Both the position numbers and the translations under genes were made by a program. This document shows positions 1 to 64,000 of a DNA stretch of 64,000 bases, in pieces. How positions within the stretch are numbered: position 1 is the first letter of the stretch; every line of letters begins with the position of its first letter. Where the stretch lies: positions 124,001-188,000 of the forward strand of contig NZ_JAJTNP010000001.1 of the NCBI RefSeq assembly GCF_021311115.1. The letters run 5' to 3'. Source of the stretch: Chryseobacterium gwangjuense (GTDB taxonomy: Bacteria; Bacteroidota; Bacteroidia; Flavobacteriales; Weeksellaceae). The notes under the pieces were generated by a model, which was not told where the DNA came from, made no database searches, and was given only the letters and a program-made list of their open reading frames with translations.

Positions 1-222
1 CCTAAGAAATTACCTCTTTCTGAAGAAAGCGAATACAATACATTAGCAGGGTTTATTCTTCATGCATTGGAGGATATCCCGGAAGAAAATCAGGAGTTCG
101 ATCTAGACACCTATCATTTCAAAATTTTGAAAATGAATAATAAAAGTGTCGAGCTTGTAGAATTGGTATATGTACATCCCAATAATACAAATGAATTGGC
201 AGATAAATTAGGTGAAGTTTAA
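1..222 (+). CDS. CNNM/HlyC/CorC-family protein, C-terminal fragment
   Basis: Only the last 73 codons and the TAA stop lie in the window; the gene begins upstream. The fragment (motifs such as LAGFILHALEDIP, then FKILKMNNKSVELVELV) looks like the small C-terminal transporter-associated domain that ends CorC/HlyC-type membrane proteins, after their DUF21 membrane part and CBS pair. Full-length relatives sit in the inner membrane and are linked to Mg or Co efflux; in Flavobacteriia the gliding protein GldE has the same architecture. The membrane part is not visible, so GldE or a general CorC protein cannot be told apart. It ends 11 bases before clpS on the same strand and may be co-transcribed with it. 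Confidence 0.65.
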   Translation, partial: PKKLPLSEESEYNTLAGFILHALEDIPEENQEFDLDTYHFKILKMNNKSVELVELVYVHPNNTNELADKLGEV

Positions 223-233
223 AATTAGGGAAT

Positions 234-539
234 ATGTTTTTTCATAACCATATAGAAGATTACGAAGACCCGAAACGTCAGTATGAAGAAGAAGTACTTG
301 TACTGGAGGATTTGGATGAAGTGTACAAATTGGTATTGCATAATGATGATGTTCATACTTTTGATTATGTGATAGACTCATTGATTGAGATTTGTAAGCA
401 TACGCTGGAACAAGCAGAGCAATGTACCATATTAGTGCATTTCAAGGGCAAATGTACAGTAAAAACAGGCTCAATGGATCTTTTGAAGCCTATGCACGAG
501 AAATTGATTTCAAGGGAATTAACAAGCGAAATTGTGTGA
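234..539 (+). CDS. clpS: ATP-dependent Clp protease adaptor ClpS
   Basis: This 101-residue protein matches the ClpS fold along its length. The segment YKLVLHNDDVHTFDYV (residues 31-46) holds the conserved Asn-Asp-Asp of the N-degron pocket, followed by an Ile-Cys-Lys-His helix and a C-terminal half with LVHFKGKC. In the family ClpS docks on the N-domain of ClpA or ClpC and delivers substrates with bulky N-terminal residues. The N-terminal 25 residues are acidic and variable, as expected for the docking tail. The ATG start lies just after the preceding stop. A strong hairpin terminator follows. No Clp ATPase gene is next to it here. Confidence 0.9.
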   Translation: MFFHNHIEDYEDPKRQYEEEVLVLEDLDEVYKLVLHNDDVHTFDYVIDSLIEICKHTLEQAEQCTILVHFKGKCTVKTGSMDLLKPMHEKLISRELTSEIV

Positions 540-571
540 AGATTTTAAAATCTTTATTATTTAATAGAAAC

Positions 572-606
572 AAAAAGAGTTCAGGATTTTCTGAACTCTT
601 TTTTTA
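572..606 (+). terminator. Intrinsic terminator after clpS
   Basis: Inverted repeat AAAAAGAGTTCAG / CTGAACTCTTTTT around a short loop, followed by a T run. It ends the clpS transcript. The A run on the left side could let it also serve the opposite strand, where the lipoprotein gene ends at 650. Confidence 0.85.
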
Positions 607-649
607 TAAATAAATTTTTATTTTTTTCAAATAAGAGAATAAAAAAGTT

Positions 650-1186
650 TTATTCAATTTTGGTTATTGGAAAATAACATTCATTTACAGGATCTAATTT
701 GCTTATTTTCTTTTCACAAGGTGTTTCTTTTTGCTTTCTTTTTTCAATACCCTCTTTATAATCTCGTAAAATTTCATTTTCATTTATTGCAGGGCTATCT
801 GATCCAAAACCAACTTTTTCAAAGTCTATTTTAATACTTTTTAAGATTTTGTATGTTTTCAATCCTTTTTCATTTATAAAAGTAAAATCAAGCAAATCTA
901 TACAATCGCCATCAAAACCTTGCGGAATTCTTCTTCCAAAAAGTTGATTGTTATTTAAAAAGCATAATCCAAACCAATTATCAGTATTTTCCTGTTGTAT
1001 ATCTAAAACAATTGCTCTAATAGTTTTGTCTTGAATCTTTAATTCTATTAGATCTCCAAATTTTAATCTTAATTTTTTATCATTTATTTTACCATAATTT
1101 GTTCGAAAAATTTCAGCGACATTGTTATTTTCTTCTTTTGATGTTTTTGTATTACAATTCATCAAAAGAAAAAGGAATATTATCAA
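650..1186 (-). CDS. Hypothetical lipoprotein, probable homopolymer frameshift at its start
   Basis: I do not recognise this 178-residue protein. The open frame starts only at a TTG and gives MIIFLFLLMNC, a hydrophobic stretch ending in a lipobox-like Cys but with no basic N-terminus. An ATG at 1207-1209 in another frame opens ATG AGT TTG followed by A7. If one A were added to that run (1194-1200), the reading would be MSLKKNILLIIFLFLLMNC, a complete lipoprotein signal peptide running into the main frame. The body is charged, with a middle part rich in beta strands (residues 40-110) and a Lys-rich C-terminus. It lies directly behind the two M28 peptidase genes, with the ATG 5 bases after their stop, so it probably belongs to that operon. 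The A7 run may be a sequencing error, a real frameshift or a slippage site. Confidence 0.6.
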   Translation of the reverse strand: MIIFLFLLMNCNTKTSKEENNNVAEIFRTNYGKINDKKLRLKFGDLIELKIQDKTIRAIVLDIQQENTDNWFGLCFLNNNQLFGRRIPQGFDGDCIDLLDFTFINEKGLKTYKILKSIKIDFEKVGFGSDSPAINENEILRDYKEGIEKRKQKETPCEKKISKLDPVNECYFPITKIE

Positions 1187-1213
1187 TAAAATATTTTTTT
1201 CAAACTCATGGTA

Positions 1214-2569
1214 TTACCAGTTTTTATCAATCATATAAATAAGCTGGGTCATTACCGTAGCACCAAGAAGTAACTCTCTTCTGTTGACTTTATCAAACGT
1301 ATCTTCTTCGGTATGATGAATGTCAAAATATCTTTGAGAATCAGGCACAAGTTCCGCAGCAGGAACTCCCATATCCCGAAGTGGGTAAATATCTGTTCCT
1401 GAATATTTATTTTCAAAATCATAAGCTCCGTAAGGAAGAAACAGACTTTTCCAGCTTTGAATCTGTTTTCTTTTGGCTTCATCCATTTCCAGAGCAACTC
1501 CTCTAGGAGTAAATCCTCCTGCATCAGATTCTATGGCAAAAATGTGTTTTTCGTTGTTTCCTTTAACTGTTTTGCCATATTGCAATCCGCCTTTTACACC
1601 ATTTTCTTCATTAGCGAAGCAAACCACTCGGATTGTATGATTGTTTTGAATTCCTAATTTTTTGAATGTTCTCAACACTTCGATACTCTGAACAATTCCG
1701 GCTCCGTCGTCATGAGCTCCTTCGCCTACATCCCAGGAATCTAAATGACCACCCACAACGATTACATTTTGGTCTTTGTTACCTGTGATTTCCCCAATAA
1801 CAGAGTGAGAGAGTTTTTCCCCTTTCATTCCGCAATTGGAGTTCAGTTTTACGGTAACCTTTTGTGATTTTAAAAGTTCAGCTAATTCGTCGGCAGTAGA
1901 ACTTCCAATCGCAACTGCAGGGATTTTTTTATCATCCTGATAACGCATTGCTCCTGTATGCGGAATATCATCAAAAGCGGATGAAAGAGATCTGATAATG
2001 GCAAATTTCCCTCCTTTTTTTGCTGTTAATGAAGCTGCTGTTGTTCTGTATTTTGCTGCATCGCTGTATCCTTTAAAGGTTTCGATATAAGACTGGCTAA
2101 ACGGATAGTTGAAGAAAACAATTTTATCTTTTACCTTTTCTGCAGGTAATTTTTCATACTCATCCAAAGATTTTACCATGATAATTTCCCCGGAAACATC
2201 TTTACCGCCTGTTCCTTCAGAATTTCCTAAAGAGAGCATTTTTAAGCTTTTCCATTTTCCTGCATCGGTTTTGATCTGTAAAGATTCTTTGCCTCTTTCC
2301 CAAACAGGAATCATGACTTCTTGTAACCAAACTTTATCAGCTCCTGCATCACGAAGCTGTTGGGCTGCCCATTGAACGGATTTCTCATAGGCTGCAGAAC
2401 CGCTCAGGCGATGTCCTATGTTTTTAGTTAAATCTCTAAGTTCGTTATAAGCTTTTCCGTTATTTAAAATTTCTGTTGAAATCTTACTGAATTGTACTGA
2501 ATCTTCTTTAGTCTGTGCTACAGCAACGAGATTCAAGACGATGCATATAGTTCCTAAAACTTTTTTCAT
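1214..2569 (-). CDS. M28-family zinc metallopeptidase, carboxypeptidase Q-like (intact copy)
   Basis: Secreted 451-residue peptidase with a signal peptide ending near AVAQ (residue 19). Residues 100-260 hold a protease-associated insert, followed by the M28 catalytic core. The co-catalytic zinc site reads fully: His275 in GGHLDSWD, Asp287 in AHDDG, Glu321-Glu322 in FANEENG (general base and ligand), Asp349 in ESDAGG and His419 in HHTEED. The same motifs occur in carboxypeptidase Q, which cleaves dipeptides and short peptides. It lies 3 bases after the paralogous gene 2573-3970, so the two are a tandem duplication in one operon. Periplasmic or extracellular peptide degradation is the likely role; the exact substrate is unknown. 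Confidence 0.85.
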   Translation of the reverse strand: MKKVLGTICIVLNLVAVAQTKEDSVQFSKISTEILNNGKAYNELRDLTKNIGHRLSGSAAYEKSVQWAAQQLRDAGADKVWLQEVMIPVWERGKESLQIKTDAGKWKSLKMLSLGNSEGTGGKDVSGEIIMVKSLDEYEKLPAEKVKDKIVFFNYPFSQSYIETFKGYSDAAKYRTTAASLTAKKGGKFAIIRSLSSAFDDIPHTGAMRYQDDKKIPAVAIGSSTADELAELLKSQKVTVKLNSNCGMKGEKLSHSVIGEITGNKDQNVIVVGGHLDSWDVGEGAHDDGAGIVQSIEVLRTFKKLGIQNNHTIRVVCFANEENGVKGGLQYGKTVKGNNEKHIFAIESDAGGFTPRGVALEMDEAKRKQIQSWKSLFLPYGAYDFENKYSGTDIYPLRDMGVPAAELVPDSQRYFDIHHTEEDTFDKVNRRELLLGATVMTQLIYMIDKNW

Positions 2570-2572
2570 TTT

Positions 2573-3970
2573 TTACCAGTTTTGATCGATCATGAGTACC
2601 ATTTGTGTCATAACCACCGAGCCTAAAAGAAGCTCACGTTTATTTACTTTATCATAAGTATCCTGAAAAGAGTGGTGATAGTCAAAATATCTTTGGGTGT
2701 CTACTACAAGTTCGGCCAAAGGAATATCCAGCTTTTTCAATGGAGAAATATCCTGAATTGCATCCGTCTGGTCAAAATCGTAAACACCGTATGGCAGGAA
2801 ATAATTTTTCCATTCGAAGATCTGCCTTCTTCTTTGTGGGGACATATCCAATGAGAATCCTCTCGGAGAATATCCTCCTGCATCAGTTCCTAATGCAAAA
2901 ATGTGCTTTTCGTCTTTCTTTTTTACAGAAGAAGCATATATTTCCCGTCCTTGTCCGCCATTCTCACTGTTGGCAAACAAAACAACTCTTATCGTATGAT
3001 TGTTTTCATAGCCAAGTGTTTTTAATGCTCTCAACACTTCAATACATTGTACAACACCGGTACCGTCATCAATAGCACCTTCTCCAAAATCCCAAGAGTC
3101 CAGCTGAGCTCCTAAAAGAATTACCTTAGCATCTTTTTTACCGGGAATTTCAGCAATAATATTAGGATTTACAGTTTCGCCTTTTGATTCGGCAGACATG
3201 TTAATCTTTGCTGTAACTTTTTGCTTGTTTAACAATTTTTCAAGATCATCTGCAGATTTTGCGCCGATTGACAAAGCAGGAATTCTAGCCTTATCATCCG
3301 GTTCATAATACACCATTTTGGCATGAGGAATATCGTTGTAAGCTGTCGTTAATGATCTTATAATTAATGCTTTTGCTCCGGTTTTAGCAATCACTGAAGC
3401 AGAAATTAATTTTGATTTTGCCGTAATTAAATAAGAATCACTGGTATTAACAATGGTTGGATCTAAAGGCAGGTTGACGAAAACAATTTTGTCTTTTAAC
3501 TGTCCTAGTGATAAAGAATTCAGCTCAGAAGTCGTATTAATTAAAACAATTTCTCCTGTAAGGTCTTTTCCTCCGGTTCCTTCAGAATTTCCGAAAGAAA
3601 GCATTTTAATATTTTTCCATTCGCCATTTCCCGCTTTTATTTGCAGAGATTCTCTTCCTCTGATCCAGATGGGAGCTTTTGCATCCTGTTTCCAGATGTT
3701 TTCAATTCCGATTTCTTTAAACTGTTTTTCAGCCCAGTCGACCGCTTTTGTATAACCAGGAGTTGCACTGAAACGTGATCCGATTCCTTTTGTAAGTTCA
3801 CCCAGATTGTCATAGGCTGTTCCGTTGGTCAGAATTTCGTCTGAGATTCTCTTAAATTCAGTATGGTAATTATATTTAGGAGTAGGGACTATTTTTTTTA
3901 CCTGCTTCTTTTGAGAAAATAAAAATCCACCCAAAAAGAGTGGAAATATGATAAGTAATGATTTCTTCAT
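2573..3970 (-). CDS. M28-family peptidase paralogue with altered active site
   Basis: This 465-residue secreted protein is clearly homologous along its length to the neighbour 1214-2569, with the same protease-associated insert and core. Two key positions differ. The zinc-ligand His of GGHLDSWD is Gln289 (GAQLDSWD), and the general-base Glu of the NEENG motif is Ser335 (NSENG). Asp301, Glu336, Asp363 and the C-terminal His-His pair remain. From what is known of M28 enzymes, loss of one ligand and the base should abolish normal hydrolysis, so it is probably a pseudopeptidase or has changed chemistry. The reading frame is full length with a signal peptide (ends near FLFSQ), which argues against decay. 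It is the first gene of the operon. Confidence 0.8.
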   Translation of the reverse strand: MKKSLLIIFPLFLGGFLFSQKKQVKKIVPTPKYNYHTEFKRISDEILTNGTAYDNLGELTKGIGSRFSATPGYTKAVDWAEKQFKEIGIENIWKQDAKAPIWIRGRESLQIKAGNGEWKNIKMLSFGNSEGTGGKDLTGEIVLINTTSELNSLSLGQLKDKIVFVNLPLDPTIVNTSDSYLITAKSKLISASVIAKTGAKALIIRSLTTAYNDIPHAKMVYYEPDDKARIPALSIGAKSADDLEKLLNKQKVTAKINMSAESKGETVNPNIIAEIPGKKDAKVILLGAQLDSWDFGEGAIDDGTGVVQCIEVLRALKTLGYENNHTIRVVLFANSENGGQGREIYASSVKKKDEKHIFALGTDAGGYSPRGFSLDMSPQRRRQIFEWKNYFLPYGVYDFDQTDAIQDISPLKKLDIPLAELVVDTQRYFDYHHSFQDTYDKVNKRELLLGSVVMTQMVLMIDQNW

Positions 3971-4024
3971 TTTTATACTGACCTTTTTCTTTTCAAAGCA
4001 TAAAAGTAAATAAAAAATTATGAA

Positions 4025-5269
4025 TTAAGGCTTCATATCATACATTAATAATGCAGTGATCAGTTTTGGTTCAATAAAAGTACACTTTGGTGGCATACTC
4101 AATTTAAGATCAGAAATTTTGATCATATCGTTGAAGCTTACAGGATAGATCCCGAATCCAACTTTACCTTCTCCCTGGTCAATATTTTCTTTCAGTAATT
4201 TAATTCCTTCAAGATTGGAAGTTCCTTTGATATAATTGATTTTATCGGAACTGTCAGAGTTTTCGATGTTAAGAATATCTTTAATAATATACTTATCCAA
4301 AAGGTGATGATCAAGATTTTCTAAAGACATTTCCTGAGAACGAAGATCATGCTTTACGTGAAGAGAATAAAACTTCCCGTCAAGATACATCGAAATATGA
4401 AACTTTTGAGAAGGGTAGTACGGAGTTTCTCCTTTTTCATGAATTAAAAAATACTTTTCGATTTTTGCTAAAAACTCTTCGCTGGTCAATCCATTTAAAT
4501 CAGTGATAATTCTATTGTAATCATGAATTTTTATGGACTGATTGGAAACGATAAAACTATAAACAAAATTATAAGTTTCAGTTCCGTTGTGCTTTTTGTT
4601 TTTATCTTTCAGACGTTTTGCGTTCAATGCGGTAGATCCGATTCTGTGGTGTCCGTCTGCAATATAAAATGAATCAATCTGATCAATAACTTCCTTGAAC
4701 TGCTGTAATTTTAAACGGTTGTCGATTCTCCAGATTTTATGACGTATTCCTATACTGTCTACATGATTGAAAATAGGAACATTTTTCTCCTCATGATTCA
4801 TCAATAATTCTATTTTTGAATTAGAAGGATAGGTCAACAATACCGGTTCTGCCTGAATATTTACTTTTTCAAGATAATGCGCCAGTTTTTCCTTTTTTTG
4901 TGGAATGGTACTTTCGTGCCTCTTAATTTTTCCGTTCCAGAAATCTTCAATACTGCTTAAACCTAAAAGTCCTCTGAATACCTGTTTGTTAGGGTGTATT
5001 TGCACATAAAGATAATAGGCAGAACTATCCTGTACCAGTATTTTCTCATTCAGAAGCTCTTCGAAAGTAGTTCGGATTTTCCTTAGATTTCGGTCAACAT
5101 CTTTAGATTTACTTACAACATATGGTTTTATCATATGGATATAAGTATTTTCAACCTGTGCTTTTTCTGCAATTTCAGATTGAGTAAAATTGTCTAGAGG
5201 ATGTGTAGGAAAAGTTGATTCATAATCTTTATGAGGTCTTATTCCACGAAAAGGTTTAAAAACAGGCAT
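4025..5269 (-). CDS. DUF1015 family protein
   Basis: Cytosolic 414-residue protein of the DUF1015 family. The N-terminal FKPFRGIRP and the central ADGHHR motif (near residue 206) are the family hallmarks. No signal peptide or membrane segment is seen. It starts 8 bases after serA and runs the same way, so it is the last gene of a serC-serA-DUF1015 cluster. That linkage is, to my knowledge, common in Bacteroidota. The biochemical role is not established in what I can see; the conserved His-His-Arg suggests a catalytic or metal/phosphate site. A link to serine or phosphoserine metabolism is inferred only from the neighbours. Confidence 0.8.
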   Translation of the reverse strand: MPVFKPFRGIRPHKDYESTFPTHPLDNFTQSEIAEKAQVENTYIHMIKPYVVSKSKDVDRNLRKIRTTFEELLNEKILVQDSSAYYLYVQIHPNKQVFRGLLGLSSIEDFWNGKIKRHESTIPQKKEKLAHYLEKVNIQAEPVLLTYPSNSKIELLMNHEEKNVPIFNHVDSIGIRHKIWRIDNRLKLQQFKEVIDQIDSFYIADGHHRIGSTALNAKRLKDKNKKHNGTETYNFVYSFIVSNQSIKIHDYNRIITDLNGLTSEEFLAKIEKYFLIHEKGETPYYPSQKFHISMYLDGKFYSLHVKHDLRSQEMSLENLDHHLLDKYIIKDILNIENSDSSDKINYIKGTSNLEGIKLLKENIDQGEGKVGFGIYPVSFNDMIKISDLKLSMPPKCTFIEPKLITALLMYDMKP

Positions 5270-5277
5270 ATTTTCTT

Positions 5278-6237
5278 TTATAGTTCGTTTTTTAACTTAA
5301 TAATTTGTTCTGCAAGCTCAAGTCCTATTTTTTCCTGAGCATCAACTGTATTTCCACCTACGTGAGGAGAAAGCGATAGAGCAGGATTCATGAGTAATGG
5401 TAATTCAGGATTGGGCTCGTTTTCAAAAACATCCAAAGCTGCTCCCGCCACTTTTCCAGACTCGATAAAGTCAATTAATGCCACTTCATTCAGTACTCCG
5501 CCTCTTGCAGTATTTACAATATAAACACCATCTTTCATTTTTTCAAATTGAGGCGTGTCTATAATATATTCGTTCGTTTTAGGAGTATTAATACTGATAA
5601 AATCTGATTCTTTTAAAAATGTATTCAGATCATTATCAGAAGTGATTTCGAACTTCACGTTTTGTCCGTCGAAAAACTCCAAACTAAGAACTTCCGTTTT
5701 AGGTTTTCTTGTTAAAACTTTAACTTTCATTCCTAAAGAAATTCCTATTTTCACCACTTCCTGACCAATACTTCCAAAACCAATAACTCCTAATGTTTTC
5801 CCTGAAAGCTCATAGGCATTACTGAATGATTTTTTCATGGCATTGAAGTGAGTATCTCCTTCCAAAGGCATCAACCTGTTGGATTCGTGAAGAAACCTTG
5901 CCAGAGAAAAGAAATGTCCGAAAACCAATTCTGCAACCGATTTTGAGGATGCGGTCGGTGTATTGATAATGTATTTTCCTTTTTCAATAGCGTATTCAAC
6001 GTCAATATTATCCATTCCGATGCCGCCTCTTCCGATGATTTTCAGATTGGGGCATGCATCAATAAGATCTTGCCTTACTTTCGTCGCACTTCTTACCAAA
6101 AGCACATCTACATTATTCTCGTTGATGAAGTTGATTACATGGTCTTGTGCAACCCTGTTATCTAATACTTCAATTCCTGCATTTTTCAATGCCTGTTCTC
6201 CTGCTTTCGAAATTCCGTCGTTAGCTAAAACTTTCAT
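5278..6237 (-). CDS. serA: D-3-phosphoglycerate dehydrogenase (short form)
   Basis: 319-residue D-isomer-specific 2-hydroxyacid dehydrogenase that would oxidise 3-phosphoglycerate to 3-phosphohydroxypyruvate with NAD, the first step of serine synthesis. The Rossmann motif GFGSIG is at residues 153-158, the substrate Arg at 245 (NTARGG), the Glu in DVFENEP (near 274) and the catalytic His at 292 (SPHVGGNT). It lacks the C-terminal ACT domain of long SerA enzymes, so serine feedback through ACT is not expected. The assignment as SerA rather than another hydroxyacid dehydrogenase is supported by serC immediately upstream on the same strand. Confidence 0.85.
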   Translation of the reverse strand: MKVLANDGISKAGEQALKNAGIEVLDNRVAQDHVINFINENNVDVLLVRSATKVRQDLIDACPNLKIIGRGGIGMDNIDVEYAIEKGKYIINTPTASSKSVAELVFGHFFSLARFLHESNRLMPLEGDTHFNAMKKSFSNAYELSGKTLGVIGFGSIGQEVVKIGISLGMKVKVLTRKPKTEVLSLEFFDGQNVKFEITSDNDLNTFLKESDFISINTPKTNEYIIDTPQFEKMKDGVYIVNTARGGVLNEVALIDFIESGKVAGAALDVFENEPNPELPLLMNPALSLSPHVGGNTVDAQEKIGLELAEQIIKLKNEL

Positions 6238-6360
6238 GGTTTTTATTTTAATTTAAATATTCAATTGGTGAATTATTAAAAATTTAAATAGTTGCGCAAA
6301 TTAAGAAAATTTAAAATAATACTCAATTGTTGTTTAAATATCTGAATTTTAGTTCTTTAA

Positions 6361-7425
6361 TTATTTTATAGATCTCATTACATCTACTAAAACCTGTACA
6401 CTTTCAATAGGTAAAGCATTGTATAAACTTGCTCTGTAACCACCCAAACTTCTGTGTCCGTTTAATCCGCTGATTCCTGCAGATTTCCATGCATTATCAA
6501 ACTCTTCTTTTTTGCTTTCGTCTGTAATTTTGAAAGATACATTCATTAATGAGCGGTCTTCTTTTACACAGAACGTTTCAAATAAAGGATTGTTGTCTAT
6601 TTCGTCGTATAAAAGTTTTGCTTTTGCTTCATTTCTTGCTTCAGCTGCTGCAATTCCTCCATTGTTTTCCAAATATTGTAAGGTAAGCAAAGATGCATAA
6701 ATAGGGAACACCGGCGGCGTATTGTACATAGATTCTTTAGCAATATGCTGAGAATAATCCAGAATTGAGAACATATTGTCTCTTCCTGTCTTACCTAAGA
6801 TTTCTTTTTTCACCACTACTAAAGTTACTCCTGCAGGTCCCATGTTTTTCTGAGCTCCGGCGTAGATCAAATCGAATTTAGAGAAATCCAATTGTCTTGA
6901 AAAAATATCAGAACTCATATCGCAAACCATTAAAGTGTCTACTTCAGGGAAAGATTTCATCTGAGTTCCGTAGATCGTATTGTTTGATGTACAGTGGAAA
7001 TAATCATATTCTGAACCTACCGTATAGTTTTTAGGAATAAAAGAGTAGTTTTCTTCTTTTGAAGAACCAACAACGTCTACTGTGCCTACTTTCTTTGCTT
7101 CTTTTATAGCTCCTGCAGCCCAAGTTCCTGTGTCAAGATAAGCTGCTTTTCCACCAACTTTCATCAAGTTATACGGAACCATTGCAAATTGCAGACTAGC
7201 ACCACCTCCTAAATATAAAACTTCGTAATCATCACCCAAATTCATCAATCTTTTTACGATCGCACGAGCTTCGTCCATTACGGCAACGAAATCTTTGCTT
7301 CTGTGCGAAATTTCAAGAAGTGATAATCCGATTCCGTTGAAATCTAAAATCGCCTGTGCCGATTTTTCAAAGACTTCCTGAGGTAAGATACATGGTCCCG
7401 CGCTAAAGTTGTGCTTTTTGCTCAT
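6361..7425 (-). CDS. serC: Phosphoserine aminotransferase
   Basis: 354-residue PLP enzyme converting 3-phosphohydroxypyruvate and glutamate to phosphoserine and 2-oxoglutarate; it also serves in pyridoxal phosphate synthesis in some bacteria. The start was set at the ATG at 7423-7425, giving MSKKHNFSAGPCILP, the conserved SerC N-terminus. The frame is open 33 codons further upstream, but that stretch has no family resemblance and runs into the terminator of the ferredoxin gene. The PLP lysine is Lys193 in YAGAQKN, and HRS (41-43) and GGGAS (73-77) bind phosphate and cofactor. Next downstream, 123 bases away, is serA. Together they supply two of the three serine-pathway steps; serB is not in the window. 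Confidence 0.93.
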   Translation of the reverse strand: MSKKHNFSAGPCILPQEVFEKSAQAILDFNGIGLSLLEISHRSKDFVAVMDEARAIVKRLMNLGDDYEVLYLGGGASLQFAMVPYNLMKVGGKAAYLDTGTWAAGAIKEAKKVGTVDVVGSSKEENYSFIPKNYTVGSEYDYFHCTSNNTIYGTQMKSFPEVDTLMVCDMSSDIFSRQLDFSKFDLIYAGAQKNMGPAGVTLVVVKKEILGKTGRDNMFSILDYSQHIAKESMYNTPPVFPIYASLLTLQYLENNGGIAAAEARNEAKAKLLYDEIDNNPLFETFCVKEDRSLMNVSFKITDESKKEEFDNAWKSAGISGLNGHRSLGGYRASLYNALPIESVQVLVDVMRSIK

Positions 7426-7507
7426 ATTTTTATTTTTTTGGTTTTGTAAACCTTTCGTATTTACAGTTGTACTTTTCGTTTTGATTGAGATGCTTGAAAT
7501 ATTTGGT

Positions 7508-7539
7508 AAAAAAAACCGTCTCATGATGTATGAGACGGT
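7508..7539 (-). terminator. Intrinsic terminator of the ferredoxin gene
   Basis: Perfect 10-base stem (7515-7524 with 7530-7539, ACCGTCTCAT / ATGAGACGGT) and a 5-base loop. On the minus strand the stem is followed by a T run. It separates the ferredoxin transcript from serC. Confidence 0.9.
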
Positions 7540-7544
7540 GTATC

Positions 7545-7895
7545 TTATTCACCGTGTAAGAATGCTTTTTTATTAAGCAATGCTTCTTCAGATTCTACAT
7601 GATCCTCATCCGGAACACAGCAATCTACTGGGCAAACCGCTGCACACTGTGGTTCTTCATGGAAACCTTTACATTCTGTACACTTATCTGTTACAATGAA
7701 ATAAACATCATCACTTACAGGTTCTTGTGGTGCATCTGCATCTACTGTAAGACCTGATGGTAATGTTACGGTACCTTTCAGTTCAGTACCTTCGGAAGCT
7801 TTCCAATCTACTGCTCCTTCATAAATTGCATTGTTTGGACATTCTGGTTCGCAGGCTCCGCAATTAATGCATTCATCAGTTATTTTAATAGCCAT
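7545..7895 (-). CDS. 4Fe-4S dicluster ferredoxin
   Basis: 116-residue soluble ferredoxin. The first cluster motif is CINCGACEPECP near the N-terminus (Cys11, 14, 17, 21). The second is CTECKGFHEEPQCAAVCP in the C-terminal third, with a widened spacing between the second and third Cys as in bacterial-type 2[4Fe-4S] ferredoxins of the Bacteroidota. About 45 residues separate the two. It is a low-potential electron carrier in the cytosol; the partner cannot be read from sequence. It is divergent from the LuxC-type acyl-CoA reductase gene across 59 bases, so the two may share a control region. Confidence 0.9.
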   Translation of the reverse strand: MAIKITDECINCGACEPECPNNAIYEGAVDWKASEGTELKGTVTLPSGLTVDADAPQEPVSDDVYFIVTDKCTECKGFHEEPQCAAVCPVDCCVPDEDHVESEEALLNKKAFLHGE

Positions 7896-7954
7896 CGCTA
7901 ATTTTTTTTAAATTTGCACAAAATTACAAAATATTCCCCAATTTAGCAGTAATT

Positions 7955-8989
7955 ATGAATATTGAAAATCAAGTTTTAGGACTTATAAGGCTTAGTGGAT
8001 ATCTGAAAGCGTTTTTATCAAAGAAAACAGAGGATTATAATGATAACGATTTGGATTTTGAGTTATTATTGAAAAAGTCTGAAATAGAAAACCCGTGGTT
8101 CACTAATGAAAATCACAAATTTGCTTTGCAACAATGGGCGGATTTATTGACAGAAGATAATATAAAGAATTGGCTGAAAGCATATTCTCCTTCTACAACC
8201 TCAAAAAGAGTAGGATTGATTTTAGCAGGAAATATCCCTTTGGTAGGGCTTCACGATGTTATTTCTGTAGTGTTGAGCAATCATATTCCTGTCATTAAAT
8301 TATCATCAAAAGACAGATATATGATTCCGTTTTTATTGAAAAAATGGAATGAATTTTCAGAAGGAAACATTCAATTCGAGTTTGTTGAAAAACTGGAGAA
8401 TTTTGATGCTGTAATTGCTACAGGAAGCAATAATACAGCAAGATACCTTGAATATTATTTTAAAGACCGTTTAAATATCATCAGAAAAAACAGAACCTCA
8501 ATCGCTGTTTTGAAAGGTGATGAAACAAACGAAGAGTTGCAATTATTAGCAAAAGATATCTTTCAGTATTTCGGATTGGGATGCAGAAATGTTACCCGAT
8601 TATTGATTCCGCAGGATTTTTTAATTGACCGATTATTTGAGAACTTTCTAGATTTCCAGGATATCATTAATCATAATAAATATGCGAATAATTATGATTA
8701 TAACAGAGCTGTTTATCTGTTGAATCAGGATAAATTCTGGGATAATAATTTCGTGATGTTGAAAGAAGACGATAAATTGTTCAGCCCGCTTTCTGTGATT
8801 AATTTCAGCAGATATTCTTCTTTAGAGGATGTGAAAAGCTTTATTGCAGAAAATGAAGAAAGTATTCAGTGTGTTGTAGCAAAAGATGAATTAGGACTAG
8901 ATTCTATCCAGTTGGGAGAGGCTCAGAATCCGGGGTTAAATACTTATGCTGATAATGTGGATACGATGAAATTTTTAGAAGTTATTTAA
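7955..8989 (+). CDS. LuxC-family acyl-CoA reductase
   Basis: 344-residue protein of the acyl-CoA reductase (LuxC) family within the aldehyde dehydrogenase superfamily. The nucleotide-binding part includes VGLILAGNIPLVG (about residues 87-99), and the catalytic Cys lies in YFGLGCRNVTRL (near residue 210). Family members reduce acyl-CoA to aldehyde with NADPH. No LuxD, LuxE or luciferase genes are near, so bioluminescence is not implied; lipid or aldehyde metabolism is more likely. It is divergent from the ferredoxin gene. A -7-like TAAATTTG lies at 7909-7916. Confidence 0.85.
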   Translation: MNIENQVLGLIRLSGYLKAFLSKKTEDYNDNDLDFELLLKKSEIENPWFTNENHKFALQQWADLLTEDNIKNWLKAYSPSTTSKRVGLILAGNIPLVGLHDVISVVLSNHIPVIKLSSKDRYMIPFLLKKWNEFSEGNIQFEFVEKLENFDAVIATGSNNTARYLEYYFKDRLNIIRKNRTSIAVLKGDETNEELQLLAKDIFQYFGLGCRNVTRLLIPQDFLIDRLFENFLDFQDIINHNKYANNYDYNRAVYLLNQDKFWDNNFVMLKEDDKLFSPLSVINFSRYSSLEDVKSFIAENEESIQCVVAKDELGLDSIQLGEAQNPGLNTYADNVDTMKFLEVI

Positions 8990-9026
8990 TTCTTTGTATC
9001 TTCATCACTTTAATCAATAAAGTTAT

Positions 9027-9473
9027 ATGAAAAAAATAGTTCTTGTATTTGCTGTTCTTTGTATTCAACTTGGATTTTCACAAAAGGTGAAAAGTATAAA
9101 GGTTGAAAATACCGAGCAAAAAGAAAAGCTGATAGAATTAAGTAAAAATCAAATTACATCTTATAATAATAATTTTTTAAAGTTTTTGGCTGCTTTGAAA
9201 TCTTCTGATCGAAAAGTATCGGATGAGTTGTTGTCTGCCAAAGCTAAAGAGATTGTAAACGATAAAGTGTATAAAAAGCTTTCTGAAGATATCCATTTTG
9301 ACAGAACCTTGAAAATTTTTAAATCAGGCTACAAACCTATGATCGACGGGAGCTCATATCCAATGATTCAGTATAAATATGCTGATGATAAGTCTTCAGT
9401 TCCTAATGAATTGGTGACAGTAGTATTTGAAGAAGGCGGGAAGATTCTTGGAGTGAAACCGTTTAAGAAATAA
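9027..9473 (+). CDS. Hypothetical secreted protein
   Basis: Not recognised. It is a 148-residue protein with a clear Sec signal peptide (MKKIVLVFAVLCIQLGFSQ, cleavage after residue 19). The mature part is Lys-rich and mixed helix and strand, with a Tyr-rich C-terminal half (GYKPMIDGSSYPMIQYKYADD). It has one Cys, inside the signal. It follows the acyl-CoA reductase by 37 bases on the same strand and may share its transcript. A terminator hairpin follows. It probably acts in the periplasm; no function is proposed. Confidence 0.7.
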   Translation: MKKIVLVFAVLCIQLGFSQKVKSIKVENTEQKEKLIELSKNQITSYNNNFLKFLAALKSSDRKVSDELLSAKAKEIVNDKVYKKLSEDIHFDRTLKIFKSGYKPMIDGSSYPMIQYKYADDKSSVPNELVTVVFEEGGKILGVKPFKK

Positions 9474-9524
9474 ATTTTAATGAGCAGAAGAAGCTAATTG
9501 AAATTGAAGAAATTTTATAAACCC

Positions 9525-9558
9525 AAAAAATCCTGATGTCTTTTCATCGGGATTTTTT
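9525..9558 (+). terminator. Intrinsic terminator
   Basis: Stem AAAAAATCCTGATG (9525-9538) with CATCGGGATTTTTT (9545-9558), one G-T wobble, ending in a T run. It follows the secreted-protein gene at 9027-9473. Confidence 0.8.
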
Positions 9559-9592
9559 ATTGTAAGAATTGGATTCTTAAATAGATATGGTG

Positions 9593-9841
9593 TTATTTGT
9601 CGATAGATCCTAAAACCTTTTGAGCGAATGAATTTAAAGCATCTTTTTCACTCATTCCGTTTTGTACGTTGGCATGAACTTCTAGAGCTCCGCAGATGTT
9701 GGTAATTAATTCTCCAGCAACATTTAAATCTTCTTCACTTGTTCCTCTGAACTCGCAAAAGCTTTCTAACACTTCTAACGTTTTTTCTAGGTTTTCAGGA
9801 GTCTGATTCTGATAAAATTGTCTGATTACAGGTAATTTCAT
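9593..9841 (-). CDS. DUF6952 family small protein
   Basis: 82-residue cytosolic protein starting MKLPVIRQFYQNQ, which I associate with the DUF6952 family of Bacteroidota. It is predicted to be almost all helical, with two amphipathic helices around LEVLESFCEF and LITNICGALEV and two Cys. It is the last of three genes (peroxiredoxin, thioredoxin, this one) on the minus strand, 55 bases after the thioredoxin. To my knowledge this neighbourhood recurs in the group, which suggests a role in thiol redox defence, but no activity is known. The family name is from memory. Confidence 0.7.
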   Translation of the reverse strand: MKLPVIRQFYQNQTPENLEKTLEVLESFCEFRGTSEEDLNVAGELITNICGALEVHANVQNGMSEKDALNSFAQKVLGSIDK

Positions 9842-9896
9842 GTGTGATTTTTATTTTTTTATTTGTCACATGGATTCGCATACAGCGAATTCATGA

Positions 9897-10202
9897 TTAC
9901 AATTCGTTAAATAAGTTAATTAAACTTTCTGCCTGATTAGACTGAACCTGATTGATCAATTCACCGTTTTTAAAGATCGCGAAAGTAGGTAAGTTGTCAA
10001 CTTTAGCTAATTTTCTACTTTCCGGTAATTTTTCAGCGTCTACATAAAGGAAAGGAATGCTGTCGTTTTCAGAAGCTAATTTTTTGAATTTAGGCTTCAT
10101 AATTCTGCAGTTTCCGCACCATGTAGCTCCGTATTGTACCACAACTTTTTCATTGTCGCTTACGATATTCTGTAGCGTATCTTCTGTTAATTCTGTATAC
10201 AT
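9897..10202 (-). CDS. Thioredoxin family protein
   Basis: 101-residue thioredoxin fold protein with active site WCGNC (Cys29 and Cys32) in place of the classical WCGPC. The cis-Pro motif is in NLPTFAIF. The start was taken at 10200-10202 (MYTELTEDTL); the 12 extra upstream codons lie inside an intergenic repeat and do not look like coding. It has no signal peptide, so it should act in the cytosol. It lies between the peroxiredoxin and DUF6952 genes and is the likely electron donor to that peroxiredoxin. The Asn for Pro between the cysteines should alter its redox potential. Confidence 0.88.
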   Translation of the reverse strand: MYTELTEDTLQNIVSDNEKVVVQYGATWCGNCRIMKPKFKKLASENDSIPFLYVDAEKLPESRKLAKVDNLPTFAIFKNGELINQVQSNQAESLINLFNEL

Positions 10203-10225
10203 AAATTTGTTTTTTAGAAAAAATA

Positions 10226-10313
10226 AACAATGTAACAATCTGAAAATTTACCAATCTAACAATTCAAAAAAAGACTTTTTAAAATTGTTATACTGCTAGA
10301 TTGTTACATTGTT
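10226..10313. repeat. Imperfect palindromic intergenic repeat with 8-base periodicity (copy 1)
   Basis: The ends form a perfect 16-base inverted repeat (AACAATGTAACAATCT at 10226-10241 and its complement at 10298-10313). Inside each arm, short units of the form CAATnTAA recur about every 8 bases. A related element sits at 48747-48832. It fills the space between the thioredoxin start and the peroxiredoxin stop and would fold as a long hairpin in that transcript. It has no coding capacity. A REP-like or MITE-like dispersed repeat is the best reading. Confidence 0.7.
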
Positions 10314-10330
10314 ATATTAAAATTAAGATA

Positions 10331-10963
10331 TTAATTTTTTGCTAAATACTCAGCAGTAGAAGTTCTGTCAGCTTTCATAGCTTCTTTTCCTTCCTCCCAG
10401 TTTGCAGGGCAAACTTCACCGTGCTTCTGAACGTGAGTGTAAGCGTCAATTAGTCTTAAATATTCTTTTACGTTTCTTCCTAAAGGCATATCGTTTACAG
10501 ACTCGTGGAAGATTTTTCCAGTTTCGTCGATAAGGTAAGTTGCTCTGTAAGTTACGTTAGAACCAGTGAAAACTTCTTCACCTTCTTCATTGTATTCGAA
10601 ATCCTGATCTACAATTCCTAAAATGTTTGCCAATTGTCTGTGTGTATCAGCTAAAAGTGGATAAGTTACCCCTTCGATACCACCATTGTCTTTAGAAACG
10701 TTCAACCAAGCGAAGTGTACTTCGTTTGTGTCGCAAGAAGCACCAATTACTTTTGTGTTTCTTTTTTCGAACTCACCTAAAGCCTCCTGGAAAGCGTGAA
10801 GCTCAGTCGGGCAAACGAAAGTGAAATCTTTCGGATACCAGAACAAAAGAACTTTTTGTTGGTTTTCTGTAGCTTCCTGGAAGATGTTGATTTTAAGATC
10901 ATCACCCATTTCAGACATTGCATCTACTGTTACATTCGGGAATTTTTTTCCTACTAAAGACAT
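10331..10963 (-). CDS. 2-Cys peroxiredoxin, AhpC/TSA type
   Basis: 210-residue peroxiredoxin. The peroxidatic Cys is Cys51 in DFTFVCPTE and the resolving Cys is Cys185 in GEVCPANW, the typical 2-Cys arrangement. It reduces hydrogen peroxide and organic peroxides, with electrons most likely from the thioredoxin encoded next. It carries an acidic insertion (EYNEEGEEVF, about residues 123-132). It is the first gene of a peroxiredoxin-thioredoxin-DUF6952 group on the minus strand and has a good promoter upstream (10998-11029). No OxyR-type regulator is adjacent. Confidence 0.93.
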   Translation of the reverse strand: MSLVGKKFPNVTVDAMSEMGDDLKINIFQEATENQQKVLLFWYPKDFTFVCPTELHAFQEALGEFEKRNTKVIGASCDTNEVHFAWLNVSKDNGGIEGVTYPLLADTHRQLANILGIVDQDFEYNEEGEEVFTGSNVTYRATYLIDETGKIFHESVNDMPLGRNVKEYLRLIDAYTHVQKHGEVCPANWEEGKEAMKADRTSTAEYLAKN

Positions 10964-10997
10964 AATTTTCTCGTTTTTATATTTAAATTTTCTGCTG

Positions 10998-11029
10998 CAA
11001 ATATATAAATATTTTATCTATCAAACAAA
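10998..11029 (-). promoter_or_regulatory. Promoter of the peroxiredoxin gene
   Basis: On the minus strand TTTG (11026-11029), then 20 bases, then TATATTTG (10998-11005). This fits the Bacteroidota pattern TTTG, 17-23 bases, TAnnTTTG and leaves a leader of about 25-30 bases before the ATG. Confidence 0.65.
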
Positions 11030-11079
11030 TTGATTTCGATAAATAAAATCTATAATTGTTTTTAACTGCTTACAAAGAA

Positions 11080-11105
11080 AAAAGCTCTGATTTCAGAGCT
11101 TTTTA
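11080..11105 (-). terminator. Intrinsic terminator of the M16 peptidase gene
   Basis: Short strong stem AAAAAGCTCTGA / TCAGAGCTTTTT immediately after the stop of the minus-strand gene at 11113, with T runs on both strands. Confidence 0.85.
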
Positions 11106-11112
11106 TTTATTT

Positions 11113-14052
11113 TTAGTAACCAAATATTTCAGTTAAACTTAATTTTTTTACTTCACCGAGTTTCTTCATATCGGCTTCGTTTACTTTATCTTGAGAGGCT
11201 ACAATACAATAAGTATAGTTTTTATCTTTCATTTCCTTATCATGGAAGGTATTGATGTCAGTAAATGAAAGCTTCGGAGCCTGATCGTACACATTTTTTC
11301 TAACGTCAAGATTGTTTCCCAGTCTTTGAGCTTTTAAATAAGAGAAAATGATTCCATCCTGAGTAATTCTTTCGGAAGCGATAGATTTTCTTAATCCGCT
11401 TTTTGCTGTCTCGAATAGCTGTTCAGATTTAGGAAGAGTGGTTAGAAGCTCATTCATTGCTGTTGTAGATTCATTGAATTTATCAGCCTGAGTTCCTACA
11501 TACGCTAAAACCATGTCTTTGTCTTCTTTTTTGCTAGGAAGTGCAAAATAAGAATAAGTAGAATATGCTAAAGCTTTAGATTCTCTGATAGTTTGGAAAA
11601 CAATAGATCCCATTCCGCCACCGAAATAATTATTGAATAAGTTAACGGTTGGTGTTGTAGAAGAATTGTATTGATCTGCATTTCTTACCCAAAAAATTTC
11701 AGACTGTACCATATCATAATGAGCAAACAAAACTTTGTTTTTATCCGTAGGAACCTGTACAAAGGTTTTTGCTTTTGTTAGTTCTTTAAGATCTTTCGGA
11801 AGGATATGAATAGGTTTTAAAGATGCTGTTACTTCATTACCTGATTTTGGACCGTAATACAGTACTTTGTGTTTATAATTGAATAAATCATGAAGAACTT
11901 TAATAAGGTCTTCTGCTTTTAAAGCATCCAATTCTGCATCACTTAATACATTGTTGAACGGGTTTTGAGAACCATATTGTGCATAACTTCTCAAACCAGA
12001 CATAATTGCTCCTTTGCTTTGTTTTGCGTCAGTCCTTGCTTTTTTTACTCTTGCTTTATAAGCATCCAATGCAGTTTGATCAGCTTGACAGTTTTTGATT
12101 AGCTCTTCAAAAAGGGAAGCTGTTTTATCAAAATTTTCATTAAGACCTTCTAAGGTAACATATGTTTCCTCGTTCCCAGCACTTACATTAAAACTGGAAG
12201 CTAATCTGTAAAACTCTTTACTGATGGCTTCAGAAGATTTATTTTTTGTTCCTAAATACTGTAGATATTCTGCAGCTAACGGAAGGATTTTATTGTTCCA
12301 TTTTCCGGAATCGAAGTGGTAATAAAGACGGAATAAAGCATTATCTGTATTTTTTACAGACAATACATCAATGCTTCCTAATTTATTTTTGGTAATATCT
12401 TTATCAAAATTCAACCAAACCGGAGAAATTGCGTTTTCAGGCATTTCGTCGATTTTCTTTAAGAAAGGAGATTGATCTTCTCTGTTTACAGAAACCGGTG
12501 TTATAGTAGGTTTGTCAACTTTTACAATGCTTTTGTCTTCTCCTTTTCTTTTGTAGATCGCTACATAATTATTGGCCTGCAAATATTTTGTAGCGAAATC
12601 CATAATGTCTTTCTTAGTCAGCTTAGAAATTTCTTCCAAGTATTCAAGAGAAACTTTATGGTCGATATCAGAAGTAAATTCATCCATTAAAATACTTGCT
12701 CTGGAAGAATACTTTTCATCTTTCTGAATAATGTTTTTCTTTTCATTATTCACAATAGATTCGATAAGATCATCCGAAAATTCACCTTTTCTCAATTTGT
12801 CAATTTCCTGAAGCAATAGATTTTTAACTTCATCCAGAGATTGTCCTTTGGTAGGTCTTCCCTGCAATAAAAGCACAGAATAATCTTTCAATACATAAGG
12901 AGAAGCATAAGCTGCCAAAAGTTTTTGTTTTTTTACCAGATCCAAATCGATTAAACCAGCTTGTCCGTTAGTAAGCATATTTCCAACTAAATTAAGCAGT
13001 CTTGCATCTTTAGTGGTCGCTCCCGGAAATCTGAATCCTAACATTACATTTTCAGGATTAGGTCCAACTACTTCCTTTACAATAGGAGCCGTAATAGGCT
13101 TTTCCTGACCGATTTTATATTCCGGAATCGCTTTAGACTTCATATAAGAAAAAGCCTTGTCAATTTTAGCAATCACTTCATCAGGATTGAAATCTCCGGA
13201 CATGATGATTCCCATATTATTAGGAACATAATAAGTGTCAAAATACTGACGAATAGCCTTTAAAGAAGGGTTTTTAAGATGTTCGATAGTTCCTATCGTC
13301 GTTTGCTTTCCATAATTGTTATTAGGGAAAAGGCTCGCAAACATCATATCATATACTTTATCTCCGTCATCATCCAAAGATCTGTTTTTTTCTTCATACA
13401 CAGCTTCCAGTTCCGTGTGGAAAAGCCTTAAAACAGGTTGTCTGAATCTTTCTGACTGTAGAGCAAGAAATTTATCTACAACATTTGCAGGAATATCTTC
13501 CGTATAAACGGTTTGCTCAAAAGAAGTAAATGCATTAGTTCCGTCAGCTCCCATTCCTGCCATCATTTTATCATATTCATTGGCAATGGCGAATTTTGCA
13601 GCTTCTCCGGAAACTCTGTCTATTTCTTTATAGATCTCTTTTCTTTTAGTTTCGTCTTTTGTTGTATTGTATTTTTCATACAACGCATCAATCTGATCCA
13701 GGATCGGCTTTTCTTTTGCCCAGTCCTTAGAACCAAACTTATCCGTTCCCTTGAAAAGCATGTGTTCAAGGTAATGCGCTAAACCTGTATGATCTGCAGG
13801 ATCTGTTTTACTTCCTGCTTTGGTTGCAATGTAGGTTTGTATTCTAGGATCTTTGTTGGTAGGACTTAGAATAACGGTAAGTCCGTTTTTTAAAGTGTAA
13901 TATCTTGCGGAAGTAGGATCATTGGTTACATATTTATACTTGTATCCGTTTGATTGGGCTTCTTTCCACTGGAAATCCTGTCCGTAAGCATAACCCACAA
14001 AACTTGCTGCAGCTATACTGGTTACAATACTGATTTTTTTGAAAAAGTTCAT
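11113..14052 (-). CDS. M16 family zinc peptidase (insulinase/pitrilysin-like), two-module
   Basis: 979-residue protein with an N-terminal signal peptide (cleavage near YAYGQ, residue 25). The inverted zinc motif HYLEH is at residues 93-97 (His93, Glu96, His97), and the third ligand lies in ELEAVYEEKNRS about 125 residues on. Two M16 modules follow each other in one chain, with the second (from about residue 530) lacking the zinc motif, as is normal for long M16 proteins. It would degrade peptides in the periplasm. It starts 14 bases after the aminotransferase gene, so both form an operon. Confidence 0.9.
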   Translation of the reverse strand: MNFFKKISIVTSIAAASFVGYAYGQDFQWKEAQSNGYKYKYVTNDPTSARYYTLKNGLTVILSPTNKDPRIQTYIATKAGSKTDPADHTGLAHYLEHMLFKGTDKFGSKDWAKEKPILDQIDALYEKYNTTKDETKRKEIYKEIDRVSGEAAKFAIANEYDKMMAGMGADGTNAFTSFEQTVYTEDIPANVVDKFLALQSERFRQPVLRLFHTELEAVYEEKNRSLDDDGDKVYDMMFASLFPNNNYGKQTTIGTIEHLKNPSLKAIRQYFDTYYVPNNMGIIMSGDFNPDEVIAKIDKAFSYMKSKAIPEYKIGQEKPITAPIVKEVVGPNPENVMLGFRFPGATTKDARLLNLVGNMLTNGQAGLIDLDLVKKQKLLAAYASPYVLKDYSVLLLQGRPTKGQSLDEVKNLLLQEIDKLRKGEFSDDLIESIVNNEKKNIIQKDEKYSSRASILMDEFTSDIDHKVSLEYLEEISKLTKKDIMDFATKYLQANNYVAIYKRKGEDKSIVKVDKPTITPVSVNREDQSPFLKKIDEMPENAISPVWLNFDKDITKNKLGSIDVLSVKNTDNALFRLYYHFDSGKWNNKILPLAAEYLQYLGTKNKSSEAISKEFYRLASSFNVSAGNEETYVTLEGLNENFDKTASLFEELIKNCQADQTALDAYKARVKKARTDAKQSKGAIMSGLRSYAQYGSQNPFNNVLSDAELDALKAEDLIKVLHDLFNYKHKVLYYGPKSGNEVTASLKPIHILPKDLKELTKAKTFVQVPTDKNKVLFAHYDMVQSEIFWVRNADQYNSSTTPTVNLFNNYFGGGMGSIVFQTIRESKALAYSTYSYFALPSKKEDKDMVLAYVGTQADKFNESTTAMNELLTTLPKSEQLFETAKSGLRKSIASERITQDGIIFSYLKAQRLGNNLDVRKNVYDQAPKLSFTDINTFHDKEMKDKNYTYCIVASQDKVNEADMKKLGEVKKLSLTEIFGY

Positions 14053-14066
14053 TTTTAAAATTTTGT

Positions 14067-15260
14067 TTAATTGAATTGGTCTAATAAGTTTTTAATTCTT
14101 TTCATGGCTTCTCTTAAATCTTCCTCTGAAGCGGCATATGAAAATCTGATGCATTCCGGGCTTCCGAAGGAAACACCACCAACGCAGCCAACGTGGGCAT
14201 TTTCTAAGATAAACATAGCGAAATCATCAGAATTATTAATTTGAGTTCCGTTTAATGTTTTTCCGATATAATGAGAGATATCCGGGAAGAAATAGAAAGC
14301 AGCTTTTGGCAATACAACTTTAAATCCTGGAATTTCTTTCATTAGATCATAGACAAGATCCCTTCTTTTTTTGAAAGCATCAATCATATATCGGTATTCA
14401 GAAGGATCTGTTTTTAAAGCGGTAATAGAAGCTCTTTGAGCCATTGTATTGGCACCGCTAGTCATTTGTCCCTGAATTTTTTCACAAGCTTTTGCTAACC
14501 ATTCCGGACATGCGGAATAACCGATTCTCCAGCCAGTCATCGCGAAAGCTTTAGACATTCCGTTGATTACGGCTGTCTGTTCATAGACTTCAGGAAACTG
14601 AGCAATCGATGTTGTTTTTGTTTCGTAATTGATATATTCGTAGATCTCGTCAGAAATTACTGTTACGTGAGGGTGTTTAGCGATCACTTTTGCTAAAGAT
14701 TTCAGCTCATCATAGGTATAATATCCACCAGAAGGATTACAAGGCGAACTGAATAATATAGCCTTAGTTTTATCTGTAATAGCTTCTTCTAGTTGTTCAG
14801 CGGTAATTTTAAAATCTGTAACATAAGACGTAGGAAGCATTACGGATGTTCCACCCATCATTTTTACCATTTCATCATAACTTACCCAATAAGGATTAGG
14901 TAGAATTACTTCGTCACCATCATTAAGAATGGCTGCCAAAACATTTAAAATAGCCTGTTTAGCACCATTGGAAACACAAATTTGGGTAGGTTTGTATTCT
15001 AAATTGTTGTCTCTTTTAAGTTTGTGGGCAATCGCTTCACGAAGTTCCAAAAATCCAGGAACAGGAGAGTAGTGGCTATAGTTTTCATTGATGGCATCAA
15101 ATGCTGCCTGCTTTATATTGTCCGGAACATCGAAATCCGGTTCTCCTAATGTTAAACTGATAACGTTGATGCCGTTAGCTTTCATTTCTCTAGCCTTATT
15201 AGACATTACGAAAGTCTGTGAGTAACCTAATTTGTTTACTCTATCTGAAAGTTTGTTCAT
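14067..15260 (-). CDS. Pyridoxal phosphate-dependent aminotransferase, aspartate aminotransferase type
   Basis: 397-residue class I aminotransferase. The PLP lysine is Lys237 in SKAFAMTGWRIGY, with Arg245 following. SSPCNPSGG (171-179) and SDEIYEY (203-209) complete the cofactor site. The length and the substrate-side arginines fit the aspartate/prephenate group I-gamma enzymes that are usual in Bacteroidota. It probably makes aspartate from oxaloacetate and glutamate; a broader aromatic range is possible. A -7-like TATATTTG lies upstream (15280-15287, minus strand). The M16 peptidase follows in the same operon. Confidence 0.88.
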   Translation of the reverse strand: MNKLSDRVNKLGYSQTFVMSNKAREMKANGINVISLTLGEPDFDVPDNIKQAAFDAINENYSHYSPVPGFLELREAIAHKLKRDNNLEYKPTQICVSNGAKQAILNVLAAILNDGDEVILPNPYWVSYDEMVKMMGGTSVMLPTSYVTDFKITAEQLEEAITDKTKAILFSSPCNPSGGYYTYDELKSLAKVIAKHPHVTVISDEIYEYINYETKTTSIAQFPEVYEQTAVINGMSKAFAMTGWRIGYSACPEWLAKACEKIQGQMTSGANTMAQRASITALKTDPSEYRYMIDAFKKRRDLVYDLMKEIPGFKVVLPKAAFYFFPDISHYIGKTLNGTQINNSDDFAMFILENAHVGCVGGVSFGSPECIRFSYAASEEDLREAMKRIKNLLDQFN

Positions 15261-15351
15261 GAATGTTTTTGAATTTTAACAAATATAAATAATAAAATTC
15301 TCTCAGGAAACAGAAATAAGTAAGGATTAATTTTTTTTGAATTTTAATCAC

Positions 15352-15359
15352 TAGATTTG
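15352..15359 (+). promoter_or_regulatory. -7 element upstream of the first GLPGLI gene
   Basis: TAGATTTG matches TAnnTTTG and lies 39 bases before the ATG at 15399. I see no good -33 partner at the usual distance. Confidence 0.4.
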
Positions 15360-15398
15360 GAGATATTATGAATATTAATTGATAAAAAACATTCGAAA

Positions 15399-16220
15399 AT
15401 GTATAAAATTTTATTTTTATTACTGACTTCTTTTTGCTCGGCGCAGAGCTATCGTTTTGTGTATGAATACAAAATGAAGCCGGATCATAAAATCGATTCT
15501 CTTGTTACGGACTATATGAATCTAGATTCAGATGGAAAGAAATCTTATTTTTACAACGCTGCAAAGTATGAAAGAGATTCTGCTTATAATAGTACTAAAG
15601 ACAATGCTGTGCTTTACAACGGTAAGAAATACGACCAGAATCTTGGGTATATTGTTGGAAAAGAATATGCTCAAAAAAGTGTAAAATTTTATGATAAATA
15701 TAAAACGGCCAATTTATTAGTGAATGAAAAGGAACCTCAGAAATGGAATATTGAAAAGGAGTTTTTAAAAATTAATAATATAAGCTGTCAAAAAGCAACA
15801 ACCAATTACAAAGGAAGAGTTTGGGAAGCCTGGTTCAGTAAAGAATATCCGATTAATGACGGACCGTATAAATTCATAGGTCTTCCGGGGCTGATTGTAA
15901 GTCTTAAAGACAGTGAAGGCAATCATGCTTTTAATTTAATTCAAATCAAAAAAATCAAGACCGTTTTTGCGTTTTTACCCAAAAATAATAAGGAAATGAG
16001 CTGGAAGGACTATAGGAAAGCCATAATGACCTATACTCCCAATTTGGCTGATGATATAGAAAGTATGAGTGTCGAAAAAAATGTAGGAGTAATAAATCTT
16101 CAGTTTAAAGATGGATATGTAGGGAAATTTGATATTGAAAAATTGAAAAAAAACGGTAATATGGATGCTGAAATTGCCAGAATACTTAGGAAAACCAATA
16201 ATCCGATCGAAAGAGAATAA
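15399..16220 (+). CDS. GLPGLI family protein
   Basis: 273-residue secreted protein with a signal peptide ending near FCSAQ (residue 16). It carries the defining motif in YKFIGLPGLIVSL (about residues 161-173), preceded by WEAWFSKEYPINDGPY. The GLPGLI family is confined largely to Bacteroidota and its function is unknown to me. A second member of similar length is at 59552-60370 on the other strand, with the same order of motifs (tryptophan-rich WFSKE, DGPYKF or EGPYKF, GLPGLI). It is expressed alone by context. A weak terminator follows. Confidence 0.85.
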   Translation: MYKILFLLLTSFCSAQSYRFVYEYKMKPDHKIDSLVTDYMNLDSDGKKSYFYNAAKYERDSAYNSTKDNAVLYNGKKYDQNLGYIVGKEYAQKSVKFYDKYKTANLLVNEKEPQKWNIEKEFLKINNISCQKATTNYKGRVWEAWFSKEYPINDGPYKFIGLPGLIVSLKDSEGNHAFNLIQIKKIKTVFAFLPKNNKEMSWKDYRKAIMTYTPNLADDIESMSVEKNVGVINLQFKDGYVGKFDIEKLKKNGNMDAEIARILRKTNNPIERE

Positions 16221-16229
16221 AAATAAATG

Positions 16230-16258
16230 AAAAGGCTGTCAGTTGATGGTCTTTTTTT
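16230..16258 (+). terminator. Probable weak terminator after the GLPGLI gene
   Basis: Stem AAAGGCT (16231-16237) with GGTCTTT (16248-16254), two G-T wobbles, then a run of T. Confidence 0.5.
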
Positions 16259-16287
16259 ATGAAATGGAGTCAGGTGAGATTTAAATA

Positions 16288-16318
16288 TTTGAACAAAGCC
16301 AATAAAAACTTATTTTTG
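16288..16318 (+). promoter_or_regulatory. Promoter of rsmG
   Basis: TTTG at 16288-16291, 19 bases, TATTTTTG at 16311-16318. It lies just upstream of the ATG chosen for rsmG and supports that short start over an upstream ATG at 16259, which would precede the promoter. Confidence 0.7.
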
Positions 16319-16336
16319 CAGATTATAATAATTTAT

Positions 16337-16972
16337 ATGTCTACATCGTTACTATTAAAATATTTCCCTGATCTTACTGAAACGCAGATTGAACAATTTT
16401 CCAAACTGGAAGGGCTTTATACTGAGTGGAATGAAAAAATAAATGTGATTTCCAGAAAAGATATGGAGTCTTTGTATGAAAAACACATTCTGCATTCTTT
16501 AGGAGTTGCTAAAATTATGGAATTTGCTCCGGGTACAAAAGTGTTGGATATAGGAACGGGAGGTGGTTTTCCGGGAATTCCTTTGGCAATATTATTTCCT
16601 GAATCAGAATTTACCTTAATAGATTCTATCGGGAAAAAAATCAGCGTTGTAAATGCTGTTGCAGAAGGAGTCGGACTGAAGAATGTAACCGCCATTCATG
16701 GAAGAGCAGAAAAGCTGAAAGAAAAGTTTCACTTTGTAGTAAGCAGAGCCGTTACTCAAATGCCGGAATTTTTAAGATGGCTGAAAGGAAAGTTTGAAAA
16801 AGAGCAGTTCAATGCAAAACATAATGGTGTTCTTTATTTAAAAGGGGGTGATCTTGCGGAAGAACTTGCAGGGCTTAAATGTGAGATTTTTAATCTTAAA
16901 AACTATTTTGAAGGAGAGTTCTTCGATACAAAAAAAGTAGTTTACCTGTCAAAAGGCAATTTTAATTCGTAA
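16337..16972 (+). CDS. rsmG: 16S rRNA (guanine-527-N7)-methyltransferase RsmG
   Basis: 211-residue SAM-dependent methyltransferase that modifies G527 of 16S rRNA. The SAM motif DIGTGGGFPGIPLAI starts at residue 71. The N-terminal helix region (YFPDLTETQIEQFSKLEGLYTEWNEKINVISR) and SRAV segment are typical. The start at 16337 was chosen because the Bacteroidota promoter at 16288-16318 lies between it and the earlier in-frame ATG. In many bacteria loss of RsmG gives low-level streptomycin resistance. Neighbours do not indicate an operon. Confidence 0.92.
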   Translation: MSTSLLLKYFPDLTETQIEQFSKLEGLYTEWNEKINVISRKDMESLYEKHILHSLGVAKIMEFAPGTKVLDIGTGGGFPGIPLAILFPESEFTLIDSIGKKISVVNAVAEGVGLKNVTAIHGRAEKLKEKFHFVVSRAVTQMPEFLRWLKGKFEKEQFNAKHNGVLYLKGGDLAEELAGLKCEIFNLKNYFEGEFFDTKKVVYLSKGNFNS

Positions 16973-17007
16973 ATTTATATTTCCAAATCAAAATTAATAT
17001 AATTGCT

Positions 17008-17415
17008 ATGAAAAAGTTTATAAACATTGGTGTTTCTATGGTAGTATTAGGATTAATTTTGACATCATGTAACGATGACGACGACTATCAAACCATAGAA
17101 TCAGTAGACAAAATAAAAATTGATAGTGTAAAAATCATTAATGATACCATGGATGTTTTTACGATTCAAAGCATTAAAACGTATTCTGCCTATCAATCTA
17201 ATTGTGAAGGGTTTTATGGCTATGATTATATTCATGATGATAATGTAACCAGAACGGTAACGGCGTATAAATTTACCACAGACGGAGCTTGTGAACCATC
17301 CAAAAAAACTATTGCAAGCCAGATTAATTTCAGCCCGCAACAAACTGGAACTTATACTTTAAAATTCTGGAACGGAGGAAATACTTGGATTACCAAAACA
17401 ATTGTAGTAGAGTAA
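17008..17415 (+). CDS. Hypothetical lipoprotein with acidic export signal
   Basis: 135-residue lipoprotein. The signal ends in LTSC at residue 21, followed at once by NDDDDY. An acidic run just after the lipid Cys is the kind of signal that sends Bacteroidota lipoproteins to the cell surface. The mature part has two Cys (NCEGFYGY and GACEPS) that could pair and ends in a beta-rich part (GTYTLKFWNGGNTWITKTIVVE), perhaps an immunoglobulin-like fold. No family was recognised. The next gene follows by 5 bases. Confidence 0.75.
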   Translation: MKKFINIGVSMVVLGLILTSCNDDDDYQTIESVDKIKIDSVKIINDTMDVFTIQSIKTYSAYQSNCEGFYGYDYIHDDNVTRTVTAYKFTTDGACEPSKKTIASQINFSPQQTGTYTLKFWNGGNTWITKTIVVE

Positions 17416-17420
17416 ATAAA

Positions 17421-17960
17421 ATGTTGAAATTCATTGTTGTATTTTGTTCTTTACTCTCCATTCAGGCATTTGGTCAGAAAATAAGTTGGAGAGAAGATCT
17501 TAAACTTAAATGGGAAAATTTTCAAAGCCCGATTAACGGAAGAACTAACTCTGATGTAGTGGCTTATACCCATTGCGGATGGGAATATTCTGTGATAAAA
17601 TCCAGTAATCCCAAAGCATCGATTGAATTTAATATTGAAACAATATTTAACGAAGATAAATCCTGGAAAGACACGAAAAGAATCAATGATTATGTGCTTT
17701 TACATGAACAAAAACACTTTGACATTGCTGAAATATTTGCCAGAAAATTAAGAAAAGAAGTTAAAGAAAAAATTAAAACATCTTCTGATTACGATAAATA
17801 TTTTAAAGGGATTTATAACAAGATTTCAAACGATTATAAGAACTTTCAGATTACCTACGATAAAGCCACTGATCATGGTATAAATAGAGAAAAACAAGCA
17901 GAATACAACGAATTAATATCTTCCGAACTGGAAAATTTAAAAAACTTTAAAACCTCTTGA
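17421..17960 (+). CDS. DUF922 family protein, putative zinc-dependent protease
   Basis: 179-residue secreted protein; the start at 17421 gives a proper signal peptide (MLKFIVVFCSLLSIQAFGQ). The frame is open 12 codons upstream, but that part overlaps the previous gene. The motif HEQKHFD (His95, Glu96, His99) is the HExxH-type site of the DUF922 family, annotated as zinc proteases. A catalytic role is inferred from that motif only. It overlaps the next gene by 4 bases (TTGA), which suggests translational coupling. Confidence 0.78.
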   Translation: MLKFIVVFCSLLSIQAFGQKISWREDLKLKWENFQSPINGRTNSDVVAYTHCGWEYSVIKSSNPKASIEFNIETIFNEDKSWKDTKRINDYVLLHEQKHFDIAEIFARKLRKEVKEKIKTSSDYDKYFKGIYNKISNDYKNFQITYDKATDHGINREKQAEYNELISSELENLKNFKTS

Positions 17961-20650
17961 AGTTCCTCAACAAAATTATTAACGAATTATTAGCTCAAAG
18001 TTCTGATCTTTCCGAGTTTAATATTGTATTGCCGGGAAAACGTCCCATCGTTTTTATCAGAAGTATTTTAGAGGAAAATAACTATTCAGGGTTTTTACCC
18101 AATTTTTTTACGGTAGAAGAACTTATTAATCAAATTGCAGATAAGCAGCCTATTCAGGGGATTTCGTTGTGGCTTTTTGCTTATGATGTATACAAAAGTC
18201 TTAATCTGATTCCAAGAGACAGTTTTTCAGATTTTTTAAAATGGTTTCCTACGTTGCAGAAAGACTGGGATGACATTTTAAAGTTTTCTGAAAGCGATCA
18301 GACTGTGTTGCAATATATGTTCGATGAAGAACGAATTAAAGACTGGGCACAGGATTTGGGAGAAGATGATGATGTTCCCAGAAAAAAGTTCTTAAATTTT
18401 TGGAAGAATATGAATGTTTTTCTTCCGGTTCTCAAGCAGAAATTGCAGGAGAAAAACTGGGCTACTTCTGGAATGATTCACGAAACGGCAAAAGCTGAAA
18501 TTGATCATTTTGCTAAAAATACGAAGGAAAAGTTTGTTTTTTGTGGTTTTAATGCCTTTACTCCGGTTGAAGAAAAGCTGGTAAGAAGTCTTTTACAGTG
18601 GGATAAAGGGCAATGTTTCTTTCAGGCGGATCATTATTATTTTGATGATGAAAGACAGGAAGCGGGGAAGTTTTTACGAAATCATAAAACCTGGAAAGAA
18701 TTCAACGATCACAGAGCTTTTAACTGGATTGAAGATGATTTTAACCAGCCCAAAAACATAAAAGTATATGAAGTTTCAGGAAACATTACCCAAACGAAGG
18801 TTTTGCCTGAAATTTTTAAGGAAATAGAAAATAAGACTTATTCCAATACAGCGGTTGTACTTCTGGATGAGAATTTGCTTCCGGCAAGTTTAGATGTGAT
18901 GTACGGAGTTCCAAATCTGAATATTACAATGGGGTTTCCATTGAAAAATCTTTCGTTTTCTAATGCAGTCAAACAGCTTTTTTACCTTCAGAAACAGCTT
19001 GAAAAGAACAAATCTTCTTACTATTATCGCGATGTTTTTCCTATTCTTGAAGAACTTCCGAAATCTACTGAAGATGAATTGGTGATCAATCAATTTAAAG
19101 CTAAAGTAGAGGAGAGGAATATCGTTTACATATCAAGAAAACTATTGCAGGAACTTTTAGGAGAACTTTCTTATTATAACTTGCTGCAGAAAGCAGATTC
19201 TACGACTGTTTATTTAGATTCTTTAATTGATTTTTGCAAGAAAGTAAAATGGTTGGAAATAGATGATATACAATATGAAAACGTATCTCACTTCGAGAAT
19301 TCCTTTAGAATTATAAAAAACCAGCTGAGTCCGTATGATTTTGAAATTACGATGGAAACATTGGAAGTTTTAATCAATCAGCATATCAATTCTGAGAGTA
19401 TAGATTTTCAGGGAGAACCCTTAAGAGGACTACAAATTATGGGGCTTTTGGAAACCCGTTTGCTGAATTTTGAGAATGTCATCCTGCTTTCGGTAAATGA
19501 AGGGAAGTTGCCACTCGGAAACTCTCAGAATACCTATATTCCGTTTGATATCCGAAAGTTTTTTGATCTTCATACGTTTTTAGAGAATGACAGTATTTAT
19601 GCCTATCATTTTTATCGTTTGATTCAGGATTCCCAGAATGTGCATTTGTTGTTTAATGCACTGAGTTCGGGAGTGAATTCAGGAGAAAAAAGCAGGTTTA
19701 TTACTCAGATCGAAATGGAGAGTACTCATAGCATTGAACATTTAATTATTGAAAATTCATCCGAGCCCATTATAACCGAACCTGTTGAGTTTATAAAAAC
19801 ACCTGTAGTCTTAGAGAAACTCGAAAAATGGAAAGAAAAAGTTTCGGCTTCACACCTTACAAGTTACCTGTACAATCCTGTTGATTTTTATCTTTCCAAG
19901 ATTTTAAATACTTCCGAAAACGATGAAATTGAAGAAGAATTATCCGTTAAAAATTACGGAAATCTGGTACATTATACCCTTCAAGAAGTATATGAGGTTT
20001 TAAAAGGTAAGGTATTAAAAGAAAATGATTTAAAAGATTCAATTAAAGGGATAGATAAATATATTAATATTGCGATCGATAAGCTGAAACATCAACCTGA
20101 ATTCTATGAAAAAGGAATGAACTTCATTCATAAAGCTATTGCTAAAAAAGTGATTGAAAGTATTCTGAATTATGATCTTGATCTGGTAAAGAAAGGTAAT
20201 AAACTGGAAATTTTAGATATTGAAAAACGATTTGAAAATGTAGATTTCTATCTGGATGAATCTCAAAAAATATCATTATTTGGATTTATTGACCGAATCG
20301 ACCGATTAAATGGAACCTTAAGAATTATTGATTATAAAACCGCAAAAATCAAAAACCTGATCGTCAAAATTGATCAGGACAATGTTGAAGAATATTTTCA
20401 TAACAGCGATCGAAAACAAGCTTTACAGCTGTGCATTTATCAATATGTGGTACAGAATCTTCCTGAGTTTTGGGGACTTCCGATAGAAACGGGAATCTGG
20501 AGTTTTGCAGAAGCTAGAAAAGGGGTGGTTTCTCTGCAATTTGAGAAGGGAAATATTGATGATGCCATGAAATCTATTAAAAGTTTAATTGAAGAAGTTC
20601 TGAATCCGGAAATTAACTTTATTGAGGAGATTAAAACGTATTCAAATTGA
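17957..20650 (+). CDS. AddB-like PD-(D/E)XK nuclease
   Basis: 897-residue protein with the build of the Bacteroidota AddB-like subunit: a long N-terminal part related to superfamily I helicases without a normal Walker A, and a C-terminal nuclease domain. The nuclease site is visible as GFIDRIDRL, then Asp792-Tyr-Lys794 in IIDYKTAK, then QLCIYQYV. Such proteins pair with an AddA/RecB-type helicase-nuclease for double-strand break processing; no partner is in the window. The start is a TTG overlapping the DUF922 stop. No in-frame ATG close by gives a better N-terminus. Confidence 0.82.
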   Translation: MKFLNKIINELLAQSSDLSEFNIVLPGKRPIVFIRSILEENNYSGFLPNFFTVEELINQIADKQPIQGISLWLFAYDVYKSLNLIPRDSFSDFLKWFPTLQKDWDDILKFSESDQTVLQYMFDEERIKDWAQDLGEDDDVPRKKFLNFWKNMNVFLPVLKQKLQEKNWATSGMIHETAKAEIDHFAKNTKEKFVFCGFNAFTPVEEKLVRSLLQWDKGQCFFQADHYYFDDERQEAGKFLRNHKTWKEFNDHRAFNWIEDDFNQPKNIKVYEVSGNITQTKVLPEIFKEIENKTYSNTAVVLLDENLLPASLDVMYGVPNLNITMGFPLKNLSFSNAVKQLFYLQKQLEKNKSSYYYRDVFPILEELPKSTEDELVINQFKAKVEERNIVYISRKLLQELLGELSYYNLLQKADSTTVYLDSLIDFCKKVKWLEIDDIQYENVSHFENSFRIIKNQLSPYDFEITMETLEVLINQHINSESIDFQGEPLRGLQIMGLLETRLLNFENVILLSVNEGKLPLGNSQNTYIPFDIRKFFDLHTFLENDSIYAYHFYRLIQDSQNVHLLFNALSSGVNSGEKSRFITQIEMESTHSIEHLIIENSSEPIITEPVEFIKTPVVLEKLEKWKEKVSASHLTSYLYNPVDFYLSKILNTSENDEIEEELSVKNYGNLVHYTLQEVYEVLKGKVLKENDLKDSIKGIDKYINIAIDKLKHQPEFYEKGMNFIHKAIAKKVIESILNYDLDLVKKGNKLEILDIEKRFENVDFYLDESQKISLFGFIDRIDRLNGTLRIIDYKTAKIKNLIVKIDQDNVEEYFHNSDRKQALQLCIYQYVVQNLPEFWGLPIETGIWSFAEARKGVVSLQFEKGNIDDAMKSIKSLIEEVLNPEINFIEEIKTYSN

Positions 20651-20672
20651 TTTTGAATATTAGTGAGTTATT

Positions 20673-20829
20673 TTAACGCAAAGGTAAATTTTTCACTGAT
20701 TATATTTAAAGGAGCAAAGAATGAATCAACAAGTTGATTGGATGAAGCTTCCGATATAGCTTCGCGAAGCAATTTATTGCCTTTGCTTTCTGAAAATAAA
20801 AATAATACTAATTATTCTTTGCGTTTAAA
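20673..20829. repeat. Dispersed palindromic repeat, CGCAAAG family (copy 1)
   Basis: About 157 bases bounded by AACGCAAAG (20675-20683) and its complement CTTTGCGTT (20817-20825). Inside are AAGGAGCAAAGA, a perfect 7-base stem AATCAAC / GTTGATT (20724-20739) and the palindrome GCTTCGCGAAGC (20759-20770). A relative with the same layout lies at 32661-32816. It is non-coding, between the AddB-like gene and the acyl-CoA dehydrogenase gene. Confidence 0.75.
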
Positions 20830-20866
20830 CAAAAAGAGCATGACTAACGAATGATCATGCTCTTTG
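20829..20866 (-). terminator. Intrinsic terminator of the acyl-CoA dehydrogenase gene
   Basis: ACAAAAAGAGCATGA (20829-20843) pairs with TCATGCTCTTTGT (20854-20866). On the minus strand the stem is followed by T-rich sequence. The T run on the plus side is poor, so it mainly serves the minus-strand gene. Confidence 0.8.
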
Positions 20867-20887
20867 TATATTTTAGACTTTTAGCTT

Positions 20888-22066
20888 TTAAAATGCATTG
20901 ATTCCTGTAATATCAAGACCCGTAATCAGTAAATGAACATCATGAGTTCCTTCATAAGTAATTACAGATTCTAGGTTTGCAGCGTGTCTCATCATTGGGA
21001 ATTCTCCCATGATTCCCATTCCACCAAGGATTTGACGAGATTCTCTTGCGATATCAATAGCCATTTTCACATTGTTTCTTTTTGCCATTGAAATCTGAGC
21101 AGGAGTTGCTTTGTGGGCATTTTTAAGATTTCCTAATTGCAGGCAAAGTAACTGAGCTTTAGTAATTTCAGTTAAGAATTCTGCTAATTTTTTCTGTTGC
21201 AACTGGTAAGAACCGATTGGTTTTCCAAACTGTTTTCTTTCTTTAGAATACTGAACAGCAGTACAATAGCAGTCGATAGCCGCTCCAATTACACCCCAAG
21301 AAATTCCATATCTTGCTGAATTTAAACAAGATAAAGGTCCTTTTAATCCTGTAACTCCAGGAAGTAAATTTTCTTTCGGTACTTTTACGTCATTGAAAAC
21401 CAATTCGCCCGTTTTTGAAGCTCTTAAGCTCCATTTATTATGAGTTTCCGGAGTGGTGAAACCTTCCATTCCTCTTTCAACAATTAATCCCTGAATTTTT
21501 CCTTCTTCATTTTTAGCCCAGATTACGGCAATATCGCAAAGCGGAGAGTTGGTAATCCACATTTTGGCACCATTTAAAAGATAATGATCTCCCATATCTT
21601 TAAAATAAGTCTCCATAGAACTCGGATCCGAACCATGATTAGGCTCTGTTAATCCAAAAGATCCAATCATTTCTCCGGATGCTAATTTTGGTAAGTATTT
21701 TCTTTTTTGTTCTTCAGAACCAAATTCATTAATCGGGAACATTACTAAAGAACTCTGTACAGAAGCCGCAGAACGAACGGCAGAATCTCCTCTTTCCAAT
21801 TCTTGCATAATTAATCCGTAAGAAATCTGATCAAGACCAGAACCTCCATACTCAACCGGAATATAAGGACCCAATGCTCCCGCTTTTCCCAATTCTCTCA
21901 TTAAGCCGGGAATATCTGTATGATTTTGAGCAGCGTGATCTATCTGTGGCATTACAAAACTTTCTACCCATTCTCTGATCGATTGGCGTATAAGTTTGTG
22001 TTCTTCGGTAAGTAAGGCATCTATTCCGTAGTAATCTGGAATGGATGTAAGGGGATAATATGACAT
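20888..22066 (-). CDS. Acyl-CoA dehydrogenase, glutaryl-CoA dehydrogenase type
   Basis: 392-residue flavoprotein. The order of segments is that of glutaryl-CoA dehydrogenase: RSAASVQSSLVM, GLTEPNHGSDP, KMWITNSP, and the catalytic base Glu372 in ITYEGTHDVH. The GCDH enzyme oxidises and decarboxylates glutaryl-CoA to crotonyl-CoA in lysine and tryptophan breakdown, passing electrons to ETF. The specific assignment rests on the overall motif pattern and length; another short-chain acyl-CoA dehydrogenase cannot be excluded. No other pathway gene is next to it. Confidence 0.82.
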   Translation of the reverse strand: MSYYPLTSIPDYYGIDALLTEEHKLIRQSIREWVESFVMPQIDHAAQNHTDIPGLMRELGKAGALGPYIPVEYGGSGLDQISYGLIMQELERGDSAVRSAASVQSSLVMFPINEFGSEEQKRKYLPKLASGEMIGSFGLTEPNHGSDPSSMETYFKDMGDHYLLNGAKMWITNSPLCDIAVIWAKNEEGKIQGLIVERGMEGFTTPETHNKWSLRASKTGELVFNDVKVPKENLLPGVTGLKGPLSCLNSARYGISWGVIGAAIDCYCTAVQYSKERKQFGKPIGSYQLQQKKLAEFLTEITKAQLLCLQLGNLKNAHKATPAQISMAKRNNVKMAIDIARESRQILGGMGIMGEFPMMRHAANLESVITYEGTHDVHLLITGLDITGINAF

Positions 22067-22168
22067 TGTAATTTAATTTTTCTAAAAATAGTACTTTTCG
22101 CTATTCCAGAAAAATTTTTTTTAAATGCCTTTTGATAATTGATTTTTTAAACTTTTTGAAAGACAAAA

Positions 22169-22963
22169 TCAGACCTCATCATCCTTATCATTTGAGATAG
22201 GGTATTGGTTGGGAGAATTATGAACCTTAGTTTTAAATTTATACAGATATGGCGCTTTGTTCGCAGAGCCGTCATAGAGTTTTTCCATCCTGTCAAGAAT
22301 ATTAAGACTCAATATTTTACGCTGAAAATTATTTCTTCTGAACTTTTCTCCTAAGATGGTTTCATATAGAGACTGCAGATCTTTCATAGTAAACTTTTCA
22401 GGTAGTAAATTACTTGCTGCAACTTCAGTGTTGATATTCATTCTCAGGTATTCGAGCCCAGTTTCTATAATTCTGTCATGATCGAATGCCATTTGAGGAA
22501 GATCATTTACCTCAAACCATTCACAAGTTTCATTAAAAGCATCCGGAAATGTATTGGCAAGGGAAAAATCGATCAAACTACAATAGCCTACTGTAATAAA
22601 TCGTTGGAAAATCCAATGGTCTTTCGGAATCTCAATCCCCTTATTTTGAAGCAAAATCTGGTGTACATTATTTTCAGTACGATCAATTCTTCCGAAGGTA
22701 TGGAACTGTTTTAGAAAAATATCCTTCAGATGTGTTCTTTCAAACAAAACACGGGCTGCCGCTTCTCTGAGATCTTCATCATTAAATACAAATCCGCCGG
22801 GAAGAGACCACAAATTAAGATCATGGTACTTTAAAAGCAATACTTTCAGGATATTATTATGAAAACCAAATATGGTGCAATCTACAGATATATGAGCTAC
22901 AAAGTCTTTTGTATCAATGAGTTCCTGAAGGTTTTGTTTGTTTTTTGTGTCTTTGATTTTCAT
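22169..22963 (-). CDS. Nudix-type transcriptional regulator (NrtR/AraR-like)
   Basis: 264-residue protein with an N-terminal Nudix fold (about residues 20-155) and a C-terminal winged-helix part (about 165-240, ending in LSLNILDRMEKLYDG and YLYKF). The Nudix box reads GFVFNDEDLREAAARVLFERTHL: the first Gly and Glu fit, but the REUXEE core is RVLFER, so hydrolysis is doubtful and ligand sensing likely. In Bacteroidota regulators of this build control sugar catabolism genes, for example AraR. It is 16 bases downstream of the MFS transporter gene and close to the glucan locus that starts divergently, so it is the best candidate controller of both. Confidence 0.82.
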   Translation of the reverse strand: MKIKDTKNKQNLQELIDTKDFVAHISVDCTIFGFHNNILKVLLLKYHDLNLWSLPGGFVFNDEDLREAAARVLFERTHLKDIFLKQFHTFGRIDRTENNVHQILLQNKGIEIPKDHWIFQRFITVGYCSLIDFSLANTFPDAFNETCEWFEVNDLPQMAFDHDRIIETGLEYLRMNINTEVAASNLLPEKFTMKDLQSLYETILGEKFRRNNFQRKILSLNILDRMEKLYDGSANKAPYLYKFKTKVHNSPNQYPISNDKDDEV

Positions 22964-22979
22964 GGATGTAAAAATAAAA

Positions 22980-24173
22980 TTATTTTTCTAATGTTTTTCT
23001 ACTTGTCTTAAAATACAGTAAACTTATTGAAAACAAGACTAGTACAGCAAATAAAATATAGACTGAATAGTAGTTGAGTAACTGGTTTCCAAATAAAATT
23101 GACATCATAATCGAACTGACAGAACTGCCTAAAGAAGAAAAAATAACGATTAACGAAGTAAAAAGATTTACTTTTTCTTTATCAATCTGGGGAATCATTT
23201 TTGAATTGATAACCGGATAAAGCGGTGATAAGAATAGACCGATTACAGGAAATAAAAACAACAAGATTCTTGAGTTTTCTGTGCCTAAGAACTGTATTCC
23301 AATAATAATGGATAACACAAAAACAATCAGTATAAGACACAGAACATAATATTTTGATAAAGAGAACCTGTGGATAATTTTAGAGGTAATCATTCTTCCT
23401 ACATAAGAGAAAAGAGCCAGGAAAGAGGAGGCCTGAAGAGCGAAAAAGGAATTGACTTTTAAATGGTTTTTATAGAAAGAGGGTAACCATGAATTAAAAC
23501 TTTGTTCAACAAAAACGATTGAAAAAAGTACGAATAAAAATATAACAATCAGCGGATTAATAAATTCTGAAAGTTCTTTAATCAGGTTTTCTTTTTCTTT
23601 TTTTACAGGTTCAGCAATTTCAAGCCGTGAAAATAAAAAAATTGTCACTGCACATAATGCTGAGATTAAGAAGAAGCCAAATTTCCAAAATTGAGAAAAC
23701 TGACTTGAAATAATCCATCCAAACCCTGTATTCACTACAAAAATCCCGATCATAAAGGAAGCTTCCACACTGTTCATTGTTTTTGCAAGGGATTTTTCAT
23801 CCGAAATATTATTACGGATTACCCCAAACACACATATTTTACCAATGGCAAAACAGGTCCCAATAATGGCAAACCAAAGTTTATAAAACCAGAATACTTC
23901 TACAAAAGGTAAGATGATGGAGCAGATTCCCACAATACTCAAAGCTAAAATCAAAGATTTTTTTGTTCCGAACTTACTGATAAAGTTAACAGCGAAAAGT
24001 GAAATAAGGGCAACCGGAATATCTTTAAATGACTCTAAAAAACCCAATTTATCATACGTGATTTTTGCTTCTGAAAGTTGTAGAATTACAATGCCCATAC
24101 AGTTTAAGACCATTGAAAAAATCAAGAAAGTCAGTTTTAACGGAAGTGAAATTTTAGACAGCTTAGTCGTCAT
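22980..24173 (-). CDS. MFS transporter, probably sugar
   Basis: 397-residue integral membrane protein with about 12 hydrophobic segments and a central basic loop (EPVKKEKENLIKE, near residues 188-200), the pattern of the major facilitator superfamily. Motifs such as FGTKKSL after the second segment and FVGRMITSK-like SYVGRMI in the second half fit. The position, divergent from susC and next to the Nudix regulator, suggests it brings glucose or short glucans over the inner membrane. The substrate is inferred from context only. Confidence 0.8.
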   Translation of the reverse strand: MTTKLSKISLPLKLTFLIFSMVLNCMGIVILQLSEAKITYDKLGFLESFKDIPVALISLFAVNFISKFGTKKSLILALSIVGICSIILPFVEVFWFYKLWFAIIGTCFAIGKICVFGVIRNNISDEKSLAKTMNSVEASFMIGIFVVNTGFGWIISSQFSQFWKFGFFLISALCAVTIFLFSRLEIAEPVKKEKENLIKELSEFINPLIVIFLFVLFSIVFVEQSFNSWLPSFYKNHLKVNSFFALQASSFLALFSYVGRMITSKIIHRFSLSKYYVLCLILIVFVLSIIIGIQFLGTENSRILLFLFPVIGLFLSPLYPVINSKMIPQIDKEKVNLFTSLIVIFSSLGSSVSSIMMSILFGNQLLNYYSVYILFAVLVLFSISLLYFKTSRKTLEK

Positions 24174-24210
24174 TTTGGGGATTTATTTAATTCTGTTTTA
24201 CAAAAAAGCA

Positions 24211-24259
24211 TCGTTTATTTTAATAAAAATTATGCCTTTGAAGTCCCAAAAATAAACGA
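24211..24259. promoter_or_regulatory. Candidate operator between the MFS gene and susC
   Basis: Perfect 11-base inverted repeat, TCGTTTATTTT (24211-24221) and AAAATAAACGA (24249-24259), with 27 bases between. It sits in the divergent control region of the transporter-regulator unit and the glucan locus. A regulator site is inferred from position and symmetry. Confidence 0.4.
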
Positions 24260-24319
24260 AATATTAAAATAGTTATTAATAAAATGTTAATTATTTAAAA
24301 AAAAATATATTTTTATTGT

Positions 24320-24330
24320 CTCAATTTGAG
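24320..24330. promoter_or_regulatory. Short palindrome upstream of susC
   Basis: CTCAATTTGAG, a 5-1-5 palindrome, 21 bases before the susC ATG. It contains TCAATTTG, a near-match to the -7 consensus, so it may be a promoter, an operator overlapping it, or both. Confidence 0.3.
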
Positions 24331-24351
24331 AATTAAAAAAACTAACTGTAT

Positions 24352-27255
24352 ATGAAGGTAAAAATATCAAGAAGTTTAGGGTTGATTGCAGCACTTTATT
24401 TTACTGCAAATTTCAGTGCCCAAAACACGAAGAAAGACACTCTTCCTAAGGAGCAAAAAATTGAGGAAGTGGTAATGATCGGTTATGGTACTCAGAAGAA
24501 GAGTAATGTAACGGGAGCGATCTCGAGCTTAAAAGCTTCGGACATAGAAGATATTCCTGCAGGAAAACCGGAGCAAGTTCTTCAGGGGAGAGCAGCGGGA
24601 GTTACGGTAATATCTAATTCAGGTCAGCCCGGTTCTAATGCAACAGTACGAGTACGTGGTATAACAAGTTTTGGAGCAGGAAGTAATAACCCTTTATGGG
24701 TGGTAGATGGTATTGTTGTGGACAATATCTCCTGGCTAAATCAGTCCGATATTGAGAGTATGGAAATACTTAAAGACGGTGCCTCTGCTGCTATTTATGG
24801 TGTTTCTGCTGCAAAAGGGGTAATTTTAGTTACGACTAAAAAAGGGGTTAAAGGAAGACTGAATTTATCATATAATGGTTTTTATGGTTTTGGAAATGCT
24901 TCTAAAAAATTGGACCTTCTTGATGCTACACAATATGCTACCATTATTAATGAAGGGTTTACTAATGATGGAAAACCTGCAAGATTTTCTAATCCGGCAC
25001 AATTTGGAAAAGGTACGGATTGGCAAGATTTGATTTTTAATACTGCAGAAAGAACTTCCCACGAATTTAGTATTAGTGGAGGAAGTGACAAATCTACATT
25101 TTATACTTCATTTGGCTACTATGGACAAGAGGGTATTGTAATGAGTGATATTTCTAATTATAGAAGAATCAGTGCGAGATTTAATTCAAATCATAAAGTA
25201 CTTGATTGGTTAACTATAGGACAGACTTTTTCTTACACTAATAATAAAACAAAAGGCATTAATGCAAATGGAGAATTTGGTGGACCTTTGAGTTCTGCTA
25301 TTAATTTAGATCCGACAACTCCAGCAATTGTAACAGACTGGTCATTGGTAGATCCAAACAATTATACCAACCAATATATTGTAAGAGATCCTAATGGAAA
25401 TCCTTACGGGATTTCTCCATATGTTAACCAGGAAATGTCTAATCCTTTAGCTTTCAGATATACACAGCAAGGAAGATACAGCTGGTCTGATGATTTTGTT
25501 GCTAATGCCTTCGCGGATATGAAGTTTTTCAAACATTTTAATTTTAAATCAAGCATAAACGGAAAACTTTCATATTGGGGAAATCAAGGATTCACTCCTA
25601 AGTTTTATTTAAGTCCAACATATAGTAATTTAGGATTTAACAGTTTATCTAGAAATACTAATAAAAAATTGGAGTGGAGTTGGGAAAACACTATTAATTA
25701 TCAAAATAGATGGGGTAAACATAATTTGAATGTTCTTTTGGGACAGGGAGTTTATGAATATAATATTGGGTATGGTGAAACTGTGACGCATACTAATTTA
25801 CCTGTAGATAATTGGGAGGATGCTTCATTTAACTTTGGTCTTCCTAGGGAAAACAAAATTGTAGATGCTTATGATGGTATTCAAACAAATAAAACCTCTT
25901 ATTTTGGAAGGGTTATTTATGATTACGCAAATAAATATTTATTTACCGGAACGATGCGTAGAGATGCGTCTTCAAGATTTGGAAAAAATAAGCATTGGGG
26001 AAACTTCCCATCAATGTCATTAGGATGGAATATTTCAAATGAAGAATTCTGGCCAGAAAATAAGATTGTTAATAATTTTAAACTGAGAGGGGGATACGGA
26101 GTTTTAGGAAATGATGAGTTTGAGAACTTTATGTTTGCTAGCTTTATGACATCAGGAAGTAATTATACAAATGGAAATAATGCAATTATTACAGGATATG
26201 CACCTGTAACATTAGAAAACCCTGATCTTCATTGGGAAGAAACATCACAACTTAATATTGCTGCAGATATCAAATTTCTCAAAAATTTTAATTTAACTAT
26301 AGATTGGTATAAAAAGAAAAGTACAGATATCCTTCGACAAATTAGTATTCCTGGATATGTAGGAGTTACAAAAAACCCTTGGGCCAATGTAGGAGATATG
26401 AATAATACAGGAGTTGAAGTAAGTTTAGGGTATAATAAAAAATGGTCTGATTTCGGAATTTCTGTAAATGGAAATTTTGCATATCTTAAAAACGAAGTGA
26501 TAAGACTTGAAAATGGAAGGAAATTTATTGATGGTCCAGGTTTTCAATCTATGGGGCCGGTTTCCAGAGCTCAAATAGGTATGCCATATGGTTCTTTTTA
26601 TGGGTTTGAATATGATGGAATTTTCCAAAATCAAGCAGAGATTGATAATTATAAAAATGCTAACGGAGGGCTTATACTTCCTGGAGCAAAACCAGGAGAC
26701 TTCAAATGGAAAGACCTTAATGGAGATGGAAAAATTGACGATGATGACAAGACGTATCTAGGTAATTCTTTACCAAAATATACTTATGGACTTACTTTAA
26801 ATCTTAACTATAAGAATCTTGATTTTATGATATTTGCCCAAGGGCAGGCTGGAAATAAGATTTTCCAAGGTTTAAGAAGGCTAGATATGCTTGATGCAAA
26901 CTACCAAACAACAATTATGGATCGTTGGACAGGCGAAGGAACGTCTAATACTACTCCTAGGATCACAAGAGAAGATACAAACGGGAATTTTTCTAGAATG
27001 TCTAATTACTATTTGCAAAAAGGGGACTATTTAAGAGTTAAATTGATTCAGTTGGGTTATAGTTTGCCAAAAGAAGTTTCACAGAGCCTAGGAGCTAGCA
27101 AGATTAGATTCTATATTACTGCTGAGAACTTACTGACGTTTACAAAATATACAGGTTATGATCCTGAGATCGCAGCAGGAGATGACTTCGGAATAGATAG
27201 GGCGTATTACCCTCAAGCTAGATCTTTCTTATTTGGAGCTAATATTCAATTCTAA
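24352..27255 (+). CDS. SusC/RagA-family TonB-linked outer membrane transporter
   Basis: 967-residue outer membrane importer for oligosaccharides. It has a signal peptide (to about residue 23, NFSAQ), a TonB-box-like KIEEVVMIGYG (residues 36-46), a plug domain with GRAAGVTVISNSGQPG and RVRGITSFG, and a long beta-barrel ending in Phe (FLFGANIQF). It lacks the N-terminal carboxypeptidase-like regulatory domain that many SusC proteins carry between signal and TonB box. An EF-hand-like Asp-rich loop (DLNGDGKIDDDDK) is in the barrel. It is followed after 12 bases by its SusD partner and leads the glucan operon. Confidence 0.93.
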   Translation: MKVKISRSLGLIAALYFTANFSAQNTKKDTLPKEQKIEEVVMIGYGTQKKSNVTGAISSLKASDIEDIPAGKPEQVLQGRAAGVTVISNSGQPGSNATVRVRGITSFGAGSNNPLWVVDGIVVDNISWLNQSDIESMEILKDGASAAIYGVSAAKGVILVTTKKGVKGRLNLSYNGFYGFGNASKKLDLLDATQYATIINEGFTNDGKPARFSNPAQFGKGTDWQDLIFNTAERTSHEFSISGGSDKSTFYTSFGYYGQEGIVMSDISNYRRISARFNSNHKVLDWLTIGQTFSYTNNKTKGINANGEFGGPLSSAINLDPTTPAIVTDWSLVDPNNYTNQYIVRDPNGNPYGISPYVNQEMSNPLAFRYTQQGRYSWSDDFVANAFADMKFFKHFNFKSSINGKLSYWGNQGFTPKFYLSPTYSNLGFNSLSRNTNKKLEWSWENTINYQNRWGKHNLNVLLGQGVYEYNIGYGETVTHTNLPVDNWEDASFNFGLPRENKIVDAYDGIQTNKTSYFGRVIYDYANKYLFTGTMRRDASSRFGKNKHWGNFPSMSLGWNISNEEFWPENKIVNNFKLRGGYGVLGNDEFENFMFASFMTSGSNYTNGNNAIITGYAPVTLENPDLHWEETSQLNIAADIKFLKNFNLTIDWYKKKSTDILRQISIPGYVGVTKNPWANVGDMNNTGVEVSLGYNKKWSDFGISVNGNFAYLKNEVIRLENGRKFIDGPGFQSMGPVSRAQIGMPYGSFYGFEYDGIFQNQAEIDNYKNANGGLILPGAKPGDFKWKDLNGDGKIDDDDKTYLGNSLPKYTYGLTLNLNYKNLDFMIFAQGQAGNKIFQGLRRLDMLDANYQTTIMDRWTGEGTSNTTPRITREDTNGNFSRMSNYYLQKGDYLRVKLIQLGYSLPKEVSQSLGASKIRFYITAENLLTFTKYTGYDPEIAAGDDFGIDRAYYPQARSFLFGANIQF

Positions 27256-27267
27256 ATTTTATTAAAA

Positions 27268-28803
27268 ATGAAAAATAAAATATATAAAAGTTTAACATTA
27301 ATTTTGTTATCAGGACTAAGTTTAACAATAACATCCTCTTGTAATAACGATTATATTGAAGAAGTTAAAAATCAAGGTGCTTTTGATACTTCAAATTATT
27401 TTGCAAATGAAGAACAATCTTTTAGTGCATTAGTTGGTGTTTATGACATCATGAGAAAATATGCAGGAGGTTTTGAAAATACAGTAACATTCTTTAACGC
27501 TGCTTCAGATGATTTTTATGCTGGAGGAGGAAGTTCTACTGATGGAGCAGGTATTCAAGGGTTTTCTAATTATACTATTAATAAAAATACAGTTCCATTA
27601 AGTTATTGGAAAGATTTTTATCAAGGAATTGCGCGGGCAAATCTTGTAATAAAAAGAGTTCCTGATGCCTCTATGGATAATGCAATAAAAAATAGATTTA
27701 TTGCCGAGGCTAAAACATTAAGGGCCTTATATTATTTTGAACTCTTGAGAATGTTTGGGAATATTCCATTAATTCTTGAACCAGTAAAGGCAAGTGATGA
27801 TTTTTATAATATTCCGCAAGCTTCACCCGCTACTGTTTATTCACAAATTGAAGCAGATATATTATCTTCTATTTCAAGTCTTCCAATGACTGTTTCGGGA
27901 GCAGATAGAGGGAGAATTACCCAAGGGAATGCAAGAGCTATTCTAGGTAAAATCTATCTTTATGATAATAAAAAAACTGAAGCTGCTGCACAATTTGCTG
28001 AAGTCAATGGTACACCGGGACAAACAAGTCAATATGGTTATCATTTAATAGCAAATTATGCAGATCTGTGGAAGGTTGATAATAAATTTACAACAGAATC
28101 GATCCTTGAAGTGATGCATACTAATCAAGGAAGTTCAGATTGGGGATTTTGGGGGCAAGGAAATGATGAGGGAAATTCTATTTGTATCATGGTAGGATTG
28201 AGATCTTATACTCTTAAAACAACTACACCGAATAATGATGCACCTGATTTAGTTTCTGGTTGGGCTTTTAATACGGTTACAGAAGATTTGTTTAATTTTA
28301 TGCAAGGAGATCCGCGTCTGGGTACTAGTATTTTAAATGCAAAGAAATTAGTACAAGAAAATAAAATTACTTATTCTCCTGCTTATAAAGATACAGGGTA
28401 TTTCTTAAACAAATATTTACCAAGAACAGCAGACAAAACTAATTTGCCGGGTCCTGTAGAACTAAACTTCCGTCAGAATTATATAGCAATAAGACTTGCA
28501 GATACTTACTTAATGGAAGCTGAAGCACTTGGTGGTACAGGAGCAAGAGCTCAGGCTTTATTGGATGCAGTAAGAGCGAGAGTAGGATTGGCTTCGGTTC
28601 CAGTTTCTATACAGGCAATTAAAGATGAAAGGAGAAGAGAGCTTGCAGGGGAGGGGCACAGATGGTTTGATCTTGTTAGATGGGGAGATGCTTCTGCTAA
28701 GCTAGGATCAAGAGGATTTACAGCAAATAAAAATGAAATACTGCCAATTCCTTATAATGAGTTAGTAAATACAGCTTTAAAACAAAACCCAGGCTATAAT
28801 TAA
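27268..28803 (+). CDS. SusD/RagB-family surface glycan-binding lipoprotein
   Basis: 511-residue lipoprotein, lipobox TSSC with the lipid Cys at residue 25 followed by NNDYIEE, an acidic surface-export signal. The N-terminal helical TPR-like part and motifs such as AEAKTLRALYYFELLRMFGNIPL and the C-terminal RRELAGEGHRWFDLVRWG are typical of SusD. It caps the SusC barrel at the cell surface and delivers the glycan. It lies 12 bases after susC and 4 bases before the GH30 gene, so the four genes 24352-32464 are one operon. Confidence 0.94.
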   Translation: MKNKIYKSLTLILLSGLSLTITSSCNNDYIEEVKNQGAFDTSNYFANEEQSFSALVGVYDIMRKYAGGFENTVTFFNAASDDFYAGGGSSTDGAGIQGFSNYTINKNTVPLSYWKDFYQGIARANLVIKRVPDASMDNAIKNRFIAEAKTLRALYYFELLRMFGNIPLILEPVKASDDFYNIPQASPATVYSQIEADILSSISSLPMTVSGADRGRITQGNARAILGKIYLYDNKKTEAAAQFAEVNGTPGQTSQYGYHLIANYADLWKVDNKFTTESILEVMHTNQGSSDWGFWGQGNDEGNSICIMVGLRSYTLKTTTPNNDAPDLVSGWAFNTVTEDLFNFMQGDPRLGTSILNAKKLVQENKITYSPAYKDTGYFLNKYLPRTADKTNLPGPVELNFRQNYIAIRLADTYLMEAEALGGTGARAQALLDAVRARVGLASVPVSIQAIKDERRRELAGEGHRWFDLVRWGDASAKLGSRGFTANKNEILPIPYNELVNTALKQNPGYN

Positions 28804-28807
28804 TCAC

Positions 28808-30238
28808 ATGAAACTTCACGGTTTATATAGTTTCTTTTTAAGAAGTACTGCACTGCTATTTAGTGGTGTGGTACTTTTATCTTTAACGTCATGCAAATCA
28901 ACGGTAAATACCAAAGGGCAGGTTCAATCTTGGCTGACAAAAGGAGATGAGAGCATAAAATTAAAGCAACAATTGCCGCTGGTTTTTGTAACTACACCCA
29001 ATAACTTTCAGAATATTGAAATTGATGATACTCAGAAGTTTCAATATATTGATGGATTTGGATTTACATTAACAGGAGGAAGTGTTGAAGTAATGAATCG
29101 TCTTTCTCCTACGAAAAGAAAGGCTTTGCTGAATGAACTTTTCGGAAAAGGAGAAAACTCTATTTCCTTAAGTTATTTAAGATTAAGTATTGGTGCATCC
29201 GATCTGGATAGCGAAGTTTTTTCTTATAATGATTTACCTCAAGGAGAAACCGATCTTACATTGTCAAAATTCAGTTTGGAAAGAGATAAAGATCTGATTG
29301 CAATGCTTAAAGAAATCTTAGCGATCAATCCAAAAATTAAAATCATTGCCGCTCCTTGGTCACCACCGGTTTGGATGAAAGATAACGGAAGCTCAAAAGG
29401 CGGAAGTTTAAAACCTGAATATTATGATGTATATGCAAAATACTTTGTAAAATATATACAGGGAATGCAGAAGGAAGGCATTACAATCGATGCGATCACT
29501 CCGCAGAATGAGCCTTTACATCCGGGAAATAACCCGAGTTTACTGATGCCCTCGGATCAGCAGAAAGATTTTATCAAACAAAGTTTAGGTCCAGTTTTTA
29601 AATCCAATACGATCAAAACCAAAATTGTGGTTTATGATCACAATTGCAATAAACCTGAATATGTAACGAATATTTTAAGTGATTCGGAAGCTGCAAAATA
29701 CATTGACGGTTCTGCTTTTCATTTGTATGAGGGTGATATTTCTGCTTTATCTACAGTGCATAATGCTTTTCCGGATAAAAATGTATACTTTACAGAACAA
29801 TGGACGGGTGCTAAAGGAACTTTCAATGAAGATCTGAATTGGCACACCAAAAATGTAATTATCGGTTCTATGAGAAATTGGAGTAAAATTGCTTTAGAAT
29901 GGAATCTTGCGAATGATACAGAGTATAAACCACATACTCCGGGAGGCTGTACAGAATGTAAAGGTGCCATTACCGTTTCGGATAAAGAAAATTTCACCAG
30001 AAATGTAGGATATTATATCATTGCACATGCTTCAAAATTTGTTCCTGCAAACTCTCAGAGAATCTCGTCTACACAAACAGATCTGCTTTCAACAGTGGCT
30101 TTCAAAACTCCTGACGGAAAAACAGTTCTGATTGTTCAGAATTATAGTAAAAATGACGAAAATTTTAATATTAAATACAAACAGAAAACCGTTCCGGTAA
30201 GTATTACAGGAAGTTCGGTTGCTACTTATATATTTTAA
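28808..30238 (+). CDS. GH30-family glucanase lipoprotein
   Basis: 476-residue lipoprotein (LTSC, Cys29) with a GH30 catalytic domain. GFGFTLTGG (83-91), APWSPPVWMK (182-191), the acid/base Glu235 in TPQNEP and the nucleophile Glu330 in VYFTEQW are present, with a short C-terminal beta domain. The sequence looks like the GH30_3 type, whose known members are beta-1,6-glucanases; the subfamily call is from memory of motifs. Its place between susD and a GH3 gene resembles the pustulan locus of Bacteroides thetaiotaomicron. It probably acts at the cell surface or in the periplasm. Confidence 0.88.
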   Translation: MKLHGLYSFFLRSTALLFSGVVLLSLTSCKSTVNTKGQVQSWLTKGDESIKLKQQLPLVFVTTPNNFQNIEIDDTQKFQYIDGFGFTLTGGSVEVMNRLSPTKRKALLNELFGKGENSISLSYLRLSIGASDLDSEVFSYNDLPQGETDLTLSKFSLERDKDLIAMLKEILAINPKIKIIAAPWSPPVWMKDNGSSKGGSLKPEYYDVYAKYFVKYIQGMQKEGITIDAITPQNEPLHPGNNPSLLMPSDQQKDFIKQSLGPVFKSNTIKTKIVVYDHNCNKPEYVTNILSDSEAAKYIDGSAFHLYEGDISALSTVHNAFPDKNVYFTEQWTGAKGTFNEDLNWHTKNVIIGSMRNWSKIALEWNLANDTEYKPHTPGGCTECKGAITVSDKENFTRNVGYYIIAHASKFVPANSQRISSTQTDLLSTVAFKTPDGKTVLIVQNYSKNDENFNIKYKQKTVPVSITGSSVATYIF

Positions 30239-30241
30239 ACT

Positions 30242-32464
30242 ATGAAAAGACTTTATTTCATATTAGCATTTACAGTATTCGGAATTAATGCATTCGGACA
30301 AAAGACCATTGATCAGAAAGTTTCTGAATTGTTATCGAAAATGACACTGGAAGAAAAAGTAGGACAATTAGTTCAGTACAGTGGTTTTGAATATGCAACA
30401 GGTCCTCAGAATTCTAATTCTGCAACTGTTTTAAATGAAATAAAGCAAGGTAAAGTAGGTTCCATGCTTAATGTGGCAGGAGCTGAAGAGACCAGAAAGT
30501 TTCAGGAATTAGCTTTAAAATCAAGATTAAGAATTCCTTTATTGTTTGGCCAGGATGTTATTCATGGATACAGAACAACATTTCCTGTGAATTTAGGCCA
30601 GGCTGCAAGCTGGGATTTAAGATTAATAGAAAAATCTGAGCGAATTGCGGCGACAGAAGCTTCGGCTTATGGAATTCACTGGACTTTTGCTCCAATGGTT
30701 GATGTTGCGAGAGATCCGAGGTGGGGAAGAGTCATGGAAGGCTCGGGTGAAGATACCTATTTGGGAACACAGATTGGCTTGGCAAGAATCAAAGGTTTTC
30801 AGGGAAAAGGTCTTGGAAATCTTGATGCCATTATGGCTTGTGCAAAACATTTTGCGGCGTATGGAGCAGCAGTTGGCGGAAGAGATTACAATTCCGTTGA
30901 TATGAGTTTAAGACAATTGAACGAAACGTATTTACCTCCTTTCAAAGCAGCTGCAGAAGCTGGTGTAGCGACTTTCATGAACTCTTTTAACGATATTAAT
31001 GGAATTCCTGCAACGGCAAATAAATATATTTTAAGAGACCTATTAAAAGGAAAATGGAATTATCAAGGTTTTGTGGTTTCGGATTGGGGAAGTATCGGAG
31101 AAATGGTTCCTCACGGATATGCAAAAGACAATAAAGAAGCTGCAGAAAAAGCCATTCTGGCAGGAAGTGATATGGACATGGAAAGCCGTGCTTATATGGC
31201 TGAACTTCCAAAATTGGTTCAGGAAGGAAAAGTGGATACGAAATTAATCGAGGATGCAGCGAGAAGAATTTTGATTAAAAAATTTGAAATGGGATTATTT
31301 GATGATCCTTACAGATTCAGTAATGAAAAAAGACAGAAGGAACAATTAAATAATCAGGAAAACAGAAAATTCGGAAGAGAATTTGGTTCAAAATCTATTG
31401 TTTTGCTTAAAAACGAGAAGAACATTCTACCGCTTTCAAGATCAACAAAAACGGTTGCTTTAATTGGTCCCTTTGGAAAAGAAACTTCTGCCAATCACGG
31501 ATTTTGGTCGATTGCCTTTAAAGATGATAATCAAAGAATCATCACTCAATTTGATGGAATTAAAAATCAATTAGACAAAAATTCTACATTATTGTACGCA
31601 AAAGGCGCTAATGTTGATGATCAGGATAAATCGATGTTTGCAGAAGCTGTGGAAACTGCTAAGAAAGCAGACGTTGTCATCATGACTTTAGGGGAAGGTC
31701 ACGCCATGAGCGGTGAGGCGAAAAGTAGAAGTAATATTCATTTTTCGGGAGTTCAGGAAGATCTTTTGAAAGAAATTGCAAAAACAGGAAAACCGATTGT
31801 TTTAATGATCAATGCAGGAAGACCTTTGATTTTTGATTGGGCAGCGGATAATATTCCGACAATCCTATACACTTGGTGGTTGGGAACGGAAGCAGGAAAT
31901 TCTATTGCAGATGTTCTTTTCGGAACCATAAATCCGGGAGGTAAGCTTCCTATGAGTTTTCCTAGAACTGAAGGACAAATTCCGGTGTATTACAATCATT
32001 ATAATACAGGAAGACCTGCAAAAAATAACACGGACAGAAATTATGTTTCTGCCTATATCGATTTGGATAACGATCCGAAATTTCCGTTTGGTTTTGGTTT
32101 AAGCTATACTCAGTTTAAATATGCTGATATGAATTTGAGTTCAACGAATCTTAAAGGGAATCAGGCTTTAAATATCAGTGTAAATGTTACCAATACAGGA
32201 AATTACGATGGGGAAGAAGTTGTGCAATTGTACATCAGAGATCTTTTCGGAAAAGTGGTAAGACCTGTGAAAGAATTAAAAGACTTCCAGAAAGTTTTCA
32301 TTAAAAAAGGAGAAACTAAAACCATCACGTTTACTTTAACTCCGGAAAATTTGAAATTCTATGATGATGAGGTGAATTTCGATTGGGAATCCGGAGAATT
32401 CGATATCATGGTCGGAACCGATTCTCAAAATGTGCAAACAAAAAGAATTAATTGGTCAAAATAA
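30242..32464 (+). CDS. bglX: GH3 beta-glucosidase, BglX type
   Basis: 740-residue periplasmic enzyme with a signal peptide (to residue 20, NAFGQ). The GH3 N-terminal barrel holds the nucleophile Asp281 in GFVVSDWGS and the conserved AKHFAAYG (201-208). The second alpha/beta domain (about 390-610) has EGHAMSGEAKSR, and a fibronectin III-like domain ends the chain. It removes glucose from the non-reducing ends of beta-gluco-oligosaccharides. It is the last gene of the susC operon, 3 bases after the GH30 gene. Confidence 0.92.
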   Translation: MKRLYFILAFTVFGINAFGQKTIDQKVSELLSKMTLEEKVGQLVQYSGFEYATGPQNSNSATVLNEIKQGKVGSMLNVAGAEETRKFQELALKSRLRIPLLFGQDVIHGYRTTFPVNLGQAASWDLRLIEKSERIAATEASAYGIHWTFAPMVDVARDPRWGRVMEGSGEDTYLGTQIGLARIKGFQGKGLGNLDAIMACAKHFAAYGAAVGGRDYNSVDMSLRQLNETYLPPFKAAAEAGVATFMNSFNDINGIPATANKYILRDLLKGKWNYQGFVVSDWGSIGEMVPHGYAKDNKEAAEKAILAGSDMDMESRAYMAELPKLVQEGKVDTKLIEDAARRILIKKFEMGLFDDPYRFSNEKRQKEQLNNQENRKFGREFGSKSIVLLKNEKNILPLSRSTKTVALIGPFGKETSANHGFWSIAFKDDNQRIITQFDGIKNQLDKNSTLLYAKGANVDDQDKSMFAEAVETAKKADVVIMTLGEGHAMSGEAKSRSNIHFSGVQEDLLKEIAKTGKPIVLMINAGRPLIFDWAADNIPTILYTWWLGTEAGNSIADVLFGTINPGGKLPMSFPRTEGQIPVYYNHYNTGRPAKNNTDRNYVSAYIDLDNDPKFPFGFGLSYTQFKYADMNLSSTNLKGNQALNISVNVTNTGNYDGEEVVQLYIRDLFGKVVRPVKELKDFQKVFIKKGETKTITFTLTPENLKFYDDEVNFDWESGEFDIMVGTDSQNVQTKRINWSK

Positions 32465-32481
32465 ATAATAGTTTACTTACT

Positions 32482-32508
32482 AAAAGCGGGACAAAACCCG
32501 CTTTTGGC
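32482..32508 (+). terminator. Probable terminator after bglX
   Basis: Perfect stem AAAAGCGGG (32482-32490) with CCCGCTTTT (32497-32505). The T run is short, so efficiency is uncertain. Confidence 0.6.
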
Positions 32509-32542
32509 GGTAAAAGACATTGGATTTTAAATAAACTGAGTC

Positions 32543-32619
32543 TTGTCATTCTGAAAGAAGCGAAGCGTAGTGAAGAATCTTTATTATTAACTAGATTCCT
32601 CGTTCCTCTGAATGACAAA
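32543..32619. repeat. Dispersed repeat, GTCATTCTGA family (copy 1)
   Basis: Bounded by TTGTCATTC and its complement GAATGACAA, with GAAGCGTAGTGAAGAATCT inside. The same start appears at 63939, cut by the window end. Similar GTCATTCTGAACG elements are common in intergenic spaces of many bacteria. Confidence 0.7.
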
Positions 32620-32660
32620 CTTTGAAAATAAGTTATTATCCCTTAATTTTAGTTAAATTT

Positions 32661-32816
32661 TTAACCGCAAAGATTTAGAAAATGAGAAAACATTATTTTA
32701 AGGAGCAAAGATTGAATCATTACAATTGATTTTATAAAGTGAGCTTAATCAGCAACTTTGTTGCAAGTCTTAGTTTCTTAAAATCAAAAAAAATGTAAAT
32801 AAAAACTTTGCGTTAA
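32661..32816. repeat. Dispersed palindromic repeat, CGCAAAG family (copy 2)
   Basis: Begins AACCGCAAAG (32663-32672) and ends CTTTGCGTTAA (32806-32816). Inside are AAGGAGCAAAGA, the hairpin AATCA / TGATT (32715-32731) and GCAAC-TTT-GTTGC (32752-32764). The layout parallels copy 1 at 20673-20829, but the last hairpin has a different sequence. Confidence 0.75.
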
Positions 32817-32855
32817 AAAAAATAAAATAAACACAGAAAACTCCAATTTTTAAAT

Positions 32856-33659
32856 ATGAAATTCCCAACTATCACTACTATCTTAATCGGAGGAAGTTTC
32901 CTTTTTTCTGTTTTAAATTGTGCTTCAAACCAACCGGATTCAAGCAGAAAACTGATTTGGAATGATGAATTTAATAATAAAGGATTACCCGACTCATCCA
33001 AATGGAATTATGATGTTGGAGGTCATGGTTTTGGGAATGAAGAGGCTCAGTTTTATACAAAAGAACGATTGGAAAATGCGAGAGTGGAAAAAGGAAATTT
33101 AATCATTGAAGCCCGAAAAGAAAACTGGGAAGAAAGTAAATATACTTCGGCAAGACTTCTTACGAAAGGGAAATTTTCGTTTCAATACGGAACAGTCGAG
33201 GTGAGAGCAAAACTTCCCAAAGGTCGTGGAACCTGGCCTGCCATCTGGATGCTAAGCGAAGATTTGAAACAATGGCCTAATGACGGGGAAATAGATATTA
33301 TGGAACATGTGGGATACAATCAGGGATTCATTCATGCTTCCATTCACACAAAAAATTACAATCATCTAAAAGCAACACAAAAAACTGATACGTTAAAAGT
33401 AGATGATGCCAGTGAGAAATTTCATGTCTATAAAGCCGACTGGACTCCGGAAAAAATTGATTTTTATATTGACAACCAAAAATTCTTCTCTTATGAGAAT
33501 GAAACCAAAACCTATGAGACCTGGCCTTTTGATAAACCGTACTTTATCATTTTAAATTTGGCTGTTGGAGGATTTTGGGGCGGAAAAGAAGGAATTGACG
33601 ATACCATTTTTCCTCAGAAATATTACATAGATTACGTAAGAGTCTATCAAAACAAATAA
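32856..33659 (+). CDS. GH16-family beta-glucanase (laminarinase type)
   Basis: 267-residue lipoprotein (VLNC, Cys22) with one GH16 domain and no accessory module. The catalytic motif is GEIDIME with Glu145 as nucleophile, Asp147 and Glu150 as acid/base; the extra Met marks the laminarinase-type active site. WPAIWML (127-133) and NLAVGGFWGG are also typical. It would cut beta-1,3 (or mixed beta-1,3/1,4) glucans at the cell surface or periplasm. It lies in the glucan locus but behind a terminator and repeats, so it probably has its own promoter. Confidence 0.9.
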   Translation: MKFPTITTILIGGSFLFSVLNCASNQPDSSRKLIWNDEFNNKGLPDSSKWNYDVGGHGFGNEEAQFYTKERLENARVEKGNLIIEARKENWEESKYTSARLLTKGKFSFQYGTVEVRAKLPKGRGTWPAIWMLSEDLKQWPNDGEIDIMEHVGYNQGFIHASIHTKNYNHLKATQKTDTLKVDDASEKFHVYKADWTPEKIDFYIDNQKFFSYENETKTYETWPFDKPYFIILNLAVGGFWGGKEGIDDTIFPQKYYIDYVRVYQNK

Positions 33660-33672
33660 TGCACATCACTAA

Positions 33673-33730
33673 ATTCCCCTCCTCTGGAGGGGTGGATAAA
33701 TTTTCACTAAAAATTTAGACGGGGTGGTTA
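33673..33730. repeat. Dispersed repeat, CCCCTCC/GGAGGGG family
   Basis: Starts with a GC-rich hairpin CCCCTCC-TCT-GGAGGGG (33676-33692), then an AT-rich part with TAAATTTT and AAATTTA, then GACGGGGTGGTT. I recall similar units from other flavobacterial intergenic regions; only one copy is here. It fills the gap between the GH16 and second GH30 genes. Confidence 0.6.
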
Positions 33731-33757
33731 AACATAAAGAAAAAGAAGAAGAAATAA

Positions 33758-35197
33758 ATGAAAAAGCTAATTGTAAGTTGCTTTGTAATAGGTATAACCT
33801 TCAATGCAAATGCACAAAATTATTGGAAAAAGAATGCAGGTAAAACAGCAAAAGTCTATGTTACCAATTCTAAAACCAATGAGAAAATGGCAGACAAAGG
33901 GACTGTGAAATTTGAAAAATTTGGACAGCCTAAAGAAACGGATGCGTGTATTTTCGTAGATCCGGATTTTAAATACCAGAAATTGATAGGAATTGGAGGA
34001 GCCATTACAGATGCTGCTGCTGAGACTTTTTATAAAATGCCTAAGGATAAACAAAAAGAAATTCTTGAGGCCTATTACGGGAAAAATGGGTTAGGCTATA
34101 CTGTTGTCCGCACCAATATGAACTCATGTGACTTTTCAAGTGATTCTTATACCTATATTCAAGATAATGATTTTGCTTTAAAAACGTTTAATGTCGCTCA
34201 TGATGAAAAATATAAGATTCCATTGATTAAAGAGGCTCAAAAGGCAATCGGGAAAGATTTTACATTTTATTTTTCACCCTGGAGCCCGCCTGCCTGGATG
34301 AAGTCTAATCAAAGTTTGTATAAAGGAGGAAGATTAGAAAATCAGTATTATCAGACATGGGCAGATTATTATATTAAATTCATCAAAGAATACGAAAAAA
34401 GAGGAATCACTATTTGGGGATTGACAGTTCAGAACGAACCTATGGCAACACAGAGTTGGGAATCTTGTATCTATACGGCTGAAGAAGAGGGCGATTTTCT
34501 GAAAAATAATTTAGGACCAACGCTCTGGAAAAATGGGTATAAAGATAAAAAAGTAATGATATGGGATCATAACAGAGATTTAATTTACCAAAGAGCGACA
34601 ACAACTTTAGGAGATCCGGAAACCGCAAAATTTGCGTCAGGAATCGGATATCACTGGTATGAAACATGGAATAACAAGACTCAGCTTTTCGATAATCTAG
34701 CCGAGACACAAAGAGCTTTCCCTGATAAGTTCTTAGCTTTTACAGAAGGTTGTAAAGAACAGTTTGACCTTTCTAAAATTTACGATGTAAAACTAGGCGA
34801 ATTATATGGCAGAAACATGATTAATGATTTTAATAAAGGAACTGCTTTATGGACAGATTGGAATGTACTTCTTGATGAAACCGGAGGTCCAAATCATGTT
34901 GGAAATTTCTGTTTTGCCCCGATTATTGCGGATACAAAAACTGGAGAAGTTCATTATACTTATGAATATTATTATGTGGGGCACGTTTCAAAATTTATTA
35001 AGCCCAATGCACAAAGAATCGGAAGTTCATCCAATAGAGTTGCTTTAACTTCAACCTCTTTTATGAATGAAAACGGACAGTTAGTTACCGTGATCATGAA
35101 CGATACAGATAATGACATCGATGCCAATTTGTGGATTGAAGGAATGGCAACCAAACTTGCTGCACCTGCACACTCTATACAGACCGTAATCCTATAA
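33758..35197 (+). CDS. GH30-family beta-glucosidase/glucanase, secreted
   Basis: 479-residue enzyme with a Sec signal peptide (to residue 20, NANAQ) and no lipobox, unlike the other GH30 of the locus. GIGGAITDAAAE (78-89), SPWSPPAWMK (173-182), acid/base Glu227 in TVQNEP and nucleophile Glu330 in LAFTEGC are present. NSCDFS (122-127) and the general pattern fit the GH30_1 type (glucosylceramidase-like and beta-1,6-glucosidases). With GH16, GH3 and the first GH30 it would complete breakdown of branched beta-1,3/1,6-glucan. A strong terminator follows. Confidence 0.88.
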   Translation: MKKLIVSCFVIGITFNANAQNYWKKNAGKTAKVYVTNSKTNEKMADKGTVKFEKFGQPKETDACIFVDPDFKYQKLIGIGGAITDAAAETFYKMPKDKQKEILEAYYGKNGLGYTVVRTNMNSCDFSSDSYTYIQDNDFALKTFNVAHDEKYKIPLIKEAQKAIGKDFTFYFSPWSPPAWMKSNQSLYKGGRLENQYYQTWADYYIKFIKEYEKRGITIWGLTVQNEPMATQSWESCIYTAEEEGDFLKNNLGPTLWKNGYKDKKVMIWDHNRDLIYQRATTTLGDPETAKFASGIGYHWYETWNNKTQLFDNLAETQRAFPDKFLAFTEGCKEQFDLSKIYDVKLGELYGRNMINDFNKGTALWTDWNVLLDETGGPNHVGNFCFAPIIADTKTGEVHYTYEYYYVGHVSKFIKPNAQRIGSSSNRVALTSTSFMNENGQLVTVIMNDTDNDIDANLWIEGMATKLAAPAHSIQTVIL

Positions 35198-35223
35198 ACT
35201 TCATATTAATATTATTTTTTAAG

Positions 35224-35258
35224 AATCGGCGGAGCCAAAGGCTCCGCCGATTTGATTT
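35224..35258 (+). terminator. Intrinsic terminator ending the glucan locus
   Basis: GC-rich perfect 13-base stem AATCGGCGGAGCC (35224-35236) with GGCTCCGCCGATT (35240-35252), 3-base loop, then a T-rich tail. Confidence 0.88.
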
Positions 35259-35274
35259 TATTACATGTTTTCAA

Positions 35275-35304
35275 TAAAAAAACCGAAGCAATGACTTCGG
35301 TTTT
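35275..35304 (-). terminator. Intrinsic terminator of fabI
   Basis: AAAACCGAAG (35279-35288) pairs with CTTCGGTTTT (35295-35304); on the minus strand T-rich sequence follows. It lies just after the fabI stop. Confidence 0.8.
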
Positions 35305-35329
35305 ATATATTATTGAAAGAATAATTAAA

Positions 35330-36139
35330 TTATTCAGCATCATATTTACTGATTACTCTCTGAGTAACTCCTGAACTGCTGAATCCTCCATCATGGAAAA
35401 GGTTCTGCATTGTTACTTTCTTAGTAAGATCTGAGAAAAGGGTAACACAGTAATCTGCACATTCAAGAGCGGTAGCATTTCCTAGCGGAGACATATCTTC
35501 AGCATATCCTAAGAATCCTCCGAAACCTTTCACTCCGCTTCCTGCAGTAGTCATTGTTGGAGACTGAGAAACAGTATTTACACGTACTTTTCTTTCTCCC
35601 CAATAGTTTCCGAATGTTCTTGCGATACTTTCAAGATAAGCTTTGTTATCAGACATATCGTTATAATCAGGGAATGTTCTTTGAGCCGCAATATAAGTAA
35701 GCGCCAAAATACTTCCCCATTCGTTCATACAGTCTTTTTCCCAAGCCACACGCATTACTTTATGGAAAGAAACCGCTGAAATATCCCAACCTTTTTCCAA
35801 CCAATCATAGTTCATTTCTGTATAATGTTTTCCTTTTCTCACATTAATAGACATTCCTATAGAGTGAAGGATAAAGTCGATTTTACCAAATTTTGCTGTT
35901 GCAGCATCAAAAAGTTTTTCAAGATCCTCAATAGAAGTAGCATCTGCACCAATTACTTCAGATCCGGTTTTTTCTGCTAAACCGTTAAGTTCGCCCATTC
36001 TCAAAGCGATAGGAGCATTAGATAAGATAAACTCAGCACCTTCTTCATGACATCTTTCTGCAACTTTCCATGCGATTGATTGTTCATTAAGGGCTCCAAA
36101 AATAATTCCCTTTTTGCCTTTAAGTAAACCGTATGACAT
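35330..36139 (-). CDS. fabI: Enoyl-[acyl-carrier-protein] reductase (NADH)
   Basis: 269-residue short-chain dehydrogenase of the FabI type, which completes each fatty acid elongation cycle by reducing enoyl-ACP. The catalytic pattern is Tyr149, Tyr159 and Lys166 (Tyr-x9-Tyr-x6-Lys) and the cofactor end has GALNEQSIAW (15-24). HSIGM (92-96) and QSPTMTTAGSGVKGF fit FabI rather than FabL or FabV. A -7-like TACATTTG lies upstream on the minus strand (36164-36171). It is a single-gene unit here. Confidence 0.93.
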   Translation of the reverse strand: MSYGLLKGKKGIIFGALNEQSIAWKVAERCHEEGAEFILSNAPIALRMGELNGLAEKTGSEVIGADATSIEDLEKLFDAATAKFGKIDFILHSIGMSINVRKGKHYTEMNYDWLEKGWDISAVSFHKVMRVAWEKDCMNEWGSILALTYIAAQRTFPDYNDMSDNKAYLESIARTFGNYWGERKVRVNTVSQSPTMTTAGSGVKGFGGFLGYAEDMSPLGNATALECADYCVTLFSDLTKKVTMQNLFHDGGFSSSGVTQRVISKYDAE

Positions 36140-36197
36140 AATTTTTTAATGTTTATTTACCTACAAATGTAGCAATAATTTGTGTTTAGAACATAAT

Positions 36198-36234
36198 AAA
36201 AAACGAAGCCTTCTATAAAAAGACTCCGTTTTTC
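36198..36234 (-). terminator. Orphan terminator-like hairpin
   Basis: AAAAACGAAG (36199-36208) pairs with CTCCGTTTTT (36224-36233) with inner CTT/AAG pairs, two mismatches, and a T run on the minus strand. No recognised gene ends here on either strand; fabI and tag both start away from it. Confidence 0.5.
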
Positions 36235-36270
36235 TTGAAAATATTTATATAACTGAAATTTTTAATTTGT

Positions 36271-36324
36271 TTACATCATTTTGCGCTTACTTATTTTATA
36301 AACAAGAACTATTCCTAAGATCAT
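36271..36324 (-). CDS. Possible 17-residue microprotein
   Basis: ATG at 36322-36324 opens MILGIVLVYKISKRKMM and stops at 36271. A short hydrophobic stretch followed by a basic tail is typical of tiny membrane peptides. It lies 37 bases before the orphan terminator at 36198-36234 on the same strand, which is the reason to mention it. Such a short frame occurs often by chance, and no clear promoter was found. Confidence 0.2.
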   Translation of the reverse strand: MILGIVLVYKISKRKMM

Positions 36325-36351
36325 AGTATGATGTTAAATTTTTCATAAACT

Positions 36352-36384
36352 TTTGTTATCTTTTTACAATGAATACTATCTTTA
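36352..36384 (+). promoter_or_regulatory. Promoter of tag
   Basis: TTTG at 36352-36355, 21 bases, then TATCTTTA at 36377-36384 (last base off consensus), 20 bases before the ATG. Confidence 0.5.
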
Positions 36385-36404
36385 AGTTAAAAAAATAAAC
36401 AGCT

Positions 36405-36962
36405 ATGGAGAAAATACGTTGTGGATGGTGTGAAAAAGATGATGTGTACAGAAAATATCATGATGAAGAATGGGGAAAACCTGTATATAATGATGAAACG
36501 ATTTTTGAGTTTTTAATCCTGGAAAGTTTTCAGGCGGGATTGAGCTGGTATACCATTCTTTCAAAACGAGAAAATTTCAGGAAAGCTTTTGATAATTTTA
36601 ATTATAAGAAAATTGCGAAGTATTCGGATGAAAAAGTAGAAGAGCTTATGCAAAACTCTGGAATCATAAGAAACAGACTGAAGGTTTTGGCGACGATTAC
36701 CAATGCTCAGAAATTTCAAGAAGTTCAAAAAGAGTTTGGAAGTTTTTCAAATTATATTTGGGGATTTGTAGATGGAAAACCCATTGATAATAACCCCAAA
36801 ACACTGAAAGAGGTTCCTGCCACAACAGAAATTTCAGATACGTTATCAAAAGACTTGAAAAAAAGAGGATTTAAGTTTATGGGGTCTACTGTTGTTTACG
36901 CACATATGCAGGCGACAGGAATGGTGAATGATCATGTGGAAGGCTGCTTTTTGAGAGGCTAG
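36405..36962 (+). CDS. tag: DNA-3-methyladenine glycosylase I
   Basis: 185-residue base-excision repair enzyme. RCGWCEKDDVYRKYHDEEWG at the N-terminus has the first Cys of the Tag zinc site and the conserved Tyr-His-Asp-Glu-Glu-Trp. ESFQAGLSW (40-48) is the base-pocket motif, and GSTVVYAHMQATGMVNDHVEGCF supplies the late His and Cys. It removes 3-methyladenine from DNA. The following gene starts 29 bases on and may be read through. Confidence 0.94.
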   Translation: MEKIRCGWCEKDDVYRKYHDEEWGKPVYNDETIFEFLILESFQAGLSWYTILSKRENFRKAFDNFNYKKIAKYSDEKVEELMQNSGIIRNRLKVLATITNAQKFQEVQKEFGSFSNYIWGFVDGKPIDNNPKTLKEVPATTEISDTLSKDLKKRGFKFMGSTVVYAHMQATGMVNDHVEGCFLRG

Positions 36963-36991
36963 AAAACATAAATTTTCTTACTTTAGCGAGT

Positions 36992-37852
36992 ATGAAGAAA
37001 CTTTATTATCTGGGAGCAGCACTCCTTATTTTTAGCTCATTCAATGCTCAAAATAAAAAGAAAGATGCAGAATTTATTCCTGTAGAAATCACTAAAGAAA
37101 ATGGAGAAACAGAAAATGTTCTGTTAAGAGGAGTGTATTCTCCCAGACACGAATCTTATGTGGGAGTTATAGGCCAATCATATAAACCTAATAGCATGTA
37201 TCCGATGAATCTCCACTTTGAATATAAAAATATTGAAGATATTGATGAAGAATCGGATAAGAAACCTGAAATTAAAAAAATTAAGTTTAATGATTTAAAG
37301 AAAATTAGAGTTTTAGATTATCAACAAGGTGATATTGTAGGTTATGAAAAGCTGAAAATTCTGGAATTTGATTCTGATATGAAGCTTGGACATAAGAATT
37401 ATGAAATTTTGGCTCCTATTCTTAATGAAGGGAAAATCAATATGTATGGTTTTGATTTATATATTAATAATTTTTACATGTCAACGTTGATTTATTTAAA
37501 AAAAGATGGAGATCCTTACGCGGTAATGCCGATTGATTATGATAGAAATTCAATTTTAAAAATGAAAGCATCCAGCGAGCGTTTTATTAAGAGTTTAAGA
37601 CAAATAGGAGGGAAATGTACACCGTTTTCGAATTATATAGATGAACTTGAAAAGAAATTTGAAAAAGAAAGCGTTACTAAGGAAATGGCAAGAGGATCTT
37701 GGGAATATTCTAAAAAAGTAAGGAATGAAAATAAGGAAACCAATGTACCGCTTTCAAAAAGAAGAAGAGAACTAGATAAAGGAAACCACGATTATACAGT
37801 CAATTATATTCAGGAGGTTATTGATGTGTATGAAAAAAATTGTTCTAATTAA
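36992..37852 (+). CDS. Hypothetical secreted protein
   Basis: Not recognised. 286 residues with a signal peptide (MKKLYYLGAALLIFSSFNAQ, cleavage after residue 20). The mature part begins with a basic run, then a beta-rich part up to about residue 190, and ends in a highly charged helical region (ELEKKFEKESVTKEMARGSWEY, KRRRELDKG). Two Cys (GGKCTPFSN and the C-terminal NCSN) could pair. It follows tag and ends in a perfect palindromic terminator shared with the opposite gene. Probably periplasmic; no function proposed. Confidence 0.75.
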   Translation: MKKLYYLGAALLIFSSFNAQNKKKDAEFIPVEITKENGETENVLLRGVYSPRHESYVGVIGQSYKPNSMYPMNLHFEYKNIEDIDEESDKKPEIKKIKFNDLKKIRVLDYQQGDIVGYEKLKILEFDSDMKLGHKNYEILAPILNEGKINMYGFDLYINNFYMSTLIYLKKDGDPYAVMPIDYDRNSILKMKASSERFIKSLRQIGGKCTPFSNYIDELEKKFEKESVTKEMARGSWEYSKKVRNENKETNVPLSKRRRELDKGNHDYTVNYIQEVIDVYEKNCSN

Positions 37853-37888
37853 AAAAGAGGCTTTTCAAATTTGAAAAGCCTCTTTTTT
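37851..37888. terminator. Bidirectional terminator (perfect 38-base palindrome)
   Basis: AAAAAAGAGGCTTTTCAAA joined directly to its complement. It serves the plus-strand gene ending at 37852 and the minus-strand phosphorylase gene ending at 37895. Confidence 0.92.
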
Positions 37889-37894
37889 AATTTA

Positions 37895-38749
37895 TTACTT
37901 TATAATTCTCTCTAGCACCCATTCAATCAGATTCTTTTCAGAAGTATGATGGTCTGCCGAGAATTCTCCTCGTCTTCTGTTGGCAATTACATTATTTACC
38001 GTGATCGCTTTGTGTCCTAAAAGTTTAGATAAAGCATAAATCGCAGAAGTTTCCATTTCGAAATTGGTCACTCCAAGATCATTTAAAGTTTCCAAAAATT
38101 TATCATCTACTGCTTTTAAACGAAGCTGTCTTCCTTGTGGAGCATAAAATCCCGGGAAAGTAGCTGTATTTCCATGGTATTTCGCGTCTTTATACAGTTC
38201 TCCTAATTCTTCTGCCCAATCGGCGAAATAAAGCATTGGTTTGATTTTAGGATAAGGGAATTGTTCTAAGAAGTTTTTAGAAAACTCGTTCTCAAATTCA
38301 TAATCCTGATAAAAATGCATCAATCCGTCTAATCCCACAACATTTTGAGTCACCAACATATTGTCAACCTGAACATCAGGATTTACACTTCCGCAGGTTC
38401 CCATTCTGAATAATTGAAGCGCAGAATGCTCCGTCTTAAATTCTTTGTTTTTAAGATCAATATTTACCAAAGCATCAAGCTCGTTCATCACGATATCAAT
38501 GTTCTCTGTTCCGATCCCTGTTGACATTACCGTGATTCTTTCTCCTCTTAACGTTCCTGTATGAGTATAAAATTCTCTTTTATTTTTTTTGACTTCTACT
38601 TTGTCAAAATATTTTGAAACTTTTGCCACACGATCCGGATCTCCAACCAGGATGATCTTTTCAGCAATGTCTTCAGGTAAAAGATTTAAGTGATACACAC
38701 TTCCGTCTTCGTTCAGAACAAGTTCTGAAGCTGCAAGTTTATTTAGCAT
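37895..38749 (-). CDS. Nucleoside phosphorylase, uridine phosphorylase-like
   Basis: 284-residue enzyme of the PNP/UDP phosphorylase family. ILVGDPDRV (33-41) is the phosphate-binding start, STGIGTENIDIVMNEL the second phosphate segment, MGTCGS follows, and NFEMETSAIYAL has the ribose-binding Glu-Met-Glu. It cleaves a nucleoside with phosphate to base and ribose-1-phosphate; uridine is the likeliest substrate. Context gives no further hint. It is transcribed alone, away from the peroxidase gene. Confidence 0.85.
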   Translation of the reverse strand: MLNKLAASELVLNEDGSVYHLNLLPEDIAEKIILVGDPDRVAKVSKYFDKVEVKKNKREFYTHTGTLRGERITVMSTGIGTENIDIVMNELDALVNIDLKNKEFKTEHSALQLFRMGTCGSVNPDVQVDNMLVTQNVVGLDGLMHFYQDYEFENEFSKNFLEQFPYPKIKPMLYFADWAEELGELYKDAKYHGNTATFPGFYAPQGRQLRLKAVDDKFLETLNDLGVTNFEMETSAIYALSKLLGHKAITVNNVIANRRRGEFSADHHTSEKNLIEWVLERIIK

Positions 38750-38980
38750 AAATAGGTTTTTATAGTTTAAATTGTGATTTGATTATATTTATTTTAAAAA
38801 TCCTCCCCAAATATCCCTTCATCATTATTTTAAAAACATGGTCGATAGAGAAATCGACCGCTTAGTATAATGAATTTTGATTTCGGGGTTTAAAATTAAT
38901 AAAAATTCTTTTATGGAAGAGTTTGTTTCCTATCTTAATCTCTTCTAAAAATGTAAACATTAGTTAATCCAAATTTAAAA

Positions 38981-39008
38981 TTGTCGTAATCTGGGGTCAA
39001 TAGCTTTG
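38981..39008 (+). promoter_or_regulatory. Promoter of the di-haem peroxidase gene
   Basis: TTG at 38981-38983, 17 bases, TAGCTTTG at 39001-39008; the ATG follows 13 bases later. The same -7 octamer is used before the PhoX-like gene (41044-41051). Confidence 0.7.
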
Positions 39009-39021
39009 TCGCTAAAAATTC

Positions 39022-40848
39022 ATGAGATCCTATCCATTACTTATTGTAATCCTTTTGATTGGTTTTGCAATAATGTCATTCAATCCTACACATAAAGGAA
39101 TTGAAACTGAAAATACCTTTATTAATAGAGGGTTAAGCGATTTTAAAATAAATCTTGACCATTTAAAATCAGGTGCTTATCAATTTTCTGAGGATAAAAT
39201 CTCTCTTGCGGAACTTCAAAAAACATTAAAAGAAACAAGAAATTCTTTCAAAGAAATAGAATTTTACGTTGCCTATCATTATCCTGAATTTACAAAAACT
39301 CACCTTAATGCAGCTCCATTATTTCACATTGAAGCAGCGGGAACAACGGCTTATACACTTCCTCCGGAAGGTTTGCAGGTCTTGGATGAACTGGTTTTTT
39401 CTGATGAAGCTGCAGAACAAAAGGAGAAAATTAAAACGATCACAGATTTTTTATATAACAGTTATGCCAATTTTTATCTGAGTGCTGTCAAAAATGGTAT
39501 TAGTAAAGGAAATAACAAGACTTTACCATTAAGAATTGAACTGATCAGAATATACAGCTTGGGAGTTACCGGTTTTGATACTCCGGGTTCATTGAATATT
39601 TCCGAAGAAGCTAGCCATGCTTTTTTAGGAATGAAAAGATACATCAATGACGATTTATATTTTAAAAACTATAATGTTGAAAAAGCCAATGCAATCTTAA
39701 CGGAAGGAATTGAATATTTGTCTAGAAATACAGATTTTGAAACCTTTGACAGGATAGAATTCTACAAAAAGTACATTCAGCCTTTATACGAGGAATTGGG
39801 AAAATGGGACGGAAGAAACGATGATCTGAAAGAGTTTTCAGGATGGAATATCAATAATAAAAACTTGTTCAGTAGCGATTTTTTAGATCCTTATTTTTAT
39901 ACTTTATTAAAGCAGAATGAAGACAATGAAGAACTGAGAAAACTGGGAAAAGAGATTTTCTATGACCAAAACCTGAGCAGCAATGGAAAAATGAGTTGTG
40001 CAACCTGTCATTTATCGGAGAATGCGTTTACCGATTTAAAAACAAAATCTCAGAGTAATGTCGAAGGAAAAACCGTGCTGAGAAACTCGCCGTCTTTATA
40101 TAATGCTGTTTTCGCGAAAAGGTTTTTCTATGATTTAAGAGCTTTTTATCTTGAACAGCAGGCAGAACATGTGATTTATAATGAGGATGAATTCAATACA
40201 AGCTATGAAAGCATTATCCAAAAATTAAAAACCAAAAAAGAATATAAGAAAGCTTTTAAGGCTGCTTTTAAAAACGGAGCAGTCAATAAAGAAAATTTTT
40301 CTAAAGCGTTAAGCTCTTATGTGGCATCATTATATTCTTATGAAAGTGATTTTGATAAATTCATGAGAAACGAGAAAGAAATTTCTTCTGATGCAAAAAA
40401 GGGATTTAATTTATTTATGGGAAAAGCCAACTGTGCAACGTGTCATTTTGCTCCGAACTTCTCAGGATTGGTTCCGCCGTTTTTTAATGAAAATGAATCT
40501 GAGGTTTTAGGAATTACCAAACAACCAATCAGTCAGAAACCTTTGGAACTTGACACCGATAAAGGAAGAATAAACAGCCCTGTAAGAAAAGAAAATTCAT
40601 GGATTTACGAAAATTCTTTCAAAACAGTAACGGTAAGAAATATTGCTTTAACAAAACCTTATTTCCATAACGGAGCTTTTAATACACTGGAAGAAGTTTT
40701 GGACTTTTACAATGGAGGAGGAGGAGAAGGTTTAGGGTTAAAAATGAAAAATCAAACTTTAGCTCCCGATAAGCTGAATTTGACCCAGACAGAAATCAAA
40801 CAGATTATTGCCTTTCTGAATTCATTAACAGATGTGAGCAAAAAATAA
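39022..40848 (+). CDS. Di-haem cytochrome c peroxidase with N-terminal helical domain
   Basis: 608-residue exported protein (N-terminal hydrophobic segment, residues 4-20). The C-terminal half is a MauG/CCP-type domain with two haem sites, Cys326-Ala-Thr-Cys329-His330 and Cys471-Ala-Thr-Cys474-His475, and a late LTKPYFHNGAFNTLEEVLDFYNGGG. About 290 residues precede it, all helical by appearance, with PLFHIEAAG near residue 95; an imelysin-like domain is possible but not certain. The enzyme would reduce peroxide in the periplasm or oxidise a partner protein. The PhoX-like gene follows after 229 bases and a terminator. Confidence 0.85.
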   Translation: MRSYPLLIVILLIGFAIMSFNPTHKGIETENTFINRGLSDFKINLDHLKSGAYQFSEDKISLAELQKTLKETRNSFKEIEFYVAYHYPEFTKTHLNAAPLFHIEAAGTTAYTLPPEGLQVLDELVFSDEAAEQKEKIKTITDFLYNSYANFYLSAVKNGISKGNNKTLPLRIELIRIYSLGVTGFDTPGSLNISEEASHAFLGMKRYINDDLYFKNYNVEKANAILTEGIEYLSRNTDFETFDRIEFYKKYIQPLYEELGKWDGRNDDLKEFSGWNINNKNLFSSDFLDPYFYTLLKQNEDNEELRKLGKEIFYDQNLSSNGKMSCATCHLSENAFTDLKTKSQSNVEGKTVLRNSPSLYNAVFAKRFFYDLRAFYLEQQAEHVIYNEDEFNTSYESIIQKLKTKKEYKKAFKAAFKNGAVNKENFSKALSSYVASLYSYESDFDKFMRNEKEISSDAKKGFNLFMGKANCATCHFAPNFSGLVPPFFNENESEVLGITKQPISQKPLELDTDKGRINSPVRKENSWIYENSFKTVTVRNIALTKPYFHNGAFNTLEEVLDFYNGGGGEGLGLKMKNQTLAPDKLNLTQTEIKQIIAFLNSLTDVSKK

Positions 40849-40878
40849 GAATTAATTTATCAGTTTTTATAATAGCGA

Positions 40879-40917
40879 CAGCCTGCATATTCATTTGAAA
40901 TGCGGGTTGTTTTTATT
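40879..40917 (+). terminator. Intrinsic terminator after the di-haem peroxidase
   Basis: CAGCCTGCAT (40879-40888) pairs with ATGCGGGTTG (40900-40909), two G-T wobbles, then a T run. Confidence 0.78.
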
Positions 40918-41043
40918 TAAAAAATCACTTTGTATAGATTTAATTAATACTTTGTTAACCTGATTAACATTAGGTTTTCGATTAATTAATATTGAGTAAG
41001 ATTTATTTAAAGTCATATTAATAGAGGGTTCACAGCAATAAAA

Positions 41044-41051
41044 TAGCTTTG
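41044..41051 (+). promoter_or_regulatory. -7 element of the PhoX-like gene
   Basis: TAGCTTTG, an exact match to TAnnTTTG, 26 bases before the ATG. The -33 region is not clear. The octamer and its left neighbour (AATAGCTTTG) are the same as upstream of the peroxidase gene. Confidence 0.55.
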
Positions 41052-41077
41052 CAACGTCTAAAAAATCGAAATTTAAA

Positions 41078-43222
41078 ATGAAAAGAAAATTACTAACAGT
41101 TGCAGCTCTTGCATTGATGACATGTTCTGTATTCCAGGCACAGACATTTGTCTTTAACACCAATTCGGCGTGGAAATACAATGATAGCAATACAGCATTG
41201 GCAGATCAGTGGAAAAGTTCAAATTTTGATATTTCTACGTGGTCTCAAGGAAACGGACCTCTTGGATATGGAGATCCGGTAACGACTACGATTAATACCG
41301 GTCTTACTGCAGCATATTTTGCTAAAGATTTTACAGTAAATTTGAATGACCTTTCTGCTACAATGGAACTAGGAGTGATGAGAGATGACGGAATCGTGGT
41401 CTATCTGAATGGAGAAGAAGTAGTGAGAGACAATATGCCTACCGGCACAATTACTTTCAATACGTTTTCCAGTACAATAATTGACGGAGCTGCTGAAAGT
41501 GTGTATAATATTTTTTCTATTCCAAAATCTAAATTTGTAAACGGAAACAACAGAATTTCTATCGAATTGCATAACAGAAGCACAACAAGTTCTGACCTAA
41601 GATTAGATGCTTATCTAAAGACTGTTGTTACGACAACTCCGGTTCCGTGTAATGCGAATCATATCAGCTGCTTTACGTCTATCGTTCCAACGGCTCAAAC
41701 TAATAAATTAATTATTCCTACAGAACATAATTATCAGTTGATTTTAAAAGAAGGAGACAGTTATACAGAAGGAGGAGGATTAGTAGGAGGACAAAATGAC
41801 TTTACAGGGTATGTTCCGAAAAACGGAAGTGCTACCAACGGATATCTTTCTGTAAACCACGAAACGAATCCTGGAGGAGTTACAATGGCTGAAATCAATT
41901 ATAGTGCATCCACAAAACTTTGGCAATTAACTAAATCCAGAGCGGTAAGCTTCTCTGCTCCAAGTTTGGTTCAGACGATCAGAAACTGTTCAGGAGGAGT
42001 TACACCTTGGGGAACAATAGTTACTGCTGAAGAACAAACGACTTCAAGTGATGTGAATGCAGACGGAATGAAAGATTACGGTTGGTTGGTAGAAATCGAC
42101 CCTGCAACCGCTCAGGTAATTTCTCAAAATACAGATGGTTCTAAAGGGAAACTTTGGCAGATGGGAATTATGAATCACGAAAATGTAGTGGTCAATAATG
42201 CAGGAACTACAGCCTATTTCGGGGAAGATGGAGGAACCCATATGTTATATAAATATGTAATGGATACTCCGAACAATCTTTCTTCAGGAAATTTATATGT
42301 TTTAAAACTGGATCAGGGCTTAAGTAACGGAGATCCTGTAGCGACTACAGCAGTCTGGATTCAGGTTCCTAATAAGATAAAAGCTGACCAGAATAATACT
42401 ACCGCTTTAGCACAATCTTTGGGAGGAACTTCTTTCAACGGAATTGAAGATGTGGAAATAAGCCCGATCGATGGTAAAGTGTACTTTACGGCAAAAGGAT
42501 TGAACAAAGTGTACAGATTACAGGATAATGGAACTACTGTTTCTCAGGTTGAAACTTTCGTAGGAGGTCTTACCACCAATTATTCATTTACAACGGCTCA
42601 GGGAACAAAAACTGAAGCTTGGGGAGACGGAAACGATAACCTTACTTTTGATGAATTAGGAAATCTTTGGGTTCTTCAGGATGGTGGGAAAAACTACATT
42701 TGGGTAATTGCTCCGGATCATACTCAGGCAAATCCTAAAGTGAAATTATTCGCTTCTATGCCTGCAGGTTCAGAACCGACTGGTCTTACCTTTACACCGG
42801 ATCATAAATTTGGATTCTTCTCCATTCAGCATCCGGATGCAACGATTTCTACAGATGTTGATGCAACAGGAAATACAATCAATTACATTGGAAAATCTGC
42901 AACAATCGTAGTGGCTCTTAAAAATAACTTAGGAACTGCAGGATCTTTGGGAACCAGCGAAACTCATGCAGAAACTTCAGTGACAGTGGCTCCAAACCCA
43001 ACTTCAGGAATCGTAAAAATCAATTCTCCGAAAGGATTGAAAAACATTTCTGTAACGGCATACAGCATGGACGGTAAAATTGTATTTACTCAGAAATTCT
43101 CAGGAACGAACAATGCTTTAGATTTAAACTTTACAAAACAGCTTGAATCTTCAAGAGTTTTAGTTTTAAATATCGAAGCTGACGGAGGATTCCAGAAAAC
43201 GGTAAAACTTTTGAAAAAATAA
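41078..43222 (+). CDS. PhoX-like (DUF839) protein with T9SS sorting domain
   Basis: 714-residue protein. After a Sec signal peptide (to about residue 22, FQAQ) comes a beta-rich domain (about 23-190, with LGVMRDDGIVVYLNGEEVVRDN) like those in front of some phosphatases. Residues 195-630 form the PhoX/DUF839 propeller, with SVNHETNPGG, NCSGGVTPWGT, VTAEEQT, NHENVVV and FNGIEDVEISP. The last 75 residues (VAPNPTSGIVKINSP to VKLLKK) are a type A sorting domain for T9SS. PhoX proteins are Ca/Fe phosphatases usually exported by Tat; here export is by Sec and T9SS. Phosphatase activity is likely but not proven. Confidence 0.82.
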   Translation: MKRKLLTVAALALMTCSVFQAQTFVFNTNSAWKYNDSNTALADQWKSSNFDISTWSQGNGPLGYGDPVTTTINTGLTAAYFAKDFTVNLNDLSATMELGVMRDDGIVVYLNGEEVVRDNMPTGTITFNTFSSTIIDGAAESVYNIFSIPKSKFVNGNNRISIELHNRSTTSSDLRLDAYLKTVVTTTPVPCNANHISCFTSIVPTAQTNKLIIPTEHNYQLILKEGDSYTEGGGLVGGQNDFTGYVPKNGSATNGYLSVNHETNPGGVTMAEINYSASTKLWQLTKSRAVSFSAPSLVQTIRNCSGGVTPWGTIVTAEEQTTSSDVNADGMKDYGWLVEIDPATAQVISQNTDGSKGKLWQMGIMNHENVVVNNAGTTAYFGEDGGTHMLYKYVMDTPNNLSSGNLYVLKLDQGLSNGDPVATTAVWIQVPNKIKADQNNTTALAQSLGGTSFNGIEDVEISPIDGKVYFTAKGLNKVYRLQDNGTTVSQVETFVGGLTTNYSFTTAQGTKTEAWGDGNDNLTFDELGNLWVLQDGGKNYIWVIAPDHTQANPKVKLFASMPAGSEPTGLTFTPDHKFGFFSIQHPDATISTDVDATGNTINYIGKSATIVVALKNNLGTAGSLGTSETHAETSVTVAPNPTSGIVKINSPKGLKNISVTAYSMDGKIVFTQKFSGTNNALDLNFTKQLESSRVLVLNIEADGGFQKTVKLLKK

Positions 43223-43237
43223 ATCTTAATAATTCTG

Positions 43238-43272
43238 AGCTGCCGGTAATTAAAAACTACCGGTGGCTTTTT
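43238..43272 (+). terminator. Intrinsic terminator after the PhoX-like gene
   Basis: AGCTGCCGGTA (43238-43248) pairs with TACCGGTGGCT (43258-43268), two G-T wobbles, followed by T5. The next gene starts only 6 bases later. Confidence 0.8.
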
Positions 43273-43278
43273 CTCTTT

Positions 43279-44178
43279 ATGAAAAAACTGTTTTTCTCTA
43301 TTTTTCTTCTGCTACTTTCACAGGCAAAAGCTCAGATTGATCCTGTGAAATATCCCACTTATACCAATGTTGATGAGGCTTTGAAGAGTAAACAGATTGT
43401 TTACAGTATGAGTTTCAGAGGAAAAAAGATGTTTAATCTCCCGACAGAAATTCAAAAGCTGAATTCTATATTCTTTCTAAATTTAATGGAAAATAAGTTT
43501 GAGAAAATGGATGAATCAATTTTTGCATTAAAAGATTTGACGATTCTAAATTTGAATGAAAACAGTATTAAATTCATTCCGGATGATATTGCAGAACTTC
43601 AGAAGCTGGAAAGTTTTTCAATGAATTTAAATAGTTTGACAAGCGTTAATCCAAATCTGGCAAAACTTCAAAAATTAAAGGCTATTCACCTCGATGCCAA
43701 TAATCTGAATGTTTTTCCTGAAGCCTTATTACAAATTCCGAGTCTGGAAGAAATTAACTTACAGGGAAATCAGATCAGTTTTATTACTAAAGATTTAGAT
43801 GAAATTAAAAACTTAAAATCATTAAATCTTGCTTCTAATCAAATCAAAGATTTAGGAAACTTAGAATTTCCGAAACAATTAAAATATCTGGAATTGCAGC
43901 AAAATTCAATTTCAAAACTACCGGAAACTATGTTTCAGTCAAAAAGTCTGGAGTTTTTAAATGTAAGTCAGAACAAGATCAAAGAAATTTCACCCAAAGT
44001 AAAAGGGTTGAAGAATGTTGTCAGCATGAATCTGGCTAATAATGATTTAAAAGATCTTCCAATCGAATTTTCACAACTGAAAAATCTTAAAACATTAATA
44101 TTAACGGGCAATCCAATGGAAAAAACAACCATTGAAAAACTAAAAGCCATGATGCCGGAAACCCAAATTTATTTCTAA
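43279..44178 (+). CDS. Secreted leucine-rich-repeat protein
   Basis: 299-residue protein with a signal peptide (to residue 19, SQAKAQ). From about residue 60 to the end it is a run of roughly nine leucine-rich repeats of about 23 residues with the LxxLxLxxNxI pattern (for example LTILNLNENSIKFIPDDI, LKSLNLASNQIKDL, LEFLNVSQNKI). Such repeats form a curved binding surface for other proteins. There is no sorting domain or anchor. Partner and role are unknown. It is convergent with the SUI1 gene, with only 3 bases between stops and no terminator. Confidence 0.85.
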   Translation: MKKLFFSIFLLLLSQAKAQIDPVKYPTYTNVDEALKSKQIVYSMSFRGKKMFNLPTEIQKLNSIFFLNLMENKFEKMDESIFALKDLTILNLNENSIKFIPDDIAELQKLESFSMNLNSLTSVNPNLAKLQKLKAIHLDANNLNVFPEALLQIPSLEEINLQGNQISFITKDLDEIKNLKSLNLASNQIKDLGNLEFPKQLKYLELQQNSISKLPETMFQSKSLEFLNVSQNKIKEISPKVKGLKNVVSMNLANNDLKDLPIEFSQLKNLKTLILTGNPMEKTTIEKLKAMMPETQIYF

Positions 44179-44181
44179 AAT

Positions 44182-44505
44182 TTAGCCGCCGACTCTTTTA
44201 GTTTTATATCCCATTTCCTTAAGGATATTCATTATTTTATCACGATTATCCCCTTGAATGATAATCGTTCCATCCTTTTCAGAACCACCTATTCCAAGTG
44301 TGGTTTTTATTTTTTTTGAGATGTTCTTAAGCTCTTCTTCACTTCCTTCCCAACCTTCAACAATCGTTACCGGTTTACCGTTTCTGCCTTTTTTCTCAAA
44401 CTTACACACCAACGGCTCTTTCTGTTTGAACTGCTCTTCAGGCATCTCAAAATCCTGCTCATCATGATCAGGAAAAAGGTTCTTTAATTGATCTCTTAAA
44501 TCCAT
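44182..44505 (-). CDS. SUI1/eIF1-like translation factor (YciH family)
   Basis: 107-residue protein. The C-terminal two thirds match SUI1: KGRNGKPVTIVEGWEG, LKNISKKIKTTLGIGGSEKDGTIIIQGD and a final GYKTKRVGG. The GGS-x-KDG loop is the eIF1 signature. In bacteria YciH helps discriminate start codons under some conditions. The N-terminus (LRDQLKNLFPDHDE) is acidic. It is a single gene on the minus strand. Confidence 0.9.
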   Translation of the reverse strand: MDLRDQLKNLFPDHDEQDFEMPEEQFKQKEPLVCKFEKKGRNGKPVTIVEGWEGSEEELKNISKKIKTTLGIGGSEKDGTIIIQGDNRDKIMNILKEMGYKTKRVGG

Positions 44506-44564
44506 GAAACAAAATTAATAAAATTCTAAGAAAGAAAAGATAGTGTAGTTTTTCTCTTTTAGTC

Positions 44565-45302
44565 TTAATTAACCAAACTGATGTTATATATAGTTAATTT
44601 CTTTCTTTCTTTCTTTCTTAATTGTTTCTTTTTTAGTCTTCTATATTTTTTATACTCCGAATAGTTTTTGTTATTCAATATTGTAGCTGCACTCCAAGAG
44701 ACACCATCTCTAGTCCAGGAAAAATAGGGGACTTCTGTTATAAATTTTTCTCTATTTTTTTGATATTCAATTATTCTATCGATTTCAGTTACAAAGAAAT
44801 TTATTAAATCGGATTCATTAAATTTATCTTGAGAAGTTGGTGTCCAATAATGTTTATATGAATACGTTTTCTCGTTTTTAAATTCTATTGAGTAAGTAAT
44901 TCCGTCAAAACCGAATTTCCATTTTTCAATTTGTTTATCACTAGGGATTTCATTTATTTTTAGCGAATCAATAAGTTTTTTAATTTCATTAATTTGAGAT
45001 TTTGTCAAATCGATTTGTTTAATAAAGGTTTCTCCAGTTTTTTTACTATCCCATATCTCGTCTGCATAGATAAGATATTTATTAGATTCATCGGAAAGTT
45101 CTAAATAATATTTGCTAGAACTAAAGCGAAAGAAATTTTTGTTTTTTTCTGGATTAATAAGTTTTAATTTTTCAAGTATTGGTTTGTCATATTTAGAATA
45201 GTAAAGTGTATCACTGTCTTTTGTTAATTCATAACTTTTACTTTCTTGTCCGAATAGATTTATAGAAGAAATGCAAAAAAATAGAAAAAATATATGTTTC
45301 AC
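44565..45302 (-). CDS. Hypothetical secreted protein with tetranucleotide repeat near its end
   Basis: Not recognised. I place the start at GTG 45300-45302 (VKHIFFLFFCISSINLFGQ), a normal signal peptide. The open frame reaches a TTG at 45332, but that TTG is part of a -7 element TATATTTG (45330-45337, minus strand), so it cannot be the start. The mature part is Lys, Ser and Tyr rich with WKFGFDGITYSIEF and PYFSWTRDGVSWSAA. The C-terminal tail LRKKERKKL is encoded by five tandem TTTC units (plus strand 44598-44617). Function unknown. Confidence 0.7.
   Translation of the reverse strand: MKHIFFLFFCISSINLFGQESKSYELTKDSDTLYYSKYDKPILEKLKLINPEKNKNFFRFSSSKYYLELSDESNKYLIYADEIWDSKKTGETFIKQIDLTKSQINEIKKLIDSLKINEIPSDKQIEKWKFGFDGITYSIEFKNEKTYSYKHYWTPTSQDKFNESDLINFFVTEIDRIIEYQKNREKFITEVPYFSWTRDGVSWSAATILNNKNYSEYKKYRRLKKKQLRKKERKKLTIYNISLVN
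44598..44617. repeat. Tetranucleotide repeat (TTTC)5 inside a gene
   Basis: Five tandem TTTC units (GAAA on the coding strand) in the last 20 codons of the gene 44565-45302. A change by one unit would shift the frame of the C-terminal tail only. Confidence 0.85.
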
Positions 45303-45519
45303 TTTGGTTATTTGTAATTCATTATGTCTCAAATATACAAAGTTATAATACTAAAAGCATTAGAAATGTATTGTATAAATTAGGAGAATATTTTTACATT
45401 TTTTATTTTGGAATAAAAAATGCACCTAAAGTAAAAGTTAATAGTTACGATAATCTTTTCCATTTAAGATTAATAAAAAAAATAAATACTCCAAATTCTT
45501 CCATTCATTTCAAAATAAA

Positions 45520-45527
45520 TAAATTTG
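45520..45527 (+). promoter_or_regulatory. -7 element of gpmI
   Basis: TAAATTTG fits TAnnTTTG, 19 bases before the ATG. No clear -33 element. Confidence 0.5.
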
Positions 45528-45546
45528 TACTACAAAAGTTTACATA

Positions 45547-47088
45547 ATGTCGAAAAAAGCAATATTGGCAATCCTTGACGGATGGGGATTGGGAATGAAT
45601 CCGGACGTTTCAGCAATTGATAAAGCAAATACACCATTTATAGATAACTGTCTTAAAAATTTTCCTCACACAACGCTTGAAGCAAGTGGTTTGGCGGTAG
45701 GTTTACCAGCCGGACAAATGGGAAATTCTGAAGTAGGACACATGAATTTGGGGGCGGGGAGAGTCGTTTACCAAAATTTGGTAAAACTGAATATGGCTGT
45801 TGAAAACGGAACCCTTGGACAGGAAAAAATCATTCAGGATGCTTTCGAATATGCTAAAAAAGAAAACAAAAAAATACACTTTATCGGATTGGTTTCCAAT
45901 GGAGGAGTACATTCACATATCAATCACTTAAAAGGTCTTTTGACTGCTGCAAAAGAATTTGGATTAAACGAAAATGTTTTTGTTCATGCTTTTACAGACG
46001 GTCGTGACTGTGATCCGCTTTCAGGAAAAGGTTTTATAGAAGAACTTCAAAATCATATGGAAGCTACTACCGGAAAATTGGCGACAATTGTCGGAAGATA
46101 TTACGCAATGGACAGAGATAAAAGATGGGAGCGTGTAAAACTGGCTTATGATGCTTTGGTAGAAGGTGTTGGAGTAGAAACAACTAATGCGTTAGCTGCA
46201 ATTCAGGATTCTTACAATAATAATGTAACGGATGAATTCATCAAACCAATTATTTTAACGCAAACAACGGAAACTGGAAATATAGTTCCGGTTGCTAAAA
46301 TTATTAATGATGATGTTGTTATTTGTTTCAATTTCCGTACAGATAGAGGACGAGAGATCACAGAAGTGCTTTCTCAGAAGGATTTCCCGGATTTTTCTAT
46401 GAAAAAACTGAATCTTTATTATGTTACTTTAACGAACTATGATAAAACTTTCCAGAATGTACAGGTAGTTTTTGATGAGAATGTTCTTCAGGATACGATG
46501 GGAGAGGTGTTGGAAAGAAACCATAAAACACAGATCAGGATTGCAGAAACAGAGAAATATCCTCACGTTACCTTCTTCTTTTCAGGAGGCAGAGAAGCTG
46601 AGTTTATTGGTGAAAAAAGATTGCTTTGCCCAAGTCCGAAAGATGTTCCGACTTACGATCTAAAACCGGAAATGTCAGCGTATGACATTACCAATGCAAT
46701 CGTTCCTGAACTGGAAAATGGAACTGCTGATTTTGTTTGTTTGAATTTTGCAAACACAGATATGGTAGGTCATACAGGTGTTTTCTCAGCAGCAGTAAAA
46801 GCAGCGGAAGTTGTGGATTCTTGCATCGAAAAAGTAGCTACGGCGGCTTACGAAAACGGATATGCAGTGTTCATTTTGGCAGATCATGGGAATTCTGATG
46901 TAATGATTAATCCGGACGGAACACCAAATACACAGCATTCTACAAACTTAGTTCCATTTATTGTAATGGATAAAGAGCAGACTTGGAATTTAAAACCTGG
47001 GAAATTAGGAGATGTAGCTCCAACCATTTTAAAAGTAATGGGAGTAGATGCCCCGGAAGCAATGACAGGAGATATTTTAGTAAGCTAA
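45547..47088 (+). CDS. gpmI: 2,3-bisphosphoglycerate-independent phosphoglycerate mutase
   Basis: 513-residue two-domain glycolytic enzyme that interconverts 3- and 2-phosphoglycerate. The metal-binding ILDGWG (9-14), the phosphorylated Ser61 in GNSEVGH, HAFTDGRDCDP and the late NTDMVGHTG and ADHGNSD are all present. Length equals the family norm. It requires Mn and acts in the cytosol. It is monocistronic, with a -7 element upstream and a strong terminator downstream. Confidence 0.96.
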   Translation: MSKKAILAILDGWGLGMNPDVSAIDKANTPFIDNCLKNFPHTTLEASGLAVGLPAGQMGNSEVGHMNLGAGRVVYQNLVKLNMAVENGTLGQEKIIQDAFEYAKKENKKIHFIGLVSNGGVHSHINHLKGLLTAAKEFGLNENVFVHAFTDGRDCDPLSGKGFIEELQNHMEATTGKLATIVGRYYAMDRDKRWERVKLAYDALVEGVGVETTNALAAIQDSYNNNVTDEFIKPIILTQTTETGNIVPVAKIINDDVVICFNFRTDRGREITEVLSQKDFPDFSMKKLNLYYVTLTNYDKTFQNVQVVFDENVLQDTMGEVLERNHKTQIRIAETEKYPHVTFFFSGGREAEFIGEKRLLCPSPKDVPTYDLKPEMSAYDITNAIVPELENGTADFVCLNFANTDMVGHTGVFSAAVKAAEVVDSCIEKVATAAYENGYAVFILADHGNSDVMINPDGTPNTQHSTNLVPFIVMDKEQTWNLKPGKLGDVAPTILKVMGVDAPEAMTGDILVS

Positions 47089-47108
47089 AAACAACAATAT
47101 TGTTAAAG

Positions 47109-47143
47109 AAATGCCGTTATTGTTTCAATAATGGCATTTTTTA
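47109..47143 (+). terminator. Intrinsic terminator of gpmI
   Basis: AAATGCCGTTATTG (47109-47122) and CAATAATGGCATT (47126-47138) with one G-T wobble and a 3-base loop, then T6. Confidence 0.88.
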
Positions 47144-47200
47144 TGATTAATATCAGAAAGGGTTAACATAATATTATGTCTTAAATAATAAATAATATCC

Positions 47201-47208
47201 TATCTTTG
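47201..47208 (+). promoter_or_regulatory. -7 element of the acyl-ACP desaturase gene
   Basis: TATCTTTG, exact TAnnTTTG, 24 bases before the ATG. I see no TTG at the right -33 distance. Confidence 0.5.
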
Positions 47209-47232
47209 TAAATTAAAATCTAAATATATATA

Positions 47233-48213
47233 ATGTATCAAACGCTTGTAAGGAAAGAAGTAATGGGAATTTTGGGAAAGGAAGTTGGTTCTTTTCTGGA
47301 TAAGTTTTTAACGCCGATTGAAAAAATCTGGCAACCTTCAGATTACCTTCCGGATCCTTCAAGTGAAGATTTTAAACACGATTTAGAAGAAATTCAGACT
47401 TTTGCTCGTGAAATGCCTTATGATTTATTCGTAACATTGATCGGTGACTGTATCACAGAAGAAGCATTACCTTCTTACGAATCTTGGTTGATGGGTGTAG
47501 ACGGCATCGATCAGGAAGAGAAAGAAATAGGATGGGCAAACTGGGTAAGAGCGTGGACGGCTGAAGAAAACAGACACGGAGATCTTTTGAGCAAATATCT
47601 TTACTTGTGCGGAAGAGTGAATATGAGAGAAGTGGAAGTGACGACTCAATATCTAATCAATGATGGTTTCGATTTGGGAACAAGCATGGATCCATACAGA
47701 AATTTCGTGTATACAAGCTTTCAGGAAACGGCTACTAATATTTCTCACAGAAGAGTAGGAACATTGGCAAAGCAGTCAGGAAACGGAAAATTGGCTAAAA
47801 TGTGTGGAGTTATTGCTGCTGACGAAGCAAGACACGCAAAAGCTTATAAATATTTTGTAGCAAAAATTCTGGAAGTTGATCCTTCAGAAATGATTTTGGC
47901 ATTTGAAGATATGATGCGTAAAAAAATCGTGATGCCGGCTCACATGATGAGACAATCTGGTCAGAAAGCAGGTGAACTTTGGGGACATTTCTCAGATGCT
48001 GCTCAGAGATGTATGGTGTATACAGGACAGGATTATATCAATATCTTAAAAGATTTGTTAGATGAATGGAAAATAGAACACGTAAAAGGTCTTAATGAAA
48101 AAGCTGAAAAAGCTCAGGAATATCTAATGAAACTTCCTTCAAGACTTCAGAAAATTACAGACAGAATTTCAACACCAGATTTACAATTCCAGTTCAATTG
48201 GGTGAAAAGTTAG
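47233..48213 (+). CDS. Acyl-ACP desaturase (stearoyl-ACP desaturase type)
   Basis: 326-residue soluble di-iron enzyme. The two iron motifs are AEENRHGD (EExxH) and AADEARHAKAY (DExxH), with a further Glu in CITEEALPSYE. It would introduce a double bond into acyl-ACP with oxygen and a ferredoxin-type donor. The dicluster ferredoxin in this window is far away and no partner is linked. The length fits bacterial members that resemble the plant plastid enzyme. It has its own promoter and terminator. Confidence 0.9.
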   Translation: MYQTLVRKEVMGILGKEVGSFLDKFLTPIEKIWQPSDYLPDPSSEDFKHDLEEIQTFAREMPYDLFVTLIGDCITEEALPSYESWLMGVDGIDQEEKEIGWANWVRAWTAEENRHGDLLSKYLYLCGRVNMREVEVTTQYLINDGFDLGTSMDPYRNFVYTSFQETATNISHRRVGTLAKQSGNGKLAKMCGVIAADEARHAKAYKYFVAKILEVDPSEMILAFEDMMRKKIVMPAHMMRQSGQKAGELWGHFSDAAQRCMVYTGQDYINILKDLLDEWKIEHVKGLNEKAEKAQEYLMKLPSRLQKITDRISTPDLQFQFNWVKS

Positions 48214-48238
48214 TTCATATTTCATTAAATTATAAAGT

Positions 48239-48271
48239 TAAGAGTGCTAAGTATTTTTGGCACTCTTTTTA
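48239..48271 (+). terminator. Intrinsic terminator of the desaturase gene
   Basis: AGAGTGC (48241-48247) with GCACTCT (48260-48266), 12-base loop, then T5. The loop carries the -33 element of the next gene. Confidence 0.8.
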
Positions 48272-48284
48272 TTTCTTATCTTTG
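48256..48284 (+). promoter_or_regulatory. Promoter of the HAD gene, overlapping a terminator
   Basis: TTTG (48256-48259), 17 bases, TATCTTTG (48277-48284). Both elements match the consensus. The -33 box lies in the loop of the upstream terminator. Confidence 0.7.
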
Positions 48285-48305
48285 CACTTCTAAATCATAA
48301 TCGAA

Positions 48306-48737
48306 ATGATGAATAATAAAAAAATTGCGGTTGACTTTGACGGAACTATTGTAGACGATGCATATCCGGCGATCGGGAAACCGAAAATTTTTGCTTTTGA
48401 AACGTTAAAAAAACTTCAGGCTCAAGGGTACAGACTTATTTTATGGACTTATAGACACGGTCCGGCTTTGGATGAAGCAGTAGAATTTTGTCAGAAAAAC
48501 GGAATTGAATTTTATGCAATCAATTCAAGTTTTGAAGGAGAAGTTTTTGATTCGGCAACACAGTCCAGAAAATTAGATGCCGACTGGTTTATTGATGACC
48601 GAAATATAGGAGGCTTTCCGGGTTGGGGAGAAATCTACAACATTATTCAGGAAAGAATAGAATTTCGTGTAGAAGGCAAAGAGGTTTTGGCGTATTCAAA
48701 ACTAAAAAAAGAAAAGAAAAAAGGATTATTCTGGTAG
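48306..48737 (+). CDS. Small HAD-superfamily hydrolase, BT0820 type
   Basis: 143-residue HAD protein without a cap domain. Motif I is VDFDGTIV (nucleophile Asp and acid Asp), motif II LWTYRHG, and motif III/IV DWFIDDRN. Members of this short type from Bacteroides are called BT0820-like; the substrate is unknown to me, a phosphorylated small molecule being likely. The C-terminus is Lys-rich (SKLKKEKKKG). It starts MMN, so initiation at the second Met is also possible. It precedes an intergenic repeat and map. Confidence 0.8.
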   Translation: MMNNKKIAVDFDGTIVDDAYPAIGKPKIFAFETLKKLQAQGYRLILWTYRHGPALDEAVEFCQKNGIEFYAINSSFEGEVFDSATQSRKLDADWFIDDRNIGGFPGWGEIYNIIQERIEFRVEGKEVLAYSKLKKEKKKGLFW

Positions 48738-48746
48738 GAATATAAT

Positions 48747-48832
48747 AATGTAGTAATTTACCGATATAACAATCTGCCAATCAGGAAGTGCAAATAATTG
48801 CTACACTGATACACTGTTATATTGTTACATTT
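48747..48832. repeat. Imperfect palindromic intergenic repeat with 8-base periodicity (copy 2)
   Basis: Left arm units AATGTAGT, AATTTACC, GATATAAC, AATCTGCC repeat with an 8-base step; the right arm gives, as complement, AATGTAAC, AATATAAC, AGTGTATC, AGTGTAGC. It resembles the element at 10226-10313 in unit and layout and fills most of the gap before map. Confidence 0.65.
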
Positions 48833-48843
48833 TAAATTAGAAC

Positions 48844-49653
48844 ATGATTCAATTAAAAACAATAGACGAATTACGTCTTATGAAGCAGAGTGCTCAGTTG
48901 GTTTCAAGAACATTAGGAATGTTGGCTAAGGAAATCAAACCGGGAATTACCACTTTGTATTTAGATAAATTAGCACACGATTTTATTAAAGACCACGGTG
49001 CAGAACCTGCATTTTTAGGCTACGGAGGATTTCCGTATTCTTTGTGTATTTCACCCAACGAACAGGTGGTTCACGGTTTCCCAAGCAAAGAGGAGATTAA
49101 GGAAGGAGATGTACTTTCTGTAGACTGTGGAGCCATTTTAAATGGTTTCGTAGGAGATCATGCTTATACTTTTGAGATAGGAGAAGTAAAGCCTGAAACC
49201 AAAAAATTGATGAAAGTAGCTAAAGAATCCCTATATAAAGGAATCGAGCAGTGTATCAGAGGAAAGAGAATCGGAGATATTTCTCACGCGATTCAGGCTC
49301 ATTGTGAAAAAGAAGGTTACGGAGTCGTTAGAGAGCTTGTAGGACATGGCGTTGGAAGACAAATGCACGAAGATCCTCAGGTTCCGAATTACGGAAAACA
49401 AGGAAGCGGAAAAGTAATCAAAGACGGTTTAACCATTGCTATTGAACCGATGATCAATCTGGGTACTGAAAAAGTGAAATTTCATAATGATGGTTGGACA
49501 GTAACAACATTGGACAATCAGCCTTCTGCACATTTTGAACATGATATCGCTGTAATTAACGGAAAACCGGTGTTACTTTCTACATTCCAGTATATTTATG
49601 ATGCTTTGGGTATTGTGAGTGATGAAGAAAAGCCATTCCAATTGGATTTTTAA
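48844..49653 (+). CDS. map: Methionine aminopeptidase, type I
   Basis: 269-residue cytosolic enzyme that removes the initiator Met. The substrate His and metal ligands are visible in sequence: CISPNEQVVHG, DVLSVDCGAILNGFVGDHAYTF, GHGVGRQMHEDPQVPNYG, and TIAIEPMI. It has no zinc-finger extension. Its stop overlaps the start of the methyltransferase by one base (TAATG), so the two are translationally linked. Confidence 0.95.
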   Translation: MIQLKTIDELRLMKQSAQLVSRTLGMLAKEIKPGITTLYLDKLAHDFIKDHGAEPAFLGYGGFPYSLCISPNEQVVHGFPSKEEIKEGDVLSVDCGAILNGFVGDHAYTFEIGEVKPETKKLMKVAKESLYKGIEQCIRGKRIGDISHAIQAHCEKEGYGVVRELVGHGVGRQMHEDPQVPNYGKQGSGKVIKDGLTIAIEPMINLGTEKVKFHNDGWTVTTLDNQPSAHFEHDIAVINGKPVLLSTFQYIYDALGIVSDEEKPFQLDF

Positions 49654-50420
49654 TGAAAAAAGTAACTAAGCTTTTACTAAATAAAATTCCGCGTCCCTTA
49701 CTTATTAAAATGAGTATTTGGGCACGTCCGCTTATTTATCAGTTTTTTAAGGGAAATACATTTCTTGATCCTATTGATGGTAAATCTTACCGAAAGTTTC
49801 TTCCATACGGATACGGAAAACAGCGTGAAAATGCTTTGTCTCCGGGAACGTTAAGTTTAGAAAGGCACCGTCAGATGTGGTTGTATCTTCAGAACGAAAC
49901 CGATTTTTTCATTAAAAACTACAAAGTTTTGCATATTGCTCCTGAACAGGAATTTTTAAGAAAGTTCAAGAGAATGAGAAATCTGGATTATATTTCTGCA
50001 GATTTATTTTCACCCATAGTCGATGTGAAAGCCGATATTCTGGATCTTCCTTTTGCTGATGAAAGTTTTGATATTATTTTCTGTAACCATGTATTGGAAC
50101 ACATTGAAGATGATGCAAAAGCAATGAGCGAATTGTACAGAGTATTAAGACCTGGAGGATGGGGAATTTTACAGGTTCCCATGAAAAATTCTTTAGAAAA
50201 AACATACGAAGATTTCTCTATAAAAGACCCTAAAGAACGTCAAAAACATTTCGGACAATATGATCATGTTCGTTGGTACGGAATGGATTATTTTGATCGC
50301 TTGAGAAAAGCAGGTTTTGAGACAGAACCTAATTTTTATTCTAAAAAGTTTTCAGAAGAAGAAATTAAAAAGTACGGGTTAAGACATAACGAAATCTTAC
50401 CGATCGTTTTGAAAAAATAA
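49653..50420 (+). CDS. Class I SAM-dependent methyltransferase
   Basis: 255-residue enzyme with a SAM fold. Motif I is weak (VLHIAPEQEF in place of a Gly-rich loop), while the post-I acidic residue (ISADLFS), ADILDLPFADESFDIIFCNHVLEHIEDD and LRPGGWGILQVPM are clear as in methyltransferase 11 types. The N-terminal 60 residues are basic and partly hydrophobic. The substrate is unknown; a small molecule or lipid is possible. It is coupled to map by overlapping stop and start. Confidence 0.8.
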   Translation: MKKVTKLLLNKIPRPLLIKMSIWARPLIYQFFKGNTFLDPIDGKSYRKFLPYGYGKQRENALSPGTLSLERHRQMWLYLQNETDFFIKNYKVLHIAPEQEFLRKFKRMRNLDYISADLFSPIVDVKADILDLPFADESFDIIFCNHVLEHIEDDAKAMSELYRVLRPGGWGILQVPMKNSLEKTYEDFSIKDPKERQKHFGQYDHVRWYGMDYFDRLRKAGFETEPNFYSKKFSEEEIKKYGLRHNEILPIVLKK

Positions 50421-50456
50421 AAAAGCGGCTTCAAATTTTTTGAAGCCGCTTTTTTA
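50419..50456. terminator. Bidirectional terminator
   Basis: Perfect 15-base stem AAAAAAGCGGCTTCA / TGAAGCCGCTTTTTT. It ends the map-methyltransferase unit and the opposite T9SS-cargo gene. Confidence 0.92.
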
Positions 50457-50474
50457 TTCATTGAAGTTGAAAAC

Positions 50475-51179
50475 TTATTTCTTGAGAAACAATTCAGGCT
50501 TAAAATTTTCTACACTCAAAATATACTGTCCCTTTTGAAAATCGGTTGTATTTACCCTTAAAGCTTTACCGGAGGATAAAGTTTCAAAAAGAAGCTTTCC
50601 GGACATATCATAAATCTTAACCTTTAAATTCCTTTCTAAATTTTCAACGATTAAAAAATCATTCACAGGATTTGGATAGATTGTAAATGTTTTCTTAAGA
50701 GCATTTTCTTTCGTTCCTAAAAACGCATTGTTGTAAAAGATCTGGTTTCCGGAATTAGGATTAGTCACAATAAGAGTTTTTGATGTTCCGTTAGCTAAAA
50801 TTTGATAATTATAAATTGTTCCGGGAAGGGCATAGCTTATATAAAAATCACAGTTTTTTTGATCATATTGCTGAACAGCTGTCATATTTACTCCCCAATA
50901 ATCGGCTAATGTACAACCGCCTCCGATTTTAGTGAAGCTGCTTGTTGTAGAGGAGAATGTAATATTGATTTGCGCAGTATTGAAATATTTGGAAGCAAAG
51001 TAATAATTAGAGTTGTTTTGGGTAAATAAAGAGGGAGAAACAGCGTATGCCATGGACGGAGTTGTTACCGTCTGTCCGTTGGTTACGATTTGCGAAATAT
51101 ACCAGTCATTGGTAAAAAGCTCAGAATTTTGAGCAGACAAAAATACACTGCAAAGTAAAAGGAATAAAGTTTTTTTCAT
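50475..51179 (-). CDS. T9SS-exported protein with C-terminal sorting domain
   Basis: 234-residue protein with a signal peptide (to residue 16, VFLSAQ). The middle (17-155) is a beta-rich domain with NDWYISQIVTNGQ and GGGCTLADYWG, resembling a lipocalin-like or META-type fold, though I cannot assign a family. The last 70 residues (YPNPVNDFLIVENL to LFLKK) are a type A sorting domain, so the protein leaves the cell by type IX secretion and is anchored or released. Two Cys (GGGC, KNC) may pair. It is monocistronic. Confidence 0.8.
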   Translation of the reverse strand: MKKTLFLLLCSVFLSAQNSELFTNDWYISQIVTNGQTVTTPSMAYAVSPSLFTQNNSNYYFASKYFNTAQINITFSSTTSSFTKIGGGCTLADYWGVNMTAVQQYDQKNCDFYISYALPGTIYNYQILANGTSKTLIVTNPNSGNQIFYNNAFLGTKENALKKTFTIYPNPVNDFLIVENLERNLKVKIYDMSGKLLFETLSSGKALRVNTTDFQKGQYILSVENFKPELFLKK

Positions 51180-51206
51180 GATTAATAATTTTTATCAAAT
51201 TTATAA

Positions 51207-51238
51207 TAAAAAACCGCTTTCAAAGATTGAAAACGGTC
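51207..51238 (-). terminator. Intrinsic terminator of the SMR transporter gene
   Basis: ACCGCTTTCA (51213-51222) pairs with TGAAAACGGT (51228-51237), one mismatch; on the minus strand a T run follows. Confidence 0.7.
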
Positions 51239-51284
51239 GTATTTTAATAGGATAGCTAATTTAAAGTGAATTCATTGTTGGATT

Positions 51285-51611
51285 TTAATGAGAAACTGCT
51301 TTCAATCCAACTACAGAACCAATTAAGGTAACAATAAAGAAAATTCTCCAGAAACTTACCGGATCTTTAAAAAAGAAAATTCCCATTAGTGCCGTTCCTA
51401 CAGCGCCAATTCCGGTCCATACTGCGTAAGCCGTCCCGATTGGTAGGGTTTGTGTTGCTTTAATTAACAATACCATACTGATGGTCATGGTAATCAGGAA
51501 GCCGGTAAACCAAAGATACATAGGTGTTCCTGTGGTTTCTTTTACTTTTCCTAAGCATGAGGCAAATGCCACTTCAAATAATCCTGCGATAATTAAGATA
51601 ATCCAATTCAT
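51285..51611 (-). CDS. Small multidrug resistance family exporter, Gdx/SugE type
   Basis: 108-residue membrane protein with four hydrophobic segments. The essential Glu13 (AGLFEVAF) and GTAYAVWTGIGAVGTALMG are the family hallmarks; the latter and the C-terminal GLKAVSH resemble the guanidinium-exporter (Gdx, formerly SugE) branch. It would act as a dual-topology dimer exchanging a cation for protons. No guanidine riboswitch was recognised upstream. It follows a Crp/Fnr regulator gene by 72 bases on the same strand, which may control it. Confidence 0.87.
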   Translation of the reverse strand: MNWIILIIAGLFEVAFASCLGKVKETTGTPMYLWFTGFLITMTISMVLLIKATQTLPIGTAYAVWTGIGAVGTALMGIFFFKDPVSFWRIFFIVTLIGSVVGLKAVSH

Positions 51612-51683
51612 TTTTCATTATTTTCTGCTGCAAAGTTCAGGATTTTGATAGAATTAAAATTTTACAATTGTTAAAAAATGAAA

Positions 51684-52247
51684 CTATTTAATTTCCGCTC
51701 TGATCCTGCTTAAACTTACTTGTGTAATGCCTAAATAGGAAGCAATATATCCTAATTGAACCCGTTTCAGAAGATGGGGCTTATCTCTCATAAGATCTTT
51801 ATAGCGTTCTGATGCGGTTTTAAACTGCCTTGAAATAATTAATTCTTCTGTTTTTATAAGTTCTTTTTCTGCAAATTTCCGTCCCCAGTTTGCAATATGA
51901 ATATCCTTGTCAAAAAGTTCTCTTAAATGAACCGTTTCAAGTTTGTACAACTCACAATCCTCCAATGATTCTATATTTTCATAGCCGGGTTTATCTTCCA
52001 CATAACTTTTCATTGAAATGACGGTATCTCCTTCACTTCCAAACCAAAAAGTAATATCATTATCTTCGGTAGAAGCATATGCGCGTACAATTCCTTTTTT
52101 TACAAAATAAATATAAGGAATTACTTTCTGAGCTTCCATCAGACAAGATCCTTTTGGATAAGAAACCTCTGCGATATGTTTTTTTAAGCTCTGCCTGGAA
52201 ATATCGGGAATAGGATAGATATTGTTTATGATTTCATCAATCGTCAT
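51684..52247 (-). CDS. Crp/Fnr-family transcriptional regulator
   Basis: 187-residue regulator with an N-terminal cyclic-nucleotide-type beta-barrel (IPYIYFVKKGIVRAYA, ITFWFGSEGDTV) and a short C-terminal helix-turn-helix (LGYIASYLGITQVSLSRIRAE). There is no Cys cluster of the FNR kind. This type is very common in Bacteroidota, often next to the exporter or enzyme it controls. The SMR exporter lies directly downstream and is the obvious candidate target. The ligand is unknown. Confidence 0.87.
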   Translation of the reverse strand: MTIDEIINNIYPIPDISRQSLKKHIAEVSYPKGSCLMEAQKVIPYIYFVKKGIVRAYASTEDNDITFWFGSEGDTVISMKSYVEDKPGYENIESLEDCELYKLETVHLRELFDKDIHIANWGRKFAEKELIKTEELIISRQFKTASERYKDLMRDKPHLLKRVQLGYIASYLGITQVSLSRIRAEIK

Positions 52248-52324
52248 AATTGTAAGTTAATTATAGATATCAAAAATATTAGTTTTTTAGTGTGAAATTT
52301 AAAAAATAGTTAAATAATTGCAGA

Positions 52325-52334
52325 TAAACGTTTA
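52325..52334. promoter_or_regulatory. Candidate LacI-type operator
   Basis: TAAACGTTTA, a perfect 10-base palindrome with the central CG typical of LacI-family sites, flanked by GA and ATC. It lies 78 bases upstream of the Crp/Fnr gene and about 225 bases upstream of the LacI-type gene. Confidence 0.4.
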
Positions 52335-52509
52335 ATCTAAATTATCTATTCTAAAAAAATAACGATCCTTTTTGCTTTATTCAATTAAGCTTTTATTTTA
52401 TATTTTAAATTTAAATTACTGATTTACAGTTTTTTAAATTGTTTTTAAGGCGAATTTTAAAAGTTTGCGAAAATACAATTATTTTTAAAATATTCAAAGA
52501 AAATATCTA

Positions 52510-52540
52510 TTGTTATTAACCATTTAATAAGATATTTTTG
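52510..52540 (+). promoter_or_regulatory. Promoter of the LacI-type gene
   Basis: TTG (52510-52512), 20 bases, TATTTTTG (52533-52540), giving a leader of about 12 bases before the ATG at 52559. Confidence 0.65.
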
Positions 52541-52558
52541 TTTTTATTAATCCATACA

Positions 52559-53557
52559 ATGAAAAGAGCTTCCATTAAAGATATCGCAAGAATAGCAGGT
52601 GTTTCTGTTGCAACAGTTTCTTATGTTCTTAATAAAAAAGAAGGAAGCAGAATAAGTCAACAAACAAGGGAAAAAATTTTAGAAATTGCCGATTCAATCA
52701 ACTATGTTCCCAATAAGATTGCCAAAAGCTTAAAAATGAGCAGAAGCAAACTGATAGGGCTCATTTTGGCAGATATTTCAAGCGGTTTTTATTCTACAAT
52801 GGCTCGTTGCATTGAAGATGAAGCCATAAAACTGGGCTATACTCTTATTATCGGAAGTTCAGATGAAAGTCCTGAAAAATTTAAAAAATTAACAGAATTG
52901 TTTGCTGAACATCAGGTTGACGGAATGATTGTAGCTCCGATTATGGATTCTGATGATACGTTAAGAAAACTAATTAAAGAAGAATACCCTGTTATAACGA
53001 TCGACCGTTATCTTAAAGAGGTTGATTTGCCAGGTGTTTTGGTTAATAATTTCGAAATTTCAGAGCAGATTTTTGATTTTCTGAAAGCCAAAAAGTTTGA
53101 AGAAATACTTTATGTAGGCTATAATACAGAGCTTCCCCATCTTTTGGACAGACAACACGGTTTTGATAAACAATTTCCGGAAAGCGGTATAAGCTACAAA
53201 CAAGTTTTGGTAGGACTGGAAAACAGAAAAGAGGAAATACATAATGCTCTTGAAAAAAATCTAAATCTTTCTAAGAGAACAGCAGTTTATTTTGCCAGTA
53301 ATAAATTAGGAATTGCAGGAATGAGCTATTTTATTAAACATAATATCAAGGTTCCTGAAGATCTTTCGATGATTACCTTTGATGAAGCTGAAGCCTATGA
53401 GCTTTTCCCTATTGAACTTACTTACGTTAAGCAACCTTTAAGGGATATGGCAAAAATGGCGATAAAACTTATTGATGATGAAATTACCTGCTACAAAAAA
53501 GATGGCGAAAGAGTTACTTTTAAAGCTCAATTAATTCATAAAAATTCGGTAAAATAA
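52559..53557 (+). CDS. LacI-family transcriptional regulator
   Basis: 332-residue repressor-type protein. The start at 52559 gives MKRASIKDIARIAGVSVATVSYVLNK, the LacI helix-turn-helix at the very N-terminus; a frame extension 7 codons upstream runs into the promoter. The hinge helix (VPNKIAKSLKMSRSK) and periplasmic-binding-protein-like core (IGLILADISSGFYSTM to LIDDEI) follow. It should sense a sugar or sugar phosphate. No sugar genes are next to it, so its targets are elsewhere, possibly including the glucan locus; that is open. Confidence 0.9.
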   Translation: MKRASIKDIARIAGVSVATVSYVLNKKEGSRISQQTREKILEIADSINYVPNKIAKSLKMSRSKLIGLILADISSGFYSTMARCIEDEAIKLGYTLIIGSSDESPEKFKKLTELFAEHQVDGMIVAPIMDSDDTLRKLIKEEYPVITIDRYLKEVDLPGVLVNNFEISEQIFDFLKAKKFEEILYVGYNTELPHLLDRQHGFDKQFPESGISYKQVLVGLENRKEEIHNALEKNLNLSKRTAVYFASNKLGIAGMSYFIKHNIKVPEDLSMITFDEAEAYELFPIELTYVKQPLRDMAKMAIKLIDDEITCYKKDGERVTFKAQLIHKNSVK

Positions 53558-53651
53558 ATTCCTGAGAATTTTAACTTGATCTTTGTTGAAGTATTTTGAC
53601 AGTTTTTGCCGAGAAGTTTTCTATTAATCGGGAAAGACGATTTTGTTTTAG

Positions 53652-53659
53652 TAACTTTG
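53652..53659 (+). promoter_or_regulatory. -7 element of era
   Basis: TAACTTTG, exact TAnnTTTG, 20 bases before the ATG at 53680. It lies inside the longer open frame, which supports the shorter start. Confidence 0.5.
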
Positions 53660-53679
53660 CAGTTCGTAATATAATTTTT

Positions 53680-54555
53680 ATGCACAAAGCAGGATTTGTA
53701 AATATAGTTGGAAAGCCAAATGCCGGAAAATCGACCTTACTTAACCAATTGATGGGAGAGAAGTTGGCGATTGTTACTCAAAAGGCTCAGACAACACGTC
53801 ACAGAATTTTTGGAATTTATAATGAAGAAGACCTTCAGATTGTATTTTCGGATACTCCCGGAGTTCTGGATCCTAAATATGGTTTGCAGGAGAAAATGAT
53901 GGATTTTGTGAAAGATTCTTTACAAGATGCAGATGTTTTTCTTTTTATTGTAGATGTAACAGATAAGGCAGAACCTTCCGAATTTTTAATTGACAAATTG
54001 AATAAAATTCCGGTTCCGGTTTTATTATTATTAAATAAAGTAGATCAGACTAATCAGGAAGGATTAGAAAAACTGGTTTCAGACTGGCACGACAGAATAC
54101 CGAAAGCTGAAATTTTACCTATTTCTGCGTTGAATGCCTTTAATACGGATATTATTCTTCCGAAATTAAAATCGATGCTACCGGAAAACCCTGCATATTA
54201 TGATAAAGATATGTATACGGATAAGCCGGAGCGTTTCTTTGTAAATGAAGCCATAAGAGAGAAAATTCTTTTGAATTATGACAAAGAAATTCCTTATTCC
54301 GTAGAAGTGGTAACAGAAATGTTCAAGGAAAAAGAAGGGATTATCTTCATTGATTCTATTATTTATGTAGAAAGAGATACACAAAAAGGGATTATTATTG
54401 GTCATAAAGGAGAAGCTATCAAAAAAGTAGGTACAGAAGCAAGACTGGATCTTGAAAAATTCTTTGCTAAAAAAATTCACTTGAATCTTTTCGTAAAAGT
54501 GAAAAAAGACTGGCGAAAAAATGACAGAGATCTGAAAAATTTTGGGTACCGATAG
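53680..54555 (+). CDS. era: GTPase Era
   Basis: 291-residue essential GTPase for 16S rRNA processing and 30S assembly. The start at 53680 gives MHKAGFVNIVGKPNAGKSTLLNQL, with the P-loop GKPNAGKS at once; an upstream ATG at 53596 would put the promoter element inside the gene. DTPGV (G3), NKVD (G4) and SALNA (G5) follow, and the KH domain has IIIGHKGEAIKKVGTEAR near the C-terminus. Length is the family norm. Confidence 0.95.
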   Translation: MHKAGFVNIVGKPNAGKSTLLNQLMGEKLAIVTQKAQTTRHRIFGIYNEEDLQIVFSDTPGVLDPKYGLQEKMMDFVKDSLQDADVFLFIVDVTDKAEPSEFLIDKLNKIPVPVLLLLNKVDQTNQEGLEKLVSDWHDRIPKAEILPISALNAFNTDIILPKLKSMLPENPAYYDKDMYTDKPERFFVNEAIREKILLNYDKEIPYSVEVVTEMFKEKEGIIFIDSIIYVERDTQKGIIIGHKGEAIKKVGTEARLDLEKFFAKKIHLNLFVKVKKDWRKNDRDLKNFGYR

Positions 54556-54577
54556 ACTAAAAGTTCAATATTCATCG

Positions 54578-54605
54578 TTGTATTAAAAGATTTTTATTAT
54601 CTTTA
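54578..54605 (+). promoter_or_regulatory. Promoter of the DoxX gene
   Basis: TTG (54578-54580), 17 bases, TATCTTTA (54598-54605), 18 bases before the ATG. Confidence 0.55.
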
Positions 54606-54623
54606 ATTTTAAATTAATACTGA

Positions 54624-55052
54624 ATGAGCTACTCGAACTTAAAGACTAATCCTATTTATGTAGATATCGTTTTATTGATGGTAAGATTATTTGTCGGATT
54701 TGCAATGTTATCTCATGGGTTTCCTAAACTTCAACAATTGTTGGAAGGAGGTGAAATAAAGTTTTTCGACTTTATGGGACTTGGACCGACAGTTTCATTG
54801 GTCTTAACCGTATTTGCAGAGTTTGTGTGCTCCATTCTTTTAATTTTAGGTCTTTTTACAAGAGTAGCGACCGGATTTTTAATTTTTACCATGGCCATTG
54901 CAGCCTTTGTAGTGCATGGAGCAGATTTATTTGATAAAAGAGAATTAAGCTTACTTTACCTATCTGTCTACTTACTTATTATTTCTCTTGGAGCAGGTAA
55001 GATTTCAGTAGATTACATGATTGAGAAGAGAAAGAGAGCCTCAGATTGGTAA
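54624..55052 (+). CDS. DoxX family membrane protein
   Basis: 142-residue protein with four hydrophobic segments. LLMVRLFVGFAMLSHGFPKLQQL near the start, then FAEFVCSILLILGLFTR, are the usual DoxX signatures. Members are inner-membrane proteins linked to quinone-related or thiol stress functions, but the exact role is unclear. It has its own promoter and terminator and no functional link to era upstream. Confidence 0.88.
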   Translation: MSYSNLKTNPIYVDIVLLMVRLFVGFAMLSHGFPKLQQLLEGGEIKFFDFMGLGPTVSLVLTVFAEFVCSILLILGLFTRVATGFLIFTMAIAAFVVHGADLFDKRELSLLYLSVYLLIISLGAGKISVDYMIEKRKRASDW

Positions 55053-55071
55053 TTCTTTACTATAAAATATT

Positions 55072-55103
55072 AAAAAGCAGGAAAAACTTTTCCTGCTTTT
55101 TTT
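55072..55103 (+). terminator. Intrinsic terminator of the DoxX gene
   Basis: AAAAAGCAGGAAAA pairs with TTTTCCTGCTTTTT almost without loop, then more T. Confidence 0.9.
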
Positions 55104-55143
55104 ATGTCATTAAATTCATTAAATTCGTGAAAAATGAATTATA

Positions 55144-57546
55144 ATGAAGATAAAACTAACAATCTGTCTTCTTGCGTTCCTTAATTTTTATAATGCGCAG
55201 GAAAGTATTACCTATCAAAAACCTTCACCTGAAATTTTAAAACTTGCTGATTATGATAGACCACCAAGCGTTTTAATGAACAGTAAGAAAGATTGGATTG
55301 TTTTTACGTATCGCCCGACTTACAAGACACTCGAAGATTTAAGCCAGCAGGAAATGAAACTTGGAGGGTTGAGAATTAACCCCGTAACCAATATTTCAAG
55401 CAGTGCTACTTATCTGAATAATCTGAAGGTGAGAAAAACGAGTGATAAAAATGAAATACAGGTGAAAAATCTGCCCTCCAATGCAAGAATTGTCAATACT
55501 TCATTTTCACCGGATGAAAAGAAATTTGCTTTTACCAATACAACAAGCAAAGGAGTAGAACTTTGGATTGTTGATCTGGAAACGGCTACTGCAAAAAAGA
55601 TTACATCAGATAATCTGAATGCTAATTTAGGTTCTCCGTATGTTTGGTATAAAGATTCTCAGAACCTTTTGATCAGAACATTACCACAAAACAGAGGAAC
55701 TTTAATTGATTCAAGCAAAGATTTACCAACCGGTCCTATCGTTTCTACTGCAGATGGAAAAGTTTCTCAAAACAGGACTTATCAGGATCTTTTGAAAAAT
55801 CCACAGGATGAAAAAAACTTTGAAATCCTTACTTCTTCAGATATTTATAAAGTTGACCTCAATGGAAACTTGAATAAAATAAAAGAAAAAGATATGTATG
55901 CCGGACTGAGCTTTTCGCCGGATGGAAATTATCTGATGGCAACGACTATTAAAAAACCATTTTCATATATCGTCCCTTTAAGCAGATTTCCAATGAGCAC
56001 AACGGTTTATGACCTTAATGGAAATGTAGTAAAAGTAGTAAACGAAACTCCTTTGAACGAAATCATGCCTAAAGGATTCTCTTCTGTAAGAACAGGAAAA
56101 AGAGATATGGGATGGAGAAGCGATATGCCTGCAACATTGGTATACGCAGAAGCTTTGGATGGGGGAGATCAGTCAAAAACAGCTGAATACAGAGACGAAA
56201 TTTTCACTTGGGAAGCCCCGTTTAATGCTAATCCGAAGACTTTCTTTAAAACCAAGCAAAGATATGAGGATGTAAGCTGGACAAACGATCATTATGCTAT
56301 TGTTCATGAATCTTGGTACGATACAAGGAATACAAAATCTTTCTTAGTAGATCTCAACACGAATGAGTCTAAAGTGATCGATGACCGAAATTATCAGGAT
56401 GTTTATAGTGATCCTGGGAACTTTAATACCACAAAAAATCAGTTTGGAAGAACCGTTCTTGATGTAAAAGGAGGAAAAGCGTATTTAATCGGAGCAGGAT
56501 TCACAAAAGAGGGGCAACATCCTTTCATTGATGAAATGGACATTAAAACCTTGAAAAAAAAGAGATTATATACTTCTAATTTAAAAAATGAAAAAGAAGA
56601 GATCATTGATATTCTAAACCCTTCTAAAGGGGATATTCTTACGATCCAACAGTCGGCAAGCCAATATCCGAACTATTTTAAGAGAAATATAAAGTCCAAT
56701 AAAACAGAATCGGTAACCAATTTTGCCAATCCTTTTGAAAGCATAAAAGATGTGTATAAAGAAGTGATTACCTATAAAAGAAATGATGGAGTTACCCTTA
56801 CAGGAACCCTTTATCTGCCTGCAAATTATGACAGAAAAGCTAAAAAAGAAAAACTTCCTCTTTTGATCTGGGCTTATCCTACTGAATATAAAGATAAAAA
56901 TACGGCAGGACAGAGTACACAAAATCCAAATGATTTTACGTTTCCATATTATGGTTCGTTCGTGTATTGGACAACAAAAGGATATGCTGTATTGGATGAT
57001 GCCGCTTTCCCGATTATTGGAGAAGGAAAAACAGAACCGAATGATACGTTTCTACCTCAATTAGTAGCCAACGGAAGAGCTGCTATTGATGCCGTTGATA
57101 AATTGGGGTATATAGACAGAAAAAAAGTTGCAGTAGGAGGTCACTCTTATGGAGCATTTATGACAGCAAACCTTTTAACCCATTCTAAAGACTATGCTTG
57201 CGGAATTGCAAGAAGTGGAGCGTACAATAGAACGTTAACTCCGTTTGGCTTCCAAAGTGAACAGCGAAATTATTGGGATATTCCTGAAATTTATAATGCA
57301 ATGTCTCCATTTATGAATGCCGATAAAATGAAAACCCCATTGTTATTGATTCATGGAGATGCAGACAATAATCCGGGAACTTTCACTTTGCAGACGGAAA
57401 GATATTTCCAGGCACTAAAAAATTTAGGAGCTCCTGTAAAAATGGTTCTTCTTCCAAAAGAAGCTCACGGATATGCTGCTAAAGAAAATATTTTGCATTT
57501 GCTTTGGGAACAGGATCAGTTCTTAGAGAAATGTCTGAAAAAATAA
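55144..57546 (+). CDS. S9-family serine peptidase (prolyl oligopeptidase type)
   Basis: 800-residue secreted peptidase with a signal peptide (to about residue 18, FYNAQ). Residues 30-540 form the beta-propeller gate and 560-800 the alpha/beta-hydrolase domain. The triad is Ser668 in GGHSYGAF, Asp739 in GDADNN and His775 in EAHGYA. The GGHSYGAFM motif and size resemble the glutamyl endopeptidase-like and dipeptidyl peptidase branches of S9. It would degrade peptides in the periplasm or outside. It is monocistronic. Confidence 0.9.
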   Translation: MKIKLTICLLAFLNFYNAQESITYQKPSPEILKLADYDRPPSVLMNSKKDWIVFTYRPTYKTLEDLSQQEMKLGGLRINPVTNISSSATYLNNLKVRKTSDKNEIQVKNLPSNARIVNTSFSPDEKKFAFTNTTSKGVELWIVDLETATAKKITSDNLNANLGSPYVWYKDSQNLLIRTLPQNRGTLIDSSKDLPTGPIVSTADGKVSQNRTYQDLLKNPQDEKNFEILTSSDIYKVDLNGNLNKIKEKDMYAGLSFSPDGNYLMATTIKKPFSYIVPLSRFPMSTTVYDLNGNVVKVVNETPLNEIMPKGFSSVRTGKRDMGWRSDMPATLVYAEALDGGDQSKTAEYRDEIFTWEAPFNANPKTFFKTKQRYEDVSWTNDHYAIVHESWYDTRNTKSFLVDLNTNESKVIDDRNYQDVYSDPGNFNTTKNQFGRTVLDVKGGKAYLIGAGFTKEGQHPFIDEMDIKTLKKKRLYTSNLKNEKEEIIDILNPSKGDILTIQQSASQYPNYFKRNIKSNKTESVTNFANPFESIKDVYKEVITYKRNDGVTLTGTLYLPANYDRKAKKEKLPLLIWAYPTEYKDKNTAGQSTQNPNDFTFPYYGSFVYWTTKGYAVLDDAAFPIIGEGKTEPNDTFLPQLVANGRAAIDAVDKLGYIDRKKVAVGGHSYGAFMTANLLTHSKDYACGIARSGAYNRTLTPFGFQSEQRNYWDIPEIYNAMSPFMNADKMKTPLLLIHGDADNNPGTFTLQTERYFQALKNLGAPVKMVLLPKEAHGYAAKENILHLLWEQDQFLEKCLKK

Positions 57547-57554
57547 TAAATAAG

Positions 57555-57582
57555 ACTCGCTCAGATTTGAGCGAGTTTTTTT
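57555..57582. terminator. Terminator between the convergent S9 peptidase and HAD genes
   Basis: ACTCGCTCA (57555-57563) pairs with TGAGCGAGT (57568-57576), then T7 on the plus strand. The T run abuts the stop of the opposite gene. The minus side has fewer T, so it mainly serves the peptidase gene. Confidence 0.85.
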
Positions 57583-58270
57583 ATAAATACTCCAAAATAT
57601 CACTGATTTTCTCCAATTCCATAAAATTAGGATGCTCCAAATGAAGATCATGCTGTTCGTGAGACCATGTTACATGATAAGGAATATGAGCTGCAGATCC
57701 TCCAATCTCTAAAACGGGCAAAATATCTGATTTAATGGAGTTTCCTAGCATTAAAAAATGTTCAGGTTGACAATCTAAATGCTTTAAAAGCTTTTGATAG
57801 TCATTTTCTTTTTTATCACTCATGATTTCAATATGATGAAAATATTCCTGTAATCCGGATTTTTTTAATTTACGTTCCTGATCCAGTAAATCGCCTTTTG
57901 TAGCAACAACCAGTCTGTATTTTCCCTTTAAATTTTCAAGTGTTTCAGTGACTCCATCCAGAAGTTCAATAGGTTTTTGAAGAAGTGTATGACCAATTTC
58001 GATGGTTTTATTAATTAATCCTAACGAAGCTGTGTTATTTGAAACCCTGCAAGTTGTTTCAATCATACAAAGCATAAACCCTTTTACGCCGTATCCGTAC
58101 AAATGGAGGTTCTGCATTTCGGTTTTAAATAATTCCTGAGCGAGGGAATGTTGCGGAAGATAGTCTTCCAATAATGCACAAAATTCTCTTTCAGCTTCCT
58201 GAAAATAAGGTTCATTAATCCAAAGTGTATCATCTGCATCAAAAGCGATGGTGGTTATCTCATTATTCAT
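57581..58270 (-). CDS. HAD-family hydrolase
   Basis: 229-residue haloacid-dehalogenase-type phosphatase with a helical cap. Motif I is AFDADDTLW (nucleophile Asp), motif II VVATKG with Thr in the usual place, the Lys in the SDKKENDYQKLLKHL segment and motif IV LMLGNSIKSDI. The cap domain sits between residues 20 and 95. The substrate cannot be predicted. It starts divergently from the Crp/Fnr gene at 58360 across 89 bases. Confidence 0.85.
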   Translation of the reverse strand: MNNEITTIAFDADDTLWINEPYFQEAEREFCALLEDYLPQHSLAQELFKTEMQNLHLYGYGVKGFMLCMIETTCRVSNNTASLGLINKTIEIGHTLLQKPIELLDGVTETLENLKGKYRLVVATKGDLLDQERKLKKSGLQEYFHHIEIMSDKKENDYQKLLKHLDCQPEHFLMLGNSIKSDILPVLEIGGSAAHIPYHVTWSHEQHDLHLEHPNFMELEKISDILEYL

Positions 58271-58359
58271 ATTAAGTTTACTTTAGTTTTTGTATTTTTC
58301 TGCCGACAAAAATCAGAATAAAAACCAAAACAGAAAAGGACATTTGTCCCAAACAAAAC

Positions 58360-58938
58360 ATGTTACGTACGAATCAGCCATTTTTAGATTATTTAGAAAA
58401 ACTTTATGAGAATCAGGACCATAAAGGGAATATTGTATTAAAGTCCTTCGAAAAAGGAGATAAGATATTGACACAAAATGAAGTTTCCACTAAAATAATG
58501 CTCGTCAAAAGTGGAATTACGAAGTGTTATTTTGTGGAAGAAAATGATAAAGAGTATATCGTTGAATTCTTAGGAAAAGGTGAAATTGTTGGTGAAATAG
58601 AAGTAATTAAAAACGTTCCCTGCCTTTGTAGTATTGAAGCCATCACAGAAGTTAGCGTGTATTCGATGACCATTCCGTATTTTCAGTCTTTAATTAAAAA
58701 TGATCTTACATTAAATAACTTTTTATTGGATGTCTTCGCAGATCGAATCGTGAACACTTCAAGCAGAGCGTCTTATCAGCAGTTACATACTACAGAACAT
58801 ACGTTGTCTCAGCTTTTGGAAGTAAAATCAAAAGAAATGAAAATCTCAAAAGAAGATATGGCAGCTTACTTGGGAACTACAGTGAGAAGTCTTAACAGAG
58901 CCATGAAAGAACTGAAAGATAAGGATCGTAAAGAATAA
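58360..58938 (+). CDS. Crp/Fnr-family transcriptional regulator
   Basis: 192-residue regulator, second of the family in this window. The cyclic-nucleotide-type barrel covers residues 20-120 (KIMLVKSGITKCYF, IVEFLGKGEIVGEIEVIKNVPC), and the C-terminal helix-turn-helix is ISKEDMAAYLGTTVRSLNRAMKELKD. It resembles YeiL-type regulators in layout; that is a loose comparison. It precedes a GNAT gene by 57 bases on the same strand and is divergent from the HAD gene; either may be a target. Confidence 0.86.
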   Translation: MLRTNQPFLDYLEKLYENQDHKGNIVLKSFEKGDKILTQNEVSTKIMLVKSGITKCYFVEENDKEYIVEFLGKGEIVGEIEVIKNVPCLCSIEAITEVSVYSMTIPYFQSLIKNDLTLNNFLLDVFADRIVNTSSRASYQQLHTTEHTLSQLLEVKSKEMKISKEDMAAYLGTTVRSLNRAMKELKDKDRKE

Positions 58939-58995
58939 TTAGCCGCAATAGAAAGGAAATCTTCATGTATCTTTGCAGAAATAGGATCGTAGACA

Positions 58996-59499
58996 ATGGA
59001 AGAATTAACGTTCAGCAATGCAACGCTTGAAGATTTACCGAAAATCGTTGAGATTTATAATTCAACAATCGCCTCCAGAATGGTAACTGCAGATACGGAA
59101 GAAGTGTCTGTAGAAAGTAAATTGGAATGGTTTAAAGAGCATAATCCTGAAACCAGACCTCTATGGATGATTGGGGATCAGCAAAAGAATGTGGTTGGCT
59201 GGGTGAGTTTTTCTTCATTTTATGGAAGACCTGCTTACAACGGAACCGTAGAAATGAGCATCTATATGGATGAAAGCAGTAGAGGAAAAGGTCTTGGAAA
59301 GAAAGTGCTGCAATATTGTATTGACAATGCCGGAAAACTAGGAGTAAAGACTTTGTTAGGCTTTATTTTTTTACACAATGAACCTAGCTTAAAACTATTC
59401 AGACATTTTGGGTTTGAAGATTGGGGGGTACTTCCCAATGTTGCTGTATTAGATAGAGTAGAGCGAACTTTAGTGATTTTAGGAAAGAGAATAGTATAA
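58996..59499 (+). CDS. GNAT-family N-acetyltransferase, phosphinothricin acetyltransferase-like
   Basis: 167-residue acetyltransferase. The acetyl-CoA motif is MDESSRGKGLGKKVLQYC (about residues 91-108), and the beginning LEDLPKIVEIYNSTIASRMVTADTEEVSVE plus VGWVSFSSFYGRPAYNGTVEMSIYM matches the Pat/MnaT type, which acetylates phosphinothricin, methionine sulfone and similar amino acids. The natural substrate here is unknown. It follows the Crp/Fnr gene and shares a terminator with the opposite GLPGLI gene. Confidence 0.88.
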   Translation: MEELTFSNATLEDLPKIVEIYNSTIASRMVTADTEEVSVESKLEWFKEHNPETRPLWMIGDQQKNVVGWVSFSSFYGRPAYNGTVEMSIYMDESSRGKGLGKKVLQYCIDNAGKLGVKTLLGFIFLHNEPSLKLFRHFGFEDWGVLPNVAVLDRVERTLVILGKRIV

Positions 59500-59521
59500 A
59501 AGTAATTTTAAAATAAAACAT

Positions 59522-59551
59522 AAAAAACTCGCTTTTAAGCGAGTTTTTTTA
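59522..59551. terminator. Bidirectional terminator
   Basis: AAAAAACTCGCTT (59522-59534), TT, AAGCGAGTTTTTT (59537-59549). It serves the acetyltransferase gene and the opposite GLPGLI gene. Confidence 0.92.
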
Positions 59552-60370
59552 TTAATTGAACTTAGGCTCTTTATCTTTTTCAATATAAATATATCGGCTT
59601 TTTATTCCTTTTTGCAACATTGCTTTCTTTTTATTCAGTTCTTCTAAAGATCCTACTGTTTCTTTTCCAAAAGTAGAACCACCATTTTTCACCCCCTCCG
59701 AAAACATTCTTACAGGATCGGAATAGGTATCTTCAAGATATTTATTGAATTTTTCGATGGAAATAGGTAAAGCTGCTTTTCCGTAATGGGTTTCAACAAA
59801 GTCTTTTGTAATATAGGTTTCCGGAAGTTTTATGTTTTTAACAAGCTTATATACGAAATCTTTTTTATCATCTTCAATAATAAAAATCAACCCGGGAAGT
59901 CCTCTGAATTTATAAGGTCCTTCCTGAGTATCTATTTCTTTAGAAAACCAGGCTGTCCATTGTCTGCCTCCAAAATCGGTAGTTGCCTTTTGTAGAGTGT
60001 AGCCATTGTAAGTTTGTGTATCTGAAAAGAGTTTCCATTTCATTTCGTCATTTGTTTTTATGACAAAGTATTCAAAGAAATCTCTGTACCAATTGTTTTT
60101 ATAAGAATTAGGCTGCCTTTCGATCACCTGATCCGTTTTGGTGCTGAAATGAGAATTGCCCATTTGTGAACTCTTATTGATAGAATCGTAGTCAGCAAAG
60201 TTCTTATCATAAAATTTAATGGATTTCGGACTGATATCAAGGTTCATTAAGGCTTTTCTGTATTCCTGGTTAGCATCTGTCCTGAATTGCAGCTCGTAGA
60301 TAAACCTATTAGTTTGCGATTGATAGAAAGATACTGTGCAAATACCTAATAGGAGAAGAATTTTTTTCAT
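59552..60370 (-). CDS. GLPGLI family protein (second copy)
   Basis: 272-residue secreted protein with a signal peptide (to about residue 19, SFYQSQ). The motif order matches the first copy at 15399-16220: RFIYELQF after the signal, a Tyr/Asp-rich part, WTAWFSKEIDTQEGPYKFRGLPGLIFIIED near residues 145-175, and an alpha-helical end. Sequence away from the motifs has drifted a good deal, so the copies are old paralogues. The function of the family is unknown to me. It is monocistronic. Confidence 0.87.
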   Translation of the reverse strand: MKKILLLLGICTVSFYQSQTNRFIYELQFRTDANQEYRKALMNLDISPKSIKFYDKNFADYDSINKSSQMGNSHFSTKTDQVIERQPNSYKNNWYRDFFEYFVIKTNDEMKWKLFSDTQTYNGYTLQKATTDFGGRQWTAWFSKEIDTQEGPYKFRGLPGLIFIIEDDKKDFVYKLVKNIKLPETYITKDFVETHYGKAALPISIEKFNKYLEDTYSDPVRMFSEGVKNGGSTFGKETVGSLEELNKKKAMLQKGIKSRYIYIEKDKEPKFN

Positions 60371-60459
60371 CAGAATTATAATTGTCTTTTTTTGATTTTT
60401 AATAGAAACAAAAGTACAAATATCTTTTATCTAATTCACGGGATAATGAATAGGATTGC

Positions 60460-60496
60460 AAAAAAAAAAAAACGATCCATTAAGGACCGTTTTTTA
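60460..60496 (-). terminator. Intrinsic terminator of the MATE gene
   Basis: AACGATCC pairs with GGACCGTT (one mismatch), with A13 on the plus strand (60460-60472), which is a long T run on the minus strand. Confidence 0.75.
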
Positions 60497-60498
60497 AT

Positions 60499-61860
60499 TT
60501 ATTGATTTAGTTTAATTTTTTTTGCTGACATATTGAGGAATCGCTTTACGAGAAACAGCGCTGAAATGGTAAGTCCTAAACCTAGCGCGATCCACATCCC
60601 GAAAGCACCCATTTTCAAGGTAACACAAAGGAAATATCCTAATGGAATGGTAATAACCCAATAGGCAATAAAAGTATAGATAGATGGGATTTTCACATCT
60701 TGCAGTCCTCTTAATGTTCCTAAAGCAGTCACCTGAATTCCATCTGATAACTGGAATAATGCTGCTATAATCATTAACTTCGAAGCTAAAGCAATCACTT
60801 CAATTTCTTCTTTTTTGGTAAAGAACGTAGGAAGGATGTTTCGTCCCAGAATGAAAATAATTCCACAGATGCACATGAAAATAAAAGCTATTTTCAGATT
60901 ATTAATTCCTACTTCTCTTAGTTCAACATAGTTTTGTTCACCCAGTTTTCTTCCGATCATAACCGTAGAAGCAACACTGAAACCAATACATAAATTGAAA
61001 GTAAATGAAGCCATACTTAAAGCAATCTGGTGAGAAGCAATATCATGGGCAGAAATCAATCCGCAGATAAAAGCAGCACCAGCAAAAGCAGTAACTTCAA
61101 AAAACATCTGCAACGCAGTAGGAAGTCCCAATCTCACCATTTTATCGAACATTTTTTTAGAAAAAACTTCAATTTTCAAAGAAAAGGCTTTGATGTATTG
61201 TTTTGTTTTTGGTTCTTTTAATAATACGATATATAGAAAAACAACCATGAAAATACGAGCAATTAAACTTGCCAATGCAGATCCTTTTACTCCCATTTCA
61301 GGAAATATCCAAAGCCCTTTAATGAAAACATAGTTAAGAACGATATTGATCACGTTGGCGATAATGGTTGCTTTCGTTACTCCAATAGTATAGGATAAAC
61401 CTTCAGAAACTTCTCGTAAGGTCTGGAATGCCATAAATGGAACAATACTTATGGCCATAATGGTTAAAAAGTCTACCGTGTCAGGAATAATCTTAGCTGG
61501 TTGACCCGAATGATAGAGTAGAGGCATCCCCAGAAACAAAAGGCCCATCAGAATAATACCCACCGACATATTGATAATAAATCCGTGGCTGAACACTGAA
61601 TTGATTGTTTTATGATCATGCTGTGAATGTGCTTCAGAAACCAATGGCGGAATGGCAAATGAGAACCCCAATGCTAATACAAACATGGAGAAAAAAACGG
61701 CATTTCCTAAAGATACGGAAGCCAATGCATCTGCTCCTAACAGTTTTCCGACAATTATGTTGTCAAATAAGTTTACTGAAACTTGTCCTACCTGCGTCAG
61801 CATTACGGGTAAGGCAAGCGTTAAGGTTTCTTTTGTATATTTTTTATGTAAAAAGTTCAT
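60499..61860 (-). CDS. MATE-family efflux transporter
   Basis: 453-residue membrane protein with about 12 hydrophobic segments in two homologous halves. LPVMLTQVGQVSVNLFDNIIVGKLLGADALASVSLGNAVF at the N-terminus and GLPTALQMFFEVTAFAGAAFICGLIS at the start of the second half are the MATE repeats. It would export cationic or other drugs in exchange for sodium or protons (NorM type). The substrate is unknown. Neighbours give no hint; it has its own terminator. Confidence 0.92.
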   Translation of the reverse strand: MNFLHKKYTKETLTLALPVMLTQVGQVSVNLFDNIIVGKLLGADALASVSLGNAVFFSMFVLALGFSFAIPPLVSEAHSQHDHKTINSVFSHGFIINMSVGIILMGLLFLGMPLLYHSGQPAKIIPDTVDFLTIMAISIVPFMAFQTLREVSEGLSYTIGVTKATIIANVINIVLNYVFIKGLWIFPEMGVKGSALASLIARIFMVVFLYIVLLKEPKTKQYIKAFSLKIEVFSKKMFDKMVRLGLPTALQMFFEVTAFAGAAFICGLISAHDIASHQIALSMASFTFNLCIGFSVASTVMIGRKLGEQNYVELREVGINNLKIAFIFMCICGIIFILGRNILPTFFTKKEEIEVIALASKLMIIAALFQLSDGIQVTALGTLRGLQDVKIPSIYTFIAYWVITIPLGYFLCVTLKMGAFGMWIALGLGLTISALFLVKRFLNMSAKKIKLNQ

Positions 61861-61889
61861 CGTTTAAAATTCATATAGTTTGAGTTCAA

Positions 61890-61924
61890 AAAAAAATTGC
61901 AGTAACAAATGATACTGCAATTTT
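61890..61924 (-). terminator. Intrinsic terminator of the response regulator gene
   Basis: Perfect 12-base stem AAAATTGCAGTA (61893-61904) with TACTGCAATTTT (61913-61924) and a long T run on the minus strand. Confidence 0.9.
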
Positions 61925-61950
61925 ATAATTTATTTAAAATAATCGTTAAA

Positions 61951-63135
61951 TTATTTCCTTACAAAACTTGCAACATCTTCGGCAGAAACAGTGTTTCCTC
62001 CTAAAATAATTAACCTTTCCACTACGTTTCTCAACTCTCTGATATTTCCAGTCCAGGAAAGTACTTTTAAGGCTTCAATAGCCTTATCATCGAATTTTTT
62101 CGTAGCTGTACCATGCTCATCCGCAATCATTCCAGAAAAATGTTCTACCAACAATTTGATATCTTCTTTTCTTTCATCCAATGGCGGTACATAGATTTCG
62201 ATCACAGAAAGTCTGTGGTAAAGGTCTTCTCTGAATCTTCCTGCTTCTATTTCCGTCTGCATATTTTTATTGGTTGCTGCAAGTACTCTTACATCAACTT
62301 TTATTTCTTTGTCGCTTCCCACAGGAGACACTTTACTTTCCTGCAATGCCCTCAATACCTTTGCCTGAGCAATTAGACTCATATCTCCGATTTCATCTAA
62401 GAAAATCGTTCCCCCGTTTGCCTGTTCAAATTTCCCCTGCTTATCTTTGATAGCACCTGTAAAAGAACCTTTTACATGTCCGAAAAGTTCAGATTCAATC
62501 AATTCTGAAGGAATTGCAGCACAGTTTACTTCTATCATTGGTCCTCTGGAACGTTCGCTTTGGTTGTGAATAGCGTGTGCTACAAGTTCTTTTCCTGCTC
62601 CGTTTGGTCCGGTAATTAAAACTCTCGCATCAGAAACAGCTACTTTTTCAATCATATCCTGGATCTTCTGCAATCCCGCAGATTCACCAATCATTTGATA
62701 TTTTTTGTTTACCTTTTTCTTTAGCGTTTTATTTTCGGTTTGAAGATTTTTATTTTCTTTTTTAAGTGTTTCTTTAGTTAAAGCATTTTTAACACTTGTA
62801 ATCAATCTGTTAATGTCGATTGGCTTTGATATAAAATCATAAGCACCTTCCTTTAAACAAGAAACTGCAGAATCGATATCTGCATGTCCCGAAATCATGA
62901 TGAAAGTAGTTTCAGGTTTCAGTGCTAAACTTTGTTTCAGAAGCTCAGTTCCTGAAAGTTTAGGCATTTTGATGTCAGAAATTACCAATGCAAAGTCTTC
63001 TTTTTCTACCTGTTTATAGCCTTCAAGACCATCTTCGGCGATTACAAATTCATAATCAGTAAGTTCATCAGAGAGAATACTGTGAAGAACTCCCGATATT
63101 GCTTTTTCGTCTTCTACGATAAGGATTTTTTGCAT
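61951..63135 (-). CDS. Sigma-54-interacting response regulator without a Fis domain
   Basis: 394-residue protein. The start at 63135 gives MQKILIVEDE, the receiver domain start; 13 further codons upstream lack similarity. The receiver (1-120) has the phosphoacceptor Asp54 and Lys104 in SKPID. The AAA+ domain (about 145-375) has Walker A GPNGAGK (176-182), the sigma-54 loop GSFTGA (223-228) in place of GAFTGA, and Walker B TIFLDE (243-248). The chain ends soon after the AAA+ lid (VSAEDVASFVRK), so there is no C-terminal Fis-type DNA-binding domain. This shorter form is, to my knowledge, usual in Bacteroidota. No sensor kinase gene is adjacent. Confidence 0.9.
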   Translation of the reverse strand: MQKILIVEDEKAISGVLHSILSDELTDYEFVIAEDGLEGYKQVEKEDFALVISDIKMPKLSGTELLKQSLALKPETTFIMISGHADIDSAVSCLKEGAYDFISKPIDINRLITSVKNALTKETLKKENKNLQTENKTLKKKVNKKYQMIGESAGLQKIQDMIEKVAVSDARVLITGPNGAGKELVAHAIHNQSERSRGPMIEVNCAAIPSELIESELFGHVKGSFTGAIKDKQGKFEQANGGTIFLDEIGDMSLIAQAKVLRALQESKVSPVGSDKEIKVDVRVLAATNKNMQTEIEAGRFREDLYHRLSVIEIYVPPLDERKEDIKLLVEHFSGMIADEHGTATKKFDDKAIEALKVLSWTGNIRELRNVVERLIILGGNTVSAEDVASFVRK

Positions 63136-63192
63136 AGTTGCAAATTTAGAAATTTTTGATTGAATTATTAGCAAAAACCATACCTAAATAAT

Positions 63193-63852
63193 CTATTTTG
63201 TATAATCTCTTCTGCCAAAAATTGCAGAACCTACTCTTACAGAATTGGCACCACATTCTATGGCGACAGGGAAGTCATCACTCATTCCCATCGATAAGGT
63301 TTCTAAAGATTTCTGCTGATTCAACTCATCAAAAAGATTTTTTAATACTGAAAATTCTTTTCTGATTTGCTGTTCATTGTCCGTAAATGTTGCCATTCCC
63401 ATCAACCCTGTAATTTCTGTATTTGGAAACTCACCGTTTATGTATTGCTGGAATAAAGCTTTAGCCTCATCAATTTCCAATCCGAATTTGCTTTCCTCTT
63501 CAGCAATTTTCACTTGAAGCAATACTTTAATTTTTCTGTTGTATTTAGTAGCTTCTTTGTTGATTTCTAATAGTAATCTTTCAGAATCTACACTTTGGAT
63601 CGTATCTACAAATTCTGCAATATATTTTACCTTATTGGTCTGTAAATGCCCAATGAGATGCCATTGAATATCTTTAGGAAGGAGAGGTTGCTTTTCAAGA
63701 ACTTCCTGTACTTTATTTTCTCCAAAAACCCTTTGACCTAAATCATAGACCTCTTGAATGGCAGAAACCGGATGTGTTTTTGATACAGCGACCAATTGTA
63801 CGTGATCTGGAAGCTGACTTTTTATATGGGTGTAATTTTCCTGAATGCTCAT
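63193..63852 (-). CDS. YggS-family pyridoxal phosphate-binding protein
   Basis: 219-residue PLP homeostasis protein (PLPHP/YggS). The PLP lysine is in VQLVAVSKTHP (Lys25), with GENKVQE, WHLIGHLQTNK, LGLEIDE-like FGLEIDEA, GLMGMATF and the final SMGMSDDFPVAIECGANSVRVGSAIFG, all family motifs. It holds PLP but is not known as an enzyme; it keeps vitamin B6 levels and amino acid pools in balance. It lies upstream of the response regulator by 57 bases on the same strand. Confidence 0.93.
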   Translation of the reverse strand: MSIQENYTHIKSQLPDHVQLVAVSKTHPVSAIQEVYDLGQRVFGENKVQEVLEKQPLLPKDIQWHLIGHLQTNKVKYIAEFVDTIQSVDSERLLLEINKEATKYNRKIKVLLQVKIAEEESKFGLEIDEAKALFQQYINGEFPNTEITGLMGMATFTDNEQQIRKEFSVLKNLFDELNQQKSLETLSMGMSDDFPVAIECGANSVRVGSAIFGRRDYTK

Positions 63853-63938
63853 AATTGCAAATTTCTGAATTTTAAAAGCAAAAAACGAATTAATTTATAA
63901 ATTTTAGATGATGAATGATTTATAGAGAAATGATTTTG

Positions 63939-64000
63939 TTTGTCATTCTGAACGCAACGAAGTGGAGAGAAGAATCTCTTTGATAATGTAATTAATAAAA
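63939..64000. repeat. Dispersed repeat, GTCATTCTGA family (copy 2, cut by window end)
   Basis: TTTGTCATTCTGAACGCAACG and GAAGTGGAGAGAAGAATCT follow the same plan as the element at 32543-32619. The closing complement is beyond the window. No gene is seen after 63852. Confidence 0.65.

Follow-up and report, generated by a model that had tools for sequence, protein, structure and literature searches.

A dispersed structured repeat of Chryseobacterium, linked at one locus to a GxxExxY gene, as a putative miniature mobile DNA element

REPINs are miniature intergenic hairpin elements that show compensatory changes and form tandem clusters (PMC3116915, PMC2817692). Their cognate genes, the RAYTs, encode HUH/Y1 (IS200/IS605-like) proteins; they are single-copy genes possibly moving REPINs in trans (PMC3116915), and are flanked by inverted REPs (PMC2817692). 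MITEs are likewise short and non-coding, with terminal inverted repeats and empty sites. In the Bacillus cereus group, the dispersed repeat bcr1 is ~155 bp long, keeps a secondary structure and is mobile, and it is not known to have a partner gene.

Here we describe a repeat family with two copies in a 64,000-nucleotide stretch of the Chryseobacterium gwangjuense genome (the window, meaning the whole stretch analysed). It shares with REPIN/RAYT the intergenic hairpins, the compensatory changes, the tandem clusters, a single-copy cognate gene beside an element, the flanking of that gene by inverted copies, and distinct elements for distinct genes. It differs in its size (~155 bp), in combining three arms with two nested inverted repeats, and in its putative partner, a protein assigned to the PD-(D/E)XK superfamily (PF13366/TIGR04256, here GxxExxY). 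Since the plan is close but the protein unrelated, we do not class it as REPIN/RAYT. It resembles MITEs in all the features named above, but has no clear target-site duplication and no parent transposase that we noticed, and its arms covary; bcr1 belongs to another phylum. To our knowledge GxxExxY (TIGR04256), a widespread family, has no known function, and the open-access literature we searched gave neither a function nor a repeat partner for GxxExxY/PF13366. Searches there on repeats, REPs and MITEs of Chryseobacterium, Flavobacterium and Bacteroidetes did not find the element family (in part only top results were read), although a name may exist in subscription papers; the main text of PMC12306157 mentions neither Chryseobacterium nor RAYT.

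Window copies and the element family

The initial annotation had reported two copies, at 20673-20829 and 32661-32816, with common ends and a common order of parts, and this held. The heptamer by which it named the family, CGCAAAG, is not enriched on its own (5 matches in the window vs 4.88 expected), whereas the longer core AGGAGCAAAGAWTGAATCA, allowing up to 3 mismatches, has 2 matches vs 0.14 expected, both in the two copies. The second inner hairpin that it saw kept in both copies also held, AATCAACAAGTTGATT (20724-20739) answering to AATCATTACAATTGATT (32715-32731). Its matching of the other hairpin held only in part, as the copy 1 register had to be corrected: GCTTCGCGAAGC (20759-20770), taken as the copy 1 hairpin, runs from the end of P4 into the start of P5 and is out of register, and the counterpart of GCAACTTTGTTGC (32752-32764) is GCAATTTATTGC (20769-20780). 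In the features below, the minus strand given for each whole copy is the one corresponding to the GxxExxY-gene strand of the copies that lead such genes.

20673..20829, minus strand: element copy 1, type A (BLAST; covariance model match G000:C1:144707-144793:-, E 9.8e-12; empty orthologous sites)
20675..20683, plus strand: copy 1 P1 left, outer inverted repeat AACGCAAAG, pairing with 20817-20825
20710..20719, plus strand: copy 1 P2 left, AGGAGCAAAG, its GCAAAG pairing with CTTTGC at 20781-20786
20724..20739, plus strand: copy 1 P3 hairpin, AATCAACAAGTTGATT
20745..20762, plus strand: copy 1 P4 hairpin, AAGCTTCCGATATAGCTT
20759..20770, plus strand: copy 1 GCTTCGCGAAGC, the hairpin first proposed, overlapping P4 end and P5 start
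20769..20780, plus strand: copy 1 P5 hairpin, GCAATTTATTGC, in register with GCAACTTTGTTGC of copy 2
20781..20791, plus strand: copy 1 P2 right, CTTTGCTTTCT
20817..20825, plus strand: copy 1 P1 right, CTTTGCGTT
32661..32816, minus strand: element copy 2, with a P5 arm of type B as in copies L011 and L012
32663..32672, plus strand: copy 2 P1 left, AACCGCAAAG
32700..32711, plus strand: copy 2 P2 left, AAGGAGCAAAGA, pairing imperfectly with TCTTAGTTTCTT at 32768-32779
32715..32731, plus strand: copy 2 P3 hairpin, AATCATTACAATTGATT
32736..32746, plus strand: copy 2 P4 remnant, AAAGTGAGCTT
32752..32764, plus strand: copy 2 P5 hairpin, GCAACTTTGTTGC (GCGACTTTGTCGC in copy L012 of the same genome)
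32768..32779, plus strand: copy 2 P2 right, TCTTAGTTTCTT
32806..32814, plus strand: copy 2 P1 right, CTTTGCGTT

The gene to the left of copy 1 (17957-20650) carries a PD-(D/E)XK domain (PF12705) at its end, with no known link to the element. Just before copy 2, at 32544-32619, lies a different dispersed inverted repeat (TGTCATTCTGAA...GAATGACAAA), which in relatives occupies sites without the element or the GxxExxY unit (L180 and L181; at the GxxExxY locus, L282-L284 and others).

The copies belong to a family of ~155-bp elements built from an outer inverted repeat (AACGCAAAG/CTTTGCGTT), an inner repeat (GCAAAG/CTTTGC) and three hairpins. Read on the GxxExxY strand, the consensus runs AACGCAAAG (P1), ~25 nt, AAGGAAGCAAAG (P2), GCGACaaaGTCGC (P5), AAGC..GCTT (P4), AATCAATttATTGATT (P3), CTTTGCTCCCTT (P2'), ~25 nt and CTTTGCGTT (P1'); in type A elements P5 is GCAAATnnATTTGC. 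BLAST finds 13 places, some of them partial, in the C. gwangjuense genome (3.49 Mb, 14 contigs), and a covariance model finds 17. Across the genus the model matches in 93 of 98 genomes (1338 matches, median 10); 13 of its 60 training sequences came from GxxExxY loci, and at most 42 candidates were scored in each genome. A pattern scan of named genomes returned at least 117 stretches, the first 80 being 78 from Chryseobacterium, one from Epilithonimonas and one from a Bacteroidales MAG. No Rfam covariance model reached its gathering threshold in the window, and the 7 matches that 10 loci gave at E <=5 were all below gathering, with none to Flavo-1, an RNA listed in PMC2864571; identity with an Rfam family, Flavo-1 included, is therefore rejected. 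Elements also occur in tandem arrays, with 5.2 units of 328 bp in L061 and 4.8 units of 201 bp in L026. Such multiple or tandem copies were seen at L061:492-2198, L026:2711-3649, L120, L122 and L127, and the 328-bp unit also contains another repeat (CTGATCTGCGAGAGAAAATATC...).

Copy 1 is an insertion. Its site was compared by eye in 29 relatives' loci, seven of which (L182, L183, L186, L187, L188, L191 and L192) have both neighbours without the element. The rest comprise two with another repeat at the site (L180, L181), 19 with another left neighbour, and L197, where a family element stands beside another left neighbour. This result is for copy 1 only. No ORF of at least 100 codons contains any of 112 elements, and orientation relative to tandem host genes is random (23 vs 27 of 71 placed elements).

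Covariation and the nature of the folded form

The initial annotation had read, in two copies, paired changes that keep the pairing, had proposed a covariation test over many copies, and had named independent decay as what would refute selection on structure. As two copies cannot prove covariation, we tested 60 inner cores. We found 95.5% of cells paired vs 93.0% after shuffling, 50 cells changed on both sides vs 15.9 +/- 6.4 (none of 500 shuffles as high), and a covariation score of 0.117 vs 0.073 +/- 0.004 shuffled and at most 0.040 in slid controls; sliding the structures by 1-3 columns dropped pairing to 26-42%. One of five measures, the number of further pair types, was not above shuffles (18 vs 17.5; 242/500). 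Type B elements (57 copies) gave 96 double-change cells vs a shuffle mean of 37.5 and maximum of 51, and type A elements (55 copies) covaried weakly (15 vs 5.5, maximum 12); for both subtypes the structures were predicted from the same alignments as were tested. Covariation within the family is thus real: the paired changes held over many copies, and independent decay is disfavoured, double changes in the mixed set and in type B lying above all shuffles.

Several features of the sampling qualify these numbers. The locus scan required AATCAANNNNTTGATT behind AGCAAAG, and further filters wanted near matches to P3 and the inner repeat, so that the choice of loci partly favoured those arms, though not P5 or the innermost P3 pair. 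Support comes mostly from P5 and P3, P2 and P4 being nearly invariant, and the shuffles ignore kinship. From the mixed alignment of 60 sequences RNAalifold recovered P3 alone, because the P5 register differs between the two subtypes.

Whether the structure is kept in RNA or as a DNA cruciform had been left undecided in the initial annotation. Selection on one RNA strand would tolerate G-U more than A-C mismatches. Interior 1x1 mismatches in 112 elements showed no G-T excess (24 G-T vs 30 A-C), and folding energy, sense minus antisense, was -0.09 +/- 0.61 kcal/mol (SE); the corresponding figures for 37 GxxExxY leaders were 15 vs 19 and -1.24 +/- 1.14. We infer that this strand symmetry fits DNA cruciforms better than RNA, which is not excluded. 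The test leans towards DNA without a positive control, since ARAGORN found no tRNA in the window or in the 117 loci (L021-L137, mostly 8 kb) around elements. That is fewer tRNAs than we would expect, whether from avoidance or from an effect of the tool.

Linkage to a GxxExxY gene at one locus

The linkage of the family to a GxxExxY gene was invisible to the initial annotation and is shown at one locus. Both GxxExxY genes of the C. gwangjuense genome stand directly behind such an element, one of this family and one of another family with the same layout. MTENELSYKIIG-type genes in the first 31 loci retrieved have an element immediately upstream in one orientation. These genes form a single orthologous locus between what we take to be cutC-like and mannosidase-like genes (by reading, without a family search), and we compared it in all 96 genomes where it was located. 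The gene is intact in 40 genomes, absent in 46 and a remnant in 10. All 40 intact genes have a complete element upstream, with its right end (CTTTGCGT, at most 1 substitution) within 110 nt, vs none of the 46 gene-less loci, seven of which have a lone right-end match; among the remnant loci, two keep a complete element and six the right end. Decay of the gene is seen directly in G024, where element arms persist before a C-terminal gene fragment. The 40 pairs represent one inherited locus, not 40 independent events.

A narrower pattern gives 38 strictly intact cases, in 37 of which the CTTTGCGTT end has its first base 24-84 nt upstream of the ATG. The 37 leaders at the orthologous locus have a mean identity of 63.5% (minimum 42%), and their proteins 78%. 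P3 lies near the gene in 30 of them; six are a longer variant, in which those inspected carry a P5-like arm instead of P3, and the search pattern truncated five at the inner repeat. The CTTTGCG of the right end loosely resembles the flavobacterial -7 box TAnnTTTG (PMC9723704), and it is possible that the element end carries a GxxExxY promoter.

The gene product is a full-length member of TIGR04256/PF13366 (149.2 bits for TIGR04256 vs a cut-off of 35), and within the genus PF13366 is present in 92 of 98 genomes. The median dN/dS of 0.09 (401 pairs with pS <0.7) shows purifying selection, and thus that the protein is maintained. Its putative active-site residues D67, E77 and K79 are invariant in 32 diverse members. 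The protein is nuclease-like by sequence, with this conserved D-E-K and an assignment to the PD-(D/E)XK superfamily; nuclease activity is inferred, not shown. A fold model from a two-sequence alignment was unusable (pLDDT 35.8), and the best PDB profile matches were weak (E 0.13 and 0.84). In viral contigs a single-protein query found no GxxExxY gene and an alignment query found two; a phage collection gave no match.

Element copies are more numerous where the gene is intact, with exceptions. Excluding the leader, the median number of matches is 19 in the 40 genomes with an intact gene vs 7.5 in the 56 without (p 1.5e-6), and all five genomes with zero matches lack an intact gene. When genomes were paired greedily with their nearest relative by the cutC-like fragment (distance <=0.22), the gene-bearing genome was higher in 26 and lower in 6 (p 5e-4); in close pairs only (distance <=0.12) it was higher in 9 and lower in 4 (p 0.27). 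Seven genomes with 19-33 matches have no gene trace at the locus (G091, G062, G013, G055, G071, G047 and G097), G097 having no PF13366 match at all, and G074 has 20 matches with a broken gene.

Inverted repeats also accompany other GxxExxY clades. At 70 loci of the genus, 205-nt leaders fold below their shuffles (mean z -3.0 vs -0.68 in upstream and -1.35 in downstream controls); this holds strongly for the NELSYK clade (mean z -4.66) but not for every clade. The upstream and downstream flanks of the gene match each other in inverted orientation above the control 95th percentile at 26 of the 70. By a cut-off for inverted repeats in leaders, whose control stretch was compromised by tandem elements, 13 loci have a leader repeat, 25 only a bracket and 32 neither; 22 of the last are NELSYK-type genes that carry the element by sequence, and with these set aside ten loci have no leader repeat and no bracket.

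At the level of the phylum, PF13366 occurs in 39 of 80 genomes. Among 28 new, best-scoring loci, 25 genes were readable by ORF pattern, and 17 of these lie between inverted repeats that score beyond the 95th percentile of controls with swapped partners (p 4e-12). Over the 25, the mean inverted flank match score is 19.8 vs 10.6 for swapped partners, and the comparison with 37 other ORFs gives p 3e-8. Direct-orientation matches are as strong (mean 22.1, no swapped control), because both sides often hold entire palindromic elements, as judged by reading the loci; the bracket thus consists in part of such elements flanking the gene. The repeat units are ~10 nt, e.g. CACAGAG. Five of nine GxxExxY genes on plasmids or viral contigs exceed all controls, including those of Gemmatirosa, Bernardetia and Bacteroides. 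Dispersed copies are also known for other leader families: three lie elsewhere in the C. gwangjuense genome, and in G142 six copies, counting the query, form an array around the gene, with four partial ones on other contigs; no dispersed leader copies were found in G125 and G205, whose repeats differ.

A proposed explanation and its rivals

On balance, and by a modest margin, we favour the view that the window repeats are orphans of a miniature mobile DNA element whose partner is GxxExxY, on a plan like that of REPIN/RAYT; mobilisation by the partner is inferred. The first step, that the element can fold into a four-way figure with conserved pairing (outer inverted repeat, spacer, inner repeat and three arms), is shown. 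The figure would arise when the DNA is single-stranded or extruded as a cruciform, during replication or upon supercoiling. GxxExxY, with its invariant D-E-K, would then recognise the folded arms and nick or cut the element DNA, and repair or re-insertion would produce new intergenic copies in trans, gene and element persisting together. In this view the cognate copy would be the leader of the small GxxExxY gene, as REPINs lie beside RAYT genes. No experiment supports the DNA form, the binding or cutting of the element by GxxExxY, or its causing the spread; all three are inferences. If true, the proposal would mean a first role for a protein family that is abundant but of unknown function, would explain common dispersed repeats of Bacteroidota, and would bring a non-HUH nuclease fold into the range of miniature mobile systems. 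The family offers a natural set of covarying, putatively cruciform elements for asking how proteins read DNA shape, and the copy-number and linkage results make the proposal directly testable.

A bolder reading, for which the case falls a little short, is that GxxExxY acts as catalytic partner to a large class of structured inverted repeats that lie dispersed, a PD-(D/E)XK counterpart of REPIN/RAYT that reads cruciform shape. Each protein clade would keep its own repeat, and hairpins would therefore persist while sequence changes.

The rival that survives best, and remains possible, is that the element is an ordinary MITE whose transposase is unknown or lost, and that a copy inserted early before GxxExxY and was then kept. 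It is supported by the terminal inverted repeats, intergenic dispersal and insertion polymorphism, by gene linkage at one locus only, by the gene-free genomes with many copies, and by flank matches that are weakly in excess at offsets 4-6 (z at most 4.3), although we found no clear case of target-site duplication. Against it stand the retention of the element at 40 of 40 intact genes despite the divergence of the leaders, the tracking of copy number with the gene, and the inverted repeats around or before the gene in other GxxExxY clades; nor was a longer element with the same ends noticed, in the absence of a systematic search.

A structured RNA leader controlling GxxExxY, with the protein binding its own mRNA and the dispersed copies being by-products or tuning other genes, is unlikely. 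The single orientation, the spacing of the right end from the ATG and the strong folding of NELSYK leaders speak for it. Against it, there is no G-U excess on the mRNA strand (by a test without a positive control), the orientation of orphan copies to host genes is unbiased, and no Rfam family is above threshold in the window.

We consider it very unlikely that the elements are bidirectional transcription terminators or RNA-processing hairpins. They are stable intergenic hairpins and copy 1 lies between convergent ORFs, but flanking gene orientations of 71 elements (++ 36, -- 14, +- 11, -+ 10) show no convergent preference, on which ground a terminator role is rejected, and three arms with two nested repeats exceed what a terminator needs. 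Independent palindrome decay without selection on pairing, for which one may cite the many pairs that never vary, the weak covariation of type A and the null result for further pair types, is all but excluded by the double changes and by the collapse of slid structures.

Two other gene families were rejected as partners of this element. RAYT is ruled out in that the two Y1_Tnp genes of the C. gwangjuense genome carry another repeat; they are nearly identical (L019 and L020; G000:C10:74030 and C1:568417), with their own flanking repeat (CCGCTGCCGCGCGA...TTTCGTGTGGC). None of nine IVP/four-helix-bundle (PF05635) genes of the same genome (L138-L146) carries the element. Six of the nine are bracketed by inverted repeats above every swapped control (p 5e-4), and IVP may possibly be a second partner family with the same layout.
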